NCBI GenBank assembly: GCA_945876035.1
Contig: CAMCMU010000027.1
Span: 1-63,428 of the forward strand
Direction: 5' to 3'
DNA from: Schlesneria paludicola DSM 18645
GTDB lineage: Bacteria > Planctomycetota > Planctomycetia > Planctomycetales > Planctomycetaceae
DNA length: 63,428 nucleotides
Position 1 is the first letter of the stretch, and each line of letters starts with the position of its first letter. The notes under the pieces are model-generated. The model searched no databases, had not been told where the DNA came from, and worked only from the letters and a program-made list of their open reading frames with translations. Positions 1-63,428 of this stretch are shown here, in pieces. The translations under genes were made by a program, and so were the position numbers.

Positions 1-682
1 CTTGTCCGCCAAGTCTGTCGAGCCAGCCGGCAGCTTCGTGATGCGGCCGTCCGGATCAGACGGCGATGGCCAGTCGTCGTGGGAGCACTTCTTCTTCCTG
101 GTCTTCGCTCGCTGCTGGTCGAAGCGAGCCGCGTCCGCTCGCCATGAGATCTCGATCTCTTCCGCCGCCGCAAAATTCTTTCGATGAGTTTCCCAATCAT
201 CGCCGCGGTCCTTCCGCACGATCGACGTCATCGCCGCGTTGGCTTCCAGCGTCGTCCCTTTGAGCAGACCCTGCTCATGCGGCAACGGCAGCACGAAAGC
301 GAGCACCTCGCGGTCAATCTCCAGCGGCAACCGCGACGTGATCCAAGTCAGACTCGAATGCTCGGCAGTCGCCTCCTGTGGCTGACAGCCCAGGAAACTC
401 GTCAGCGACAAACTGTCGGACCACCGCCACACGATCCCGTGTTGTGAGTCGCTGTCCTCGAAGTAGCCGACGATCAGCATCCGAAAATACCCCCCCCGGC
501 GCAATCGAACCGCGATCCTGCTGGGAGTCGTGCGGCCGACAGAGTTGCTCCAACCACGAAGCGAACTCAGCCTTCGCGAGCAGTTCATTCACTCGCTGAT
601 AAAACACATGCCGAGGCGTCTGGGACAGCTCATCGGTCGCAATCCAAAACTCTTGCTGCTGCTCCGTCTGCCAATGTCCCAT
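1..682 (-). pseudogene. Decayed DDE transposase (IS1182/IS5-like), cut by the window start
   Basis: The reading begins near 682 with a segment (HVFYQRVNELLAKAEFASWL) like the N-terminus of IS1182/IS5-type transposases. It continues in a second frame after a run of eight C on the plus strand (490-497). The second frame carries family-typical pieces: YFRMLIVGYFE, WRWSDSLSLTSFLG, EATAEHSSL and LLKGTTLEANAAM. Two lesions show decay. The first is the frame change at the homopolymer. The second is an apparent loss of about seven residues just before TLEANAA, where relatives have a GVDA-type stretch with the first catalytic Asp. The rest of the gene lies outside the window. The family is recognised from memory of its motifs; the exact IS name is not assigned. 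Confidence 0.75.
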
Positions 683-777
683 CGCCTTCCCTGCTCCTCC
701 TGCTCCCCCGTCCCTCAAACGCGCCGATCATAGCGCCCTGTCACACACATCAAGCGAACGACGGATTTTTCAACAGG

Positions 778-951
778 ATGCTAACTGACCGTGTTTGGTG
801 TACCACCGAATCGTCATCCTGCCGACTTTGGCCTGAAGAGTACAAATCGAACTTGCGGCAATTCTATTCGCCTGAAAAGGTGAAATCTGTTGCGATTGTC
901 GTGAAAGATTTTCAGGACACACTCAAGGTTCAAAAACTCAACCGTGAGTGA
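778..951 (+). CDS. Candidate small ORF, 57 residues
   Basis: An ATG-initiated frame of 57 codons lies in otherwise empty sequence. Its second half (EEYKSNLRQFYSPEKVKSVA) has a plausible protein composition, with charged and aliphatic residues alternating. There is no convincing ribosome binding site before the ATG and no recognisable family. It could equally be the tail of a decayed gene. I list it only because it is the sole coding-like stretch between the transposase remnant and 1047. Confidence 0.2.
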   Translation: MLTDRVWCTTESSSCRLWPEEYKSNLRQFYSPEKVKSVAIVVKDFQDTLKVQKLNRE

Positions 952-1046
952 CTCCTGTTTGCATTCGGGGCTTTGTTTTCAATTCACTGCGCCGAATCGT
1001 TGCGGAATATTCACGACCGACTCGGCAGACGGAACTGAGTACGAGG

Positions 1047-1220
1047 TCAAATGAAATCGCGGATCTGAGACGCATCAATCAACGGTAGCAGCAACAAACC
1101 CGCATGAATGGACCATTCAATTTCAATAAGTCCGGATGGTACACGTGAAATCATCGGTTCCACATCATCAGTGCCCGCTCTGTCATCAGACTTCTCGACA
1201 GTAGCATCGACGTAAAACAT
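1047..1220 (-). CDS. Candidate small protein, 57 residues, strong ribosome binding site
   Basis: On the minus strand an ATG at 1220 is preceded by GGAGGT about eight bases upstream, a near-ideal Shine-Dalgarno site and one of the strongest in this window. The 57-residue product begins MFYVDATVEKSDDR, is acidic in its first half, and has a hydrophobic stretch (HAGLLLLPLI) near the C-terminus. An in-frame longer start at 1295 exists but lacks such a signal. No family is recognised. The gene stands alone in a gap between a transposase remnant and a lipoprotein gene. Confidence 0.4.
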   Translation of the reverse strand: MFYVDATVEKSDDRAGTDDVEPMISRVPSGLIEIEWSIHAGLLLLPLIDASQIRDFI

Positions 1221-1500
1221 GAAACCGTACCTCCAATCAATGAGGATTCTCAGAAAAGTTTTAGGCGGCCACATGGCTCCGGTACAGGCTCCCAAATCAA
1301 CTGCCTTGCCACGGCTCGCAGGGCCACGAGTTCAACACAACTAAACAGGTAATCCAGTGCAGATAGCCGATGTGTGGGAGATACGTTGTCTCGATATTCG
1401 TCTAGCAGGCAATGGAAAATGACCGATAATCCTGACCTGAGCGAATGTGTGCAACGAATCGTGTTTTCAGCGCAAATTCGTTCTTAAGGGAGAATCACGG

Positions 1501-2466
1501 ATGATCACAATTCACAAACGGTTGTCCATCCTTACCTATGCGTTGTGCATTTCCATTTTCTCGGGATGTGTTTTGGGGCCATCATTCGCCCACCGATCAC
1601 ACCCCGCTGTCGACGGTCGCTGTCCGGCGACAGATTCCGAGGGATACTCCGTCGAAATCGCTTACGGCCAACCGAACAAGTTTATTGATACAGTCGGCTG
1701 GGTCTGGGGAGTTCCCGGAAAAGTGTTGTTGTGGGATCGGCGGGTCAATAATCACCAGGTGACGGATGAGACAACCCATTCCGTCTCTGAGTATCTTCAT
1801 GACAACAACGTCGATGGGGTTTGCGTGAGGATCAATCAATACGCTCCTGGCGACGAATGGCGACGTCTCACTCAGAATCGTGACGTCGGGGGTGGCTGGC
1901 GTTACACTCTCGGCACGCTGGATCTTATCGGCTACACCTTGATTCCCGGCCGTATTGTTGGCAGAGATCGCTACAATCCTTATACGAACAGTCTCTACAT
2001 CTACTCCGATGTTTCGTCTCTGGCGACTCAATCAGCAGCCTATGCCAAAGACGTGCAGCAACGCGATTACCCCGGCACATACGCCGCCATCAATCAACTG
2101 CCTGTGGTTTCACTGTGGCATGAGACGATCAACACGACCGATGCGATTGCTTACATTGACCAAAATGGGAACGACGTCGAACGTCTCGAAAGCTTACGAA
2201 TTCTACATCCCTACTACGGAGTCCAAGTCGGTGGCGCATTCGAGAGCGTCTTCGGGGGAGTTCCGATCTTTCAGGTCGCAGGAGCCCTCATCGGTCATAT
2301 TTCAGGACGCATGCAAATTCGCCAACGACCATCTGTCAGGGGAATCGCTTCCCCGCTGGAAGCACGCGTCCGTAACGACGATACGTCACAACTGTCGGTC
2401 GACGATTCTTCGGTCGTGTCAGCATCTCTCGAACGACCGGTTGTCTCTGCCCACGGAAGTGACTGA
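1501..2466 (+). CDS. Predicted lipoprotein of unknown function
   Basis: The 321-residue product starts with a typical lipoprotein signal peptide: basic MITIHKR, a hydrophobic core, then the lipobox FSGC with Cys23. It should therefore be exported, lipidated and membrane-anchored. I chose the ATG at 1501 because AAGGGAG precedes it and the signal peptide then has normal length. An upstream in-frame start at 1447 would add 18 residues before the signal. The mature part is mostly soluble, and a Gly/Val-rich stretch near residues 240-270 (FESVFGGVPIFQVAGALIG) may touch the membrane. I recognise no family. The gene appears monocistronic, with gaps on both sides. Confidence 0.8.
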   Translation: MITIHKRLSILTYALCISIFSGCVLGPSFAHRSHPAVDGRCPATDSEGYSVEIAYGQPNKFIDTVGWVWGVPGKVLLWDRRVNNHQVTDETTHSVSEYLHDNNVDGVCVRINQYAPGDEWRRLTQNRDVGGGWRYTLGTLDLIGYTLIPGRIVGRDRYNPYTNSLYIYSDVSSLATQSAAYAKDVQQRDYPGTYAAINQLPVVSLWHETINTTDAIAYIDQNGNDVERLESLRILHPYYGVQVGGAFESVFGGVPIFQVAGALIGHISGRMQIRQRPSVRGIASPLEARVRNDDTSQLSVDDSSVVSASLERPVVSAHGSD

Positions 2467-3255
2467 ATCGATTTGACCACCGCTGAGGTCACGATTTCTC
2501 CGGCGCGCAACAGTCAAGCCATAAACCGCTTCGACCCTCGCGATCAGTTTCGCGTCGACGTCGAATGCTCAGTGTTGGCGTCTCAAGGCGTCTCTGACCA
2601 TTCCGATCCAATCCCTGACTCTCGTTGCAAAATCGCTTGTGGAGATTCCAAATCATTAGTCGGCAACACGGATCAGTTTCCGTAAGTTGGAATCCGACGA
2701 CGTCTCCGAGTCCGATGGCTGCACGACTTGGGTTTGACAAAACTTCGGCAACGATCCATTCCATTGATCGATGATCCCATGGCAAGTTGCCCGCTCTTTC
2801 TTAGCAAGCCGAACAACTGACCTCCTGTCGCTCGGAAATCTCCGGCTGAGCTTCCGAGTTCTGGATCTTCCGATTATCACCAACCTTCCTCGTGACAGTG
2901 ATCCGCAAGTCACGGAAAGAGGCCGCTCATTCCCTCAACCACGATGACGTCATCCGTCCGCATCCACGGGCAATGTTGAGAAGGCATAGCGGACGTGCGA
3001 AATTGCATGGAGTCAGCCCGAAAACGTCATCGAAACCGCGTTAAACCTGTCACAATAAATCGATCAATTCTTGACAGCGACAGCGGCGAAAATCAGGGTG
3101 CATGAGCACTCGTGTCACTGCTTCGCATCAGACGCCGGCGGAAAATTCTGCTCACGAGGCATATTTCTTGGCTTGCGATTACTATTCGAAAACGATTGCA
3201 TTGAATTTATTGCTGTTGTTGAGTTACGGAATGCACACTGTTGTGGAAGGATTTC
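2467..3255. other. Intergenic, no gene seen
   Basis: About 790 bases between the lipoprotein gene and the crotonase gene. Open frames here are short, lack ribosome binding sites and match nothing I recognise. The last part (about 3050-3240) is AT-richer and may hold the crotonase promoter, but no clear -35/-10 pair is asserted. Confidence 0.5.
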
Positions 3256-4029
3256 ATGCTGCTCATCGAGACCAATGCTGGCGTCGTTCGACTGACACTC
3301 AACCGGCCTGAACGAAGGAATGCACTTTCTGAATTGATGCTGACAGAACTGGGAGTGGCACTCGAGAGAATCGCATCCGATCCAAAAGCACGTGTCGTGG
3401 TTCTGGCCGCAGCAGGCCCGGTTTTCTGCTCGGGACATGACCTCCGCGAAATGGTGGGGAGGTCTGAAGCCGATTATCGAGCGTCCTTCGAACGATGTTC
3501 TCGCGTCATGCAGCAAATTAGACAACTACCCCAACCGGTGATTGCTCGCGTCCAAGGGCTTGCGACAGCGGCCGGATGTCAATTGGTGGCAACATGTGAT
3601 CTCGCGGTCGCATCGATCAATGCGAGTTTTTCCACACCCGGGGTAAAAATAGGTTTGTTTTGCACAACTCCAATGGTGCCCCTCACTCGATGTGTTCCAC
3701 GCAAAGTCGCGATGGAAATGCTCCTCACCGGATTTCCAATTTCGGCGGAAAAGGCGATGGCATTTGGCTTGGTCAACCGTGTCGTTTCGAACGATCAACT
3801 CGACACCAGCATCCAAGAATTCACTGACGCAATCGTGGCGAGCAGTGCGAGCACAATCAGCCTAGGCAAGCGCGCGTTTTACGACCAACTCCATCTGGAC
3901 GAACCGACGGCTTACCAGCAGGCGACGTGTGTCATGACCAGAAATGCGTTGCAGGCTGACGCTCAAGAGGGAATCAACGCATTCCTCGAAAAACGCCCAC
4001 CTCATTGGACGGAGTTGGAATTTTCTTGA
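3256..4029 (+). CDS. Crotonase-superfamily protein (ECHDC3-like), hydratase glutamates missing
   Basis: A 257-residue crotonase-fold protein. The N-terminal [14 protein letters not shown], the oxyanion-hole segment [10 protein letters not shown] and the [20 protein letters not shown] block are diagnostic. Normal enoyl-CoA hydratases use two glutamates. Here the first position (GCELA in hydratases) is Gln (Q109) and the second (QPEI) is Gly (TPGVKIG). This resembles the ECHDC3 subgroup, so ordinary hydratase activity is doubtful. The CoA-binding oxyanion-hole glycines remain, so it probably acts on some acyl-CoA. The ATG at 3256 is preferred over a TTG at 3241 because GGAAGG sits six bases upstream of it. 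No fatty-acid genes adjoin it. Confidence 0.9.
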
Positions 4030-4322
4030 CAGACATCCCGTTGAGGTACGCTGCCTCAAGAAAATAGAACGTGATGGCAAATCTTGTGCTCAGAAAAACC
4101 GGATCCGATAGTCGATAAAACTTTGTCGAGGACAATCCGTTCTGAAGTGAGAAACAGAAGAAGCCCATCTCATCCTTTGAATCTTCGCCGTGGGTCTGTG
4201 CGGCTTGATCCCGTATGCACATCCTCCTGAGACCGATGCTTTTCGTTTCCTTTCCCTGCGGATAGCCACACTGTCCCCGCCTAGGGTCGGTGCGTTTGAA
4301 AACCCTGTCCGTGGCAATCCAT

Positions 4323-5102
4323 TTACGCGAACTCCGGCTGCCGACAGTTCAGTTGATCTTTAAGCCGAGTAACAATACTGGAATGCATCTGGCTGACGCG
4401 GGACTCCGAGAGGCCGAGGGTCGAACCAATTTCTTTCATCGTCAACTCTTCGTAGTAATAAAGAATGATGATGAGCCTCTCATTGCGGTTGAGACCTTTA
4501 GTTACCAATCGCATCAGGTCTCGCTTTTGAATGCTGCGAGTCGGATCTTCGCCCTTCGTATCTTCAATGATATCGATTTCGCGGACATCCTTATAACTGT
4601 CGGTCTCATACCATTTCTTATTCAGACTGACGAGATTCACAGCACTCGCTTCAGCCTTCATTTTTTCGTATTCCTCCACAGGAATGACCAGTTTCTTGGC
4701 GATCTCGGTATCCATCGGCGGGCGGCCTAATTCCGCCTCTGCCTCTTTGCGAGCCGCTTCCAACTTGCTGGCCTTGCTTCGAACGAGGCGAGGTACCCAG
4801 TCCATCATTCGCAGTTCGTCGAGCATTGCGCCACGAATACGCGGGACACAATATGTTTCGAATTTCACGCCACGATCGAGATCAAAAGCTTCAATCGCAT
4901 CAATGAGTCCGAAAACTCCTGCCGAGATTAAGTCATTCAGATCCACGCCATCAGGCAACTTTGACCAAACCCGTTCGGCGCTGTAACGCACCAAGGGAAG
5001 GAAACGCTCAATCAGCGAATTGCGCAAGTCCTGATTCGTTTGGTCCTGCTTAAATTCGATCCAAAGCTTAGCAATGTTGAGTTCAGAGATCTTGGTAACC
5101 AT
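4323..5102 (-). CDS. fliA: RNA polymerase sigma factor, FliA/WhiG family (sigma-28)
   Basis: The 259-residue product has the full FliA layout. Region 2 covers about residues 25-95 (LVRYSAERVWSKLP, DLISAGVFGLIDAIEAFD, KFETYCVPRIRGAMLDELR). Region 3 covers about 110-180. Region 4 covers about 205-255, with a helix-turn-helix (LTMKEIGSTLGLSESRVSQM). FliA-type factors direct RNA polymerase to late flagellar and chemotaxis promoters. The start is secure: GGAGGG lies seven bases upstream of the ATG. FlhA lies upstream on the same strand, which supports a flagellar role. No anti-sigma factor FlgM is visible, and the 750-base gap to flhA suggests separate promoters. Confidence 0.93.
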   Translation of the reverse strand: MVTKISELNIAKLWIEFKQDQTNQDLRNSLIERFLPLVRYSAERVWSKLPDGVDLNDLISAGVFGLIDAIEAFDLDRGVKFETYCVPRIRGAMLDELRMMDWVPRLVRSKASKLEAARKEAEAELGRPPMDTEIAKKLVIPVEEYEKMKAEASAVNLVSLNKKWYETDSYKDVREIDIIEDTKGEDPTRSIQKRDLMRLVTKGLNRNERLIIILYYYEELTMKEIGSTLGLSESRVSQMHSSIVTRLKDQLNCRQPEFA

Positions 5103-5525
5103 TCAACCCTCCGTGGACTTGTGCGTGGGACCTTCCGGAGGATTCTCCGGAAACGGTCGCGATTTCAATATCATTGTTGTAAATCGAACATCGCCATTGC
5201 AAAAAAAATCTAATGGCAGCGGACATCAACTACTAAAAATTCAACCACGAAAACTGGACTCAAAACACATTCATTAATTTCCGGAAAACACTCCGGCTCA
5301 ACCTCTCGAAGGACATGACGATCACAATTGCAATCCGTTCAATGAATACTCAACTGGCCATACTTCATCGGCTCTGCGTAGCCCAGATCTTCAGCAAATT
5401 CAGATTATCTACCCCAGATTCCGCAATCGAAATGAATTCTGAAAATCCGGAGATTTGCCTTAAATTGCTGAAAATATATCATCAACATTTAACGTTCGTT
5501 CAGTGAGCCGACGAATCCACTCCTG
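5103..5525. other. AT-rich intergenic upstream of fliA
   Basis: Notably AT-rich (about 5170-5500), with no supported gene. It probably holds the fliA promoter and 5' leader. In many bacteria flhF and a MinD-like fleN sit between flhA and fliA; neither is present here. Confidence 0.45.
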
Positions 5526-5768
5526 TCACTTGCCGATTAGCGGACTTGCTGTCCGGAATTCCGAGCGTCCACAATTGAGCAAACAGTCACTTTTCTTTTT
5601 AAACACGCTCTCCATGAGGCCCGTATCCGCTCGAGATTTGATCAAACGCACCAACCGTTCTACAACACCGACAGCGGTAGGCTCGGCGCACCAGGACTGT
5701 TCGACAAGCGAGGCCAACAAATCCACCGCGGGATCAGGAGTGTTGAAGGAGCGAATCGAATTTTTCAT
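5526..5768 (-). CDS. Candidate 80-residue protein between flhA and fliA
   Basis: A minus-strand frame of 80 codons lies 80 bases after flhA and is co-oriented with flhA and fliA. The product starts MKNSIRSFNTPDPAVDLL and has an Ala/Val/Leu-rich helical-looking middle (AVGVVERLVRLIKSRAD). The ribosome binding site is weak (CTGAGAT). No family is recognised. Its position between two flagellar genes is the main argument for it; it may also be chance. Confidence 0.3.
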   Translation of the reverse strand: MKNSIRSFNTPDPAVDLLASLVEQSWCAEPTAVGVVERLVRLIKSRADTGLMESVFKKKSDCLLNCGRSEFRTASPLIGK

Positions 5769-5850
5769 GAAGATCTCAGCTCGAATGAGCCATTGTCAGT
5801 AAATAGTGTGGGCAAAGTTTTCGACGATTTACCGTTCAAGTCGTTCGGTC

Positions 5851-8052
5851 TTAGTGGGGAACAATGAACGAGGGGGACAGCGTGGCCAGACGTTCCACAA
5901 AAACGTGTGTCCCTTCGGCGTGGCTCACCGAACGGCGCGGCTGTGGGAGTGCTTTGATCGCATTCAGAGGAATCTGAACTAACGATTGAAGACGAATGTC
6001 GCGAGGAATTTCCTGGAGACTGAGCACGGCAAGCTTGGGAAGTGATCCCTCGGAAATGCGTCGCAAGACCGGGCGCAGTTTCTGACCGCAGACAACCACA
6101 GGAGAATGACCGGCACGCAGGATCTTTTTCGTCTGCCTGGCGAGTTCGCGAACAAGACCTTCCGTAGTCTGTGGCGACAAGGAGATCCTCGATTGCGGTT
6201 CGGAATTTTGGATTCCTTTGAGCAGAAGTTCTTCCAACGCAGGATCAAGCGTCATGGCCGCCACGACATCATTTTGGTCACGATAGGGCTGACAAATTGT
6301 CCGGCTCATGGCCTGACGCACCAATTCTGTGAGAATGGCCGTATCACGGGTATGGTTCGCATGTTCACCAAGAGTCTCCAGAATCGTCTCAAGATCTCGG
6401 ATGGGAACACGCTCGCGAAGCAGATTGGCAAGCACTTGATGGACCTGCGATGGCTTCAGGAGTTCGGGAATCAACTCATCAACAACTCGCGGAGCCGATT
6501 GACGTAGATTGTCCAGCAATTGATGAACCTGTTGTCGGGTGAGCAATTCATCGGCGTGAGATCGGACGACCTCGGTCAGATGCGCAATTAAAACATTGAT
6601 CGGTTCAACGATTCTGTATCCGAGTTCCTTGGCGCGATTTATTCGAGCTGGTTCGATCCACTTCGCGGGGCGTTGCGATGCGGGCTCATGAATTTCGATG
6701 CCCGCTAATTCACCGCTAACCAGCCCTGTATCGATAGCGAGTAACTCGTCTGGGCGAATTTCACCGGAGGCGACCGTCACACCACGCAGTCGGATCTGAT
6801 AGGTTCTCTCGCTGACTCGCATGCTATCGCGAACCTTGACCTTCGGCAAAATGATTCCCAACTCTTGTGCGATGCGATGCCGCAGGCCGGCGATCCGCTC
6901 CATGAGATCTCCACCGACCTCGGGATTGGCGAGGCGTATTAATCGAATACCGAGTTCCAACTCGATCGGCTCGACAAATAAATGATCCTCCGGCCGAAGA
7001 GGCGATTTGATGGAACGCTGCTCGGCTGCCGCAGCAACTTGCTGAAGATGTTGATGATCTGCCTGATGACGCCGTGTCCCCAAGTTCTTGCCGACCATCG
7101 CGCAACCCGCGCCGAGAACAACGAGAGGGAGCATCGGCAATCCGGTGAAGGCCAAAGCGAAGAGTGCCGCGGAGGCGAGATAAAGCGCTGCGGGCTCTCG
7201 CAATGTTTGGCCAATCAGATCGTCTGAAAGACTGGCTTTCGTGGATGAGCGAGTCGCCAGAAGTGCCGCAGCAAGTGCAATCAAAAAACTTGGAAGCAGA
7301 GTGACAAGTCCATCACCAATAGCCAGCACCGTAAAGACTTCAACGGCTCGACTCGGCTTCATCCCGTGTTGAAAGATGCCGATACTCAAACCACCAATGA
7401 TGTTAATCAAAGTGATGAAAATTCCGGCAACGGCATCGCCTCGCACAAATTTTCCAGCACCATCCATTGCCGAATGAAAGTCGGCTTGTGCCGTGACTTC
7501 AAGTCTCTGCGACCTCGCTTCGTCGGCAGTGATTCGCCCAGAGTTCAGATCAGCATCAATCGCGAGTTGCTTTCCCGGCATTCCGTCGAGAGCAAATCGT
7601 GCCGCCACTTCGCTCAGTCGAGTTGCCCCCTTTGTGACGACGACAAATTGAACCACAACAACAATGGCGAACAAGATCAGCCCTACAATCAACTGGCCTT
7701 GGGCAACAAATTGAGCGAAGGCTTGAATGACTTCGCCGGCAGCATGAGTTTCATCCGTGGCCGCTCGTGTCAGAATTAGTCTTGTTGAGGCGATATTTAA
7801 AACGAGACGCGCCATCGTGGCTAAAAGCAACAGCGAAGGAAACGCACTGAAATCGAGCGGCGACGCGACAAACACGGTCGTCAAAAGAATGACCATGGAG
7901 AGTGTGATGTTTGCTGCCAACAACACATCCAAGATCGCGGGTGGCAATGGCACAATGACGACCAGAATCGACAGTAAGATCAATAGCGGAAAGACAAGTC
8001 CCCACGACGAGACACTCTGTCTATGAATATTCAAATGACGGTCAGTCGACAT
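5851..8052 (-). CDS. flhA: Flagellar export gate protein FlhA
   Basis: The 733-residue length and layout match the FlhA/type III secretion export-gate family (FHIPEP). The N-terminal ~320 residues are membrane-spanning (LLILLSILVVIVPLPPAILD and further segments). The cytoplasmic FHIPEP loop lies near residues 150-190 (GATRLSEVAARFALDGMPG, DADLNSGRITADEA). A C-terminal cytoplasmic domain follows from about 350. FlhA forms the nonameric export ring that hands flagellar substrates to the membrane channel. I place the start at the ATG at 8052, preceded by GGAG. A GTG at 8064 would add four residues. The other export genes (flhB, fliP/Q/R) are absent from the window, so the flagellar genes are dispersed. 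FliA lies downstream on the same strand. Confidence 0.93.
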   Translation of the reverse strand: MSTDRHLNIHRQSVSSWGLVFPLLILLSILVVIVPLPPAILDVLLAANITLSMVILLTTVFVASPLDFSAFPSLLLLATMARLVLNIASTRLILTRAATDETHAAGEVIQAFAQFVAQGQLIVGLILFAIVVVVQFVVVTKGATRLSEVAARFALDGMPGKQLAIDADLNSGRITADEARSQRLEVTAQADFHSAMDGAGKFVRGDAVAGIFITLINIIGGLSIGIFQHGMKPSRAVEVFTVLAIGDGLVTLLPSFLIALAAALLATRSSTKASLSDDLIGQTLREPAALYLASAALFALAFTGLPMLPLVVLGAGCAMVGKNLGTRRHQADHQHLQQVAAAAEQRSIKSPLRPEDHLFVEPIELELGIRLIRLANPEVGGDLMERIAGLRHRIAQELGIILPKVKVRDSMRVSERTYQIRLRGVTVASGEIRPDELLAIDTGLVSGELAGIEIHEPASQRPAKWIEPARINRAKELGYRIVEPINVLIAHLTEVVRSHADELLTRQQVHQLLDNLRQSAPRVVDELIPELLKPSQVHQVLANLLRERVPIRDLETILETLGEHANHTRDTAILTELVRQAMSRTICQPYRDQNDVVAAMTLDPALEELLLKGIQNSEPQSRISLSPQTTEGLVRELARQTKKILRAGHSPVVVCGQKLRPVLRRISEGSLPKLAVLSLQEIPRDIRLQSLVQIPLNAIKALPQPRRSVSHAEGTHVFVERLATLSPSFIVPH

Positions 8053-9099
8053 CCCAGTCTCCACAAAGACGGCAGTTCGGCCGTCAATGGACGTGATGAG
8101 AAATTTATTTGATTGAATGGGGGAGAGTGTGAGCGGGCGTTTGATATCGCAAACCTTTCGGTGTGTCCATACGAACGGCCGCTAAAATAATGACGTAACT
8201 CGTTAGATCGGCAGAACCTGCCACACGTTAACGGTATCGCTTCGCTGCAGCCGTGACTTGTGAAATGTGGTCCTGCCAGAAATCGGAAAATTCGGCCGAA
8301 ACGTCCGTCTGATCGATGATCCCTGACAGACTTTCTTTCCTAGTGGTGCTGATCATCAATCGACCGGCGCGCGAACTGGAGCTCTCATCGGCCGACCGAG
8401 ACCGTACGTAAAATTTGAGGGCCACGATCGTCGATTCCGATTACCGCGAGGGTGAGATACGACAACCCTTCTGAGGTCCGATCCGTTTCACTCGGAGATC
8501 CTCGCCTGTCGGAAGAACTGGCCGGGAGACGCAAACAACTGTCGCGAAACAGAAGCATCCTGTCGCGTGATACTCAAACACCTCGTTGCTGTGCGAAGTC
8601 GACAATCGTTCGAGGGGAATCGAGTCGTGTGTTTTCAAACGCTTCACCGTTTCAGATTAAACTAAACAAACCTGACACATGCTCCGGCATCAAAAGAACC
8701 ACGAAAAAACAAGATTCCCCGCAATACTGATGCTGCGTGATGATGTTATTCCTCGCAATGACTTCAGGAAAAAAATGGTCAGCCGACCAAGACCTTGGAG
8801 GGAGTGAACAGCCCGTTGACAAACTCAGAGTGAGCGTCTTCCCAGCCTCAACCACGGAATGCCGCGCTGCCGCCGCATGGATGATTTCTCGGCGAACAGC
8901 GGGCACTGCAGAAACGATGATGGGATGAAAGCAACGGCCTGAGATGTTCGTGACAACTTCCGAACAGAGATGCGAGTCGTCGCACGTAGTTCAGGAGCGA
9001 TTTAATCGCCGTGCTGCGGAACGGCGGGTGTGATGCGTGGATGCAATCGATGACTAGGAGTCGCTGTATCAAGGCCGGTTCTCAGAGGTGAGTGGCCTG
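8053..9099. other. Intergenic, about 1 kb, one weak small frame
   Basis: No recognisable gene. On the minus strand, 8228-8425 is a GTG-initiated frame of 65 codons ending FSDFWQDHISQVTAAAKRYR, which looks protein-like. It has no ribosome binding site and no known relatives, so I do not call it a gene. The remainder may be the decayed flank of flhA and the leader of the flhA transcript. Confidence 0.4.
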
Positions 9100-11697
9100 C
9101 TACGCGGCCCGACGCGATTTTGCCACAGTGCCCAGCATCTTCCGCTGTGAGTTCGCCGGCTTGCTACTTCCAGCCAATGCCCACCGCACGTAGAATCGCA
9201 CGCGTCTGGGCCAGTATCGGTGCGGACGTGCGGCGACGTAGACGGTCCGCTTTAACATCTGCAGCCACGCGGGGTCATTCAGCAAACTATCCAACGAGAG
9301 TCCAATATACGGCTGCCAATGCGTACGGTAATTCTTACTGCCATCGGCCGGCAGGTCACCGGAGAAATCGCGTGGACAGCCCGCAATATCGTAGCTCTCA
9401 GCAAACGATTTTGGCGTCTGCTCGTAGCGGTACAAAAACTCGAAGTCGATCAGCTTCAGGCCCTCGTGCCGATCGATAAGAACGTTGTCGATACTCGCGT
9501 CAATGAGTGCGTAGCCGGCTGCGTACACGTGCCGTAGCGCCTGGATCGACTGTCGCGCCACGTCGACGCTCATCAACCAACCTGATGATCGCTGATACTG
9601 CAGTACATCGTCGTAGTAGGTCGAGACCACCGACCGTGGGCCGGCTTCAATCAACCGAGGAACTTGCGGCACCATTCGCGACAGCTCACGCATCGCCAGT
9701 TCTTCCCGGCGACAGAACCGCTCGCATCCCAGCTTAAACCTCTTGCGGACCGCCAGTTGGCCGTGATACTCAATCAGCTCAACCCGTGTCCGGCGGCCAA
9801 ATCGTGTCAGATCTTGCACCATCGGCGTTTGATCCGAAGTCTCCGCTTGCCACGATTCGATGTATCGACAAATCTGGACTGCCGCTTCCGGCATGGCGAG
9901 GGTGATGTACTCCCACGCTTCGCTGCCGTTATCGCTGGAATGCAACACATTGCAATGACTTTCCGGCCCGAATCCCTCGTTAAACACGTCGCGCAGGTTC
10001 CCTTTTTCGAGCACACGAGCGTTCGTCGCCAGCGGAAACCGCTTCTGCTGCTTACGTGTTAGGGGCAGTGGCTGCGGGTCGAATGCCACAACCACGGCGG
10101 CGGGCGGACCTCCGGAGATCGCCCAAGGTCCGCGACCCCAGTTTCCACCACGAATGTTGTTCGTCACGTGACGTTGCTCGTTGCCAAGCAGCAGCTTTGT
10201 GTTGACGATCGAGAAGCCGCTCTGCTCCAGCAGCGGCACAAGCTTTTCCAGCCCCCCGCGTCGCATCCCTTCGGCCCTGACGAGAAATACGACCAGCCCG
10301 CTGTCCTGTGCACTATCCGGCTCCCGACGCAGCGACTCGCGAATCCAGCGGTTGCGTTTGCTCAACCGCAATAACATGTCGCGAGGAGGTCGCCAATTGT
10401 TTGCTTCCAGAAAGGCATCGAGCCCCGCGCGGGTCACCGTCATCTTCTCGCCGATCCGATTCGCGAGATCAGAGATAATCTGGGGATAGGGATGCTCCGC
10501 CGCCCGAAGACCTCCCAACATCTCTGCCGTTTCCGAGATCCCCGACGACGGACCTTTGTGGTACAAAGCGTGATAAATCAGGCTCAGCAAATGCGATTTG
10601 GGATCTGGCACCTGGCACAGACCCCGATGCAGTACGGCACGGTCCAGCAACTGTTTAGCCAATCGCGGCGGATAGTACGCCATCTTGCCATAGTCTGACC
10701 GTGGCAGACCGGTTTCGGAATAGATATCACAAGGCAGCACGCCGGGTCCCGATTCGACCAACGCCAGCACCTGCGACAGATGCTCGTCATCGACGAGCAG
10801 GTCGATGTCTTCGCCCGGCGGTAAGTTTGGCAGTGATTCAAACCAGCGAAGCACGACGTGCCTTAGCGTCTCGTCGCGAAGCCTCGTCAGCAGACCGGCT
10901 AACCCCAAATCGTGCGGCACATAGTGTCGAGCACCGGCGGGCGATCGCCGGTTGCACACCGGAAACACGATCAACCACAAACCACAACCATCGCCCTTCA
11001 GGCTCACTCGCTGTGGTCGGCCAAGACGTCCCAACAGCATATGGCACAGACAAACTGCCAACGCCATCAGCAGTCCCAGATTGATGCTGCCGCTCAACGC
11101 CACGTGGCTGGCGTGTCGTAGGTTGCGAAACCGTAGTGTGCTGACCGCTGAACGGCTTCCCAAAATCAAGACGTCGGCATTGTTCTGCCGCACGACATTG
11201 CGACAAGTGGCAGCCGTCACATGCGGAGCGACCTCGGGGTAGCGTTCCGCGAGACGCTCCCGTGCTCGCTCACTGGAGACAACGTACAGGTAGCGAACGA
11301 AGCCGGCACGGGCCAGCAATCCGGCAAGCGGCCGACGCCCGGTACCGATCTCAATAAACCGGGTCGCGGGGTTCCAAAGGTCGTGCGGCTGCTCGTCCCG
11401 CCGGAGTGCCCACAAACATTGCGGCATGCGGCAGAAACGTGAGAAAAACGTTTGAATATTTGACCGATCGTTCTCGCGAGAAATGAGGGCGGTCCGTCCG
11501 TTCTTCACCGATAGTCCTTTTCGGAATTTCACGACGTGGGATCGCCTGCGCCAATCAATTTTTTCGGCCACAGCATTCCTGAGCCTCTCATCAAAGTCGC
11601 CAAAATCGCCAAAATCGTCAAGATCAAATTGAGAACAAGGGCTTCGCGTATTTTTGGACGGTGATGGCCCGCCGCCGAACTGGATGACATGCGTCAA
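9100..11697 (-). CDS. Multidomain protein: nucleotidyltransferase-like, NDK-like and protein-kinase-like domains
   Basis: An 865-codon frame; its first codon is TTG and the true start is uncertain (an ATG at 11427 is possible). Residues about 110-180 resemble a Rossmann/methyltransferase fold (IEIGTG, then VLILG). Residues about 260-400 hold a nucleotidyltransferase signature, GEDIDLLVDD (D297, D299). Residues about 467-600 look like nucleoside-diphosphate kinase: FLVRAEGMRRG at the start, NLRDVFN in place of IRGDF, and CNVLHSSDNGSEAWEY, which keeps the phospho-acceptor His (H586). Residues about 630-770 form a protein-kinase-like fold with Lys652 (LAVRKRF), Asp733/Asn738 (IDASIDNVLI) and Asp751 (DFE); the D-N and N-D spacings match canonical kinases. 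All key residues appear intact. Biochemical role and substrate are unknown. Phosphoryl or nucleotidyl transfer to a glycan or lipid is only a guess. No functionally linked neighbour is evident. Confidence 0.8.
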   Translation of the reverse strand: MTHVIQFGGGPSPSKNTRSPCSQFDLDDFGDFGDFDERLRNAVAEKIDWRRRSHVVKFRKGLSVKNGRTALISRENDRSNIQTFFSRFCRMPQCLWALRRDEQPHDLWNPATRFIEIGTGRRPLAGLLARAGFVRYLYVVSSERARERLAERYPEVAPHVTAATCRNVVRQNNADVLILGSRSAVSTLRFRNLRHASHVALSGSINLGLLMALAVCLCHMLLGRLGRPQRVSLKGDGCGLWLIVFPVCNRRSPAGARHYVPHDLGLAGLLTRLRDETLRHVVLRWFESLPNLPPGEDIDLLVDDEHLSQVLALVESGPGVLPCDIYSETGLPRSDYGKMAYYPPRLAKQLLDRAVLHRGLCQVPDPKSHLLSLIYHALYHKGPSSGISETAEMLGGLRAAEHPYPQIISDLANRIGEKMTVTRAGLDAFLEANNWRPPRDMLLRLSKRNRWIRESLRREPDSAQDSGLVVFLVRAEGMRRGGLEKLVPLLEQSGFSIVNTKLLLGNEQRHVTNNIRGGNWGRGPWAISGGPPAAVVVAFDPQPLPLTRKQQKRFPLATNARVLEKGNLRDVFNEGFGPESHCNVLHSSDNGSEAWEYITLAMPEAAVQICRYIESWQAETSDQTPMVQDLTRFGRRTRVELIEYHGQLAVRKRFKLGCERFCRREELAMRELSRMVPQVPRLIEAGPRSVVSTYYDDVLQYQRSSGWLMSVDVARQSIQALRHVYAAGYALIDASIDNVLIDRHEGLKLIDFEFLYRYEQTPKSFAESYDIAGCPRDFSGDLPADGSKNYRTHWQPYIGLSLDSLLNDPAWLQMLKRTVYVAARPHRYWPRRVRFYVRWALAGSSKPANSQRKMLGTVAKSRRAA

Positions 11698-12699
11698 CGG
11701 TTGGCACCGAGCGACGCAAAAATTCAGCCGGCTAGGCGGCGTCTTAGACCCTTACGAGGCGATGGCAGCAGTCGTTTGGCAGCACGTCTTTTCCCAGAAC
11801 TGGACCGTAAAAGAATGGCAATCTACTAAGATTGCATTGAAAATATTCCTCTCGTTCGGGAAAATTTGTGTTATCGGAGACGGCATGGAGAAGCCGGATG
11901 TCTTCCTGAGGTTGGCGTTGATACGGTTGCGGAATGCCGAGCATCTGTTGTTCATTGCCGAAGTGACCGTCGCACTGTGTAACGGTAATCCGCCTAGGGG
12001 GATCGGTAGTTTTGCTGAGGAGATGAGACCATTCGGAACGGCCAGTGGGAGTGACGGTCGGAATTGCGATGCGTGGAAAAAGCCTCGTGAGGGATACCGT
12101 GAATCCGCGACGGGCAGGTGGATCGGCCGGACATTGTCAAGCCGCACCTGCCAGCCATTCCCTCAGTTGACGTTCGCTGAATGCAACGACCAACCACACC
12201 ACCGCCGAGGTCCTCGAGACGCTGGCGGAGCAGGAGAACTACGCGGCGGGAGACGAACTCCGTAAACGTTCGATGGGAGACTATTTTGAATCGGAAGAAC
12301 GATCGCTTAAAATAGATTCGAAAGAGCAGGCCGCTGAAGAAGACGAAGAACACAGACGGGCAGCTTTTGCCAACCGCGTTATGTTCCATCAGCAGGCATC
12401 GCACCATACCGTCCGCGTTACGCTGCCACATGTGGACCGTCTATAGGAACGCTATTGAAGTTCGCTGCCCCCTTAAGTCACTCCGACACGAGCGACGAAA
12501 TTTTTCGATTACGACACGACGAATACCGAAGGCTAACGTGTTTCTGCTATGAGCGTGGCGTTATGGTTCTTTCAAATTCGCAGCGAAGAAGCCAATGGCA
12601 TGCGGTACTGAGAAGATCCTCGACAATGTGATCCGTGTGGCGTGTTTGACGACATCCGGTCACGTATCTGCGGATCTACGATGGTTGGCGGAGTTTGTT
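11698..12699. other. Decayed intergenic region with one orphan coding-like fragment
   Basis: About 1 kb without a supported gene. On the plus strand the frame 12171-12446 is open for 91 codons. It reads protein-like (EVLETLAEQENYAAGDELRK, then an acidic stretch) and has its first ATG at 12273. It could be a gene fragment. Given the transposase remnant just downstream, the region looks like an old insertion graveyard. Confidence 0.4.
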
Positions 12700-12890
12700 T
12701 CGGCGTGCCATCGTGAAGCTGATGCCCGCCGGGAAGTTGGCTGAGCACTTTGATCCGCAGATCGGAGGACCTACTGCAGGGCCATATTCGATGGCCCTGT
12801 GGTCTTCGCCATGGAGTTTCAAAACTGGACTGATGAGGCGGCGGCCGATGCGTACACGTTCAGCGTTCAGCATTGACGTGCAGAGTCAGC
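12700..12890 (+). pseudogene. Fragment of a transposase, frameshifted
   Basis: Two pieces in different frames match one transposase type. The first, around 12711-12790, reads LMPAGKLAEHFDPQIGGPT, close to the N-terminus of a common transposase family (KLADHFDP.GRPTKELY). The second, about 12803-12877, reads VFAMEFQNWTDEAAADAYTF before a stop. A one- or two-base shift near 12795 separates them, and the rest of the gene is missing. It is clearly non-functional. It is of a different type from the remnant at the window start. Confidence 0.65.
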
Positions 12891-13125
12891 AGCCCCGACG
12901 TTCTGCCCTAGGGTGTGGTAGATCACGAAGCCACCGCTCAACCCCGTGACCCAACTGATCAGCATCACCTGCTAATGCTCGGCTCCACATACGCTGCTTC
13001 CCAGCAGAAGGAGGACTGTTCCATACGTCGCGCGTCGATGCTGTGCCGTCTGCGAATCGACGGCAAGCATCTGCGTTTGGCTCAGCGTGGCGGGATCGAA
13101 GTTACAAACAGTTTGCTCAATCGTG

Positions 13126-13389
13126 TCACGGAAATTGGACGTCTTGGCGTCCGAGCATTCCCTTCGGCAACTCCTTGGAGCCGACAATCGTGAGGTTCAT
13201 GCCGATCTGCACACTGACCCACTTTTCGCCCACTTTGACGTTCGTCTTTCCGTTCAAATACCATCCCAGCGAACCCGTTGAGAACTCTTTGACATCGGCT
13301 GTCATAGGAATTCCATTGATCGTAATTTCAACGGGCTTGGCATCGTTGAGAAATTCAGGACGCGTCACGGAACACGTTGATTTGGCCAT
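13126..13389 (-). CDS. Small conserved planctomycete protein of unknown function
   Basis: The product is 87 residues from the ATG at 13389 (MAKSTCSVTRPEFLNDAK). A core of INGIPMTADVKEFSTGSLGW, then GMNLTIVGSKELPKG near the C-terminus, matches a small protein I remember as recurrent in planctomycete genomes and always annotated hypothetical. A longer in-frame start at 13542 adds 51 unrelated residues, so I reject it. The protein looks soluble and beta-rich, with no signal peptide. It is a lone gene in a decayed region. The function is unknown, but conservation makes the gene call fairly safe. Confidence 0.75.
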   Translation of the reverse strand: MAKSTCSVTRPEFLNDAKPVEITINGIPMTADVKEFSTGSLGWYLNGKTNVKVGEKWVSVQIGMNLTIVGSKELPKGMLGRQDVQFP

Positions 13390-14283
13390 ACAATCATCTT
13401 TCGAGGCGGAGTGATGAAAGGAACCGTCAGTTTCCGAGTCTTGGCCATTGCCTCGCGTTCGGTCTTCGATACACAACCCCGCAACCGACGGCAAGGCAAT
13501 CGGAGCGGTGCATGTTAACGATCCGAATACCCGGTTGACCACTCCAACAGAAGCAAGGCCGTAAGTCTATTTGGGAATAAAATAATAGGGCCGCGTCCCG
13601 GAAAGTCTTTTTGGAGAGACACGGGACGGCACGAGTCAACTGGTGAGCGAAAGCGGGACTGGGCAAGGCTACCCAAAAAAACATGCCAGCCCAGAGTCAA
13701 CCAAGTGGCACGCTAATTTTTGAGCGTCGTGCGGATTTTCTCAGAGGCCGAGGATCGAATCCCGTCGTGTTGATGTTCACCAACGTCACCTCCGCGTTCC
13801 GAAAACCGATCCAAATCTCCAAAGAAATACACTCCCAACAAATAAAAGTTCGTCCACACCTCGTCTCCAAACCAATTGACCCTGCCAACAACATGCAGCA
13901 CTGATTCGCAAAGCGTTGACAGCGCATATGAAGGTGACGAGGGTTCGATCCGCACAAATTGACGACCCGTCATATCACTTTGACGACGCCAGTAATTCCG
14001 TACCACGTAAATCATGCAACGACGACACGAATGTTAGCCGATGATTCAAACTCATTGACCCTGAGCGGCTACGGCGTTTCTCTGTGTGAAACTCATGAAA
14101 ACAAGTCTCCCGTATCAAATGCGACGATCGGAATTCGTATGCTGGGAATCGCCGTTCTGTCGTACAAATCCCCAATCACGGTGATCCGCCAGGAAATGTT
14201 TGAATTGGCACGCGGGCTGCTTCTGTTGATCGCTGCGTGCTCGAGGCTGGATTCAATTCGTTCAGAAATAAGGAGGAGTCACA
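13390..14283. other. Intergenic, one hairpin, no gene
   Basis: About 890 bases. The only structure noted is the hairpin at 13594-13628, listed separately. Frames on either strand are short and lack ribosome binding sites. The last bases (14270-14277) carry the strong AAGGAGGA site of the next gene. Confidence 0.45.
13594..13628. repeat. Imperfect hairpin, 7-bp outer and 4-bp inner stem
   Basis: CGTCCCG at 13594-13600 pairs with CGGGACG at 13622-13628, and inside it AGTCT pairs with AGAC. The surrounding 100 bases have a different texture from genic DNA. The hairpin could be part of an interspersed repeat or a terminator-like element. No T-run follows on either strand. Confidence 0.4.
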
Positions 14284-14664
14284 ATGTGGAACCGTACATT
14301 ATTATTCAGCTCTGTGGTCGTAATTGGTCTTTTGTTTTCGCTGAGTGGATCTGTCTTCGCTGAGCATCACGGCCACGGTGAACGCCACCACAATAGTTAT
14401 CGAGGAGATCAGTACCATCATCACCACCAAAACAACTACGGTCGGTATGGATACAGCGGCTATCGAAATCTGAATTATGGATTCGGATATCGTCCGTTGT
14501 TTGTCTCGACACATCCACCTGTTGTTCCTCGTTACCAATACGGTCCTCACGGTTGTCGACATGGGGCCGTTGGTCAGGACTATGGGTATGGCGGATATGG
14601 GTCACCGTACGGGACTAATCTAAGTTACGGAAGCCAAAATTTCGGGTTTTACGTTGGCCGGTAA
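14284..14664 (+). CDS. Secreted His/Gly/Tyr-rich small protein
   Basis: A 126-residue protein with a clean Sec signal peptide (MWNRTLLFSSVVVIGLLFSL, cleavage probably after VFA at about residue 26). The mature region is very low complexity. It has His clusters (EHHGHGERHH, YHHHHQNN) and Tyr/Gly repeats (YGRYGYSGYR, GYGGYGSPYG). Such composition suggests a metal-binding or structural envelope protein, but that is inference. The ribosome binding site AAGGAGGA is very strong and a good terminator follows, so this is a well-expressed single-gene unit. Confidence 0.88.
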   Translation: MWNRTLLFSSVVVIGLLFSLSGSVFAEHHGHGERHHNSYRGDQYHHHHQNNYGRYGYSGYRNLNYGFGYRPLFVSTHPPVVPRYQYGPHGCRHGAVGQDYGYGGYGSPYGTNLSYGSQNFGFYVGR

Positions 14665-14693
14665 TCCATAGAACAAAGTGCGATCTTTGCCCT

Positions 14694-14725
14694 AGCAGCC
14701 ATCGGAAATCCGACGGCTGCTTTTT
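14694..14725 (+). terminator. Rho-independent terminator of the His/Gly/Tyr-rich protein gene
   Basis: AGCAGCC at 14694-14700 pairs with GGCTGCT at 14715-14721. TCGG/CCGA extends the stem after one mismatch, with an AAAT loop. Five T follow. It lies 30 bases after the stop codon. Confidence 0.85.
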
Positions 14726-15701
14726 CTCGCTCTCAAATCGACGGTTGATCCACACCGGTTTAAACGTAATTTTCTCCGGCTGGGGCTAATTAGAGACTCT
14801 CCTTCTAAATCGTCACCGCCGACCAATAAGATTTGCTGATGATGCATGAAGGCTGACGTGCAATCCGTCTTTCCGTATTGCAAAAAAATCACGGAGGACG
14901 TCCCAGGATGTTCCATCGGTTGGCCGTTCGCTGTTAACCTTGAGTTCCGAAAACGTTCTAGCACATTGTGTTCCACACATTCAGGTGGCTTTCGAAGTAT
15001 GCCTTCAACTCGGTCGCCGCCAGATCTCCGCGATTCTCATTCGTGACATCAATACCATCGGTGGCCAGGTCCAATCTGTTTGACCATCCGAGCAATGGCG
15101 GTCGTTGGACCGCAATTTGGCCCAGACATCAAGCACACCATGCAACAGCCGTGGCTCAGCTCACGTTTTTCCGTTTTTTCCACTTTAACAGGCTCGGACG
15201 TTTTGCGTCCGCTCGTCAACTGAGGGTATGCAATAACGTCTTCAAACCGAACCGCTTGTTTATGATTTTCATGGACCGTGGTTCGCTCGAATGATCGATC
15301 TTCGGTGACGAGTCGTTTATCAAACACGACAAACGTACGCCGATGAACAATTCCGAGCGCACACTACCGCCAATCTACCACCCCTTCGGCATTTCAATCA
15401 TCCATGCTCGCACCGAAATCGAAGGTGGCGTAGATTACAGGAATTGTTGCAACAGGAACTTCGACTGACTCCATTTTTCAACAGGCGATTCAAGTTACGA
15501 TCTGATGCCGTCGCCTGCGATCACAAGATTAGCATCCACACTTTTTTGGTGATCCCTTTTTGTGGCCGACGATCTTTCGACCGATGCGTGCAGCTCAGGT
15601 CAACAATTCCGCCCAGAGCAATGACGTTTGAATGACAACAAACGAGCCTCACGAAAGCTCGAACAGCTTTCAATAAACTCCCTCAATAAAGAGTCCGACG
15701 G
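14726..15701. other. Intergenic, no gene seen
   Basis: About 980 bases without a supported coding region. Frames here overlap on both strands and match nothing. Relatives of the downstream acyltransferase gene sometimes follow cytidylate kinase; no such gene is present. Confidence 0.45.
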
Positions 15702-16388
15702 ATGTCCTCGCTGCCAGAAACGTTGCTGTTTGTGTGTCCAAAAAAACGGAACTTGGTTTGGCGAACCGTTCAATTCATCTTGCAAAACTTTTTTTGCGTT
15801 TGGCTTGGGTACAGAGCCCGTGGCCACGAACGACTTGAGGACGAAGGGGGCGCACTGATTCTGGCGAATCATCAAAGTTTTCTAGATCCACTGTTGGTGG
15901 GCTTGCCGCTTCGGCGACCTGTCAGTTTTCTCGCCAGAGACTCATTGTTCAAGATCCCTTTCATTGGCTGGATTCTCAAAAACACTTACGTCGTGCCCAT
16001 TAATCGTGAATCCACAAGCTCTGCCAGCCTTCGAGAAACGATTCGTCGAATGCAGAATGGTTACCTCGTGGGTGTTTTTCCCGAAGGAACACGTTCTGAA
16101 ACGGGAACTGTCGGAGAATTAAAACCCGGCTTCTTGGCTTTCCTCCGGCGTTCAAGGGTCCCTGTTTATCCGATCGGGATTGCGGGAGCGTTTCAGGCAT
16201 TGGGACGACACAGCTGGTTCTTAAAATCATCTCGCGTCCGTGTCGTTTTTGGCGATCCGATTTCTGTCGAGCAACTCCAAAAATTTCAAAGCCGAGACAC
16301 CGATCAAGAACTCATCGACCTCGTCCGTTCGCGAATCGTCGCGTCTTATCAAGAGGCCGAAGCGTGGCGGACGGGCGGAGTTCAATAG
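15702..16388 (+). CDS. 1-acyl-sn-glycerol-3-phosphate acyltransferase (PlsC-like)
   Basis: The 228-residue product has the four acyltransferase blocks. Block I is NHQSFLD (NHX4D, catalytic His-Asp). Block II is around KIPFIGWILKNTYVVPINRE. Block III is VFPEGTRS, which binds the glycerol phosphate. Block IV is VPVYPIGIAGA. It would transfer a fatty acyl group to lysophosphatidic acid, giving phosphatidic acid at the inner membrane face, the substrate for CdsA (encoded at 50876). Length is typical. The ATG at 15702 has AAAGAG upstream. The neighbours are unrelated and the gene appears solitary. Confidence 0.9.
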   Translation: MSSLPETLLFVCPKKRNLVWRTVQFILQNFFCVWLGYRARGHERLEDEGGALILANHQSFLDPLLVGLPLRRPVSFLARDSLFKIPFIGWILKNTYVVPINRESTSSASLRETIRRMQNGYLVGVFPEGTRSETGTVGELKPGFLAFLRRSRVPVYPIGIAGAFQALGRHSWFLKSSRVRVVFGDPISVEQLQKFQSRDTDQELIDLVRSRIVASYQEAEAWRTGGVQ

Positions 16389-16851
16389 GCATGACAATGG
16401 CGTCTGCCGAGCATGCCTGATACGCGACGATACAATCCTGCCGACACGAACAGGGATGTCGGTAAGAGGTCCAAAACCTGACCAACGGTAGATCTCCGTG
16501 GGTGCGCAGTATCTGAGATTGAGTCGGGCGTGTGCGGCGATTCGGCGGTCCCCAAGAGGCTGTGTTTGACAGAGAGCTGATCCGGTCTGGAAATCGGTGG
16601 GCGTAAGTTGCCGAGTCTCTTAGACGGTGCGACAATCAGAGGTGTTGTTGGAATACCGTCATTCTGGCCCGTGCCGGACGTCGAATCGTACATGCTCGCG
16701 TCAGGCTCTCAAAGGAAAGACCCATTGGATGCCTTGGTCTAGTCACAGACGATCACACCCGATGTCCTAGCGGCAGCGAGTGCCGCGATCACATGTCGAT
16801 TGATCTGCGACAGATGGAAATCAGGCCTCGTATTCACCTACGGAACCGTTC
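16389..16851. other. Intergenic, no gene seen
   Basis: About 460 bases before the symporter gene. No riboswitch-like structure or gene is evident to the eye. Confidence 0.4.
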
Positions 16852-18354
16852 ATGTCACATTTTTCTTGGTTGGTCGATGGCAGCATCGTTGGCTTGTATC
16901 TAGTGGTCACGATGGCCGCCGGATTGATGGTACGCAAATACGTTGGCAAGGTTGAACATTTTCTCGCGGCGGGCCGCGAGATGAATCTGTTTTTGGGGAT
17001 CGCCTCCCTAGCCGCAACGGAATTCGGCATCGTGACCTGCATGTACACGGCGCAGGCCGGCTATGAGTATGGGTTTTCGGGGGCAACGCCCGGAATTCTT
17101 CAAGCCTTGGCAATGTTCGTCATCGGTCTCACTGGTTTTTGCATCAAACCTTTACGCGATTCGGGAGTCATGACGATTCCCGAATTATTTGAAGCCCGTT
17201 TCGGAAAATTTGTCCGATGGTTATCGGGAGTCGTCATTGTGTTGGGAGGACTTCTCAACATGGGTCTCTTTTTGAGAATTGGCGGGGAATTTCTGGTTCT
17301 TGTTAGCGGTATGGATGAGCGGTACCTCGTCCTCTCGATGACATTACTCCTTTTGATGGTCCTAACTTATACCATTATGGGAGGAATGCTCTCGGTTCTA
17401 GTAACGGATTTTTTGCAGTTCATTGTGATGAGTATCGGGTTACTGGCGGTCACCTATCTGATCCTAGGCAATGTTGGTTGGAGGAGGATTGTTGATACCG
17501 TCGAACAGATGCACGGTGCGGGAGGCTTCAATCCTTTCGTGCATCCAAAGTTGGGTTTTGAATATGTTCTTGCACAAGCGTTGGTACAGATCGCAGCAAC
17601 GCTGACATGGCAGACGACGATTGCTCGATTGTTGGCAGCTAAGGATACCTGGACAGGACGAAAGATCTACATCGGAACCAGCTTCTTCTTCGTCTGTCGC
17701 TTTCTGATTCCTGGGATTTGGGGGATCGCGGCATTGGCGATGCTGACACCCCTCCAACAGGCCGAACTGAGCAGCCATTCGGCCACGGCAGCACTCCACG
17801 CCATGCCGGTTTACCTGAGTACACTCGTACCAATCGGGCTGATGGGACTGCTGCTGGCAGCGATGTTGGCTGCCGACATGTCAACGGACTCGTCCTATAT
17901 GATTACATGGGCGGCCGTCATCTATAACGACATCTTGGGGCCTTTCCGTAAAAAAGCCGACAGTGACTCCAGAGGCCTACTCATTAACCGACTGATTGTG
18001 GCCTTGATCGGAGTTTTCCTATTTTTTTACGGGTTGTTCTATAAGCTGGAGGGGGCCCTTTGGGATTATCTGACGACTACGGGGACCGTCTATCTTTCGA
18101 GTATGTCGGTATTGCTGATCGCTTGTTGTTATTGGAAGAGAGCCAATAACTGGGGAGCGACTGCAGCAATCCTCGTTGGGGCCGCTTTTCCGGTCGGTTA
18201 CCTGATTCTAGAAAAAACAGTCGGCGGCGGGTCTGTGACACTTCACGATGTTTATGGACTCACACAAGACAGGGTAAAGATCGCTGCATTTTTACTTTCG
18301 GGAAGTGCTATGGTTTTCTGTTCGATGCTCAAATCGTTTCTTCACAAGACATGA
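16852..18354 (+). CDS. Sodium:solute symporter (SSS family)
   Basis: A 500-residue membrane protein with about 13 hydrophobic segments and SSS-family hallmarks. These are the early GLMVRKYVGKVEHFLAAGRE, the Na+-site region ATEFGIVTCMYTAQAGYEYG, TIMGGMLSVLVTDFLQFIVM, and AAMLAADMSTDSSYM in the later core. It should import an unknown organic solute coupled to sodium. The substrate cannot be read from the sequence. The gene is followed after 25 bases by a small membrane-protein gene (18380-18541), probably co-transcribed as an accessory subunit. Confidence 0.9.
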   Translation: MSHFSWLVDGSIVGLYLVVTMAAGLMVRKYVGKVEHFLAAGREMNLFLGIASLAATEFGIVTCMYTAQAGYEYGFSGATPGILQALAMFVIGLTGFCIKPLRDSGVMTIPELFEARFGKFVRWLSGVVIVLGGLLNMGLFLRIGGEFLVLVSGMDERYLVLSMTLLLLMVLTYTIMGGMLSVLVTDFLQFIVMSIGLLAVTYLILGNVGWRRIVDTVEQMHGAGGFNPFVHPKLGFEYVLAQALVQIAATLTWQTTIARLLAAKDTWTGRKIYIGTSFFFVCRFLIPGIWGIAALAMLTPLQQAELSSHSATAALHAMPVYLSTLVPIGLMGLLLAAMLAADMSTDSSYMITWAAVIYNDILGPFRKKADSDSRGLLINRLIVALIGVFLFFYGLFYKLEGALWDYLTTTGTVYLSSMSVLLIACCYWKRANNWGATAAILVGAAFPVGYLILEKTVGGGSVTLHDVYGLTQDRVKIAAFLLSGSAMVFCSMLKSFLHKT

Positions 18355-18379
18355 AACTATCGGATGAGGAATCGACGAT

Positions 18380-18541
18380 ATGGAAATTTACCGTTGGTTT
18401 TGGGGAATCCTGACAACGACTGCATTGGCTTGGTACAGCACGATTACCCTCTATATCGCGTTTCAGGGTGCGTTCGACATTCAACGGATGTTGAAGAAAA
18501 TCAGCCAAAAACCGTTTGATCCACATTCACCGGAATCCTGA
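18380..18541 (+). CDS. 53-residue membrane protein, putative symporter partner
   Basis: An ATG 25 bases after the symporter stop opens a 53-codon frame (MEIYRWFWGILTTTALAWYS onward). It has one hydrophobic helix of about 22 residues with aromatic edges, followed by a basic, soluble tail (QRMLKKISQKPFD). Several bacterial SSS transporters have one-helix small subunits encoded immediately downstream, so a partner role is likely by position and topology. The upstream GATGAGGAATCGACGAT gives a plausible ribosome binding site (GAGGA). Confidence 0.65.
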   Translation: MEIYRWFWGILTTTALAWYSTITLYIAFQGAFDIQRMLKKISQKPFDPHSPES

Positions 18542-19139
18542 CCAAATAGATTGGCCGGATTCGTGAACAGAGGTGATCTCGATGGCCGAACGGGGAACAG
18601 GCCAGACTTATCCGCCTGCTGAAAACAGGGACGGCCAATCCTGACTTGAGCAACAAATATGTTTGGTCTGGTGGATGTCGTTTAGGAATCATCCTTTGGT
18701 GATTCGGGTTCCCTCGGCCATAGTCTGGAACTTTTTGACCGCGTGCAGAGGACGCGCCAACCGGGTGGTGGGCTGCGGTTTCTTTCGGAAGGGACTCCGA
18801 GGCAACCCAGACCCCTGTCGACATCGACAGGGGTCGAGTCACGAGTGTCATTGACCCCACAGGGACACGACTGGGGGAAGATTCGTCGTCGACTTGCGAG
18901 TCCACTAAATCCCTCCGACAGACGTCGACCTCTGGCCACCCAACAAACAGCATTACTCCGTGACGGGGTGTGGGCCCCTCAGTGACCCACCGATCTCGAA
19001 CACCATCAGCACAACCCGATACCGTGCAACAAGAGACGTTTCATGATTCCGGTCAAGATGGTTTTGAGGAGCAAACCACTTTGAGAAAAAACGGGGGTTC
19101 AGAAATCTTAAAAAGCGAGATCTGAACATCAAGCTCCCT
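18542..19139. other. Intergenic with a strong palindrome
   Basis: About 600 bases without a supported gene. The stretch 18720-18910 is GC-rich and rich in short inverted repeats, including the perfect 12-bp palindrome listed separately. It might encode a structured RNA or act as a bidirectional terminator between the symporter (plus) and bioF (minus). Confidence 0.4.
18812..18837. repeat. Perfect 12-bp inverted repeat with a 2-base loop
   Basis: GACCCCTGTCGA at 18812-18823 is mirrored exactly by TCGACAGGGGTC at 18826-18837. It lies between two convergent genes. There is no T-run, so it is not a classical terminator. Confidence 0.7.
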
Positions 19140-20315
19140 TCAAAACGTGGACCTGATCACGTCTTTGATCTCATCCGACAGCTGCTTCAGTCTGTTTTCG
19201 GTGTGCGCACAGGTGACGACAATTCGCAAACGAGATGTATTCTGTGGGACAGTGGGAGGCCGAATCGCTCCGACAAGAAATCCGCGGTTTTCCAATTGAT
19301 TCGCAATCCCAACGGCGGCGAGGGGGTCCGCAAAAACAATCGGAACAATCGGCCCCACCGACCCGGGCTGGAATTCAATACCGTTCATCAAAAGCGATTC
19401 CCGGAAGGATGCCGACAAGAGGGATAATCTTTCACGATGGCACGGTTCGGTCATAATGATCTCTAGGGCTGTTGCAGCGGCAGCGCAGATCGCCGGAGGC
19501 AATGCCGTGGAGTACTTTTGAGAACCGGCCTTATTCCATAAATAATCAATTAATTCCTGCGATCCCGCCACGAATCCACCGAGAGTCCCAATGGCCTTGC
19601 TCAACGTACCGACTCGCACCGCAATCCGATCTTCCACACCCTGTAATTCCGCGACGCCTCGACCGTACTGACCAAACACACCAGTACCGTGTGCTTCATC
19701 GACAAATAAATAGGCACCAAATTCCTCCGCCATAGCGCACAACGCGCGGAGAGGCGCGTGATCGCCATCCATACTAAAGACACTGTCAGTCACGATCCAT
19801 TTTCGACACATGTTACCGGCGGTCGTGAGTTCTCTTTTCAAGACTCGTAAATCATCGTGACGATAGATCTTTAACTTCGCGCCGGACACGCGACAACCCT
19901 CAATCAAACTGGCGTGGTTCATGCGATCACAGAAGACGACATCTTGGGGACCAATCAACGCTGAAATTGCACCAACATTCGCGGCGTGACCCGTGGGAAA
20001 TAGAATTGCCGCTTGCTGATTTTCAAATTTGGCAAGGGATCGCTCGAGTCGCTCGTGCCATTCTGTCCGACCACAAATCAGAGGGCTGGCGCGTGAGCCA
20101 ACTCCCGCATCCATCAGTGCCCGCTTCGCCGCATCGATAACGCGTGAATCGCCGGCCAAATTCAAATAATCGTTCGACGCACAATTGGTAAGTAGCCTGC
20201 CGTCAATCTCACACAATCCGCCCTCCAAAGCCCGAATGGTTCGTCGATGACGAAGAATTCCATGGGAGGACATGTCTTGCAGTGCATCGGCCAGCCAAGG
20301 GAGTGAGGAGAGCAT
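19140..20315 (-). CDS. bioF: 8-amino-7-oxononanoate synthase (BioF-type alpha-oxoamine synthase)
   Basis: A PLP enzyme of the alpha-oxoamine synthase family, which condenses an amino acid with an acyl-thioester. BioF joins L-alanine and pimeloyl-ACP/CoA in biotin synthesis. Visible landmarks are CASNDYLNLAGD, GSRASPLICGRTEWHERLE, the PLP-Asp/His motif VDEAHGTGVFG, and TLSKAIGTLGGF with the Schiff-base Lys (K240 from the start used here). Length from the ATG at 20315 is 391 residues, normal for BioF. An ATG at 20468 with GGGAG upstream would add a 51-residue Arg/Pro-rich extension, which is less likely. No other biotin genes adjoin, so a related condensing activity is possible. Confidence 0.85.
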   Translation of the reverse strand: MLSSLPWLADALQDMSSHGILRHRRTIRALEGGLCEIDGRLLTNCASNDYLNLAGDSRVIDAAKRALMDAGVGSRASPLICGRTEWHERLERSLAKFENQQAAILFPTGHAANVGAISALIGPQDVVFCDRMNHASLIEGCRVSGAKLKIYRHDDLRVLKRELTTAGNMCRKWIVTDSVFSMDGDHAPLRALCAMAEEFGAYLFVDEAHGTGVFGQYGRGVAELQGVEDRIAVRVGTLSKAIGTLGGFVAGSQELIDYLWNKAGSQKYSTALPPAICAAAATALEIIMTEPCHRERLSLLSASFRESLLMNGIEFQPGSVGPIVPIVFADPLAAVGIANQLENRGFLVGAIRPPTVPQNTSRLRIVVTCAHTENRLKQLSDEIKDVIRSTF

Positions 20316-20861
20316 CTGCGAAGGGGCTTCAGCAAGCGGCAGACAAAACGAAATCCGGCGAGACAGAGGGTGAACTCGATCGGGGCGTGGGATTGTAACA
20401 CTACGGAACGGGACGCGACACATGACATTGTTGCCAAGAGTGGCCCTCTTGAAATTTTGCCTGAGCATGGCCTGCTCCCTGTCCCAACCGTTGTCAGAAT
20501 GAACGAATTGGCCGGATCCCTAAGAGTGGCACAGTGATCGACATGAAATCTCCTGTCTCTTGTTTTCAGGGGTGGGCCTGACACGTGTGTCGCCTCGTGA
20601 AAGCGGAGTGATTTGTCTAATCCGTTCACAACAGACAAACTCCGTTGAATTTCAGCTCGCCGCTGTATGGCTCTCCCGAACACGGATTGAGCGTTTCAGA
20701 GATCACTGGGGAACCGCTGCGGTAGCCGACTATGAACGGGTGACTGAATTCGGTTAGCGAGTCGAATCCCACCGGGGCCATCTATTCCTGGTTTTTTGGA
20801 GGCGGTCAGCATTCCATGAATGCACGGCACTGTTGCTGTCAAGCAAACGATTGAAAAAACG
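20316..20861. other. Intergenic between bioF and the peptide transporter
   Basis: About 545 bases. The first 150 hold the possible alternative bioF start. No gene is seen. A T-arm-like string at 20758-20780 was considered and rejected as a tRNA. Confidence 0.4.
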
Positions 20862-22460
20862 TCAGCCGTCTCGACCGCCGATCAAACGCTTGAGCCAAGG
20901 GGTCAGCAATAGAATTAATAATCCTGAGCTGAAAGAGGTCACGACGAACAAGAAAAAAAAGTCTGCTTGACCACCGAAGTGCCATGGCAATTTCACATCG
21001 CCACGTTCCACCGCTTCGACACCTGAAGCGATCAGCCCACCCGCAAGATTCGCAACGAAACTCGACATAAACCAAATCCCCATCAGTAACGAGACGTGCC
21101 GTATGGGAGCCGCTTTTGTAACGTACGAAAGTCCAGTCGGCGACAGACACAATTCGCCAAACGTATGCAAAACATAAGTCGCCAACAGGAATGCGAGATT
21201 TGCTTTCGAATGCACGTCCGGCGCCGTCGTGGCCCCCCAGGTGAGGACACCGAATCCAAGACCCAAAAAAAGCAATCCCAAGCCGATTTTTGCCGGTTGG
21301 CTGGGATTCATTCCACGGCGTCCGAGGCGTGTCCAGAGGGCCGCGAAGACCGGCCCCATGAGAATGATCACACCCGGATTGACCGACTGTAGCCACGTCG
21401 CCGGCATCTCCCACGATCCGATGTGTCTGTCTGTTTTTTCGTCGGCAAAAACATTCATGCTCGACCCGGCCTGTTCGAATGCTAGCCAGAAGAAAATATT
21501 AAAAATCATGAAGACGAAGATCGAAGCGGTGGGGCCTCGATCTTCCAGATTTTGTCGCCAAGTGAAGAGGGTTGCTGCCACGAGCGATCCTAAAAGTAAC
21601 ACGCCCACAACCCAGTGGGCCGTGTTTCCCAGTTGTTCCAACATCTGCTGAAGTTTTTGAATGGCTCCGAAGTGAAACAGGGTGGCGATGCCCCCCGCAG
21701 AGAAGATCGCCACCGGTATCCAAATGTACGTCCAAGCCATGCTACGCCCAAAAGGTGGCTCGCCAATTCCCTCTAAATATCGGGATCGAAAATGCAGATA
21801 CGTTGCCAAACCTGCCAACATTCCGACTGCGGCTGAACCAAATCCCCAGTGCCAGCCAACTTTCTCGCCGAGTGTTCCGCACACGAAGGCACACAAAAAC
21901 GCCCCCAGATTGATCCCCATGTAAAAGATCGTAAATGCGCCGTCACGCCGTGGATCTTTTTCCGAGTACAACTGCCCAACCATCACCGAAACACAGGGCT
22001 TAAAGTGTCCCGTTCCAAACACAATCAGGACTAGTCCGAAGATGAAAATCGTCAAACCAAATTTCGCCTGCGCGAGTTGCCCGATTCCAGAAATCGCCAG
22101 CATGACATGTCCCAGAGTGATGATTGATCCACCGAGAATCATCGAGCGATGAGTTCCAATCAATTTGTCGGCGATCATTCCTCCGGCCATTGGAAGAAGA
22201 TAGGCCAATCCGGTGTACCACCCATAAAGCACGCTGGCTTCGGCCTTGGTCCATCCTCGACCTGGATTTGCAAATCCGTTTGCATCCGATTCCGGCTGAA
22301 CCGCGGCGATCAGATAAAGGACCAGTAGGGCTCTCATTCCGTAGTACGAGAATCGTTCCCACATCTCGACGAAGAACAGCAGGAATAGACCGCGAGGATG
22401 CCCCCAGAAATTCAAAGGGGACGATGTGACAGAAAGGGTTGCGTTCGTTTTTTCGGCCAT
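20862..22460 (-). CDS. Proton-dependent oligopeptide transporter (POT/PTR2 family)
   Basis: A 532-residue, roughly 14-helix transporter. The N-terminal EMWERFSYYGMRALLVLYL contains the POT proton-coupling motif ExxERFxYY. FYMGINLGAFLCAFVCGTLG is the second PTR2 signature. A conserved central block (FWLAFEQAGSSMNVFAD) helps bind peptide. It imports di- and tripeptides using the proton gradient. The ATG at 22460 has GGAG upstream. The gene is divergent from the redoxin gene downstream in the window and shares a 400-base intergenic region with it. Confidence 0.93.
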   Translation of the reverse strand: MAEKTNATLSVTSSPLNFWGHPRGLFLLFFVEMWERFSYYGMRALLVLYLIAAVQPESDANGFANPGRGWTKAEASVLYGWYTGLAYLLPMAGGMIADKLIGTHRSMILGGSIITLGHVMLAISGIGQLAQAKFGLTIFIFGLVLIVFGTGHFKPCVSVMVGQLYSEKDPRRDGAFTIFYMGINLGAFLCAFVCGTLGEKVGWHWGFGSAAVGMLAGLATYLHFRSRYLEGIGEPPFGRSMAWTYIWIPVAIFSAGGIATLFHFGAIQKLQQMLEQLGNTAHWVVGVLLLGSLVAATLFTWRQNLEDRGPTASIFVFMIFNIFFWLAFEQAGSSMNVFADEKTDRHIGSWEMPATWLQSVNPGVIILMGPVFAALWTRLGRRGMNPSQPAKIGLGLLFLGLGFGVLTWGATTAPDVHSKANLAFLLATYVLHTFGELCLSPTGLSYVTKAAPIRHVSLLMGIWFMSSFVANLAGGLIASGVEAVERGDVKLPWHFGGQADFFFLFVVTSFSSGLLILLLTPWLKRLIGGRDG

Positions 22461-22857
22461 GACTCACAAAACTCCATCAGCAGGGTGCGGATCAGCTGCG
22501 GATTGGACCTGATGCGTTGGCCGCTTTCCAGCCCGAATTCGGAATTGCCGGAAAACGGGACCGCTCTGAAAGGATCGATTTCGGAGTGACCAAATAATCG
22601 CGACACGAAAAAAGCCACGTTCGCTCTCGGTGAAAAACTGGTGGTGACGTGATTCTTGGCTTCTCCTAGAATTCGGCGAAAATCGCCGGTTCGTGTTTGC
22701 ATCAGACAACGCATCATCGAACCGTGTCGAGCAGAGATTGAGCTGAACTCTCGTTGCAGAAGTGAACCGCTTTTCCATTCTGCCACGATCACCGCCGATC
22801 AATCCATTGAATTGCCTGTTGCAGATTGCCCGCAACGGTCTATGAGGAGTGACATTA
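22461..22857. other. Divergent promoter region
   Basis: About 400 bases between the divergently transcribed peptide transporter and redoxin genes, so it should hold both promoters. No individual box is asserted. A strong GAGGAG at 22844-22849 is the ribosome binding site of the redoxin gene. Confidence 0.5.
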
Positions 22858-24789
22858 ATGCCTTTGCACAAATGGACGTTATTGAGTTGGGGCTTCGTGA
22901 TCGGAACGAGCTGGGTCGTACAGGATGCGTGCGCCGTACCGCCGCCGGCGGTGAAAGATACGATGTTTTTTTCCCCCAAGCAAAAAGACGTCGAATACGA
23001 GATTCCGAAACCTGACGAATACTCCAAGTGCAAATTGGAAGTCGATCGCAAGGACAAAGGCTCGGGATGGGTCGTACTTGGCCCGGCGGGACAAATTTTG
23101 AGAAAATTTGTTGACCTCGATGGCGATGGAAAAGTTGATCAATGGCGTTATTTCAACCATGGAATAGAGGTCTATCGTGACATTGATACCAACGGCAATA
23201 ACAAGCCCGACCAGGCTCGGTGGCTAAACCTTGGTGGATCACGATGGGGCATTGACCAGAATGAGGATGGTCGCATCGACTCTTGGAAAATCTTGTCCGC
23301 TGCGGAAGCCTCCCAAGTGGCTATTCGTGCGATGATTGCTGGAGATGATGCCGCTCTTCAGTCGGTCATGGTGACAAGCGAAGATCTTCAGACAGTGAGA
23401 CTCGATCCAGCACTGGGGACTAAGTTACTGGAGTCCTCCAGAGAAGCGGGCAAGAAATCACGGGCCGTTCTGGGCAAGAGCAAAGTGTTGACGGCCAAAA
23501 CACGGTGGACACGATTCGATGCCCAGATCCCCAGCGTGATCCCCGCAGATGATGGAAAAGCGAACGGGGATCTCTACGTTTTCGAAAATGCAATGGCAAT
23601 CGTCGAGACTCAAGAAAAATTTGATGCTGTTCAAATTGGAGAGATGATACGTATTGGCGAGGTCTGGAAGCTGACTCAGGTTCCGTTACCGATTGAAGGC
23701 GGAAAAGAGCAAGTCGTCACAGCGGGCGGTGTATTGATGCAGCCATTGTCGGCATCGAGCGGAGGAATCGTGGCGAACGGTGGTGCGTCGCCTGAAGTTG
23801 AAAAGTTGCTGGGCGACTTGGGGAAGATCGAACAAGAAATGATGCAGCCTCAAACAGATCGGGTTAAAATCAAGGGCTTGATGACACGACGTGGCGAACT
23901 TCTCAATCGGGCGATTGCTCTGGCCGAGTCCGATGATGACCGACTGTTGCTCATGAAGCAGCTCGTCGACGGATTCGCTCTGACATCGCAGATGGGAAAC
24001 TATCCTGACGGTGCCGCTGAGTTGAAAAGTATGGAATCCGATCAACGCCGTCTAAAACCGAAATCGACGCTTGTCCCCTATGTCGCATATCGAAGGCTTC
24101 AAGCCCAGTATTCCGTGGAGATGCAGGAATCTGACAACGACAAGGACAAGGTTGCCGAAATCCAAAAGCAATGGATCACCGGATTAGAAGGCTTCATTGG
24201 AGAGTTCCCCGATGCGGATGACACCGCGGAAGCCATGCGTCTTCTGGCGCAACACGAGGAATTAAACGTACGGCCTAAAGAGGCGGTGGCATGGTACCAG
24301 CGACTCGCCAAAGAAAAACCCAAGAGCGAAGCAGGCCAATTTGCAATCGGTGCTATGCGGCGCATCGAATTAAAAGGCAAACCGCTGACACTTTTCGGCC
24401 CCACGAATATCGGTGGAACAATCGACATTCGCAACCTGCGCAGCAAGGCGAAAGCCGTACTGGTTGTCTATTGGGGAAGCGAATACAAAGTTTGCGAAGA
24501 GGATCTTCCTCAATTGCGTTCGCTCTATAAGGATAACCGTGCAAAAGGACTGGAAATCATCGGCGTTTGCCTCGATATGCAAAAAACAACGATAACGCCC
24601 TACCTCACAACACATCAGATGACCTGGCCGCAAATCCACGAGTCGGGCGGGCTCAGCAGCCCCATGGCCATCGGTTATGGAATTTTTTCGCTTCCAACAA
24701 TGTTTCTTGTGGATCGCGAGGGGCTTGTCGTCAGTCGAAACGCCACGGTTCAGGATGTGAAGACATTGCTTCCGACGCTCCTCAAATAA
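22858..24789 (+). CDS. Exported protein with Asp-rich repeats and a C-terminal one-cysteine thioredoxin-like domain
   Basis: A 643-residue protein. The ATG at 22858 is chosen because GAGGAG lies eight bases upstream. The N-terminus (MPLHKWTLLSWGFVIGTSW...ACAV) is a likely signal peptide. Residues about 80-145 hold three calcium-loop-like segments: DLDGDGKVDQW, DTNGNNKPDQ and DQNEDGRIDSW. A long helical middle (about 290-490) resembles a tetratricopeptide-type scaffold (EAVAWYQRLAKEKPKSEAGQ). The last ~150 residues are TlpA/redoxin-like (VVYWGSEYKVCEEDLPQL, GLEIIGVCLD, FSLPTMFLVDREG). In TlpA proteins this site is CxxC; here it is Y543-K-V-C546, leaving a single cysteine. That excludes ordinary dithiol reductase chemistry. 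Planctomycetes have many such large redoxin proteins; the role is unknown. Confidence 0.8.
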   Translation: MPLHKWTLLSWGFVIGTSWVVQDACAVPPPAVKDTMFFSPKQKDVEYEIPKPDEYSKCKLEVDRKDKGSGWVVLGPAGQILRKFVDLDGDGKVDQWRYFNHGIEVYRDIDTNGNNKPDQARWLNLGGSRWGIDQNEDGRIDSWKILSAAEASQVAIRAMIAGDDAALQSVMVTSEDLQTVRLDPALGTKLLESSREAGKKSRAVLGKSKVLTAKTRWTRFDAQIPSVIPADDGKANGDLYVFENAMAIVETQEKFDAVQIGEMIRIGEVWKLTQVPLPIEGGKEQVVTAGGVLMQPLSASSGGIVANGGASPEVEKLLGDLGKIEQEMMQPQTDRVKIKGLMTRRGELLNRAIALAESDDDRLLLMKQLVDGFALTSQMGNYPDGAAELKSMESDQRRLKPKSTLVPYVAYRRLQAQYSVEMQESDNDKDKVAEIQKQWITGLEGFIGEFPDADDTAEAMRLLAQHEELNVRPKEAVAWYQRLAKEKPKSEAGQFAIGAMRRIELKGKPLTLFGPTNIGGTIDIRNLRSKAKAVLVVYWGSEYKVCEEDLPQLRSLYKDNRAKGLEIIGVCLDMQKTTITPYLTTHQMTWPQIHESGGLSSPMAIGYGIFSLPTMFLVDREGLVVSRNATVQDVKTLLPTLLK

Positions 24790-24826
24790 TCTTGAAATCG
24801 GTGTCGAGCTCGAGGGAGTTCCACAT

Positions 24827-24875
24827 CGTCCAAGCCGAAATCACAACAGTTGCGATTGTGGTTTCGGCTTGGACG
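24827..24875. repeat. Long hairpin, 20-bp arms with a 9-base loop
   Basis: Arms at 24827-24846 (starting CGTCCAAGCCGAAATC) and 24856-24875 pair over 20 bases with one wobble position. It lies 37 bases after the redoxin gene stop. It may terminate transcription, although no clear T-run follows. The loop is CAGTTGCGA. Confidence 0.75.
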
Positions 24876-25517
24876 GTGCCTGTGTTGTCGTGAGCCCGTG
24901 GGGTGGTGCGTCGGTCCATACCCGCAGGAAATCGTCTTGGATTCGATTCCTTCCCGGCAGCTCTGCATTTGTAATCACACTTTGAGGGCGGATCAAATCC
25001 GACGACGCAGAGTTACGCCAGAGTCTTCGGATGAGGCCACCCGGTCAATGGATTCGAAACACTCCCACGAGAGATTACCGCGGGGTCTTCGGCCGAGTGC
25101 TATTTCAACCGACGACAAGCCTCTGTGAAAGTCTCCGGATACTGTCTTTAGACGTAAGACTCATTCGTGAGACACGGGTCGTCGGCGTGTCAGCAGATCG
25201 TTCTCCAAAACGGAACAAAGACATTGTCCGAAGATTTCAGGAAACTCTGTTCCGAGTCAGGAAATCAGGACGGATGGAAAACAGATTCCAAAATCGCTTA
25301 GTTCTTGCGTTGCAAGGTATTCGTGAAGAACTTCACGGAAAGAAAATCCGCCCTCGAAGATTCATGATTTACCCTGGACTTTGCGTCGGTCAAGACGCGT
25401 CTCCAACGTTGGTTGCTCCTCTGCAACACGAGGCCTACACTGGCGGCCCACGGAAAAATTTGGTGACACCGCATCCGACTCGAATTAGCTCCCGCATCGT
25501 GACCTCTGGAGAATTAA
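24876..25517. other. Intergenic, no gene seen
   Basis: About 640 bases before the MFS transporter gene. Frames present are antisense or chance. The ribosome binding site GGAG of the transporter is at about 25508. Confidence 0.4.
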
Positions 25518-27035
25518 ATGTTGACATCCACTCTCGAACAGCCAACACGCCTGACATCGACTCAGTGGTTGATCTGTATCATCGCGGCCATCGGATTTGC
25601 ATTTGATATTTATGAACTGCTGATGCTGCCACTCATTGTCCGCCCCGCGTTGATGGAGTTAACCGGAGCCGCTCCTGGTTCCATGGAATACCAATTGTGG
25701 TTGAAACGACTGTTCTACATTCCCGCCTTCGCGGGGGGATTGGTTGGCTTATGGGGAGGCTACTTAACCGATCGTCTTGGCCGCCGTCGCGTTCTCACGT
25801 GGAGTATCTTGCTGTATGCCTTCTCCGCTTTTTTTGCTGGATTCTCCACCAACATTTGGATGCTGTTGGTACTCCGTTGCACGACCTTCATCGGAGTCTG
25901 TGTAGAGTTCGTTGCGGCGGTGGCGTGGCTGGCGGAATTGTTTCCGAATCCTCATCAGCGTGAAAAAGTCCTCGGTTATACGCAGGCATTCTCGTCCGTG
26001 GGCGGGTTGCTGGTCGCCATCGCCAATGAATTGGCGGGAACTTACGGAACGCATTGGTTCACGATCACTGTGCCAACGTTTTTGTCCGACATCGTCGGTT
26101 CGGTCGCCGCCGAACACCAGCACGAGGCATGGCGTTATACACTCATGTCCGGCTTGATTCCGGCGCTCCCGCTGATCTTGATTCGCCCCTTTCTGCCCGA
26201 GTCTCCCGCATGGGAAAAAAAACGAGCGACCGGAACACTGCGTCGACCCAGCATCGCCGAACTCTTCTCGCCTGAATTGCGTCAGACAACCATCGTGACT
26301 GCCCTGATGTTCGCCTGCAGTTACGGTGCGGCCTTCGGTGCGATCCAGCAATTGCCTCAAATCGTTCCAGGCTTGGCGGATGTGAAGGCAATGGTTGCGA
26401 CTGAGGTCGCTAAACTGGAACTCCCCAAGGATCCGATCGCTGCCAAGAAGAAAACGATGGCCAAGACCCGGGAAATCGAGCAAAAGGTGGCGTCACAGTA
26501 CACAAAAATGCAGGAGATTGGCGGACTACTAGGCCGGTTTCTGCTCGCACTGTTCGCCGTGCGTATCGCGAGCCGACGGAATCTCCTACGGACTTTTCAA
26601 ATCCCAGGCCTGATCTTGATGCCGGCAATTTTCGCGTGCTTTCTACTAATCGAAAACCGGACGTTCTTCACCCTCAATCTCGAATTCATGCTTCTAGGCA
26701 AACTGCCGGTCACCACGATGTCCATCGGCGTCCTGATTGCAGGCCTGTTCACGGTCGCCCAGTTCAGCTTTTGGGGGAACTATCTTCCTCAAGCTTATCC
26801 TGTTCATTTGCGAGGCACCGGTGAAAGCTTCGCCGCCAACATTGGCGGGCGTATGATCGGAACATCGTTTGCTTGGTTGACGGCTACCATTGCTGGACTC
26901 GGTAATCCCTCGCCCGATGTGTCTCCGTTCCGCTTTGCGTACACGGCCGCCGGGGTGGCTCTCTTCGTGTACGTTTTCGGCGTCATTCTCAGTTTCTATC
27001 TGCCCGAACAGAATCCAGAAATGCATCCCGAGTGA
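25518..27035 (+). CDS. Major facilitator superfamily transporter with a charged cytoplasmic insertion
   Basis: A 505-residue, 12-helix MFS protein. Loop 2-3 holds the MFS signature GGYLTDRLGRRRVLTW, and LRCTTFIGVCVEFVAAVAWLAELFP resembles the sugar/metabolite:H+ symporter group. ESPAWEKKR after TM6 is also typical of that group. Between TM7 and TM8 there is a charged, probably coiled-coil insertion of about 60 residues (VATEVAKLELPKDPIAAKKK and following), unusual for the family. The substrate is unknown; a small organic acid or sugar is plausible. The gene is 96 bases ahead of glnS on the same strand but functionally unrelated. Confidence 0.88.
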   Translation: MLTSTLEQPTRLTSTQWLICIIAAIGFAFDIYELLMLPLIVRPALMELTGAAPGSMEYQLWLKRLFYIPAFAGGLVGLWGGYLTDRLGRRRVLTWSILLYAFSAFFAGFSTNIWMLLVLRCTTFIGVCVEFVAAVAWLAELFPNPHQREKVLGYTQAFSSVGGLLVAIANELAGTYGTHWFTITVPTFLSDIVGSVAAEHQHEAWRYTLMSGLIPALPLILIRPFLPESPAWEKKRATGTLRRPSIAELFSPELRQTTIVTALMFACSYGAAFGAIQQLPQIVPGLADVKAMVATEVAKLELPKDPIAAKKKTMAKTREIEQKVASQYTKMQEIGGLLGRFLLALFAVRIASRRNLLRTFQIPGLILMPAIFACFLLIENRTFFTLNLEFMLLGKLPVTTMSIGVLIAGLFTVAQFSFWGNYLPQAYPVHLRGTGESFAANIGGRMIGTSFAWLTATIAGLGNPSPDVSPFRFAYTAAGVALFVYVFGVILSFYLPEQNPEMHPE

Positions 27036-27131
27036 TCACTCTTCGCTCGGGAGTTGTGATTCATCCGTCAGCGTCTCTACCGTGATCTGGGCTCGGGTCT
27101 GCACGGGTATTTCTGTCAAGGAGTTTTTGCG

Positions 27132-28835
27132 ATGCCCATGGAAGACACCTCTTCAGCACCGGTCGGCCCCACAAATTTCGTTCACGATATCATTACTGAG
27201 CATGCACAGTCCGGCCGTTTCGGTGGGACTGTGCAGACTCGATTCCCGCCCGAGCCAAACGGTTACCTACACATTGGACATGCCAAGTCCATCTGCTTGA
27301 ATTTTGGCTTGGCAAAGCATTACGGCGGCAAATGCAATCTGCGGTTTGATGATACGAATCCCGCAAAGGAGGATGTCGAATATGTAAATTCGATCATGAA
27401 CGATGTGCATTGGCTCGGATTCGAATGGGATGGGCTTTTCTATGCTTCCGACTACTTCGAAACACTCTACAACTACGCCGAGCAGCTGGTGGAGAAAGGC
27501 TTGGCGTACGTCGATAGTTCAACCACTGATCAGGTGCGTGCCCAGCGAGGATCACTGACAGAAGCGGGTCAGCAGAACCCCTATCGCGACAGGTCCGTCA
27601 CTGAAAATCTAGACCTATTTCGACGGATGCGGGCAGGAGAGTTCCCTGACGGATCCCATGTCCTGCGTGCAAAGATCGATATGGCACATCCGAACATGAC
27701 CATGCGAGACCCACTCCTTTATCGGATCCGGCATGCCTCTCATCACCGTACCGGAGACACGTGGTGCATCTATCCGCTTTATGATTTCACCCACGGTTAC
27801 AGCGATTCCCTAGAGGGGATCACACACTCCATCTGTACACTGGAGTTTGAAAATCATCGGCCTCTTTATGACTGGCTGATCGATGCCCTTGGTCTGTACC
27901 ATCCCCAGCAGATAGAATTCGCTCGGCTGAACCTCACTCATACGATGATGAGTAAGCGAAAGTTGCTCGAGTTAGTGGAATCACAATCGGTCTCGGGTTG
28001 GGACGATCCACGCATGCCGACCATCGCCGGTCTGCGCCGGCGAGGTTATCCCTCCGCTGCGATAAGAGCCTTCTGCGAAGAAATCGGTGTCACACGATTT
28101 AACGGCACCACCAATATGAGCGTGCTCGAAAATGCCATTCGAGCGGATCTGAATCCGACTGCTCCGCGCGCGATGGCCGTTCTCAAACCGCTGAAGGTTG
28201 TACTGACAAATTATCCCGACGGGCAGGTCGAGGAGCTCGAGGCGGTCAATAATCCAGAAGATCCCGCCGGTGGAACTCGTCTCGTTCCATTCTCAAACAT
28301 ACTCTACATTGAACAGGATGACTTTCGCCAAGACCCTCCGAAACAGTTCTTCAGGCTATCGCCCGGCCGTGAAGTCCGGCTTCGTTATGGATACCTGATC
28401 ACCTGCCAAGAGGTGATCAAAGACCCGAAAACGGGGGAGATCACGGAACTCAGATGCACATACGACCCCGCCACACGCGGTGGCAACGCACCTGATGGAC
28501 GCAAGGTGAAATCCACAATCCACTGGGTCTCGGCCGAGCAGGCGATCAATGCGGAAGTCCGCCTGTATGACCATCTTTTCAGCATCGAAAATGTCGCTAG
28601 CATTCCGGAAGGAGAGGACTGGCGGGCGTATCTCAACCCCAAGTCGCTAGAAGTTGTTGAAAACGCCAAACTCGAACGCTCTCTCGCCTCAGCCGAGCCG
28701 GGCTACCGCTGCCAATTCGAACGCCTCGGCTACTTCTGCGCAGATACGAAGGACTCCAAGCCGAACAGCCTCGTCTTCAACCGCACCGTAACACTGAAAG
28801 ACATGTTGATAAAACTTGAAAAACGTGGTGCATAA
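27132..28835 (+). CDS. glnS: Glutaminyl-tRNA synthetase
   Basis: The 567-residue class I synthetase charges tRNA-Gln with glutamine. [20 protein letters not shown] contains the HIGH box (residues 47-50), and MMSKRKL (M272-L278) is the KMSKS box in its GlnRS form. [15 protein letters not shown] is characteristic of the GlnRS/GluRS catalytic core. The C-terminal ~220 residues form the anticodon-binding beta-barrels. Direct GlnRS means this organism does not have to rely on the amidotransferase route for Gln-tRNA. Start: AAGGAG lies 8 bases before the ATG. Confidence 0.97.
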
Positions 28836-28893
28836 CACACTCCACTGGCCCTCTCCAATCGAAGATGTCTCTGCTTCGATCGTACTACGGAAA

Positions 28894-29277
28894 TCAGGAC
28901 AGATTCTGCTGCAGTAACTGCAACATCCATTCGCCGCGAGGAACGTCCGGTTGATCTCCCGCTGGCTCACGCCCCAACTGCAACAAAAGGTGCTCAGCCT
29001 GTTCATAAGAGCAGTAACGCTCCCACCGCGCGACCAGACGCTGGAAGTCATCGTCGCGTAACGCATCCGCAACAGAGGAATGCTTGGCAAGTTGATGCGC
29101 CTTGTTGGATTCAACAAGGCGCGTTCGACAATATTCTGCCACAGCCAGCCAACCCGCTCGGCAGGCTTCGATACTGGCCAGCAAAAGAAAGCGGTCTCGC
29201 ACGAGGAATTGCTGCTTCTCATGCGAAAGCACGGCCAATTGAACGTAGGCACACATGGCCAATTCATGGTCACGCAT
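28894..29277 (-). CDS. Conserved planctomycete protein of unknown function
   Basis: A 127-residue, mostly alpha-helical protein (MRDHELAMCAYVQLAVLSHE at the start, RAGWLAVAEYCRTRLVESNK in the middle, RWERYCSYEQAEHLLLQLG near the end). The pattern is one I remember from other planctomycetes, where it is hypothetical. GAGGG sits ahead of the ATG at 29277. The gene is convergent with glnS, with ends 58 bases apart. The helical repeats suggest a scaffold-like fold, but no function can be claimed. Confidence 0.7.
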   Translation of the reverse strand: MRDHELAMCAYVQLAVLSHEKQQFLVRDRFLLLASIEACRAGWLAVAEYCRTRLVESNKAHQLAKHSSVADALRDDDFQRLVARWERYCSYEQAEHLLLQLGREPAGDQPDVPRGEWMLQLLQQNLS

Positions 29278-29802
29278 CTGTCACCCTCAGAAACACGCGG
29301 TGGTTCAAATGGAGGTTTGCGAGTCGCCCTTCGTGATTCATGAGCAGAATCGATGGCGGCTGACGCGTTCTGGCAAACAACAATGAAAGCTCCCTGTTAT
29401 GAATCGACATCCGCCAGAACATTCTGGCCGTTTCCTGAGGAAACTCAAATTGCGGCCGGTTCACAAGAGTCATCATCGAGAGATGTTAAGCGAGCCCCAC
29501 CGGCGTTGCCAGTGGGGCTTGTCACGGCAAATGTCGAACTCTTCGAAAATTGATCATCTCGACATCTTCTTTTGACGAACGGCCTGCCGTCTCGAAATTT
29601 CCCCTGTTACTGTATTTTTATGTGATCCTTCCCAAACAGCATCCGCACCACGGAATCAATGCTTCGCAGAGAGGCGGCTGACTCGATTCCCAAGACTCGC
29701 GTTGCGGGCTACCTTATAGCCTACCTATCGGGACAGGTTTCGATGCGGACCTTATTTCAAAACGCTCATGAATCGCCGATCAAAAACGGCTTGGATCATC
29801 CG
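29278..29802. other. Intergenic and serS leader
   Basis: No gene is seen. A hairpin with 8-bp arms (AGCCCCAC at 29493-29500, GTGGGGCT at 29512-29519) lies between the divergent neighbours. No T-run follows on either strand. An in-frame extension upstream of serS starts at 29659 but does not resemble SerRS. Confidence 0.4.
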
Positions 29803-31077
29803 ATGCTTGACCTTCAATTTGTTTGTGACAATCTTGAAACTATCCGAGTGAATTGCGTAGACCGTCACGTCGAGGTGGATTTGCAATGCATCGTCTCTCT
29901 GCGTGAGAAACGGGCGATCTTAATCACGGAAACCGACCTGATACGACACGAGCAGAAGGACACAGCGAGTCTGATTCCGAAGGCGGCGGCGGCTGACAAA
30001 CCGGCGTTGCTCGAAAAGGGTCGCGCGTTGCGAGAACGCGTGACGCAAAAGGAGGTGGAGTTAGCGGCAGTCGAGGCGGATGTTCGCAGCGCGTTGATGA
30101 CGATCCCCAATCTGACTCACCCCGAGACACCGCGGGGAGGAGAAGCCGAATCAAAAATAGTGCGAACTTGGGGTTCCCCGCCAACGTTCGACTTCAAGCC
30201 CCTCGATCACGTGGCCCTCTCCGAGAAGCACGATCTGATCGACTTTGAAGCCGGCGCATTGGTCACGGGGAGCGGGTTCTACTTTCTGAAGAATGAGGCT
30301 GTTTTACTTGAGTTAGCGCTGACACAATATGCCGTCCACAAACTCATCAAACACGGATTCACTGTTCATACGACTCCCGACATGGCGCGAATGGAAATTT
30401 TGGAAGGGACGGGCTACCAGCCACGCGGGAATGAGACTCAGATTTATTCGATTGCTGGAACAGACCTTTGCTTGGTGGCGACAGCAGAGATTACTCTCGG
30501 AGGCAGTTTGAAGGATCAAATTCTCAACATCGACAGATTGCCGATAAAAGTCGCTGGTATCTCACACTGTTTTCGCACGGAAGCAGGAGCTGCCGGCAAA
30601 GCCAGTCGCGGCATCTACCGCGTCCATCAGTTTACAAAAATTGAAATGTTTGGCTTTACGGCTCCGGATGTTGTCACATCGGATGCCGTTCATTCGGAAA
30701 TCGTCGCCATTGAGGAGGAACTCTTTCAAGGATTGGGGATTCCGTATCGAGTTTTGGACATCGCCTCGGGTGATCTTGGCGGACCGGCCTACCGCAAGTT
30801 TGATCTTGAAGCGTGGATGCCAGGCCGTGGTGCCGCGGGGGAATGGGGGGAAATTACGTCGGCCTCAAATTGTACGGATTTTCAATCTCGACGCCTTGGT
30901 ATCCGCTGCAAGTCACCCAACTGGAAAGGGACGAAGTTCGTTCACACACTGAACGGCACTGCGATCGCAGTGACTCGCGCAATCATCGCAATCTTGGAAA
31001 ACTATCAACAGGCTGACGGCAGCATCATCGTGCCGGAAGTGCTGCGTCCATGGGTCGGCAAGAACAAAATCGGTTAA
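29803..31077 (+). CDS. serS: Seryl-tRNA synthetase
   Basis: A class II synthetase of 424 residues. The start at 29803 (MLDLQFVCDNLETIRVNC) matches the normal SerRS N-terminus; a start at 29659 would add 48 residues with no counterpart. Residues about 30-100 form the long antiparallel helical arm that contacts the tRNA-Ser variable loop. Motif 2 is FRTEAGAAGKASRGIYRVHQF (position 2 arginines visible). Motif 3 is NGTAIAVTRAIIAILENYQ. It makes Ser-tRNA-Ser, also the precursor for selenocysteine if present. Confidence 0.97.
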   Translation: MLDLQFVCDNLETIRVNCVDRHVEVDLQCIVSLREKRAILITETDLIRHEQKDTASLIPKAAAADKPALLEKGRALRERVTQKEVELAAVEADVRSALMTIPNLTHPETPRGGEAESKIVRTWGSPPTFDFKPLDHVALSEKHDLIDFEAGALVTGSGFYFLKNEAVLLELALTQYAVHKLIKHGFTVHTTPDMARMEILEGTGYQPRGNETQIYSIAGTDLCLVATAEITLGGSLKDQILNIDRLPIKVAGISHCFRTEAGAAGKASRGIYRVHQFTKIEMFGFTAPDVVTSDAVHSEIVAIEEELFQGLGIPYRVLDIASGDLGGPAYRKFDLEAWMPGRGAAGEWGEITSASNCTDFQSRRLGIRCKSPNWKGTKFVHTLNGTAIAVTRAIIAILENYQQADGSIIVPEVLRPWVGKNKIG

Positions 31078-31596
31078 AACGACGTCCATTTGAGCTTGAA
31101 GGTCGCCCACCCAAGGACATCGGCAGCGGTCACAGATTCTGCCTCCGTTTCTGCGAGATGTCTCGGAGCAGATGCCGTACTAAGTCTTGTTTTTGCAGAC
31201 TCCATCGACCTTGCTAGATGCGGCTCTAGCCGAGTCGTCCGTTGAACGAGCCGATTCGACATCGCAACGATGTGTCTGTTCGCCTGTGGCACAGCACCAA
31301 CAACGCTCAACCAGATCCCGTGGCATTCTTGATCGCTGGAAAAGCGGTCCTCGCACCGAACAGTCCCCGCGTGGAATCGGAATCGTCTGTAAAAAACGAT
31401 TGCAAATCTCTGACGGAATGGCGTGTTCATTGCGAACAGAGGGGGAGCCTTAGCCTCCCTTAACACCTGTTTCAACGAACCACAGCGGACAGAGCGGTTC
31501 GACACATCCGCGATGTCCTCACAACCCTAAATCCGCGAGCCCCGCGGACTAAAACGGACCACTGAAGCGATGTATCAAATTAAGAGATTGGCCACT
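31078..31596. other. Intergenic between convergent serS and rplU
   Basis: About 520 bases with no supported gene. A short palindrome (TCCGCG...CGCGGA) lies around 31532-31548. L27 (rpmA), which normally follows L21, is not here. Confidence 0.45.
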
Positions 31597-31965
31597 TCAG
31601 AGAGTCGACACACCGTCAGTCGAAGAAATATCGGAGACTTCGAGATTCGGAATGGAAATCCCGACGATCTTCACCCGAGTATATTTTTGGCGGTGACCGG
31701 TGTGGCGGCGAGAAGCATTACGGCGATAGTGCTTCTGAATTTCCAATTTAATGCCCTTCATGACGGCCATTACCACTTCGCCGGTAACGGTTGCACCTTC
31801 GATCAGCGGACGACCCACGACACTGTCGCCCCCGCCATTGGCAAGCAACACCTTGTCGAACGTCATCATTTGCCCGTCTTGGACATCGCTTCGCAAATCA
31901 ACCGCCAAGATATCTCCTTGGCGAACCTTGTACTGACGACTGCCATCTTCAAAAACTGCAAACAT
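31597..31965 (-). CDS. rplU: 50S ribosomal protein L21
   Basis: The product is 122 residues from the ATG at 31965 (MFAVFEDGSRQYKVRQGD). The L21 core is clear: KVLLANGGGDSVVGRPLIEG, VTGEVV, and the basic IQKHYRRNASRRHTGHRQKYT that contacts 23S rRNA. The family is usually about 103 residues, and this copy has a ~20-residue tail with no known match. A longer in-frame start at 32064 is rejected since L21 begins at MFAVF. It sits 127 bases downstream of the RNase E/G gene, an order shared with other bacteria. rpmA is not adjacent. Confidence 0.95.
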   Translation of the reverse strand: MFAVFEDGSRQYKVRQGDILAVDLRSDVQDGQMMTFDKVLLANGGGDSVVGRPLIEGATVTGEVVMAVMKGIKLEIQKHYRRNASRRHTGHRQKYTRVKIVGISIPNLEVSDISSTDGVSTL

Positions 31966-32092
31966 TTCGATCCGCCCTTCGCCAGTGAACCAATCAACTG
32001 TTGAACAGCCGATTGATGAAGTCAAAACCTGAACCGTTGCAACGGGTTTCACATGCAGGAGCACACATTGCTATGCTCCCCATGATAATTGA

Positions 32093-33730
32093 TCAGCCCC
32101 TCGATTTCGAGTCCGGCTGCATTAGATTTTTAACTTCCGTACCAGCCTCATTGGTGCAATGGAATTGAAGATGCTCCGGGCCGACTGCGGTTAGTCCATG
32201 AATGTTGATAACAACTTCGTACATTTCTTCCAGGTGTGTGATATCACGTCGCTTGCGATTATTTAAAAAAGCGGCCACCCTTTCGTGGACATCCACCGCA
32301 ACACGACGTACCTCTTCCCGATTGGCATGAGTCATCAGCAATCGCATGACATCAATCACCATGCTTTCGGCGGTCTTCACCTGACCTGTCCCTGCGCAAC
32401 AGGGACAATCCTCATAAACGCTTCGTCGCAACGAGGGGCGAATTCGTTGCCGCGTCATTTCTATCAGCCCGAACGGGCTGATAGAAATGATTTTTGTGCG
32501 GGCACGATCTCTTTTGACGGCATTAAACAACGCTCGTTCGACACCTCGACGGTGCCGCTCATCACGCATATCAATAAAGTCATTGATAATGACACCGCCC
32601 AGATCGCGAAGGCGTATTTGACGACTTATTTCCTCAGCCGCTCTCAAATTGACCTGATAGGCATTCTCTTCGGCATCATCGTCCATTCGAAAATTACCAC
32701 TGTTGACATCGATTGCGACCAGAGCTTCGGTTTGGTCGATGACAATCGACCCTCCCCCCTTCATGGGGACGTGGCGGCACTGGATGCGGCTGATTTCACG
32801 CTCGATATCGTACTGATTGAACAGTGGCTCACGACCCTCATAAAGCTTAACGCTATCAACTTGGCGGGGAAGTACGATGCTCATGAATTCGCGAGCACGC
32901 TGAAAGGCCCGCGGTTCATCGATCCAAATCGTATCGATCTGTGTGCTGTAAATGTCTCGAATCGTGCGAATGATCATGTCGCTCTCTTCGTAGATATCGA
33001 CAGGAGCCGGAAACTTTTGAACCCGGCTGACGATGACCTTCCACAAACGCAATAAATAGTTGAGATCGCGTTGCAGATCCGCTTGTGATTGATCGACGCC
33101 GGCGGTACGGATGATAAATCCGAGACCCTCTGGCGGGCTGAGGTCTCGCAAGATTCGCTTGAGCCGCTTCCTCGCATCCTCATCAGCAATTTTTCGGCTG
33201 ACTCCCACACGTTGCAGGCCGGGCATCAGAACAAGATATCTGCCAGGAATGCTGACATAGGTCGAAAGTGTTGGGCCCTTTGAGCCAATTCCGCCTTTAA
33301 TGACTTGAACCAGCACTTCGCTGCCGCGTTGAAAAATCTCCTGAATTGGTGGTTTATTGCGAGCATCCCGCTCATTGAACCGGCCTCGAACACCCGCCGA
33401 ACTACTGCGTCCCTCCACACCCTCTGCCGCATCCAGATCATCCCCGTCTTCATCGATGTCGCTGATCTCGCCATTCTTCTCCACAAGATGCCGATAGTAC
33501 TGGTATTCCACGTCACTTACGTGCAGAAATCCGTTACGGCCGACACCGAAATCAACGAATACCGCTTGGATACTGGGTTCGATATTTACGACTCGGCCCT
33601 TATAAATGTTGCCGACATAATTTTCGAGGCTGTTTCGCTCGACGTACAACTCCTCCAGAACACCATCTTCCACAATCGCGATTCGGCTTTCCTCCGGTTG
33701 GAGGACGTTGATCAACATTTCCTTTTTCAT
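32093..33730 (-). CDS. rng: Ribonuclease E/G family protein
   Basis: The product is 545 residues from the ATG at 33730, with AAAAGGG upstream. An S1 RNA-binding domain (about 30-130: YVGNIYKGRVVNIEPSIQAV) contains a ~50-residue acidic insertion (DIDEDGDDLDAAEGVEG). The catalytic DNase I-like subdomain follows, with magnesium-binding aspartates in VAIDVNSG and IINDFIDMRD. The zinc-link CPCCAGTGQVK follows. There is no long C-terminal degradosome scaffold, so this is closer to RNase G or short RNase E. It would process rRNA and decay mRNA 5'-monophosphate-dependently. It lies directly upstream of rplU on the same strand, likely one transcript. Confidence 0.92.
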   Translation of the reverse strand: MKKEMLINVLQPEESRIAIVEDGVLEELYVERNSLENYVGNIYKGRVVNIEPSIQAVFVDFGVGRNGFLHVSDVEYQYYRHLVEKNGEISDIDEDGDDLDAAEGVEGRSSSAGVRGRFNERDARNKPPIQEIFQRGSEVLVQVIKGGIGSKGPTLSTYVSIPGRYLVLMPGLQRVGVSRKIADEDARKRLKRILRDLSPPEGLGFIIRTAGVDQSQADLQRDLNYLLRLWKVIVSRVQKFPAPVDIYEESDMIIRTIRDIYSTQIDTIWIDEPRAFQRAREFMSIVLPRQVDSVKLYEGREPLFNQYDIEREISRIQCRHVPMKGGGSIVIDQTEALVAIDVNSGNFRMDDDAEENAYQVNLRAAEEISRQIRLRDLGGVIINDFIDMRDERHRRGVERALFNAVKRDRARTKIISISPFGLIEMTRQRIRPSLRRSVYEDCPCCAGTGQVKTAESMVIDVMRLLMTHANREEVRRVAVDVHERVAAFLNNRKRRDITHLEEMYEVVINIHGLTAVGPEHLQFHCTNEAGTEVKNLMQPDSKSRG

Positions 33731-34353
33731 CGCATACCCTTTTGAGGAAGCGAGTGCGTTCATGACAATCTGCCAATGATGTCACTGCCGAATGATCCCC
33801 ACACGAGCGGGCAGCATTCGATGCCGCCGATTCACCATGTGAGAAAAGTGGCCACGGAGATCTCCGTTGGCGCACCATCAGCGACAGGACTTCAAAAGAC
33901 AGATCACAGCGAACTGACGTGCCGGCGACATGCCACGAGGAATGAGAATTCCCGCTGGCGTCTCCTGTTGGAATGCAAACCCGTTTACACCGTGATTTCC
34001 GCCAAATCCGATTCCGGTGCAAATAGTCGCGACATTCGGTGGAAACAGAGTGAACCAATCGCCGAGGGGATTGGTCAGACACCTGCTGACTCGAGTGACG
34101 ATTTCTCGCCTCAAGAGGGATTTGTTCCACGCATACCAAACATTCCGACCGAGGTGCGTCAGCAATGCTCGAGACCATCAACTGTTGATCGGTCACGTCG
34201 TTGCTTCGTTCTAGAACGCGGCTCGCGTTGAGCTCAAATCGTCCGTTATCACCCGGCACACAAATACGCACTCTGCCCAAACCTATTTTGAATTATTTCC
34301 AATCAATAACACTGCGGATGGCGACGGCCAAGTCCGCTTCAACAAGCCTTATC
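33731..34353. other. Intergenic upstream of the RNase gene
   Basis: About 620 bases with no supported gene. It probably holds the RNase promoter and leader. Autoregulatory 5' leaders are common for RNase E, but no structure is asserted here. Confidence 0.4.
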
Positions 34354-36105
34354 TCAATCTGAGTCGAACAACTCAGGGCAGAGTTTTTTGAGCTCTCGCC
34401 GCAAATAGCTTTCAACATCCCGAGCAACATCGATTTCGCCAGCATGCGTAGCGATCTTCTCGGCCTTTTCGATGGTCAACTTTCGAATCAATTCCTTCAG
34501 TTCTGGTATGGCGTGCGGCGTGACACTGATTTGACGAATCCCCAATCCCACGAGTAGCGGTAGAAAGAGCGGATTCGTACTCATTTGTCCACAAACACAC
34601 ACCGGAATGTCGTACTTGCGTGCCGCATTCACTACCATCCGGATCAACCTCAAAATCGACGGATCACCCTCTCGATACAAATAGGCAACACCCTGATCCG
34701 CACGGTCGACGGCTAGAGTGTACTGAATTAGGTCGTTAGTCCCAAGCGAGAAAAAATCGACTTCACTGGCAAATTCCTCCGCCATGATTGCCGCGGCGGG
34801 TACTTCAACCATCATACCCACCGGCACATCGCGGCGAAACGGCACACCCTGCTCTTCTAAATCGTCGATAACATCCCCCAAAACCATCCTCGCTTGCCGA
34901 AACTCGAGCAGTGTGGAGATTAAGGGAAACATGATGCGCAGATCGCCCAATACCGCCGCACGAAGTACCGCACGAAGTTGAGTCTTAAACAACTGAAGTT
35001 GCTGTAAGCTCAACCGAATGCTGCGAATACTCAACGCCGGGTTGACGCTTGCGGAGTATTCACCGCGTAGCGAACTAGGCAACTTATCCGATCCCAGATC
35101 AAGAGTCCTGATCACGACCGGCTGTTCTGGAAACGCTTTCAATACCTGACAATAGGCCCGATAATGGTCTTCTTCAGTCGGTTCACGATTTGACTCGAGA
35201 TACAAGAACTCCGTCCGGTAAAGCCCAACCCCGGCAGCCCCCTTCTCTCGGCACGGCTCTGCCTCCGTCGGAAACTCAATGTTTCCCATGACGCTGATGC
35301 TGACACCATCCTGCGTCTCACAAGGAAGCTCTCGTTGAGAATGCAATCGCCGCTCGTGATTGCGGAACCGAACCTCCATGTTGCGATACTTCACCAGTGT
35401 GATGTCATCGGGATCAATGATGATCACACCCTGACTCCCATCGATGATCACGGTCTCCGCCCCAGAGACGTCATCCAAAAACTTGCCGACACCCACAACC
35501 GCTGGAATCTCTAACGCGCCAGCGAGAATGGCGGTATGACTCGTATAGCCGCCGACCTCGGTGGCAAATCCTAACACGAACCTGCGGTCGATATTCGCGG
35601 TTTCGCTTGGCGTTAAATTATTTGCCAGTAAAATGATCGGAGATGTCAACTGAGACAACTCTTCACGCTGTTCTCCGAGCAACAGTCGCAACAGTCGCTT
35701 TTCCAGATCGGAGATATCAACCGACCTGTCGGACAAGTACTGGCCGCCAAGATCTTGCAACCGCCGGGAGTACTGCCGTAGGACTTGACTCGCAGCGTAC
35801 TCCGCTGACTGATGCCCTTGAATCCGACCTTCAATTTCGGAGATCAAATGGAGATCCCGAGCCATCATCAGGTGCGCCGAGAAGATGGCGGCGTACTGAT
35901 CTCCCAACCGTTCTCGTGCCAATTGCTCGTTATCTTGAATTTCTTGGCGCACAGCTTCCATGGCTGCGTGAAAACGCGATAATTCGCCCGGCACAGCCGT
36001 CGTCGAAATCAGACGCTGTGGAATGCGAAAATTTTCAATTCCCAACAACATCGCTGGAGCGATAGCCACGCCCGGAGAAACAGCTATTCCGCGTCTAATC
36101 AACAT
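34354..36105 (-). CDS. ptsI: Phosphotransferase system enzyme I (PEP-protein phosphotransferase)
   Basis: The 583-residue cytoplasmic enzyme takes phosphate from PEP and passes it to HPr. The phosphorylated histidine is in GGYTSHTAILAG (H190). The PEP-binding barrel shows GVGLYRTEFLYLE, VVIRTLDLGSDK and MMVEVPAAAIMAEEFASEVDFF; VCVCGQMSTNPLFLPLL carries the active-site Cys. Length and order of domains match canonical EI (HPr-binding helices, phosphohistidine domain, TIM barrel). It is the last gene of a minus-strand cluster with HPr, EIIA and HPF. No EIIB/C is present. Confidence 0.95.
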   Translation of the reverse strand: MLIRRGIAVSPGVAIAPAMLLGIENFRIPQRLISTTAVPGELSRFHAAMEAVRQEIQDNEQLARERLGDQYAAIFSAHLMMARDLHLISEIEGRIQGHQSAEYAASQVLRQYSRRLQDLGGQYLSDRSVDISDLEKRLLRLLLGEQREELSQLTSPIILLANNLTPSETANIDRRFVLGFATEVGGYTSHTAILAGALEIPAVVGVGKFLDDVSGAETVIIDGSQGVIIIDPDDITLVKYRNMEVRFRNHERRLHSQRELPCETQDGVSISVMGNIEFPTEAEPCREKGAAGVGLYRTEFLYLESNREPTEEDHYRAYCQVLKAFPEQPVVIRTLDLGSDKLPSSLRGEYSASVNPALSIRSIRLSLQQLQLFKTQLRAVLRAAVLGDLRIMFPLISTLLEFRQARMVLGDVIDDLEEQGVPFRRDVPVGMMVEVPAAAIMAEEFASEVDFFSLGTNDLIQYTLAVDRADQGVAYLYREGDPSILRLIRMVVNAARKYDIPVCVCGQMSTNPLFLPLLVGLGIRQISVTPHAIPELKELIRKLTIEKAEKIATHAGEIDVARDVESYLRRELKKLCPELFDSD

Positions 36106-36265
36106 GCGGTGGAATTCGAGAAATTTGTTAAAAAGAGGATCATCATCCGCTCATCATTTCGATTGAGTGTTCTTCAAACTCTAAAACGCCTCTCGACTTC
36201 AATCCGCAAGAGCACGGCCCGTTCTCGAACTAAGGTTCCGAACGCTGGCTGAAACTATTCAACAA

Positions 36266-36568
36266 TCAATTCGCTCGCGCAGAGACCTCAGCAATCTCAA
36301 AGTCTGACTCAATCAAGGTCACCAACTGTTGAACCGCACTTTCTGCGTCTTCTCCAGTGGCTTCAACATTCAATTGCGTTCCTGCATCCGCACCCAACGT
36401 GAGTAGATGCAGAAAACTTTTCGCATCGACACGATTTAATCCTCGAGTCACATTGATTTGGCTGAGAAAAGACTGTGCCTTACGCGCTATGACTTCCAAG
36501 GGCCGCATGTGCAATCCCTTCGAATTGCGAACCGTTGCTTGCAAACTGTGGTGAGCGGAATTCGCCAT
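36266..36568 (-). CDS. ptsH: Phosphocarrier protein HPr
   Basis: The product is 100 residues from the ATG at 36568, with GAGG just upstream; a GTG six bases further up is possible. The phospho-acceptor histidine is in NSKGLHMRPLEVIARKA (H20), where GLHARP is usual. A serine at AKSFLHLLTLG (S51) sits where the regulatory HPr Ser-46 would be, so regulation by an HPr kinase is possible, though no hprK is in the window. HPr passes phosphate from EI to EIIA. It lies between the EIIA and EI genes. Confidence 0.95.
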   Translation of the reverse strand: MANSAHHSLQATVRNSKGLHMRPLEVIARKAQSFLSQINVTRGLNRVDAKSFLHLLTLGADAGTQLNVEATGEDAESAVQQLVTLIESDFEIAEVSARAN

Positions 36569-36688
36569 TTTCACCTCGAGGGTTCTTGTTTGGACGATCT
36601 CGGGAGCTCCTCCAATTGCTCTTGCTTGCAGTCAAAAATTTGATGTGCTCACTCGAGAATTTCTGGACAGCCACCCTTTTCAGAACAT

Positions 36689-37159
36689 TCAAATTTCGTT
36701 GTTGTCCGCCTCTGTCAAGAGTTCCCAAATTCTTTCTGCCGTGTTGCACTGACGCAAAAACTTGCAAAACTTTTCGTTCCGAAGATGCCGCGAGATATTC
36801 TCTAACCCTCGAAGATGATCACCCGGACGATCGGGAGGGGAGATCAAAAGAAACATAACATAAACGGCCTCTCCGTCGAGGCTTGCGAAATCAACGCCAA
36901 CATTAGAGACGGCAATTGCCGCAATCAATTTATCAACGGAAGGATGTTTGGTATGAGGCACCGCGACACCGCGTCCGATACCTGTCGACCCCAATTCTTC
37001 TCGTTTCAGAATCGCAGCAACGATTCCTTCTGTGTCCGATTCCTTGATACTGCCGGTGTTCTGTAACGCAGCCACCATCAATCGAATTGCGGACTCCTTC
37101 GACCCCGCAGGCATGTTCGGAATCACTGCGGCCTGTACAACGAAGTCGCACAACTTCAT
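36689..37159 (-). CDS. PTS EIIA domain protein (fructose/nitrogen-type)
   Basis: A single-domain EIIA of 156 residues in the mannitol/fructose and PtsN superfamily. The phosphorylated histidine is in [14 protein letters not shown] (H69), the signature context for this family. [22 protein letters not shown] is a conserved helix-loop of the same fold. With no EIIB or EIIC gene attached, it is most likely a PtsN-like regulator receiving phosphate from HPr, not a sugar transporter part. AGAGAGG precedes the ATG. It is placed between the hpf and ptsH genes. Confidence 0.92.
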
Positions 37160-37327
37160 GAAAAACCTCTCTTATTTCGCGCACAAATCAACAGCTTTTC
37201 GCGCACAGATCAACGGAATCGGTGGAATTTTCATCCGTTTTGCTTAGTCTCGAGTCGGTCACAATAGCAATAGCTGATGTTCACTACAAATACGTGGGGA
37301 CTGATGATGAGAGATGTTTTTGGACCT

Positions 37328-37678
37328 TCAATCTTCGATCTCCTCACTTTCGTCACTCTGAATTGGTAGTTCGCTCAGGCTCGGCCCTCGATGATCCTGA
37401 ATTTTCTCCTTGTACTTGCGGAGTTGTTGCTCCATCTTGTGCAATGCGGAGTCGAACGCAACGGTGGCATCCGCGTCTGTCTCTGTGGCCACAAGGTCAT
37501 GCCGATGTTCCGCATCAACCAAAATTTCGACTGTTGATTGTCCACTGGAAAAATTCACCGTTATTCCGATGGATGTCAAACGGCCGAAAAACGTCAATAA
37601 TTTTTCCGCCTTTTGGGACATATAGTCATGGTTACTCTGACTAATGGTTCCGTGACGGCAGGTGATAGAAACTTGCAT
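37328..37678 (-). CDS. hpf: Ribosome hibernation-promoting factor (short HPF/YfiA family)
   Basis: The product is 116 residues from the ATG at 37678 (MQVSITCRHGTISQSNHDYM); AAAGGAG is placed eleven bases upstream. The beta-alpha-beta HPF fold is recognisable (YMSQKAEKLLTFFGRLTSIG, then STVEILVDAEHRHDL and ALHKMEQQLRKYKEK). It binds the small subunit in stationary phase and blocks translation. The family's long form has a C-terminal dimerisation domain; this one stops after an acidic tail and so is the short form. An hpf next to EIIA and HPr is a common arrangement. A longer in-frame start (37747) is rejected. Confidence 0.92.
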   Translation of the reverse strand: MQVSITCRHGTISQSNHDYMSQKAEKLLTFFGRLTSIGITVNFSSGQSTVEILVDAEHRHDLVATETDADATVAFDSALHKMEQQLRKYKEKIQDHRGPSLSELPIQSDESEEIED

Positions 37679-38905
37679 CGAAAACAACTCCTTTCGGATG
37701 ACCCGTATCCGAACAGCGAAAATTTTCAAACAAACTGCCTGAAACAATTGGCAGACGAAACGATCTCGATTGCTGATTTCCGTTCAAAACAGTGATTCGA
37801 CGACACGTGTCGGCCGAAACCCGCGTTGGCCCCAAGGCTACCACAGCAAGCTTACCGCAATCGAATGAAAAGTCTATCAAGCCAAAGCACAGATGAAAAA
37901 TTCCAAAAATCGCGCGTACAAGAATCGCTGTCCGTTGAAACCCGAGAAATCCGGCAATGACCAACGACCAAGAAGACCGTATCGAAAAACTGCTGCCGAG
38001 AGCCGATTCGCCGATCCAAACGCTGAAATTGCGTTGAACCGCCCCGTGAAAACATTTTAAGAGTGACCGAAGTTCCCGCGGAGCAATAAGAAACGTGTGC
38101 TGTCCTGCTCAGCGGAAGGGACCGGGCGTCGTTGGCTCATCCGACATTCTTTTGTGGAATTCTGGTGCCGTAAAGGCGGGAGAAGGAATCCGAGCCGACT
38201 CCAAAATTCAAACGGTGATGCGGCCTGCCCGTCAGAACACTGTTGTGGGGCCTGAAGCCGTAAAACTCGGGAAACTCCGATGATCGTTGCCCATTGTTGC
38301 AGGCTCACCAAGTCCATCCCCAGAAATGAAAGCGTCTGTGTGAGGACATGCTTCAACATCGAATCCGCGATCCCGACGCACACACTTCGTCCCTCAAATC
38401 GTTCTAGCCGAGAAAACCGCTTCGATGGCAAATCGCAAGTACCAGCCGCATGGCAAACGAGGCTTGACGATGCAAACGCCCAAACGGCGGCCGTTTTTCC
38501 AAAGCAGATTCCGGCGAGTTCCACGGAGTCGATCTGTCACTTCTGGCAAGCGGTATGCTAAGCGTTCTCCCCGTATTCACCTAAAAACTGTTGTTGCACG
38601 CTCAATCTGCCAGAGCTTGACTCCCCATAGGCGGGGAGTCTGGGTCGGTCTCGAGCCGACCGTGCGACAGGGACTCAAGCCCATTCATTTATGGAAATAC
38701 CGGGTTCCCCGATCGCGTCTCGACACACGCTGGAAACTCAGAGGCTCCAGACGTACGGTTCCTCCAAGGCCGAAGACGTGTTGCAAACCGGCGCCCGCTA
38801 GTGACGGTTTCGACGATAACTCAACAGCTGTCGCAAGGCTCTTGGAGTGTCTCCGCCTCGAGTCTCTCGGTGGCCGCATTTCACCGAGTCTTGAACCGTC
38901 TCTCG
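37679..38905. other. Intergenic, 1.2 kb, one hairpin
   Basis: No gene with supporting evidence. Frames here are long on paper but unrecognised and overlap on both strands; the longest, minus strand 38057-38524, has no ribosome binding site. The hairpin at 38619-38640 is listed separately. Confidence 0.4.
38619..38640. repeat. Hairpin, perfect 8-bp arms
   Basis: GACTCCCC at 38619-38626 pairs with GGGGAGTC at 38633-38640 around the loop ATAGGC. No T-run follows. It lies in an otherwise unassigned gap. Confidence 0.5.
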
Positions 38906-41638
38906 CTAGTTAAGTTGCTCATGCATGCGGTGCAGTTGTTGAAGTGCCGCCAGCGGCGTCAATTCATTGATCTTCATATCTCGCAGTTCGCCGATCAGAG
39001 GATGCTCCTCCAACTCAAACAGAGAACGTTGATGCTCTCGCTTTGGCTGTGTACAGCGGGCAGGAATTTTGGTTTGTCCCATCTCATCGAGGTGATCGGA
39101 TTCCAGTGTCTGCAGGATGACTTTGGCGCGTTCCAAGACCTTCCGCGGCACACCCGCAAGCTGAGCCACATGAATGCCATAACTTTTGTCTGCCGAACCG
39201 GGCACAATCTTGTGCAAGAAGATCACATCCTCCGCTTCTTCTTTGACCGCAACGTTCCAGTTAACACATTCCGACATGGTTTCTGCCAGTTGAGTCAGTT
39301 CGTGGTAGTGCGTTGCAAAGAGCGTGCGACAGCCGATCACATCGTGCAAGTACTCCGTGATGGACCACGCAAGGGAGATGCCGTCGTAGGTACTCGTCCC
39401 GCGACCGATTTCATCGAGAATCACCAGACTTCGTGCTGTTGCCGTATTTAAAATACGAGCGGTTTCGGTCATCTCCACCATAAACGTACTTTGCCCTTTG
39501 CCCAGTTCGTCACTGGCACCGACTCTGGCAAAAATCCGATCGGCGACCCCAATTTTGGCCGACTTTGCCGGGATAAATGATCCCATTTGAGCCATCACTG
39601 TCAGTAATGCCGCCTGCCGTATGTAGGTACTCTTACCAGCCATATTGGGGCCGGTAATGAGTTGTATGAGCCCGAAAGGCATCCCCTCCGAAGTCTCTCG
39701 ACCCGCGACTGGACTTCGGAGTCCCGAATCGGTGGAAGGGGTCATCGGTGTGTCATTCGTCACGAGGAACCCCACCTGAAAATCAGCGCCGCGCGTTGGT
39801 CCACGACCGATTCGCACATCGTTCGGGACAAACGCCCCACTGGGCTGAAGTCGGTCCAACACGGGATGCCGCGCTTCGCGGATATCAAGAATCGATTCAA
39901 GAGTGATTTCAGGGCGGCAGTATCCCGCTCTGACAGCCAGCGTCGCCAGACCGCCCAACACGTCGACTTCCGCCAAAATTTCGGCGTTCTCTCGCAACTG
40001 AGGCGACACGATCGCGACACGATCCCGCAGTTTGACGAACAACTCCTGCTCCAGTTGCACGGCTTGGTTTTCGGCTCGCAAGACCTTCTCTTCGTACTCC
40101 TTCAGTTGAGGCGTGATGAAACGCTCCTGATTTTTCAGAGTCTGCTTTCGAATATAGTCTTGAGGAACCCTCTCCGCTTGAGCAGCGGTACATTCCAAGT
40201 AATAGCCGAAGACGCGATTGAATCCGACCTTTAGATTGGGAATGCCTGTTCTCGCAATCTCTTCCGCCTGATATCTCGCAATCCACTCTTTACCCCCACG
40301 GGCTAGGTCACGCCATTCGTCAAGTTGTGCTTGATAACCGTCACGAATCATTCCACCGTCGGTCACCAGCATCGGTGGCTCGTCAACAAGCACCTCTTCG
40401 ATATCCAAGCGGATCTGAGCACAGAGGTCGAGTCGTTGTTCGAGGTCAATCAGCAATGCCGATTGTCGTCCAGCGAGTTTCGCCTTAATCTTTGGTAACA
40501 GAGCGAGCGTCTTCGCCAGGCAAGACAGATCACGGGGAGAGCATCGTCCAGTCGCAATCCGCGCGGTCAGACGCTGAAGATCGTAACTCTCCTGCAATTG
40601 ATCACGAAGCTCCCGCGCGAACAACGCGTCCGCGGTCAGTTCCTCGACGGCATCCAGTCGCCGATTGATAAGAACCAGATCGGTAAGTGGATTCGACAGC
40701 CATTCCGTCAGCAGACGCGCGCCCATGGGTGTCACTGTCTCGTCAATCACGGCCAACAGTGATCCTGCTCGCTGGTTGTCGCGCAGCGTTTGCGTCAATT
40801 CAAGACTTCGCCGTGTTGTCTCGTCGATCAGCAGGCTGGAACCGCGGCGATACGGCTCCAGTCGTGTGATATGACCAAGACCGCTCTTTTGAGTCTCCTG
40901 AACATATTCCAATAGAGCTCCCGCTGCCGTGATTCCCGGAGTCTCTTCGTCGATATCAAAACCTGAAAGTGTGCGCGTTTGAAATTGTTCCAGCAATCGG
41001 CGTTTACACTGATCCGGGGAAAAAGACCACGCAGGACGTTCACTGAGCAGCACTCCAATCAGGTGCGTCAACTCTTGAAAGAGGCTGGTGTTCTGAATCT
41101 GTTCCGGGACTAAACATTCGGCAGGATTGATACGCGCGATCTCATCGGCGACCGACTCAAGAGGCAGGTCCGTGGTGAAGAATCGTCCAGTCGAAACCTC
41201 CAGCCACGCCAAGCCACAACTCTTTTGGGTCGGAAAGACACACGCCAGAAAGTTGCTTTCTCGCGGGTCGAGTAATGCATCTTCTGTCAGCGTTCCCGGA
41301 GTCACGACGCGAGTCACATCGCGTTTAACTGGACCTTTGGCTAACTTGGGATCTTCCATCTGCTCACAGATCGCCACGCGAAAACCCGCACGCACAAGTT
41401 TTTGCAAATAGCCATCCAGCTGATGGTAAGGAAAGCCCGCCATCGGAATGGGATTCGTGGAACCCTTGTCACGACTGGTTAATGTCAGGCCGACCACCTT
41501 CGAAACCGTGACGGCATCCTCATAAAACAATTCGTAGAAGTCGCCCATTCGAAACAGAAGAGCGGCGTGCGGATACTGAGACTTCACCTCCAGATATCGC
41601 TGCATTGCGGGAGTGGGTGCGCGTTCGGATGTGCTCAT
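38906..41638 (-). CDS. mutS: DNA mismatch repair protein MutS
   Basis: MutS recognises mispairs and triggers strand repair. The product is about 910 residues from the ATG at 41638 ([20 protein letters not shown]); an ATG at 41734 would add 32 residues, and neither has a strong ribosome binding site. Near the N-terminus [17 protein letters not shown] holds the F-x-E mismatch-probing motif. The ATPase has the Walker [16 protein letters not shown], Walker [18 protein letters not shown] and [11 protein letters not shown]. An insertion of about 40 residues separates [11 protein letters not shown] from the Walker A segment and is unusual. MutL is not in the window. Confidence 0.95.
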
Positions 41639-41854
41639 TCGGCGAAAACTCGGGAGGAGGCGTACCAACAGAGAGGATCCATCGTCAACCGGAATAACGG
41701 AACCGTTCATTGAAGACATCTTAGCTATTCCCATCTTAACGGATGGGGGCAGAGGAGCAGAAGCGACGCCACTCCGCAGATCCGGATCTGTGTTGCCTCT
41801 TTCCGGATCGACAGCCGGTTGTGGCGGACCATAAACTCGGAGTCCCGCAAGGAA

Positions 41855-44800
41855 TTATTCTCCTCGCAAGCTTGTGAGAATCGGCAGTCGAACGGCAACG
41901 CGCACGGCAACCGTTGCGGCCAGCATTCCGCTAACGAAAACAAGAGCCATCAAGCCGATCAGGTTCACCCACGGAATGTCCGCACCACGACTCACTAAAT
42001 TGGGCCAAGTGGCCAACAGCGCCGAAGCCGCTCCGGCAAACAATCCACAGAACAGAACAAAGCCATTTTCCCACAGAACGAGGGCTGACACCTGATTGGT
42101 GCGGTAACCGACGGCTCGAAGCAGAGCCAGTTCTTTTTGTCGCTCGAGCACATTTCGAAGCATGACCGTCCCGAGGCCGATCGTTCCGAGCAACAGTCCC
42201 AATCCGCCCAACGCTTGGAATGTCGACAAATAGGTATTCTGAACCGAGAGGAATCTTGCCAGACGTACGGCAACCAACTCGGTATCAAATCCATAGGCGG
42301 ACAGCTCCGTTTCGAGCAGCGCAGCGGCGGCGTTCTGTCGTTCCGGCGGAACCTCGATCAGAAAATAGCGAAATCCTTTTTCCTCAGGATACAACTTCAG
42401 AAAATTGTCTTCGCTCATCACGAGGACTCCCTGAAAAATGCTGTCTTGGAACATCCCGGAAATTTTCAATTGATGTTGCGGATTTTCGTCATCGGGAACG
42501 TTGATTCGCTGACCCACTTGCTTGTGAAGGGAAAACATCAGTGTGTTCATGTCACCCAAAACGGGAATCGAACCGTCTGCCGGCTGGTCGAGCAGACTTT
42601 GCCATGAACCACCCAGGAACGCAAATCGCCCTTCTTCGATCAACGAGCGCGGGACTCCAAGAATGGTGGGAATTTTAGTTTGATACAGGTTCAGACAGCT
42701 CGCGTCTTCCCCGGACTTAACGCGCACGGGAGTGACCGTCAGGGCCGCCAACACCTGCGCTTCGGCGGTTCCCTCGATCGCGTCCATTTGCAATTTCCGA
42801 CGCCCCTCTGCGGTGTTGATGTCGTACAAAACGGGACTGCTCGATTCCGCAACCAGCGTATAACCCCCGTTGCCAGATTTTTTGTCCAGCAAGGCTCCCG
42901 CCGGATCCCGGCGAAAGGAGGTCACGGCAACGATCAGGAAGGTTGCCGTTGCGATGAGTGTGATTGTCAACGCACTGCGTACTCGCTGACGGGAGGCATT
43001 GCGGAGACCGAATCGAAAAAATGCAGCCTGACCTGTGCCACCGACAGCCAGTGCGGGGGGGTGCAGCAATCCTCTCGTACCATGTCTGCTCGAAAGGACA
43101 GTTTCTCGCTGCACAAAGTCCGAAAACGACGTCCCCGCTCTCGGTTGTAGCCACCATGAGAGGAATGACAGTGAGGCCATCAGCGACAAGATCCCCACAC
43201 CGAAGAACGCCCCGGTGGCGGGAATGACTCCGAAGACCATTCCTGCCACATTGCAGAATGCCAGAACGGAACAGATCAAACCACGCCTGTAATCGCGTCT
43301 CGCCCGAATATCCTGTGTTGCCAAATCGACTTGCTTCTCCGTCAATCCGGCAATTTTTTCCTGCAAAGTCAATCCTTTGAATTGAAATAGGGCCCACCCA
43401 ATTGTGACAAAAACTGTCGCGAGAGAGAGGCCAAAGCCAAGGACGAGACTCCATGGACGGATGTCCAGTATTAAATTTTTAGTCCCGATTGCTCCAATCC
43501 ACCAATGGGTCAGACCAAAGATGATTAATGCCGCGTATCCCATCGCGACCAAGACGCCAAGCAGTGCCCCGATGACAACCACGACCAACCCTTCGAGTCG
43601 CATTTGCAGTCGGACTTGTTGGGGCGTAAATCCAATCGCCTCCAACAGGCCGAGTTCTCGCACACGCTGCTCCATTCCCAAGCGAAACAACAAACCGATC
43701 AAAATCACGGCAGCCAGAATCAGAAACAGACTGAATCCAATCACCAATCCGCTAAAATCGGTCGATCCGTTGGCCGCATTCAATCCCATGGCCTTGACCG
43801 GCTGGAAAGTGAGACCGATCGCCTCAGGATCCACGTGCTGAAGGATTCTGGATTCCAGTGTCATTTCCTCTTCGCGGGAATCAACAACCGTCGTCGTTGC
43901 TGTCTCGTGTTTGTCCGACATCTCGTTCCAACCCATTCGAATCGAAGTCAGTGATCCGTATCGACTCGGCCACAACTTCTGAGACTGTTGCAGTGACAGA
44001 AAGACTTTCGGGGTGGCTCGATAACTGTCCCAATATTCCTCGTCCCGAGTTGTCACCGCATCGAGATCCATCGAGAAGGGTTGGTCCCAATTGGATAAAG
44101 AATCCACATCGGTGATTCCTTTGACGGAGGGAGTCAATGTTGGGTCACTGGCGATGCCTGTCATCTTAACGATTCCACGGACTGTGACGGTTCGATCCTG
44201 TTCCGGAAGTTCTCCGCGTGCACCGATCGTGTGATAGCTGAATTGGATGAGATCCCCCACCTTGGCCTGAATGTCGGCGGCAAGGAAATCGTTGATCAGA
44301 ACGTCATTCTCCCCGAAAGATGCCGGGGTTTCCCCGATGAACTCGAATCCGCCGAATCGCGTTCCCTCCAGAATGGCTGCGTCGATTCCGGCAATGGTCG
44401 AATACATCGAATATCCAGATCGAGTCCCCGGTTGGTGGCTTTGAGGATTCCAAATTTTGTTTGCGAGATAAACCAAGACCGACGCCACCGGTTGCTGCCC
44501 TTCGCGGGCCGTCTTGAAGACCGCCTCCGCGAGCGGATCCTCAATGATCATTTGTTCCGATTCAATAACCACAACCTTCAATGCCTCGTTTTTGACGATC
44601 TTCAGATGGAGATCCGCCAATCTCCACGATTGCCTCAAAGCTTCCTCGTACTTGCGATGGAGGTTAGTTGAGACCTGCGGGTCCCTACCCTCGATCCCCG
44701 ACCCAAGGAGCGTGTTCACGCGCGCCGGCCTGTGACTCGGATCGCGTCGTGTCGGTCTAATTTCGTCTAAGCCCAGACGCTCTTGCAAGAAATGCAAATC

Positions 44801-45427
44801 CACAAACGCATTCAGCGGCGACGTCTGAGTCGATTGAAAACCGAGTCGCGACAAGCCACATCCCTCTGACGCGATCCGGCTGACCTTTAAGGTAATTTCC
44901 TGAGAATCATTGTCTTTTTTTGCAAGCAAGGTGTCGCGCGGAATCACGCTTGGCAATTCCACCCAAAGAGTGACATCATCACCAACGTGGGCGTCGAGGG
45001 CCGCTGCTGCCGACGCACTCAAAATCAGATCCGCTCCACGCGGCGGCGTTTCGATCGTGTCCATCAACGACCAAGCACGCTCATCGAATCCGTAGAGACT
45101 GACTCGACCTGCTCGACGAGTGATCTCATCCGCCTTTCGTTGTAACCCGACGGGCATGACGATCGCCGGAGCGATGGTGGTCCCCTTTTCGCAACGCGTC
45201 GAAATCTCCTCGGCCAACGCTTCGCGCACAAAACGTGGTCCGCTCAGGACAAAATCGATTTTCCCCAATCGAACGAGCGTCATTTTGGTGAGACTCGCGC
45301 GAATCGAATCTCCAACAATGAGTGCACCAACGATGACAGCAGTGCCCGCAACAACCCCCCACAGGACGGCCAGATTCGTCCGCCAATAGTAGTTCAAACT
45401 TCGAAAGACAAGCTGAGATCGATTCAT
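41855..45427 (-). CDS. Large FtsX/MacB-type ABC transporter permease
   Basis: The product is 1,191 residues from the ATG at 45427, with GGAG nine bases upstream. An N-terminal helix (LAVLWGVVAGTAVIVGALIVG) is followed by a large extracytoplasmic domain. Two FtsX-type helix bundles follow, at about 590-790 (LVIGFSLFLILAAVILIGLL, ELGLLEAIGFTPQQVRLQM) and at the C-terminus (KELALLRAVGYRTNQVSALV). This duplicated layout is that of lipoprotein-release or peptide/macrolide-type permeases (LolC/E- and MacB-like). The ATP-binding subunit is not adjacent, so the partner must be encoded elsewhere. Substrate unknown. mutS lies downstream and a HAD-like gene upstream, on the same strand. Confidence 0.88.
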   Translation of the reverse strand: MNRSQLVFRSLNYYWRTNLAVLWGVVAGTAVIVGALIVGDSIRASLTKMTLVRLGKIDFVLSGPRFVREALAEEISTRCEKGTTIAPAIVMPVGLQRKADEITRRAGRVSLYGFDERAWSLMDTIETPPRGADLILSASAAAALDAHVGDDVTLWVELPSVIPRDTLLAKKDNDSQEITLKVSRIASEGCGLSRLGFQSTQTSPLNAFVDLHFLQERLGLDEIRPTRRDPSHRPARVNTLLGSGIEGRDPQVSTNLHRKYEEALRQSWRLADLHLKIVKNEALKVVVIESEQMIIEDPLAEAVFKTAREGQQPVASVLVYLANKIWNPQSHQPGTRSGYSMYSTIAGIDAAILEGTRFGGFEFIGETPASFGENDVLINDFLAADIQAKVGDLIQFSYHTIGARGELPEQDRTVTVRGIVKMTGIASDPTLTPSVKGITDVDSLSNWDQPFSMDLDAVTTRDEEYWDSYRATPKVFLSLQQSQKLWPSRYGSLTSIRMGWNEMSDKHETATTTVVDSREEEMTLESRILQHVDPEAIGLTFQPVKAMGLNAANGSTDFSGLVIGFSLFLILAAVILIGLLFRLGMEQRVRELGLLEAIGFTPQQVRLQMRLEGLVVVVIGALLGVLVAMGYAALIIFGLTHWWIGAIGTKNLILDIRPWSLVLGFGLSLATVFVTIGWALFQFKGLTLQEKIAGLTEKQVDLATQDIRARRDYRRGLICSVLAFCNVAGMVFGVIPATGAFFGVGILSLMASLSFLSWWLQPRAGTSFSDFVQRETVLSSRHGTRGLLHPPALAVGGTGQAAFFRFGLRNASRQRVRSALTITLIATATFLIVAVTSFRRDPAGALLDKKSGNGGYTLVAESSSPVLYDINTAEGRRKLQMDAIEGTAEAQVLAALTVTPVRVKSGEDASCLNLYQTKIPTILGVPRSLIEEGRFAFLGGSWQSLLDQPADGSIPVLGDMNTLMFSLHKQVGQRINVPDDENPQHQLKISGMFQDSIFQGVLVMSEDNFLKLYPEEKGFRYFLIEVPPERQNAAAALLETELSAYGFDTELVAVRLARFLSVQNTYLSTFQALGGLGLLLGTIGLGTVMLRNVLERQKELALLRAVGYRTNQVSALVLWENGFVLFCGLFAGAASALLATWPNLVSRGADIPWVNLIGLMALVFVSGMLAATVAVRVAVRLPILTSLRGE

Positions 45428-45521
45428 TGTGGCGTACTCCACTGCCGAAATCCGGGCACTTGCATCGAGGATCGAAAGTCATGCCCATTCCAAAACCGTC
45501 CACCAAAGTTTAGCCGGAGCC

Positions 45522-46478
45522 TCAAACCCCAATGATGTCTTGCACTTGGCGGAGATCCGTCAGGAGTCTGTCGGGCCGAATCGCCGGATCCTTTAAATCG
45601 TTGGGAGACGCCTGCAGCGACAGTCGTTCGGCCGCATACAACGCTGTTCGCATACCGAGTTCCTTGGCGATTGCCAAATCATGGCGAACACGCGAACTAA
45701 CGTAGAGCACCTGCTCCGGCTCCAAACCCCGCTTGCTGAAGCGATCCATTGCGCGGAGGTAAAGCGTTCGAGCGGGTTTGCGAACTCCTTCAACGTACGA
45801 CAGAGTGTTCAGAGTGGGATTAAATAGCCTCTCGGGATCGGCAACAGAGCCTTGGTCGCGCAGGCAGCGAATCAACTGCGCGATCGTAAAGGGTTGAGCC
45901 TCGGCCAAGAGAGTTTGATGGATTCCATTTGACTGAATCGCACGCAATGCCGCGAGCGCATTCGGTGCCGCTTCAATGCCCTGCAGGGAATTGTGAAAGA
46001 AGTACGCAATCTTTTCGGCCAATTGGTTCAAGTTGCCATAAATCGACACGTCGTACTGATAGTCTTTCTTGTCCAGCATTTCGAGTAATTTTGACCACAA
46101 CGTCGTCGTATTCACCTCAACGGTGTCTCCCTTGCGTCCTGACGACGACATCTGCTGTTCATCCAACGCGGACAAATACTTCTGCAGCATGTACTCCCAT
46201 GGTTTGCCCGGCTTTCGGGTCATGCTGTTCCACATATTGAACTCGTGAATTGTCTTTTCGAGCGCGACCTCCATGCGAACGGCCTCGGGATGCCGAAAAT
46301 ATAGATCCCCATCAGCGATGCGCAGCAGCGTTCCATAAATGTTCCAAACCACCATCTTGATACCCTCTAATCGGCCAACACTTGGTGTCGCCAGGGCAGG
46401 TTCGAACTTGGGGGCGGCGGGCCAGCGAAGGTTTCGCGAGGACAGCAAATCCGTATACTCGATTAACGTTTTGGCCAT
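45522..46478 (-). CDS. HAD-like protein without the catalytic aspartate
   Basis: The 318-residue product has HAD-fold landmarks. The first motif is VVWNIYGTLL where active enzymes have DxDGT or DIYGT; the nucleophilic Asp is Asn (N46). The C-terminal VLYVSSRVRHDLAIAKELGM aligns with motif IV (GDrxxnDi.GA). With no nucleophile, phosphatase activity is unlikely. A binding or regulatory role is inferred. The cap region (residues about 65-190) is long and helical. No ribosome binding site is obvious. The gene is 79 bases upstream of the ABC permease and divergent from lipA. Confidence 0.75.
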   Translation of the reverse strand: MAKTLIEYTDLLSSRNLRWPAAPKFEPALATPSVGRLEGIKMVVWNIYGTLLRIADGDLYFRHPEAVRMEVALEKTIHEFNMWNSMTRKPGKPWEYMLQKYLSALDEQQMSSSGRKGDTVEVNTTTLWSKLLEMLDKKDYQYDVSIYGNLNQLAEKIAYFFHNSLQGIEAAPNALAALRAIQSNGIHQTLLAEAQPFTIAQLIRCLRDQGSVADPERLFNPTLNTLSYVEGVRKPARTLYLRAMDRFSKRGLEPEQVLYVSSRVRHDLAIAKELGMRTALYAAERLSLQASPNDLKDPAIRPDRLLTDLRQVQDIIGV

Positions 46479-46732
46479 TATTGTAAATTTCGCATGGAGA
46501 GTCGTTGGGGAAAAACGTCAGCTGATCCCAGAGGCCAGAAGTAAAGATGATATCGACTGAAACAAGCCGGGACACTGTGACTCACGGGATTTGATTTTTA
46601 GGACTGAGGTCGATTGATAAGCGTTTCCGTGACCGGGTTGCTTGTTTTCGTTACCATCATCAATCGTTACGTATAGTCCCGACGCTTTACCACAGATACA
46701 AGTCATCACCGGAAAGAAGGCAGCTCCCGTAA

Positions 46733-47668
46733 ATGTCAATCAATCTATTGAACATTGTGCCTACGGACGCGAACGTGGAGCGACCCGCTCGACAACGACT
46801 TCCGAGTTGGCTGAAGCGGCCCCTGCCTCAGGCAGGAATGCAGTTTACGTCGGATGTCATCGCGGATCTGCGACTCGAAACAGTTTGTGAAAGTGCCAAG
46901 TGTCCCAATCGGACCGAGTGCTGGTCACAACAGACCGCAACGTTCATGATCTTGGGAAATGTGTGCACTCGGCCATGCGGTTTCTGTTCAGTACCTCGCG
47001 GAAAGACCGAAACCCTGCAGATCGATGAGCCCGAACGAGTGGCTGAAGCTGCTGAACGCCTCGGTCTAAAACATGTCGTCATCACGTCTGTGACTCGCGA
47101 TGATTTGCCCGATGGTGGAGCGGATCATTTTTATAACTGCGTTCTTTCTGTGCGTCATCGAACAGGTGCAAAAATTGAAGTGCTGACCCCTGACTTTAAA
47201 GGCAATCGTGAGGCAATTCATCGAGTGATCGAAGCCCGGCCCGACGTCTTCAATCACAATACAGAAACCGTGCCACGTCTCTACGACCGTGTTCGGCGTA
47301 ACGCCGAATACGGTCGGACCCTCAAACTGCTCAAGCAGGTCAAGGAGGAGTCGCCGCAGATGCTCACAAAAAGCGGTCTGATGCTCGGGCTGGGTGAGAC
47401 ACGAGAGGAATTACTGGACGTCTGCGCTGACCTTCGTTCGGTTGGCTGTGACATGCTGACACTCGGCCAATATCTGCAGCCCACGCAGGATCATCTTCCG
47501 GTGGAACGGTATCTTCCTCCCGAAGAATTCGATGAAATCGGTCACCAAGTCCGCCAACTCGGTTTTACAATGGTGGCCAGCGGCCCGTTCGTGCGATCAA
47601 GCTATCATGCGGGTGAGATGGCTGACCAAGCCGGTCAACAACTCCACTTGGATTGCCCACCCGAATGA
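46733..47668 (+). CDS. lipA: Lipoyl synthase
   Basis: The 311-residue radical-SAM enzyme inserts two sulfurs into octanoyl groups on the lipoyl domains of 2-oxoacid dehydrogenases and the glycine cleavage H protein. Both iron-sulfur sites are complete. The auxiliary cluster ligands are CESAKCPNRTEC (C52, C57, C63). The radical-SAM motif is CTRPCGFC (C78, C82, C85). Its length is typical. Octanoyltransferase lipB is not adjacent. The gene is divergent from the HAD-like gene with 254 bases between them. Confidence 0.96.
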   Translation: MSINLLNIVPTDANVERPARQRLPSWLKRPLPQAGMQFTSDVIADLRLETVCESAKCPNRTECWSQQTATFMILGNVCTRPCGFCSVPRGKTETLQIDEPERVAEAAERLGLKHVVITSVTRDDLPDGGADHFYNCVLSVRHRTGAKIEVLTPDFKGNREAIHRVIEARPDVFNHNTETVPRLYDRVRRNAEYGRTLKLLKQVKEESPQMLTKSGLMLGLGETREELLDVCADLRSVGCDMLTLGQYLQPTQDHLPVERYLPPEEFDEIGHQVRQLGFTMVASGPFVRSSYHAGEMADQAGQQLHLDCPPE

Positions 47669-48297
47669 CAAATCCCCGTACGGAAATTGATGCCGAGCTC
47701 TCCATCGCCAGCCACTGCTCAGCCTTCAAAAGTTGGGTTCGTCACCAATGCTCTGGATCGTAGACATGAATTCCGGTCCAAAGGGAAAACTCCGACCTGC
47801 GTTGTTGTTAAAAGCTTGCGCGTCCGACCGGACACTAAACCCGTTTCTGTTTTAGTCACAAACCGCAAACGGGCGCGCTCGACTATGAACCCTCAGTCGT
47901 TTCGCGGCAAATTTTGACGTCAAACAGCGTCGATATTCCTGCGAGGTAATCGTCCTTCCCTCTCCTACCGCCGTATTACGCACTCCGCCGTTGAAATATT
48001 TCAACAAAAAACACAGAACTTAAGAGCAGAAAATCTCCGATCATGGACTCCCGACGGCGGCGTCTGCCTCAAGATCATCGTTTGCAAGTCAAAATTTAAA
48101 TAGAGGTTACGAACAGATTTCTGAACGATACTCAATGTTTCGGGAACTATTCCCCGCTTGTTCAATCACCGAGGTAAGGATCAAGCAACGCTGTCGATTG
48201 ACGAATCATACTGGACTCGCCATTATTTGGGGACGTAATGATTGGTTTCACTGAAATAAGTTTCAAGGCAGAGTAGAACTCGCGCGGGAGTGATTGC
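47669..48297. other. Intergenic and rpsD leader
   Basis: About 630 bases. No gene is seen; frames overlap and lack ribosome binding sites. The second half is AT-richer and likely holds the rpsD promoter. Autogenous S4-binding leader structure cannot be judged by eye. Confidence 0.45.
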
Positions 48298-48908
48298 ATG
48301 GGTCGTTATACGGGTCCCAAGGGACGGATTAATCGACGACTAGGGGCCATGGTTTTGAGAACGCAGGCGCCGTCAAGGCCTTGGAAAAGCGACCGAATCC
48401 ACCAGGCATGTCACAACGCCGCCGTAAAGTAACAACTTACGGTGAAGCTCTGGCTGATAAACAGAAGATTAAGTATCACTACGGGATGCGAGAAGCTCAA
48501 CTCCGGCGATACTTTTCCAAGGCTCGTTCACAGAAGGGCGATACTGGGGAAATCCTGCTCGTCATGTGTGAGCGAAGACTTGACAATGTGATTCGGCGAG
48601 CCGGGTTCACGTTGACGCGAATGCAGGCGCGGCAGGGAGTGGTTCACAGACACTTTCAATTGAACGGTAAGACGATCAATAAGCCATCAATTTTTGTTCA
48701 ACCTGGCGATGTGATTACCCTGCGTAATCGTCCAAATCTTCGCAAATACTATCGAGAGGTTGTTGATAGTTCTTCGCGACAATCCGTCGATTGGATTTCT
48801 TTCGATGCCAAAGATTTGGAAGCTCGTGTTCAGACATTGCCGGTATTCACTGATGCCACCGTTCCCGATGTACAAATTGGCCGCGTGATCGCGTTCTTGT
48901 CTCGATAA
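48298..48908 (+). CDS. rpsD: 30S ribosomal protein S4, interrupted by an apparent frameshift
   Basis: S4 starts at the ATG at 48298 (MGRYTGPKGRINRRLGAMV) and continues in another frame from about 48354 (FENAGAVKALEKRPNPPGM and on to FLSR before 48908). The join is the run GGTTTTGAG at 48351-48359: with one extra T, V-F-E-N reads straight through. The downstream half has the S4 core (YGMREAQLRRYFSKA, ERRLDNVIRRAGF, NGKTINKPSIFVQPGDVI). S4 nucleates the 30S body and is essential, so the gene must be functional. A one-base sequencing error in the homopolymer is the simplest reason. A -1 slip or reinitiation at downstream starts are alternatives. Confidence 0.9.
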
Positions 48909-48958
48909 TCCACAAGAGATGTTCACGACGAGCCTGCTTTGATCTGTTGTTTCATGGA

Positions 48959-48990
48959 ACGTCCCTTCAATTTGAAGGGACGTTTTTTTG
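48959..48990 (+). terminator. Rho-independent terminator of rpsD
   Basis: AACGTCCCTTCAA pairs with TTGAAGGGACGTT (13 bp) around 48959-48985, followed by a run of T to 48990. It is the strongest terminator in the window. Confidence 0.92.
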
Positions 48991-49221
48991 TTAGATACTC
49001 TGCCTATTTTGTTTCCACGGTGACGGAAGCGAATTCTGTGCGGAGAGGAATCCGCGGCCGAGAGTCGACGCGATGAGTGGGTCTGGAACCGTTGTTCGCC
49101 ATAACTCGGTGTCATCGTGACACTCAGCCGAATGATCGTTTGAGGCGTTATCGCTGGGGCATGACTCGAATAATGATATCCAGAGAACGAATGTGTCGAG
49201 GGGACTGCGGGTGGTCGGCAC

Positions 49222-49273
49222 GTGTTGGTCCAGGTAAGACGGGGTAGCAACCCTGTCTTACCTGGACCAACAC
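49222..49273. repeat. Long palindrome: 24-bp arms, 4-base loop
   Basis: GTGTTGGTCCAGGTAAGACG at the start of the left arm (49222-49245) is mirrored at 49250-49273 with one wobble position, around the loop AGCA. It lies between the rpsD terminator and a decayed transporter. No T-run follows, so it is not a normal terminator. It may be an interspersed repeat or the cruciform end of a mobile piece. Confidence 0.85.
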
Positions 49274-49299
49274 ACCTCCAAATACTCTTTCTCAGCCGT

Positions 49300-49853
49300 G
49301 CCGATTTCGCTTCAACACAGGCGATTGAAGGAGACTTTCTATTGCCGGCCGCCTTACTGGCGCGCCCTTTCATGATCGGCACCCGTTGCTGTACATCCAG
49401 CGAAGCCATGCAAAGTATCGACTGGTACGGGCTGATTGCGATCGGTGACGCGTTGGGAATCGGCCAGGCGAGAAGATGAGTGGCCGGTCTAACGCGTTGG
49501 CAACACGCATGATTAGCATGGCTGGAAGCGATTCTTGAGTGGCCCTCGGAATGGTTTATTTCCTGCCGATGATTCTGACAGAACTGATCACGAACAATGC
49601 CGCGGCCGCGTTGATGTTTCCACTGGCATTGGTCGTTTCGAATGCGTTCGGAGTCCGGCCTGAACCCTTTATGATCGGGATCATGATTGCGGCTTCGATC
49701 GGTTTCGCAACGCCTTTTGGTGATCAAACGAATCTCATGGTTTACGGATCGGACGGCTACAAATTCAGCGACGACCTTCGGATCGATGTCCCCTTGGATC
49801 TACTGATGATGGTGATCACGGTGACACTGACGCCATTCGTATTTAAGTTTTGA
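49300..49853 (+). pseudogene. Decayed SLC13-type anion transporter, C-terminal part
   Basis: Several segments in different frames match one protein: IGTRCCTSSEAMQSIDW and LIAIGDALGIGQA (ending in a stop at 49479), then NALATRMISMAGSDS followed by an in-frame TGA where Trp is expected. The next part continues VALGMVYF and LITNNAAAALMFPLAL, then FGDQTNLMVYGSDGYKFSDD, which is the C-terminal core of TrkA-C-containing SLC13/ArsB-like permeases. It bears at least one frameshift (about 49475) and one nonsense codon (about 49537). The N-terminal half is gone. A C-terminal frame of 104 codons (49539-49853) is open, but it is only the tail. Confidence 0.75.
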
Positions 49854-50015
49854 AGCAACAAGCATCGTCCGTGTGTTCGCCGCAGCGACAGGCATCGCAT
49901 CCATTCCGTCAACAGACTCGTTCGAATGGGCAACCTTCGGGTGCAAATCGGTCGATGGCGATCCTCGCGGGTGGATCCTTCGCAACAGTGACAAACGGGA
50001 TACGTCTCGTGAGAA

Positions 50016-50424
50016 TCGGATTTGTGGACCATACGGGTGACTGGGGGCCACTGATGATGGTTTGGTCATTTCAAATGGTGCCGCAGCCGTTCGCAATACA
50101 CGACATTTGAACCCCGTCCCCGTGATGCAAGGGGTCGGTCTCAGCCATGACCAGGGAGGAGGAAACTACTGGTGGCGCAATCTCACTTATGAAGAGACGC
50201 GTTACATGGCGCGGTCCTCCGTGGCTGCTGGAGGTTGGGGATTCCTGCACTGGATCCGAAATTCCAGTTGCACCGAAATCAAACGCAATGTGGCTCGATG
50301 GCATGGGGTCTGATCATCACCTCCAAGACCGGCTCGGACCGACACACATCTGCCGCACAACATCTCTAGAACCGTCTGTTCAGAAAGGCTCAATGTTCCT
50401 CACAAACTGCTGGCGAACGCGTCT
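50016..50424 (+). pseudogene. Degenerate partial copy of the gene at 53799-56069
   Basis: From 50016 the DNA matches 55396 onward, closely enough to see base by base (for example the shared GAACCCCGTCCCCGTGATGC). It carries substitutions, at least one frameshift, and a shorter GGA repeat than the intact gene. At about 50307 it jumps to the equivalent of 56085, a deletion of about 395 bases. It continues through the downstream GGTCTGATCATCACCTCC and GAACCGTCTGTTCAGAAAGG to about 50424. So it contains part of the 3' coding end and the 3' flank of the intact gene. It encodes nothing functional. Confidence 0.85.
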
Positions 50425-50875
50425 GAATACCCTTCCCGCCGGAGAACGCAACTTCCCGTTCGATGATTCTCGGCGGGCGTTGTCGTTTATCCGTTCCGCC
50501 GAATCGTTTTTAGAGACAGATTGCGAATCCAATCCGACGACGGACACCTCCTGCAACCGCGGAACGTCCTGATGCCAAGACCATTCGCACAACGCGTGCC
50601 TGCTGCGTCAACGCGCATAAACCCGCCCTCACAAGCAAACGCCACAAAGATCGAACAGATTTCCAATCGATGATCCGCGGGCGTCCTGCCGAAACTCGAC
50701 AATCATCAACCGCTGCTCCTAGGACACCGACCCCTTGGAACACCACCCTCACCGTTCAAATAGGTTGAACAGGTCCGATCAACCAAAACCCGCAAACGCC
50801 ACTGAAGGGGTGAGCTCGGCGATGAGACTCGGCCTGTGGAAGAAGTGAATTCGAAATATTTTGTGTCCGTAGTAT
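50425..50875. other. Intergenic, no gene seen
   Basis: About 450 bases between the degenerate copy and cdsA. No coding signal. It probably holds the end of the cdsA transcript. Confidence 0.4.
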
Positions 50876-51787
50876 TTACAACCACGTTGCCAGCGGCAGA
50901 CCCTTCCAAAGCACATAGGCGACGGGACCCGCGTAGAGAACACTGTCCATGAGGTCGAGTAACCCACCGAAACCAGGCAGTAAGCCGGCAGAATCTTTCT
51001 TCCCCACGTCGCGTTTGATGAGTGACTCGCACAAGTCGCCGACAAGGCCCGTCAATCCGATGATCAAGCCGTAGAGAGCCGAACTGATCCAATCGGGGGA
51101 GGTCCAACGGTCGCTACCTTGGGGAGTAAACAACGGTGTCGCGTATTGCAACCAAACGATAGCGCTGATGGCTGATCCACTCAGAGCACCGACGGCTCCC
51201 GCCCACGTCTTGCCCGGCGAAAGACGAGGAGCCATCTGGCGTTTTCCGAACAGTCTTCCCAAAAAATAGGCACCGATATCGCCTCCTTTGGTCACAATCA
51301 GTAGTGAGCCGATGACCAAATATCCTGCATCAGCACCAGCGACCCATCGCAACTGTGCCGCAACTCCCAGCAGAACACCGATATAGCTGACAATCAGCAA
51401 TTCGGCACCCAGCGTTTCCATACTGGCGCCGGGCTCGCGGTAGCGATAAGTCGCCAACAAGAACAGCACGAGAATTGTCAGAGAATAGGCCAGCATGACT
51501 TGCGCCAGCGTATTGTCATCAGAGGGAATCTTGATCGGCATGTGTCCGAATCGTCCCCACCATGCCGCCGCGGAAACAAGCATGCAACAGGCCGCGACAA
51601 TCGCTCTGTTCGGTGCGAATGAACGCGTACACAACAGATCGACCATTTCGCTCGCACCGCGCACCGCCAACCCGATAACGACGATCAGCAATATCGGCGC
51701 AGCAGCGCCCATCCTCGCGTCGAGCCAAAACAGCGTCACGAACAGAGGAATCAAAATCGCGGATACGGCAAGTCGCCAACGCAGCAT
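50876..51787 (-). CDS. cdsA: Phosphatidate cytidylyltransferase
   Basis: A 303-residue, multi-helix membrane enzyme making CDP-diacylglycerol from phosphatidic acid and CTP, the branch point to all phospholipids. The family signature near the C-terminus is GDLCESLIKRDVGKKDSAGL. The upstream GGDIGAYFLGRLFGKRQMAP and SPGKTWAGAVGAL are also conserved. Length is normal. It lies 85 bases downstream of uppS on the same strand, the classical uppS-cdsA order, so one transcript is likely. PlsC at 15702 would supply its substrate. Confidence 0.95.
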   Translation of the reverse strand: MLRWRLAVSAILIPLFVTLFWLDARMGAAAPILLIVVIGLAVRGASEMVDLLCTRSFAPNRAIVAACCMLVSAAAWWGRFGHMPIKIPSDDNTLAQVMLAYSLTILVLFLLATYRYREPGASMETLGAELLIVSYIGVLLGVAAQLRWVAGADAGYLVIGSLLIVTKGGDIGAYFLGRLFGKRQMAPRLSPGKTWAGAVGALSGSAISAIVWLQYATPLFTPQGSDRWTSPDWISSALYGLIIGLTGLVGDLCESLIKRDVGKKDSAGLLPGFGGLLDLMDSVLYAGPVAYVLWKGLPLATWL

Positions 51788-51872
51788 ATGAATTCGTGTC
51801 TGAGGGTGAACAAGGCTAGTCGACGTCCGTGGGACAAGAAGTCATGATAATCATTCGAAAGGAAGAAGCGAA

Positions 51873-52658
51873 TTAACTCGACAAACCTCCAAACCGCCGA
51901 TCACGTGCCGCGAAGTCCACAAACGCAGAGTGCAAATCGTTCACCCCGAATTCGGGCCAACATTTTTCCGTCACCCACAGTTCAGCGTAACTGATCTGCC
52001 AAAGCAGATAGTTGCTCACCCGCATTTCACCTGCCGTTCGAATGACGAGATCCGGATCTGTCATTCCCGCGGTATAGAGATGGTTTTCAAAGAGCGACTC
52101 GTTGATCAAATCCGGATCGAGTCGACCACTGGCCACATCGCAAGCAATCGCTCGGGCGGCATCGACAATTTCCCGACGACTTCCGTAGTTCACCGCCAAA
52201 CAAAGCCGCATTCCGGTGTTGTCTCTAGCGCAATCGCACGTTCCTTCAATCTCTCGTAAGATGCCATCACTCAGTCCCTCCCGTCGACCAATGACCGCGA
52301 ATCGCAAGTTTTGGCGAATGATCTCGCTTCGTTCTTCAATCAAATATTGCTCAAACAACCGCATCAGCAGCGTCAACTCGAGTTCAGGCCGTTTCCAATT
52401 TTCGCTGCTGAAGCAGTAGAGCGTCAATTGTTCGAGGTTCAATCGCGAACATTGCTCGACGATGGAACGGACGGTGGCGACGCCACGCCGATGGCCCTCA
52501 ATCCGAGGGCACCCCCGTAACTGCGCCCAACGACCGTTTCCATCCATAATGACGGCCACGTGACGAGGAAGCCGATCGGCACGCAAACCCAATTCCATGA
52601 TCTGTGCGGCAGAGAATGGCTCGTTTGCGGAAGGATGAAAGGTGGTGGAGTTCAGCAT
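51873..52658 (-). CDS. uppS: Isoprenyl transferase (undecaprenyl diphosphate synthase, UppS family)
   Basis: The 261-residue cytoplasmic cis-prenyltransferase adds isopentenyl units to farnesyl diphosphate to make the lipid carrier for cell-wall and polysaccharide synthesis. PRHVAVIMDGNGRWAQLRG holds the catalytic Asp and the diphosphate-binding segment. YCFSSENWKRPELELTLLM and PDLVIRTAGEMRVSNYLLWQ are conserved blocks. WVTEKCWPEF closes the fold. It is followed by cdsA and preceded by the CsrA-like gene, 20 bases away, all on the minus strand. Confidence 0.95.
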   Translation of the reverse strand: MLNSTTFHPSANEPFSAAQIMELGLRADRLPRHVAVIMDGNGRWAQLRGCPRIEGHRRGVATVRSIVEQCSRLNLEQLTLYCFSSENWKRPELELTLLMRLFEQYLIEERSEIIRQNLRFAVIGRREGLSDGILREIEGTCDCARDNTGMRLCLAVNYGSRREIVDAARAIACDVASGRLDPDLINESLFENHLYTAGMTDPDLVIRTAGEMRVSNYLLWQISYAELWVTEKCWPEFGVNDLHSAFVDFAARDRRFGGLSS

Positions 52659-52678
52659 TCCATGTTAACCCATCACGA

Positions 52679-52918
52679 TCAAAATCTGCTCAGTGCGGTC
52701 AATGAATTGCCGTTCTTCTGACAGACTTGTGAGTCAAACGTTTGACCATCGCCGATATTTTTTGAAGACACAAACAATATTTCTTCACGATACGACGGGG
52801 ATGCTTCGGAATCGATGATTGCCAAATGCACACGGTCGGAATGGACTTCCAAAACATTCACTTGCAATCGGTTTCCAATCAACAATCCTTCATCAACACC
52901 GCGTGAATAAACTCGCAT
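52679..52918 (-). CDS. CsrA-like RNA-binding regulator, divergent, with C-terminal extension
   Basis: The product is 79 residues from the ATG at 52918, preceded by GAGGT. It aligns with CsrA from its first residue: MRVYSRGVDEGLLIGNRLQV, then NVLEVHSDRVHLAI, then YREEI. The two RNA-binding residues of CsrA occupy identical positions (R6 and R44). CsrA binds GGA motifs in leaders, often at ribosome binding sites, repressing or stabilising mRNAs; it controls carbon storage and flagella. Residues about 50-79 form a tail beyond the normal ~60-residue core. Its 20-base gap to uppS suggests co-transcription with uppS-cdsA, an unusual place for a CsrA. Frames starting further upstream are rejected because homology begins exactly here. 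Confidence 0.72.
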   Translation of the reverse strand: MRVYSRGVDEGLLIGNRLQVNVLEVHSDRVHLAIIDSEASPSYREEILFVSSKNIGDGQTFDSQVCQKNGNSLTALSRF

Positions 52919-53798
52919 CGGGCGACCTCGAGATAATGAGAGTGAGTGGGATAACGTCGGATAGAGGAGAACTCCATAAGAAGTGATCATTCTGCCGAGC
53001 GATGATGATGAGAGCAAGGCATACTTTTGACTTTATTTAAAGTCTTGTCGGGTTGTTGTCCCGACACTTGACAACCAACAAAAAAAACGTTTTCGACAGG
53101 AATCAATTGATTCACCCGATACCGCAACGCATCCACGTGACACGCTCAAAAATGCTTCACTTAAATCACGATGGTGGTGTCGCCGCTTCGCACGCAGTAT
53201 GAATCGCACGGAAGGGACGACTCTCAAACAAAATCCGACAAGCATCGCTGTTCGACGGTTGTCCGGAGGCTTCTCGTACGCCTCGTGAGATCTGTCGATC
53301 GCACCTCGACGTTCGTGAAAAAACAGCACGCCATATCATAACACGGCATCTCCAACAGGCTGTTGGCGGGTTTGATTCATGGCGACGGACTGACCCACCG
53401 CATCCGAATTTGTAGCGACGCATTTTCTGTGGCGATTGCTCTCAGAGCTATTTTTCTTGAGTCCACTGGCATTGAGCGAACGGCTGAGTGTCTTGATACC
53501 GCTAAAATATTATCAGGAATTCGAAGAGTGCCTCCCGTTCTGAACGACTCGACAAGAGACGCGATCATTGGTTTCGCGTTACCGCTGTCCGAAAACAAGG
53601 GCCTCTCTAGGAACACGGGGAGACCCAAATCACGGGCCTCACGGAATGGCAGTTTGAGAATGCTGATCCTAGAATGGCTTGCGAAGAGATCGACATTTAA
53701 AGTCGTCGTTCAAGCAATCTAACCCTGCCGAAAAAACGACTGCTCATTACACGGGTCTGGATCAAACACGGGTTTCAAAATAAGGACACACTTAGAAG
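52919..53798. other. Intergenic, about 880 bases, no gene seen
   Basis: Divergent region between the CsrA-like and FGE-fusion genes. Both strands carry open frames around 53363-53722 without ribosome binding sites or recognisable matches. The promoter for the CsrA-uppS-cdsA transcript should lie in the first part. Confidence 0.4.
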
Positions 53799-56069
53799 AT
53801 GCTATGTCATACTAACGTTGAGCAAAATCTCCGACGAATGGCTGTTGTGTGCTGCTTGGTTTTCTGCGGCAACGAAGATTTACTGGCGGATGTGTTCCAC
53901 ATGCCAGACGGCTTGAAGAGCCTGGAAACAGTCGTTGTGGGCGAGCCTGGGAATGCTGCCGACGACACCGGGTATGGGGCGGTGTCCTACCCCTTTAAAA
54001 TCGGGCGGTTCGAAGTCACCACCGCCCAATATGTCGAGTTCCTCAATGCGGTCGCGACGGTCGATGATCTCTACGAGTTGCGAAACAACGACACGGAAGA
54101 TCCTGGTGCCTGTGGTGTCCGCCGCATCGGCGGAAAAGGGAATTACAAATACGAGGTGTCCCTCGAGTTTGCCAATCGCCCGGTGGCCCATGTGAGCTTC
54201 TGGGATGCCTGCCGTTTTGCCAACTGGCTCCATAACGGTCAGGGGCATGCCGACACCGAAACCGGTGCCTATACGCTGAATGGATTTAAAGGGGCCGATG
54301 GAAGAAGGATCGTTCGAAATCCTAACGCCCGCTGGTTCGTCCCTTCCGAAGATGAATGGTACAAGGCCGCCTACTTTGATCCCGCCAAAGCTGGCGGACC
54401 AGGATATTGGGATTATCCGACACGCAGTGATTCCCGAGGGGATCGTGATCTGACAGGCCGACATGGAAACAACAGTTACAATGGCTCGTTTTTGGAGCCG
54501 AAGTATTTCACCACAGAAGTCGGAACGTTTCGAAACAGCCACAACGCATATGGGCTCTTCGATTCAGCGGGGAATGTCCTGGAATGGAATGAGGCTCTGA
54601 TTGCGCCTCTCATGCGTGGCTTCCGAGGGGGGTGTTATGCCACGAGTGATCAGGGCCTCAATCTTCGTACCGCAAGTAACGAAATCGGAATACAAGGCGA
54701 AAAACCCTACCTCGGTTTTCGAATGGCGGGCGTTGTCAACGAGACCACATCCTTCCCCAAACCGCAACTCTCGCTCGTCCATGACATCGCGGCAGACGGT
54801 AGCGAATCTTCCTTCGCGAGACGTCCGTGGCGACATCCACAAACCGGCAAACCTTTTTTTCCCATGGGCTGGTACACTTGGGGGTGTGATGCCGCAGATC
54901 TTCAGCAAATGGCTCGTGAAGGAGCCAACACCGTGCTCTTCACACAATCCCCGACCGACGTTGACCAAGGCGAAAAAGAGTTTGAGTTTAATTTGGCGTC
55001 TATGATCGACTTTTTGAATGAGGCAGAGAAGGTCGATATCAAGGTTATCATGCAGTGCGGATGGCATTCCTGCTTTCGCGATCATGATCAGGTATGCATC
55101 GAACGCGTCCGCAAATATGTGCAGGCCGTCTGTCAGCATCCCGCGTTACTCGCCTATCAGACTTATGACGAGCCAGAATACAAACATGAAGGCGGGCTGA
55201 ACGAGTTCGGACTGCAGGTGCAAAACACCTTTATCGGGGGTCTCACAAAAACACGCGACGCGATTCGGGTATGGGATCCCAATCGGAATCATCCTGTCCA
55301 AGTGGTCTTTAATCTCGTCCCTTTGTCGAGTTATGAATCGTTCTTTCCGGCGATCGATGGATTCCAAATTGACCGATATCCGATCTGGGCCGGGTTCGGA
55401 TTTATGGACCACACGGGTGACTGGGGGCCATTGATGATGGCTTGGTCGATTTCTCATGGTGCGGCGGCCGTTCGCAATACAGGACATTTGAACCCCGTCC
55501 CCGTGATGCAAGGGGTCGGCCTCAGCCATGACGAGGGAGGAGGAGGAGGAGGCTACTGGTGGCGCAATCCCACTTATGAAGAGACGCGTTACATGGCGTG
55601 GTCCTCCGTGACTGCTGGAGGTTGGGGATTCCTGCACTGGATCCGAAATTCCAGTTGCAACGAAATCAAACGCAATGTGGCTCGATTGCAGGGGGAATTT
55701 CGTGAATTGCTACCGGCTCTGGAACAGAGTTACGAAAATCCTCCGTTTACCGTGAGCCACTCGCATACCGCGCTGACTCGTAGTTTTCTCACCGATCGCG
55801 TTCCCGACCTGACCACACTCACCCTGGAAGATGACGCTAACTACTACCTCGTCGCTGCGGATAATAGTGGCAACTATGACGATGTCATGTTTCGCATGAA
55901 ACTGCCGCATATGCAGGCCGGAGCGAATAGTCGTCGGGCCCGAGTCCTCAACGAAGATTGGAGCCGTCCAATCACTCTTGATCCCACAACGGGGGAATGG
56001 CAAATTCCACGACACAACATGTGTTTCGGCGACATCAATATCTGGGTCATTCCGAAAGCGACTCCGTGA
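53799..56069 (+). CDS. Exported fusion of FGE/sulfatase-modifying-factor and glycosidase-like domains
   Basis: A 756-residue protein. The N-terminus has a short hydrophobic stretch (MAVVCCLVFCG, residues 14-24), compatible with export. Residues about 40-320 are FGE-sulfatase/SUMF1-like: FKIGRFEVTTAQYVEFLNAV, VSFWDACRFANWLHNG, ARWFVPSEDEWYKAAYFDP, AYGLFDSAGNVLEW, and the final RTASNEIGIQGEKPYLGFR. From about 345 a TIM-barrel glycosidase-like region begins (FFPMGWYTWGCDAADLQQMA), with YQTYDEPEY (E458/E460) where clan-A hydrolases often carry a catalytic acid. A (GGA)6 run codes for six glycines around 581. The fused FGE fold may serve as a binding module; FGE-related proteins without catalytic cysteines are common. 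Copper-binding Cys residues of true FGE are not apparent. Confidence 0.82.
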   Translation: MLCHTNVEQNLRRMAVVCCLVFCGNEDLLADVFHMPDGLKSLETVVVGEPGNAADDTGYGAVSYPFKIGRFEVTTAQYVEFLNAVATVDDLYELRNNDTEDPGACGVRRIGGKGNYKYEVSLEFANRPVAHVSFWDACRFANWLHNGQGHADTETGAYTLNGFKGADGRRIVRNPNARWFVPSEDEWYKAAYFDPAKAGGPGYWDYPTRSDSRGDRDLTGRHGNNSYNGSFLEPKYFTTEVGTFRNSHNAYGLFDSAGNVLEWNEALIAPLMRGFRGGCYATSDQGLNLRTASNEIGIQGEKPYLGFRMAGVVNETTSFPKPQLSLVHDIAADGSESSFARRPWRHPQTGKPFFPMGWYTWGCDAADLQQMAREGANTVLFTQSPTDVDQGEKEFEFNLASMIDFLNEAEKVDIKVIMQCGWHSCFRDHDQVCIERVRKYVQAVCQHPALLAYQTYDEPEYKHEGGLNEFGLQVQNTFIGGLTKTRDAIRVWDPNRNHPVQVVFNLVPLSSYESFFPAIDGFQIDRYPIWAGFGFMDHTGDWGPLMMAWSISHGAAAVRNTGHLNPVPVMQGVGLSHDEGGGGGGYWWRNPTYEETRYMAWSSVTAGGWGFLHWIRNSSCNEIKRNVARLQGEFRELLPALEQSYENPPFTVSHSHTALTRSFLTDRVPDLTTLTLEDDANYYLVAADNSGNYDDVMFRMKLPHMQAGANSRRARVLNEDWSRPITLDPTTGEWQIPRHNMCFGDINIWVIPKATP

Positions 56070-56140
56070 CAGCCAGAGACCGGTGGTCTGATCATCACCT
56101 CCAAGACATGCTCGGTCCGACACACATTTTCCGCACAGCA

Positions 56141-56186
56141 TCTCCAGAACCGTCTGTTCAGAATCTCCGGAACCGTCTGTTCAGAA
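56141..56186 (+). repeat. Tandem 23-bp duplication
   Basis: Units at 56141-56163 and 56164-56186 (TCTCC-A/G-GAACCGTCTGTTCAGAA) differ at one base. The degenerate copy near 50379 has only one unit, so the duplication arose after the two copies split, or was lost there. Confidence 0.85.
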
Positions 56187-56415
56187 AGGTTCAATGTTCC
56201 TCACAAACTACTGGCAAACGAGTCTCCCAAGTGTTCTTTATGCCACAGGACTCTATTGACGAGGTGTGTCGTGGCGAGCGGGATACCGCTACTTTTAAGG
56301 AAATCGAAGGTGGAATCATGAATCATGCCGCTCGATACAGGCCGTCCTCCGATTGACCAACGCCGAATTCTTGAAAACGAGATCCTGATGCCCCGTGTGA
56401 GCAATTTTCAACGTT

Positions 56416-56465
56416 GATTTGATCACTCTATTTTATTGAAGATTTGATCACTCTGTTTTATTGAA
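56416..56465 (+). repeat. Tandem 25-bp duplication before the SGNH gene
   Basis: Two adjacent units (56416-56440 and 56441-56465) of GATTTGATCACTCTATTTTA plus TTGAA differ at one base. They end 13 bases before the SGNH start codon, so they cover its leader and could affect promoter or ribosome binding. Confidence 0.9.
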
Positions 56466-56478
56466 TTGGAGAAGAAAC

Positions 56479-57321
56479 ATGGAGAGAGCTGCCCGCCCCG
56501 AAGCAACCCCTGCCGTTCGTGCTTCGGACAATCAGCCGGCCACCGGTCCCACGCATTCCGGCACAGGACAGCAAATCGCTGAACACGTCAAACGAGACTG
56601 GTGCTCCGAGGAATTTCGACAACTCGTCACGTTGGGTGAAAGTACCACCGCAGGTGGATGGTCCAGTAATCGCGAGCGATGCTGGGCGGCTCAACTGGCG
56701 AGGCTGATTAATGATTTTCAACGGATTCCTCTTCAATTGGTGAACGTGGGGATCGGCGCAAATCTGATCTCGCAACGCAGCCCTGCCTATGAGCACAGCG
56801 GAAAACCCGCAGCATTGATGCGTTTGGAGCCTCATGTATTCAAACACAATCCGGATTTACTGATTGTTGCGTATGGGCTGAATGATTCCCGCGGAGGAAC
56901 ACCCTTAGAGTTGTTTAGGGAAGAGATGAAATCGTTGCTGGATCAGGTTCGACAAAAAATTCAGCCGCTGATCGTGTTGCCGGGTCCCTACTATATGGTT
57001 GGCTTCGAGCGATACGGACCGCATTTCAATCATGCAACTCTGGAAATTTTTCATCAATTCAACGATGCGATTCGGAGCATCGCCGCTGAAAAAGATTGTC
57101 TATTTGTTGATTTGCTGTCGGCCTACGGCAATGCCAACTGGCTGATCCATAATGACGGATGCCATGCCAACGATGTGGGACATCGGATTGTCGCCAATAA
57201 GATCTTTGAAGTGCTCGCCACCAACTGCTCCGGACTGTCGAAGGAAACCCAAGAACTGGAAAAGCATATTCCTCCTTGGCGCGATGAATCCGTACTACGG
57301 CACGAAGCGGGTGAGAAATGA
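56479..57321 (+). CDS. SGNH/GDSL-type hydrolase
   Basis: The product is 280 residues from the ATG at 56479; GGAGAAG lies five to eleven bases upstream. It has the four SGNH blocks: LGESTTAGGW with the nucleophile Ser, VNVGIGAN with Gly, VAYGLND with Asn, and HNDGCHANDVGH with the catalytic Asp-His pair. These hydrolases cleave ester bonds in lipids or acylated polysaccharides. No signal peptide is seen, so it probably acts in the cytoplasm or has an unusual export route. Substrate unknown. It follows the FGE-glycosidase fusion on the same strand; an acyl-esterase acting with a glycosidase is an attractive but unproven link. Confidence 0.85.
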   Translation: MERAARPEATPAVRASDNQPATGPTHSGTGQQIAEHVKRDWCSEEFRQLVTLGESTTAGGWSSNRERCWAAQLARLINDFQRIPLQLVNVGIGANLISQRSPAYEHSGKPAALMRLEPHVFKHNPDLLIVAYGLNDSRGGTPLELFREEMKSLLDQVRQKIQPLIVLPGPYYMVGFERYGPHFNHATLEIFHQFNDAIRSIAAEKDCLFVDLLSAYGNANWLIHNDGCHANDVGHRIVANKIFEVLATNCSGLSKETQELEKHIPPWRDESVLRHEAGEK

Positions 57322-57510
57322 CCACCGCCTGAAATACAGAGTTGTCATCCGGAGTAAGTCATCCGGCCTGGCAACTCTGCTGTTGCAAGATTTTCAGGTA
57401 CCGAGGATCGCCTCGGTAGCTCCCTCAAAATCCGTACTGATTCGAAACAGTGGAAAGGTGCCGCTCGGGGCTGACTAGGCATGGTCCTCGCAGCCGATGC
57501 AGAGAAAAAC

Positions 57511-58449
57511 ATGGGAGCCGATACAACGAATCAGCATCAGGTCTATTTGAACGGTGAGTTCCTACCGCGGAACGAGGCCAAGATTTCCGTGTTCGATTCG
57601 GCGGTGATGCTCGGCGACACGGTCACCGAATCGACTCGAACGTTTGCCCATAAGCTGTTCAAGTTGGAACAGCACATCGAACGACTTTACAGATCCCTCA
57701 AGGTGACTCGCATTAGTCCTGGGATATCGATGCCGGAGATGGTCGAACTGTCGCTGCGTGTCTTGGAACAGAATTCTTCCTTGCTCGCCCCCCATGAAGA
57801 TTGCTGGCTTGTTCACAATATCTCCCGAGGTCTATCGATCCCCGGCGCGGATCCGACGATTCAGCACTCGCCAGCAACAATTATCCTCTTCACTTCTCCA
57901 CTGATTCTGACGGACTGGGCGCCGTTCTATGTTGAGGGGTGCCATGCGGTCACACCCATGAGCCGCGCCATCCCCTCTCAATCGCTCGATGCCCGAATTA
58001 AAAATCGCAGCAGGATGGCCTACACTCTTGCTGAAATAGAAGTGAAACTTGTCGACCCCAAAGCGCAAGGAATCATTCTCGATATTTACGGGAATGTGGC
58101 AGAGAACAAGGGAGGAAACTTTTTCCTGTTTTCTGAAGGAGTTCTGAAAACCCCTTCGACGAGCGCAGCTCTTGCTGGAATCAGCCGAGCAACAGTCTTG
58201 GAGTTGGCTGGCTTACTTGGAATCCCGGTTCGAGAATGCGATTTGCAAGCCTACGACATCTACACGGCCGATGAAGCATTTTTTACGAGTACGCCCTATT
58301 GCATTATGCCTGCAACTCGCTTCAACGGATTGCCCGTGGGAGACGGAAACGTTGGACCTGTCACTAAGCAACTTTTAGCCGCATGGAGTGATCTTGTCGG
58401 AGTGGATATCGTCGCGCAGGGACTGAAACAACTCAATCTGTCTGAGTGA
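57511..58449 (+). CDS. Class IV aminotransferase (branched-chain/D-amino-acid type)
   Basis: The product is 312 residues from the ATG at 57511; an ATG at 57481 would add ten residues. It has fold-type IV PLP features: VYLNGEFLPRNEAKISVFDS, AVMLGDTVTESTRTF, and LDARIKNRSRMAYTLAEIE with the Schiff-base lysine (K164). GNVAENKGGNFFLF and EAFFTSTPYCIMPA are other conserved blocks. Members transaminate branched-chain amino acids, D-alanine or aminodeoxychorismate, and the exact choice is not readable here. It follows the SGNH gene by 190 bases; no pathway link is evident. Confidence 0.87.
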   Translation: MGADTTNQHQVYLNGEFLPRNEAKISVFDSAVMLGDTVTESTRTFAHKLFKLEQHIERLYRSLKVTRISPGISMPEMVELSLRVLEQNSSLLAPHEDCWLVHNISRGLSIPGADPTIQHSPATIILFTSPLILTDWAPFYVEGCHAVTPMSRAIPSQSLDARIKNRSRMAYTLAEIEVKLVDPKAQGIILDIYGNVAENKGGNFFLFSEGVLKTPSTSAALAGISRATVLELAGLLGIPVRECDLQAYDIYTADEAFFTSTPYCIMPATRFNGLPVGDGNVGPVTKQLLAAWSDLVGVDIVAQGLKQLNLSE

Positions 58450-58985
58450 ATTGTGCCACACACACTGCTGATTCTCGCCACCCAAAAATTTTGCCCCCCG
58501 GAAATGTTGCCGTGGTCCCAAGACACCTGGCGAGCAACCCTATTTCGCTGATGTATAGCAAAACCTCCAAATCCGCGAAGGCACGTTAACGCTGGATGAG
58601 AATCAAAAAGCTCGGAGCGCAATTCCATCGACAGAACACGAAGGGAACCCCCTCTTTAGAAACCGCCGCAAGAATCCAATCCGAAATGGCAACGTGCCGA
58701 CGGTGCCTACTTTGGAATAAACCGTTGTCAACACGGACACGCTGCGACGGACCGTGAATGACTTCGCCCGATACGCCATCACCCATTTGGTAATTTTCGG
58801 TACAGCAGTCGACCGCTTCTCTGCGTCCGTTGGTTCTGTTTTTTCGAAATGGTGAAGCGAACTAAATAAACTCAACGTCAGGTCCAGAATCCCCACTCAC
58901 CCAAATTGAATTTGACAAGGGAAACCGACGTGACCCTGAGCACTTGCGAGCTGTCGGTCGAGCAACTATTCTGACGCTCGTAATC
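58450..58985. other. Intergenic upstream of tRNA-Leu
   Basis: About 535 bases with no supported gene. It should hold the tRNA promoter just before 58986. Confidence 0.45.
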
Positions 58986-59069
58986 GCCCAGGTGGCGGAA
59001 CTGGCAGACGCGCTAGGCTCAGAACCTAGTGTCAGCAATGACGTGCAGGTTCGATTCCTGTCTTGGGCA
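58986..59069 (+). tRNA. tRNA-Leu, anticodon CAG
   Basis: The 84-base cloverleaf has acceptor arms GCCCAGG / CTTGGGC with discriminator A. The anticodon stem CTAGG / CCTAG has the loop CTCAGAA, giving CAG (reads CUG). The long variable arm (GTGTCAGCAATGAC) is typical of leucine. The T-loop is GGTTCGATTCC. CCA is not encoded. Its 3' end is the integration site of the element that follows. Confidence 0.96.
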
Positions 59070-60333
59070 TCCATCGATTTCGCAACTTCTCGCTAGTGGC
59101 GGCAGACCCCTGCAAAACAGGGGTTTGTTCGTTTTTGGCGAGACTCACTGGGCAGGCGATGCGGCCAGTTTCAGGCGATGCGGCGGGTTGCTGTGCCGGA
59201 ATCTGTGCCGCCTTGGCGAAGTCGTTTTCTCCGACCGTGAGGTAGTGCTTGGCAGCGATCAACTGACTGTTACCAATCCACTGGCAGACGACGTGAAGCG
59301 GATGCTCACCGGCCAGTTCGGTTTCGCGTGATGCTCTGAGGTTGTGGAACAGCTTTGGCCACGGAGTCAGCCCCGCCCGGTTGAGGATTCGCAGGAATTG
59401 AGTTCTGAGGTTTGTCCCCGCCTTGCCGACGTTGCGGTAGCGCGAGACGACGTACTCGGTTCCTTCGGGGGCTTCATCGAATGCGGCTTCCAAGTGGGGG
59501 CGGAGTTCGGGGAACAGCGGGATGATTCGTTCGCCCTTCCCTTCGTGATGCTCGGTCTTTGGCGACGGAACCCGCATTCGGCTTCGCGCCCAGTCCACGT
59601 CAGACCACTTCAAACCGAGATGCTCGGACGGACACCGCAGCCCACCGAAACGGGACAGAGCGAAGATCAACCGCCACTGAGAATCGGGGCAGGCGTCAAG
59701 AACTTGGGACGCACTGTCGCGGGAGATGAACTGCATTCGCGCCGTGTTGCCGCGTACCGTGATGCCCTTCAGTTCCGAGAACGGATTCACGACGAGCAAT
59801 CGTTTCTTGACGGCATAGGTGAGGAACTGCCGGGCGCGTCCACAGTGACGGCGAGCCGTGTTCGGTGAGAGTGTCTTGAGCAGTGACCGGCGGTAGTCTT
59901 CGGCATCGGCGGGAGTGATGTCGACCAGTGGCTTGTCCTCACCGAAATATCTGTTGAGGTAGCCTTGGGCTTGGGCGAAGTTGCTGGTTGTCCACGGCTT
60001 CACATCCGTTCGACCGGCGAGATAGTTTCGCAGGAACGGGCCAAGCAGTCGCTCGTCGTTTGCCACGTCCATGATTTTTGCGCGAGGTTCGACCAGTCCC
60101 ACTGCCACCAGCTTGCCGTGAAGGGCATCCCCCAACGTCGAAAGCCACAGTGACGTTTCACGATCAAACGTGCCGCCCAACAGTCTTGCCGAGTGCATCG
60201 ACTCCAGCTTGACCTTGAAGGCTTCCGCATCGCGTTGGGAACACTTGCCCAACCGTACCGTCTTGCGAGAACCATCCTTCGCCACAAACAGAACCCGTTT
60301 GAAGCCGTTCGCGTCACGTCCAATACTTGCCAT
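59032..60333 (-). CDS. Tyrosine recombinase integrase, ending inside tRNA-Leu
   Basis: The product is 433 residues from the ATG at 60333 (MASIGRDANGFKRVLFVAKD). An N-terminal arm and core-binding SAM-like region precede the catalytic domain. Catalytic residues visible are R233 in FGGLRCPSE, H330 and R333 in FHNLRASRETELA, and the nucleophile Y364 in AKHYLTV. The second His of the pentad is Asn (WIGNS), a variant I recall in planctomycete integrases. The last 13 codons (MPKTGIEPARHC then TGA at 59032) are antisense to the tRNA-Leu 3' half. Thus chromosomal DNA supplies the integrase C-terminus after integration. It excises and integrates the element to its right. Confidence 0.92.
   Translation of the reverse strand: MASIGRDANGFKRVLFVAKDGSRKTVRLGKCSQRDAEAFKVKLESMHSARLLGGTFDRETSLWLSTLGDALHGKLVAVGLVEPRAKIMDVANDERLLGPFLRNYLAGRTDVKPWTTSNFAQAQGYLNRYFGEDKPLVDITPADAEDYRRSLLKTLSPNTARRHCGRARQFLTYAVKKRLLVVNPFSELKGITVRGNTARMQFISRDSASQVLDACPDSQWRLIFALSRFGGLRCPSEHLGLKWSDVDWARSRMRVPSPKTEHHEGKGERIIPLFPELRPHLEAAFDEAPEGTEYVVSRYRNVGKAGTNLRTQFLRILNRAGLTPWPKLFHNLRASRETELAGEHPLHVVCQWIGNSQLIAAKHYLTVGENDFAKAAQIPAQQPAASPETGRIACPVSLAKNEQTPVLQGSAATSEKLRNRWMPKTGIEPARHC
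59050..59069 (+). other. Probable attachment site (att) at the tRNA-Leu 3' end
   Basis: The integrase gene is the nearest element gene and points into the tRNA 3' end, the usual geometry for tRNA-targeted integration. The second att copy must lie beyond the window, so the core length cannot be fixed; the T-arm to 3' end is given as a likely extent. Confidence 0.6.
59106..59124 (+). terminator. Hairpin downstream of tRNA-Leu, possible terminator
   Basis: ACCCCTG at 59106-59112 pairs with CAGGGGT at 59118-59124 around CAAAA; TTGTTCGTTTTT follows. It is positioned to end the tRNA transcript, although it lies within the antisense of the integrase C-terminus. Confidence 0.5.
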
Positions 60334-60467
60334 CGTGATGAGCCTTTTGAGAAGGAGACCGGACGGCAGCGTGCGAGATTTTCGGTTCCCGCTACACCGC
60401 CACCGGTCAAAGGTTGAACAGATAATACCATAGGCCGGAGATGCGCGCCAGCCGTATTGTGTCGCAA

Positions 60468-63428
60468 TCAAGGGAAGAGTCTGGATATCACGTCCTCCCA
60501 CGCGTCCGACGCATTGAACGAAATCAACGCCTCCTGTCCGATTTCCACCGGGGGCAAAGAAGAGCAACCAGATCCACTAGAGCAACCGGCTGTTGGTCGC
60601 TTGACCGGCCGGACCACCCAACGGGCTTTGCCGTGTTCATCCTCCGAGTTGAGGATTTTGCCATTCACAACGCGACCGCGGATGCGTCGGAGCCGATTGC
60701 CGAGACTCCGCGTTGACGGCAGCTTGTCGCCCGCCGCACCGCACAATTCAGAGACGGCCTCTCGCAGGGCTTCGTAATCGGGGCGTCGCTCGTCCAACCT
60801 TTTGAGCAACTCCGAAGTCGTCAGCCCTTCGCCGCTCGGGTCGATGTTCGCCCATTGGTTGATGAGGACTTGCAGGACACCCGCCGTCACGTCGGATCGC
60901 TTGGCCAATTCCTCGCGCGTTTGGCCCGGATCAGGTAGGCCACACCAGACGATGGCTTCACGGATCAGGGCAGACCACGCATCGAACGACCCCCACGCGG
61001 GCAGGTTCATTCTTGGGCGACCGGCCACATGATAGGCCCTCAAGATCGTGAGTGCCGCCGCGACCAAGGCCGCGCGTTGCTGTTTGACATGTGGGCCGAG
61101 ATGCGGAATCTGGAAGCCGGTGCGGAGTTCGGGATTCTCCTCGGGCGAGTCGAGACGAATATGCAACGTCCGCCGTGACGTGTCGGCCTGCAGCATCACG
61201 TTGTTTCCCGTGGCGGCCCACGTCAGAGATAGCGGTAGTTCCACCATCTCACTTTTGCCGAGGATGCGATCTTTCCAAGTGTCGGGCGAGGTCAGAGCCG
61301 CGTCGAGACTCGCGCAGCCCAAACTCCCAATGATGTTGTCGATCAAAACCATCGAATCTCCCGAGATCGCCAACGCCGTGACGCGTTTCCTGCACTCTTC
61401 ATCGTCTCTCGGGTTCGACATCCGGGCAAGAGTCGTCCCCGTGGCGATGATGCCACCGACGTCAGCCAACAGCGATTTGCCGGAGCCGCGCGTATTGGCG
61501 TCGATCAAAAACAGCGGCGACGGGCCGGAGAACGCATGACGCGCCAGCGGCGTCAGCACGAACGCCAGCCACGCGGCACGATGCTCGGGCTTCGCGAACG
61601 GGAAATCGACCGCCACGTTCAACAACACTTCTGCGGCACGAACCGCATCATCCCGCGTCGGCTGTGCGGGGATCGGCGGCAGGTCGATGGCACTCGCCAG
61701 AAACAGCCCGGTTGTTGAATCATAGCCATTAATCGAAAGGATCGACCCGTCCGGTCGCATCGTGGGGCAGGTCGCAATCGCAAGGAGCGGTCTAATCCCC
61801 GGCCATTCCCCGCGAGAGTGAACCGCGCTCACGCACCAGCCCGGCGGATGCGCTTGCTTCATAACGATTTCACCTTGCGGAGTCATGCGTCGCTCGAGAA
61901 ACTGGATCTGCCGTGTCATCGCCTCGCGCAGTGTTTGTGGCAACAACGCGCGAATCCGCCGGACACCGTTGGGTCGCACAATCCCGTCGTGGACGGTGTC
62001 TTCGCCAACGATGCGAATCAGCATCCCAACACGGGAAAACAAATCGCTGGATCTGGCCAGTACCGCGACCGCCTCATCGTTGACGCGGTGCTCATCTGTG
62101 CCAACGATGATTTCCGTCCGGCTGCTGAAACCGTTCTGGGCCGCGGCCGCTTTCGCCGATGCGGGCAGCCCGGCCAAGAGAGCCGCCATGTCGTCCCCTT
62201 CCACGAGGATCGGAGAGCGACCAGCCGCCAACAGGTCGTCGATCCCCTTGCCGTCGTCGGGGGGCCATGTCTCCACCGCCACGTCGCGGGACTCTGACAG
62301 TGTTGTCACGAGTCCCAGCAGCGCTCCCGCCACGGCGACGTTTGTCCTGAAATCAGCATCCAGCGCGATCAAAACTCGCTTCGGCTGCAACGCGTCGATC
62401 AAAGGAAGCACGCGCTTCCAAGTGTTAACACCCGCAATCGACACGGTGGGGATGCCCGACAGACCGAATACGATATCGGCTTTGAGTTCACCTTCTGTGA
62501 TTCTCAGCGTCTCCACCGGACCAGTGATGCCACGCGGCACATGGCAGGGAGTGCCGGGACTCGGGCCATTGGTGCGACTGCGCGACCGCGACGAAACCCA
62601 ACGATATTTTCCGCGTTCATCAACCGTGTCGAGCCGAATGCGCAGGGCCACAATTTGACCGGCGGCTTCTCGGACTGGGATCAACAGGCCACACGGCGAT
62701 GAAAACCGCATCGGTTTTCCATGATCTTGCGCCACCCCCGGTACACTCAGGGCGAGTTCCGTTTTTCGGCCAGAATCGTCAGCCACCCAGTCCCGAAGCA
62801 ATTGTGACGATTTCCATGTCCGCGACGGAGCGGCCACAGTGCGGTATTCAGCCGCGTCGATGGCGGCATCGGTCAGACCGCGTTGATGCAGGGCCTCGCG
62901 ATGCTCGCCTGACAATCCCAGCCCCGACAGGACTAAAGTGTAAATTTCGTGCCGCACGTCGACGGAATCGACCACCGGAAATTTCCCGCTCTTTGACTCA
63001 CCGTTGCCGAAGCTTGCAACGGTTTGCGGTTCGTCGGCCGGTTCGACCACGGGCGAGGTTGCTCTAGATGGTCTAGTTGATCTGTTCCCGCCCCCGTGGA
63101 TTTTGCTGCGAGGTGTTGATTTCGTTGCGCGAGCCGCCACACCCAAATATTGGCCGATCAACTCCAGAGCCTCGGGCAATCGCACCCCCAAGTAGTGCAT
63201 CACGGCCGAAACGGCATCGCCATTTCTCTCCGCGAAACACTGGCCGCACAACACCGCACCATCATCGGCGTCGATTAGCCGGAATCGGTCATCGCCTCCA
63301 CACTTTGGGCAACCGTGATGCCGCCCGTCCAACGATTCGCGAGGAATCCCCGCGACAATCTCCAGAACGTCCACAGCCCGACCACGAAGGGCCAGCTTGA
63401 TCTCCTCTAGCTGATAACGCGGCTTCAC
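60468..63428 (-). CDS. Phage/plasmid-type primase-helicase, possibly truncated by the window end
   Basis: The frame runs to the window edge; its first codon in view is GTG at 63428, so more may lie outside, though the first residues already resemble a primase N-terminus. An N-terminal zinc ribbon (C40, C43, C61, C64) is the CHC2-type primase finger. A TOPRIM-like region at about 305-395 has E312 (TEGELKAD) and D357/D359 (LIALDADF). A C-terminal ATPase begins at about 630 with Walker A TRGSGKSLL (K651). Such proteins prime and unwind replication of prophages, satellites and mobile elements. It has 986 residues in view. It is co-oriented with the integrase, with 134 bases between them. Confidence 0.88.
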   Translation of the reverse strand: MKPRYQLEEIKLALRGRAVDVLEIVAGIPRESLDGRHHGCPKCGGDDRFRLIDADDGAVLCGQCFAERNGDAVSAVMHYLGVRLPEALELIGQYLGVAARATKSTPRSKIHGGGNRSTRPSRATSPVVEPADEPQTVASFGNGESKSGKFPVVDSVDVRHEIYTLVLSGLGLSGEHREALHQRGLTDAAIDAAEYRTVAAPSRTWKSSQLLRDWVADDSGRKTELALSVPGVAQDHGKPMRFSSPCGLLIPVREAAGQIVALRIRLDTVDERGKYRWVSSRSRSRTNGPSPGTPCHVPRGITGPVETLRITEGELKADIVFGLSGIPTVSIAGVNTWKRVLPLIDALQPKRVLIALDADFRTNVAVAGALLGLVTTLSESRDVAVETWPPDDGKGIDDLLAAGRSPILVEGDDMAALLAGLPASAKAAAAQNGFSSRTEIIVGTDEHRVNDEAVAVLARSSDLFSRVGMLIRIVGEDTVHDGIVRPNGVRRIRALLPQTLREAMTRQIQFLERRMTPQGEIVMKQAHPPGWCVSAVHSRGEWPGIRPLLAIATCPTMRPDGSILSINGYDSTTGLFLASAIDLPPIPAQPTRDDAVRAAEVLLNVAVDFPFAKPEHRAAWLAFVLTPLARHAFSGPSPLFLIDANTRGSGKSLLADVGGIIATGTTLARMSNPRDDEECRKRVTALAISGDSMVLIDNIIGSLGCASLDAALTSPDTWKDRILGKSEMVELPLSLTWAATGNNVMLQADTSRRTLHIRLDSPEENPELRTGFQIPHLGPHVKQQRAALVAAALTILRAYHVAGRPRMNLPAWGSFDAWSALIREAIVWCGLPDPGQTREELAKRSDVTAGVLQVLINQWANIDPSGEGLTTSELLKRLDERRPDYEALREAVSELCGAAGDKLPSTRSLGNRLRRIRGRVVNGKILNSEDEHGKARWVVRPVKRPTAGCSSGSGCSSLPPVEIGQEALISFNASDAWEDVISRLFP

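Follow-up and report, generated by a model that had tools for sequence, protein, structure and literature searches.

A planctomycete protein joining nucleotidyltransferase-, NDK- and protein-kinase-like domains, and its modular relatives

WbdD, the terminator of the E. coli O9a O-antigen, uses a eukaryote-like kinase to phosphorylate the terminal sugar, after which the phosphate is methylated (PMC3482155), and the methyltransferase-kinase encoded by ORF6 of Klebsiella O7 follows the same steps with a different kinase resembling AmiN (PMC11231755). In the parts of these accounts drawn on here, both enzymes place a Rossmann-type methyltransferase and a kinase in one chain and make a phosphate that is then modified, which is the likeness to the protein studied here; the same parts describe no nucleotidyltransferase (NTase) or NDK domain for either, and the two carry a methyltransferase where the domain in our protein is Rossmann-like by strand and helix order only. 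LicD/FKRP-type enzymes, NTase-superfamily members as described in the portion of the source used, move polyol-phosphates in capsule synthesis (PMC11666461) and serve as an analogy that implies no kinship to the NTase below. Among the open-licence papers searched, no description of the present domain architecture was found.

Gene and domain layout

The window, meaning the whole 63,428-nucleotide stretch of DNA that was analysed, contains, on its reverse strand at 9100-11697, an uninterrupted reading frame 865 codons long; it is a real ORF, and every motif named in the initial annotation was found in it. Because the N-termini of two homologues, MKASDLWN (L010) and MNPRNLWK (L109), both align with the stretch just after the in-frame ATG at 11427, this codon is probably the start, which would give a 775-aa protein and probably leave the leading ~90 ORF residues untranslated. 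No clear ribosome-binding site was seen. An alternative start is the TTG at codon 5. Residues are counted from ATG 11427 (775-aa form) unless marked as ORF residues, so that the previously listed K652, D733, N738 and D751 become K562, D643, N648 and D661, GEDIDLLV begins at residue 205 and CNVLHSSDN at 492. The features are as follows:

9100..11427 (-): probable gene, 775 aa plus stop, with ATG start; the mechanical ORF extends to 11697
10933..11382 (-): N-terminal Rossmann-like domain, residues ~16-165, from AF2 secondary structure (low to medium pLDDT), with a homologous region in L010 and L109
10528..10914 (-): NTase-like (NTP_transf_5-related) domain, residues ~172-300, from alignments A5 and A9 and hhalign
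10801-10809 (-): DxD of the window protein, D207 and D209
10303..10527 (-): helical region joining the NTase and NDK-like domains, residues 301-375, from the AF2 model
9868..10302 (-): NDK-like domain, residues ~376-520, from homologue L010 above the Pfam cut-off and a profile against PDB NDKs
9940-9942 (-): putative phospho-His H496, from residue mapping
9223..9822 (-): protein-kinase-like domain, residues ~536-735, with K562, E575, D643, N648, D661 and E663, from alignment, profile, AF2 and Foldseek
9103..9222 (-): C-terminal helical tail, from the AF2 model

The fusion of NTase-, NDK- and kinase-like domains in that order within one protein, as originally proposed, is upheld, with homology that is clear for the kinase, significant for the NDK-like and moderate for the NTase domain. 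Alignment and model together indicate a clear kinase homology and fold: the strand 3 Lys, helix C Glu, catalytic Asp, Asn and metal Asp are invariant in 5/5 aligned members, and the kinase profile matches protein kinases at 1e-7. The region scores below the PF00069 cut-off (16.2 bits against 31.7), and its best NCBIfam match is LanKC (4.5e-5). Its kinase-domain similarity to LanKC/LanL and APH kinases is weak, no lanthionine-cyclase match was obtained, and the domain belongs to a small family apart, marked by a C-terminal region conserved among its members. Across the phylum (392 genomes, a draw centred on G272), the kinase profile matched 294 genomes; apart from G272, G108 and G369, which are rows of the profile or neighbours of rows, and a fragment in G193, the matches listed were ordinary kinases with E-values of 6e-12 or worse, and G000, the genome of the window, was absent among the matches listed.

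The window copy of the NDK-like domain differs from NDKs of PF00334 in its position, fused between two other domains, and in its score, which lies below the cut-off (13 bits against 27; Pfam E 0.097, at the domain ends); its matches in NCBIfam (0.13) and in PDB by phmmer (0.023 over ORF residues 471-620) are likewise weak, whereas homologue L010 passes the cut-off with homology over the entire domain (28.2 bits, E 1.9e-6). The Pfam scan for PF00334 covered the relatives L010, L012, L017 and L064; it returned no Pfam match for the NTase-NDK genes L012 and L017 or for the NDK-NTase gene L064, whose NDK part is assigned by alignment. A six-row profile (A6) matches solved NDKs, the best at 1.1e-5 over profile positions 10-143, and the His at the phospho-His position is invariant in 6/6 rows and aligns with that of a true NDK encoded elsewhere in the same genome (contig C84), which was used as the alignment reference. 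The Thr, Arg, Asn and His of the C84 NDK are kept in the window protein and L010; of the other four aligned members, none retains the Asn. The window protein and L010 lack the catalytic Lys/Glu pair, which we take to be K12 and E129 in NDK numbering: Arg stands in for the first NDK Lys, and an aromatic residue occupies the E129 place. Because of these two changes and an RGGNW loop in the segment before the E129 place, which differs from the NDK loop, the domain may not be an ordinary NDK.

Profile comparison suggests that the NTase domain is a distant relative of NTP_transf_5 (PF14907), with moderate homology. Alignment A9 (12 rows) matched NTP_transf_5 proteins across the DxD with an hhalign probability of 81.5 (E 1.1e-5) and the smaller alignment A5 with 71.0; control comparisons with the kinase and NDK profiles gave 0.1. 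The comparison set derives from PF14907 searches of nine genomes, in which 5/9 genomes yielded nine matches, and consists of the four above the family cut-off, the five weak ones being left out. By hmmscan, 6/12 A9 members matched PF14907 weakly (best E 0.0028) and the other six, including the window member, gave no match; L076 scored 15.0 bits, below the cut-off of 31.2. A comparison with PDB sequences produced no meaningful match for the NTase domain (one was spurious). NTP_transf_5 proteins have LKG, whereas the NTase domains here have a [VL]LR-x-x-x-x-LP signature instead. D207 and D209 sit at the start of strand 208-212 in the AF2 model, and the DxD is kept in 13/15 NTase domains, being lost in L017 and L109.

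The initial annotation overlooked the fourth, N-terminal domain, in which, on our own reading of the AF2 model, strands and helices alternate as in class I methyltransferases; Pfam gave no match above cut-off and no methyltransferase match for it. With a 12-row alignment AF2 reached a mean pLDDT of 74.1 and a pTM of 0.54; in blocks of ten residues, pLDDT was 52-95 for the NTase (mostly 83-95), mostly 82-95 for the kinase and 42-84 for the NDK-like domain. Prediction from the single sequence was useless (pLDDT 35.3). Structure prediction had been proposed as a check on the three original domains, and the outcome was divided: the kinase fold was matched, and the NTase and NDK folds drew no match among the 50 PDB rows listed by Foldseek, all of them protein kinases (best 5.5e-07). 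The 50 viral rows listed were mostly kinases, with some unnamed. The Foldseek match therefore supports the kinase fold alone, the NTase and NDK-like domains being candidate assignments from sequence.

Modular relatives and their neighbours

A search of 392 phylum genomes identified, in another family of the phylum, a homologue in G272 that runs in one open frame across ORF residues 105-831 (38% identity, E 1.9e-157). This provides the full-length homologue that had been sought as support, and an assembly chimera, the alternative raised at the outset, is ruled out because the homologue spans nearly the whole frame in an independent planctomycete genome. Neither of the outcomes named beforehand as refuting the fusion was observed. 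Seven of the 392 genomes matched the window protein: G000 and G272, the only two with the fully fused form (Rossmann-NTase-NDK-kinase); G247 and, in two genes, G148, where the joined NTase-NDK part stands without the kinase; G108 and G369, where the kinase part is a gene of its own; and G270, whose match is an ordinary kinase (7.8e-4). Nine of 99 genus, family and class genomes matched, comprising G000 itself and eight with short protein-kinase matches only. A one-sequence scan of genome contigs found no homologue, and a two-row scan gave one locus, JABWBM010000162.1 (a Planctomycetaceae MAG), which was taken as the same as that of G272. The A3 profile (NTase-NDK part) matched 6/392 genomes of the phylum, 2/282 of the class, 1/17 of G272's order and 2/9 of G148's class, in overlapping draws where the genomes supplying A3 rows match by construction.

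The NTase profile A5 detected 14 loci in 13/392 phylum genomes, six of which had supplied its rows, and the class draw (282 genomes) added G476, giving 15 loci in 14 genomes. The remaining A5 matches were in G302 (3.3e-8), G420 (4.9e-6), G415 (8.6e-6), G201 (2.6e-5), G359 (6.2e-5), G347 (1.3e-4) and G260 (8.6e-4). Inspection of all 15 NTase proteins, that of G415 by its start and Pfam ranges only, revealed six arrangements:

Rossmann-NTase-NDK-kinase (n=2): G000, G272
NTase-NDK (n=3): G148 twice, G247
NDK-NTase, reversed order (n=1): G214, its NDK part assigned by A6, in which G214 is itself a row
NTase with thymidylate-kinase-like domain (n=7): G454, G302, G420, G415, G201, G347, G260
NTase with a C-terminus lacking assignment (n=1): G359
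Rossmann-NTase (n=1): G476

The NTase is fused to a nucleotide-kinase fold at 13/15 loci, NDK-like in six and thymidylate-kinase-like in seven (one weakly supported), a domain exchange among relatives that the initial annotation also overlooked. The thymidylate-kinase assignment lies above the Pfam cut-off in 4/7 (G201, G415, G347 and G260, all one family) and below it in G302 (E 2.4e-5), G454 (E 6.7e-4) and G420 (E 0.088). Apart from that of G454, these fusions with a thymidylate-kinase-like domain were detected at A5 E-values of 3.3e-8 to 8.6e-4.

A kinase gene is directly adjacent at 3 of the 13 NTase loci without a fused kinase. In G214, an APH gene (PF01636, 6.4e-11) ends in a TGA that shares bases with the NDK-NTase gene's GTG (GTGA); in G454, the adjacent kinase gene (PF01636, 1.6e-5) lies <50 bases from the NTase gene; and in G302, a kinase gene recognised by its motif, with no Pfam or NCBIfam match, lies a few bases downstream. 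The kinase-motif scan of 18 loci (~278 kb), in stretches chosen around these genes and hence not a neutral background, gave seven matches, of which four belong to the window protein's own kinase family and three adjoin NTase genes; in the stretches scanned, the motif was absent from the 10 remaining NTase loci that lack a kinase fusion. The N-termini of the APH-type genes in G214 and G302 look Rossmann-like by eye, and since hhalign found no relation between them and the window N-terminal domain, three shared modules are claimed rather than four. What is new is this modularity: the NTase repeatedly occurs together with nucleotide-kinase folds and, in a subset of genomes, with a kinase. Such recurrent linkage makes it more plausible that the modules would act on one substrate in sequence.

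Glycosyltransferase or polysaccharide-export neighbours occur at five (G272, G302, G454, G201 and G359) of the nine NTase loci, out of 15, that the Pfam neighbour scan covered; the other four are G148 C56, G000, G214 and G476. The neighbours were:

G272: a family 2 glycosyltransferase, together with a gene resembling MptE (below cut-off), its stop and the start of the homologue sharing an ATGA
G302: a Wzc-like protein and a glycosyltransferase
G454: a glycosyltransferase
G201: Poly_export
G359: Poly_export and a glycosyltransferase
G148 C56: a sulfatase-family protein and MBOAT
G000: flhA plus a sigma factor to one side; to the other, an acyltransferase (15702-16385) and gene-poor stretches

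No polysaccharide gene was found among the scanned neighbours of G214 and G476 or among those of the window gene, which is not in a polysaccharide cluster. Glycosyltransferases adjoin both kinase-only loci of G108, one of which also has MBOAT, SGNH and a flippase-looking protein without a Pfam match.

Proposed function

We tentatively favour, at somewhat under even confidence and by analogy, a multi-module enzyme that would phosphorylate a surface-polysaccharide sugar, or a saccharide of that polysaccharide carried on a lipid, and elaborate it further. As the conserved residues and the precedent of WbdD and the Klebsiella O7 terminator suggest, the kinase would spend ATP to phosphorylate a glycan hydroxyl. 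At this phosphate the NTase might next use an NTP, or a donor activated by a nucleotide, giving a phosphodiester-linked or activated product. Phosphoryl transfer towards that product might fall to the NDK-like domain or its thymidylate-kinase-like substitute, which could work as a phosphohistidine relay or recharge the nucleotide that the NTase has spent or glycosyltransferases have released. The kinase is placed first, ahead of the NTase and its nucleotide-kinase partner, because the kinase fusions and APH neighbours look like the WbdD and O7 systems; overall, the NTase/NDK pair would elaborate a kinase-made phosphate in a WbdD-like scheme with another cap.

Counted for the surface-glycan reading were the full-length homologue, the domain assignments, the fusions, the adjacent kinases, the polysaccharide neighbours and the WbdD/O7 precedent. 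Counted against it were the placement of the window gene, G214 and G476 outside polysaccharide clusters, the loss of the DxD in 2/15, the 6/12 A9 members without PF14907, the absence of Pfam matches in L012, L017 and L064, the A5 E-values at which the thymidylate-kinase-like fusions other than G454 were detected, and the NDK departures at two catalytic positions.

The strongest competitor, which we hold to be possible but doubtful, is the activation of a free sugar or polyol with no glycan-bound substrate, where the kinase would make X-phosphate, the NTase NDP-X, and the NDK- or thymidylate-kinase-like domain would rebuild the NTP. A kinase, an NTase and a nucleotide kinase are the usual set for making NDP-sugars; the exchange of NDK-like for thymidylate-kinase-like domains fits nucleotide recycling, and glycosyltransferases are neighbours. 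However, sugar-1-phosphate nucleotidyltransferases generally have another fold, the NDK-like loop and two catalytic positions are unlike those of a real NDK, and the genome carries its own NDK elsewhere.

A largely non-catalytic scaffold or regulator made from degenerate enzymes seems improbable. The Rossmann-like domain without a Pfam match, the DxD lost in L017 and L109 and the two altered NDK catalytic positions would agree with it, but the kinase residues are invariant in 5/5 aligned members, the NDK-type His in 6/6, and both DxD aspartates are present in the window protein.

Tailoring of a ribosomal peptide is less probable again. In the lasso peptide pathway containing the kinase PsmK and the nucleotidyltransferase PsmN, as the portion of the source drawn on describes it, a phospho-residue receives an added group (PMC9266682), and lasso clusters are described, in a similarly partial source, as containing kinases and nucleotidyltransferases (PMC7533575). 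The kinase here would phosphorylate a peptide and the NTase add a group to the phospho-residue, as PsmK and PsmN do, and the LanKC match of the kinase region agrees with this; against it, no lanthipeptide or lasso enzyme was found among the Pfam-scanned neighbours.

Within the surface-glycan reading, a bolder version, which we regard as rather unlikely, is a single-chain assembly line in which an NDK-fold phosphohistidine domain, retooled for substrates other than nucleoside diphosphates, would act between the kinase and the NTase to build a phosphate-linked cap or bridge on a surface glycan. A thymidylate-kinase-like domain would do the same job in sister systems, making the two folds interchangeable parts of one unrecognised glycan-phosphate pathway. 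NDKs are usually seen as housekeeping enzymes; here an NDK-like or thymidylate-kinase-like domain is repeatedly joined to one NTase family, sometimes along with a kinase and often amid polysaccharide genes. This may point to an undescribed route by which bacteria attach phosphate-linked groups to their surface sugars, and it gives a little-characterised group of nucleotidyltransferases a function that can be tested.

Origin of the window gene

The gene is likely, though not proven, to have been acquired by transfer. GC content reaches 0.594 in the gene and 0.532 in the window as a whole, and among the 28 ORFs of at least 220 aa only one has a higher third-position GC. A phage or plasmid origin was rejected, with no tblastn match in phage or plasmid collections, and searches of viral contigs with A1 or A2 found none.

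Defence and toxin-antitoxin systems often contain NTase and kinase domains, and the gene has a patchy distribution and a high GC content for its window; yet a role as such an element is very unlikely, since the PADLOC and PHROGs matches are weak only (from PADLOC, in relatives, kinase or P-loop matches of L065 to mad8 at 2.5e-5, L078 to VakA at 4.9e-5 and L011 to PD-T4-6 at 0.0018; for the window protein, one at E 0.017; for L010, none), the phage and plasmid collections gave no match, and polysaccharide genes adjoin 5/9 scanned loci.

Upstream of flhA, no homologue of the window gene was found in the five relatives examined; in G007 and G008 this region looks alike.

P-loop and CHAD-domain neighbours at related loci

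Directly upstream of the gene for the nucleotidyltransferase (NTase) fused to a thymidylate-kinase-like domain lies a gene for a P-loop protein of 201-236 aa at L084, L085, L087 and L088 (planctomycete genomes G415, G201, G347 and G260), and its N-terminus reads MIIE[VI]TGEPG[IV]GKTT in these genomes. The kinase-motif scan of the stretches fetched for these loci revealed no APH-type motif, and the P-loop protein may substitute for the kinase there.

A different neighbour was observed in genome G214, where a CHAD-domain protein (PF05235, 1.6e-9 in the Pfam scan) is encoded at 5070-6107 of L064 (G214:C151), divergently from the gene pair of the APH-type kinase and the NDK-NTase protein. The CHAD domain is linked to polyphosphate.

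A second kinase copy in G108

In contig G108:C172, the intact gene related to the kinase domain of the studied protein occupies 1436-2269, and about 4 kb away a 101-aa piece of a second copy (L058, 6062-6364) has the looks of a decayed duplicate.

Surroundings of the studied gene

Few convincing genes other than the studied one (9100..11427, reverse strand) were found at window positions 8064-15700, which separate flhA from an acyltransferase gene. The region upstream of flhA differs among the five relatives compared, and G007 and G008 look alike. Elsewhere in the window, at 34357-37159, there is a cluster of ORFs that, judged by eye, resemble PTS enzyme I, HPr and an EIIA-type protein.
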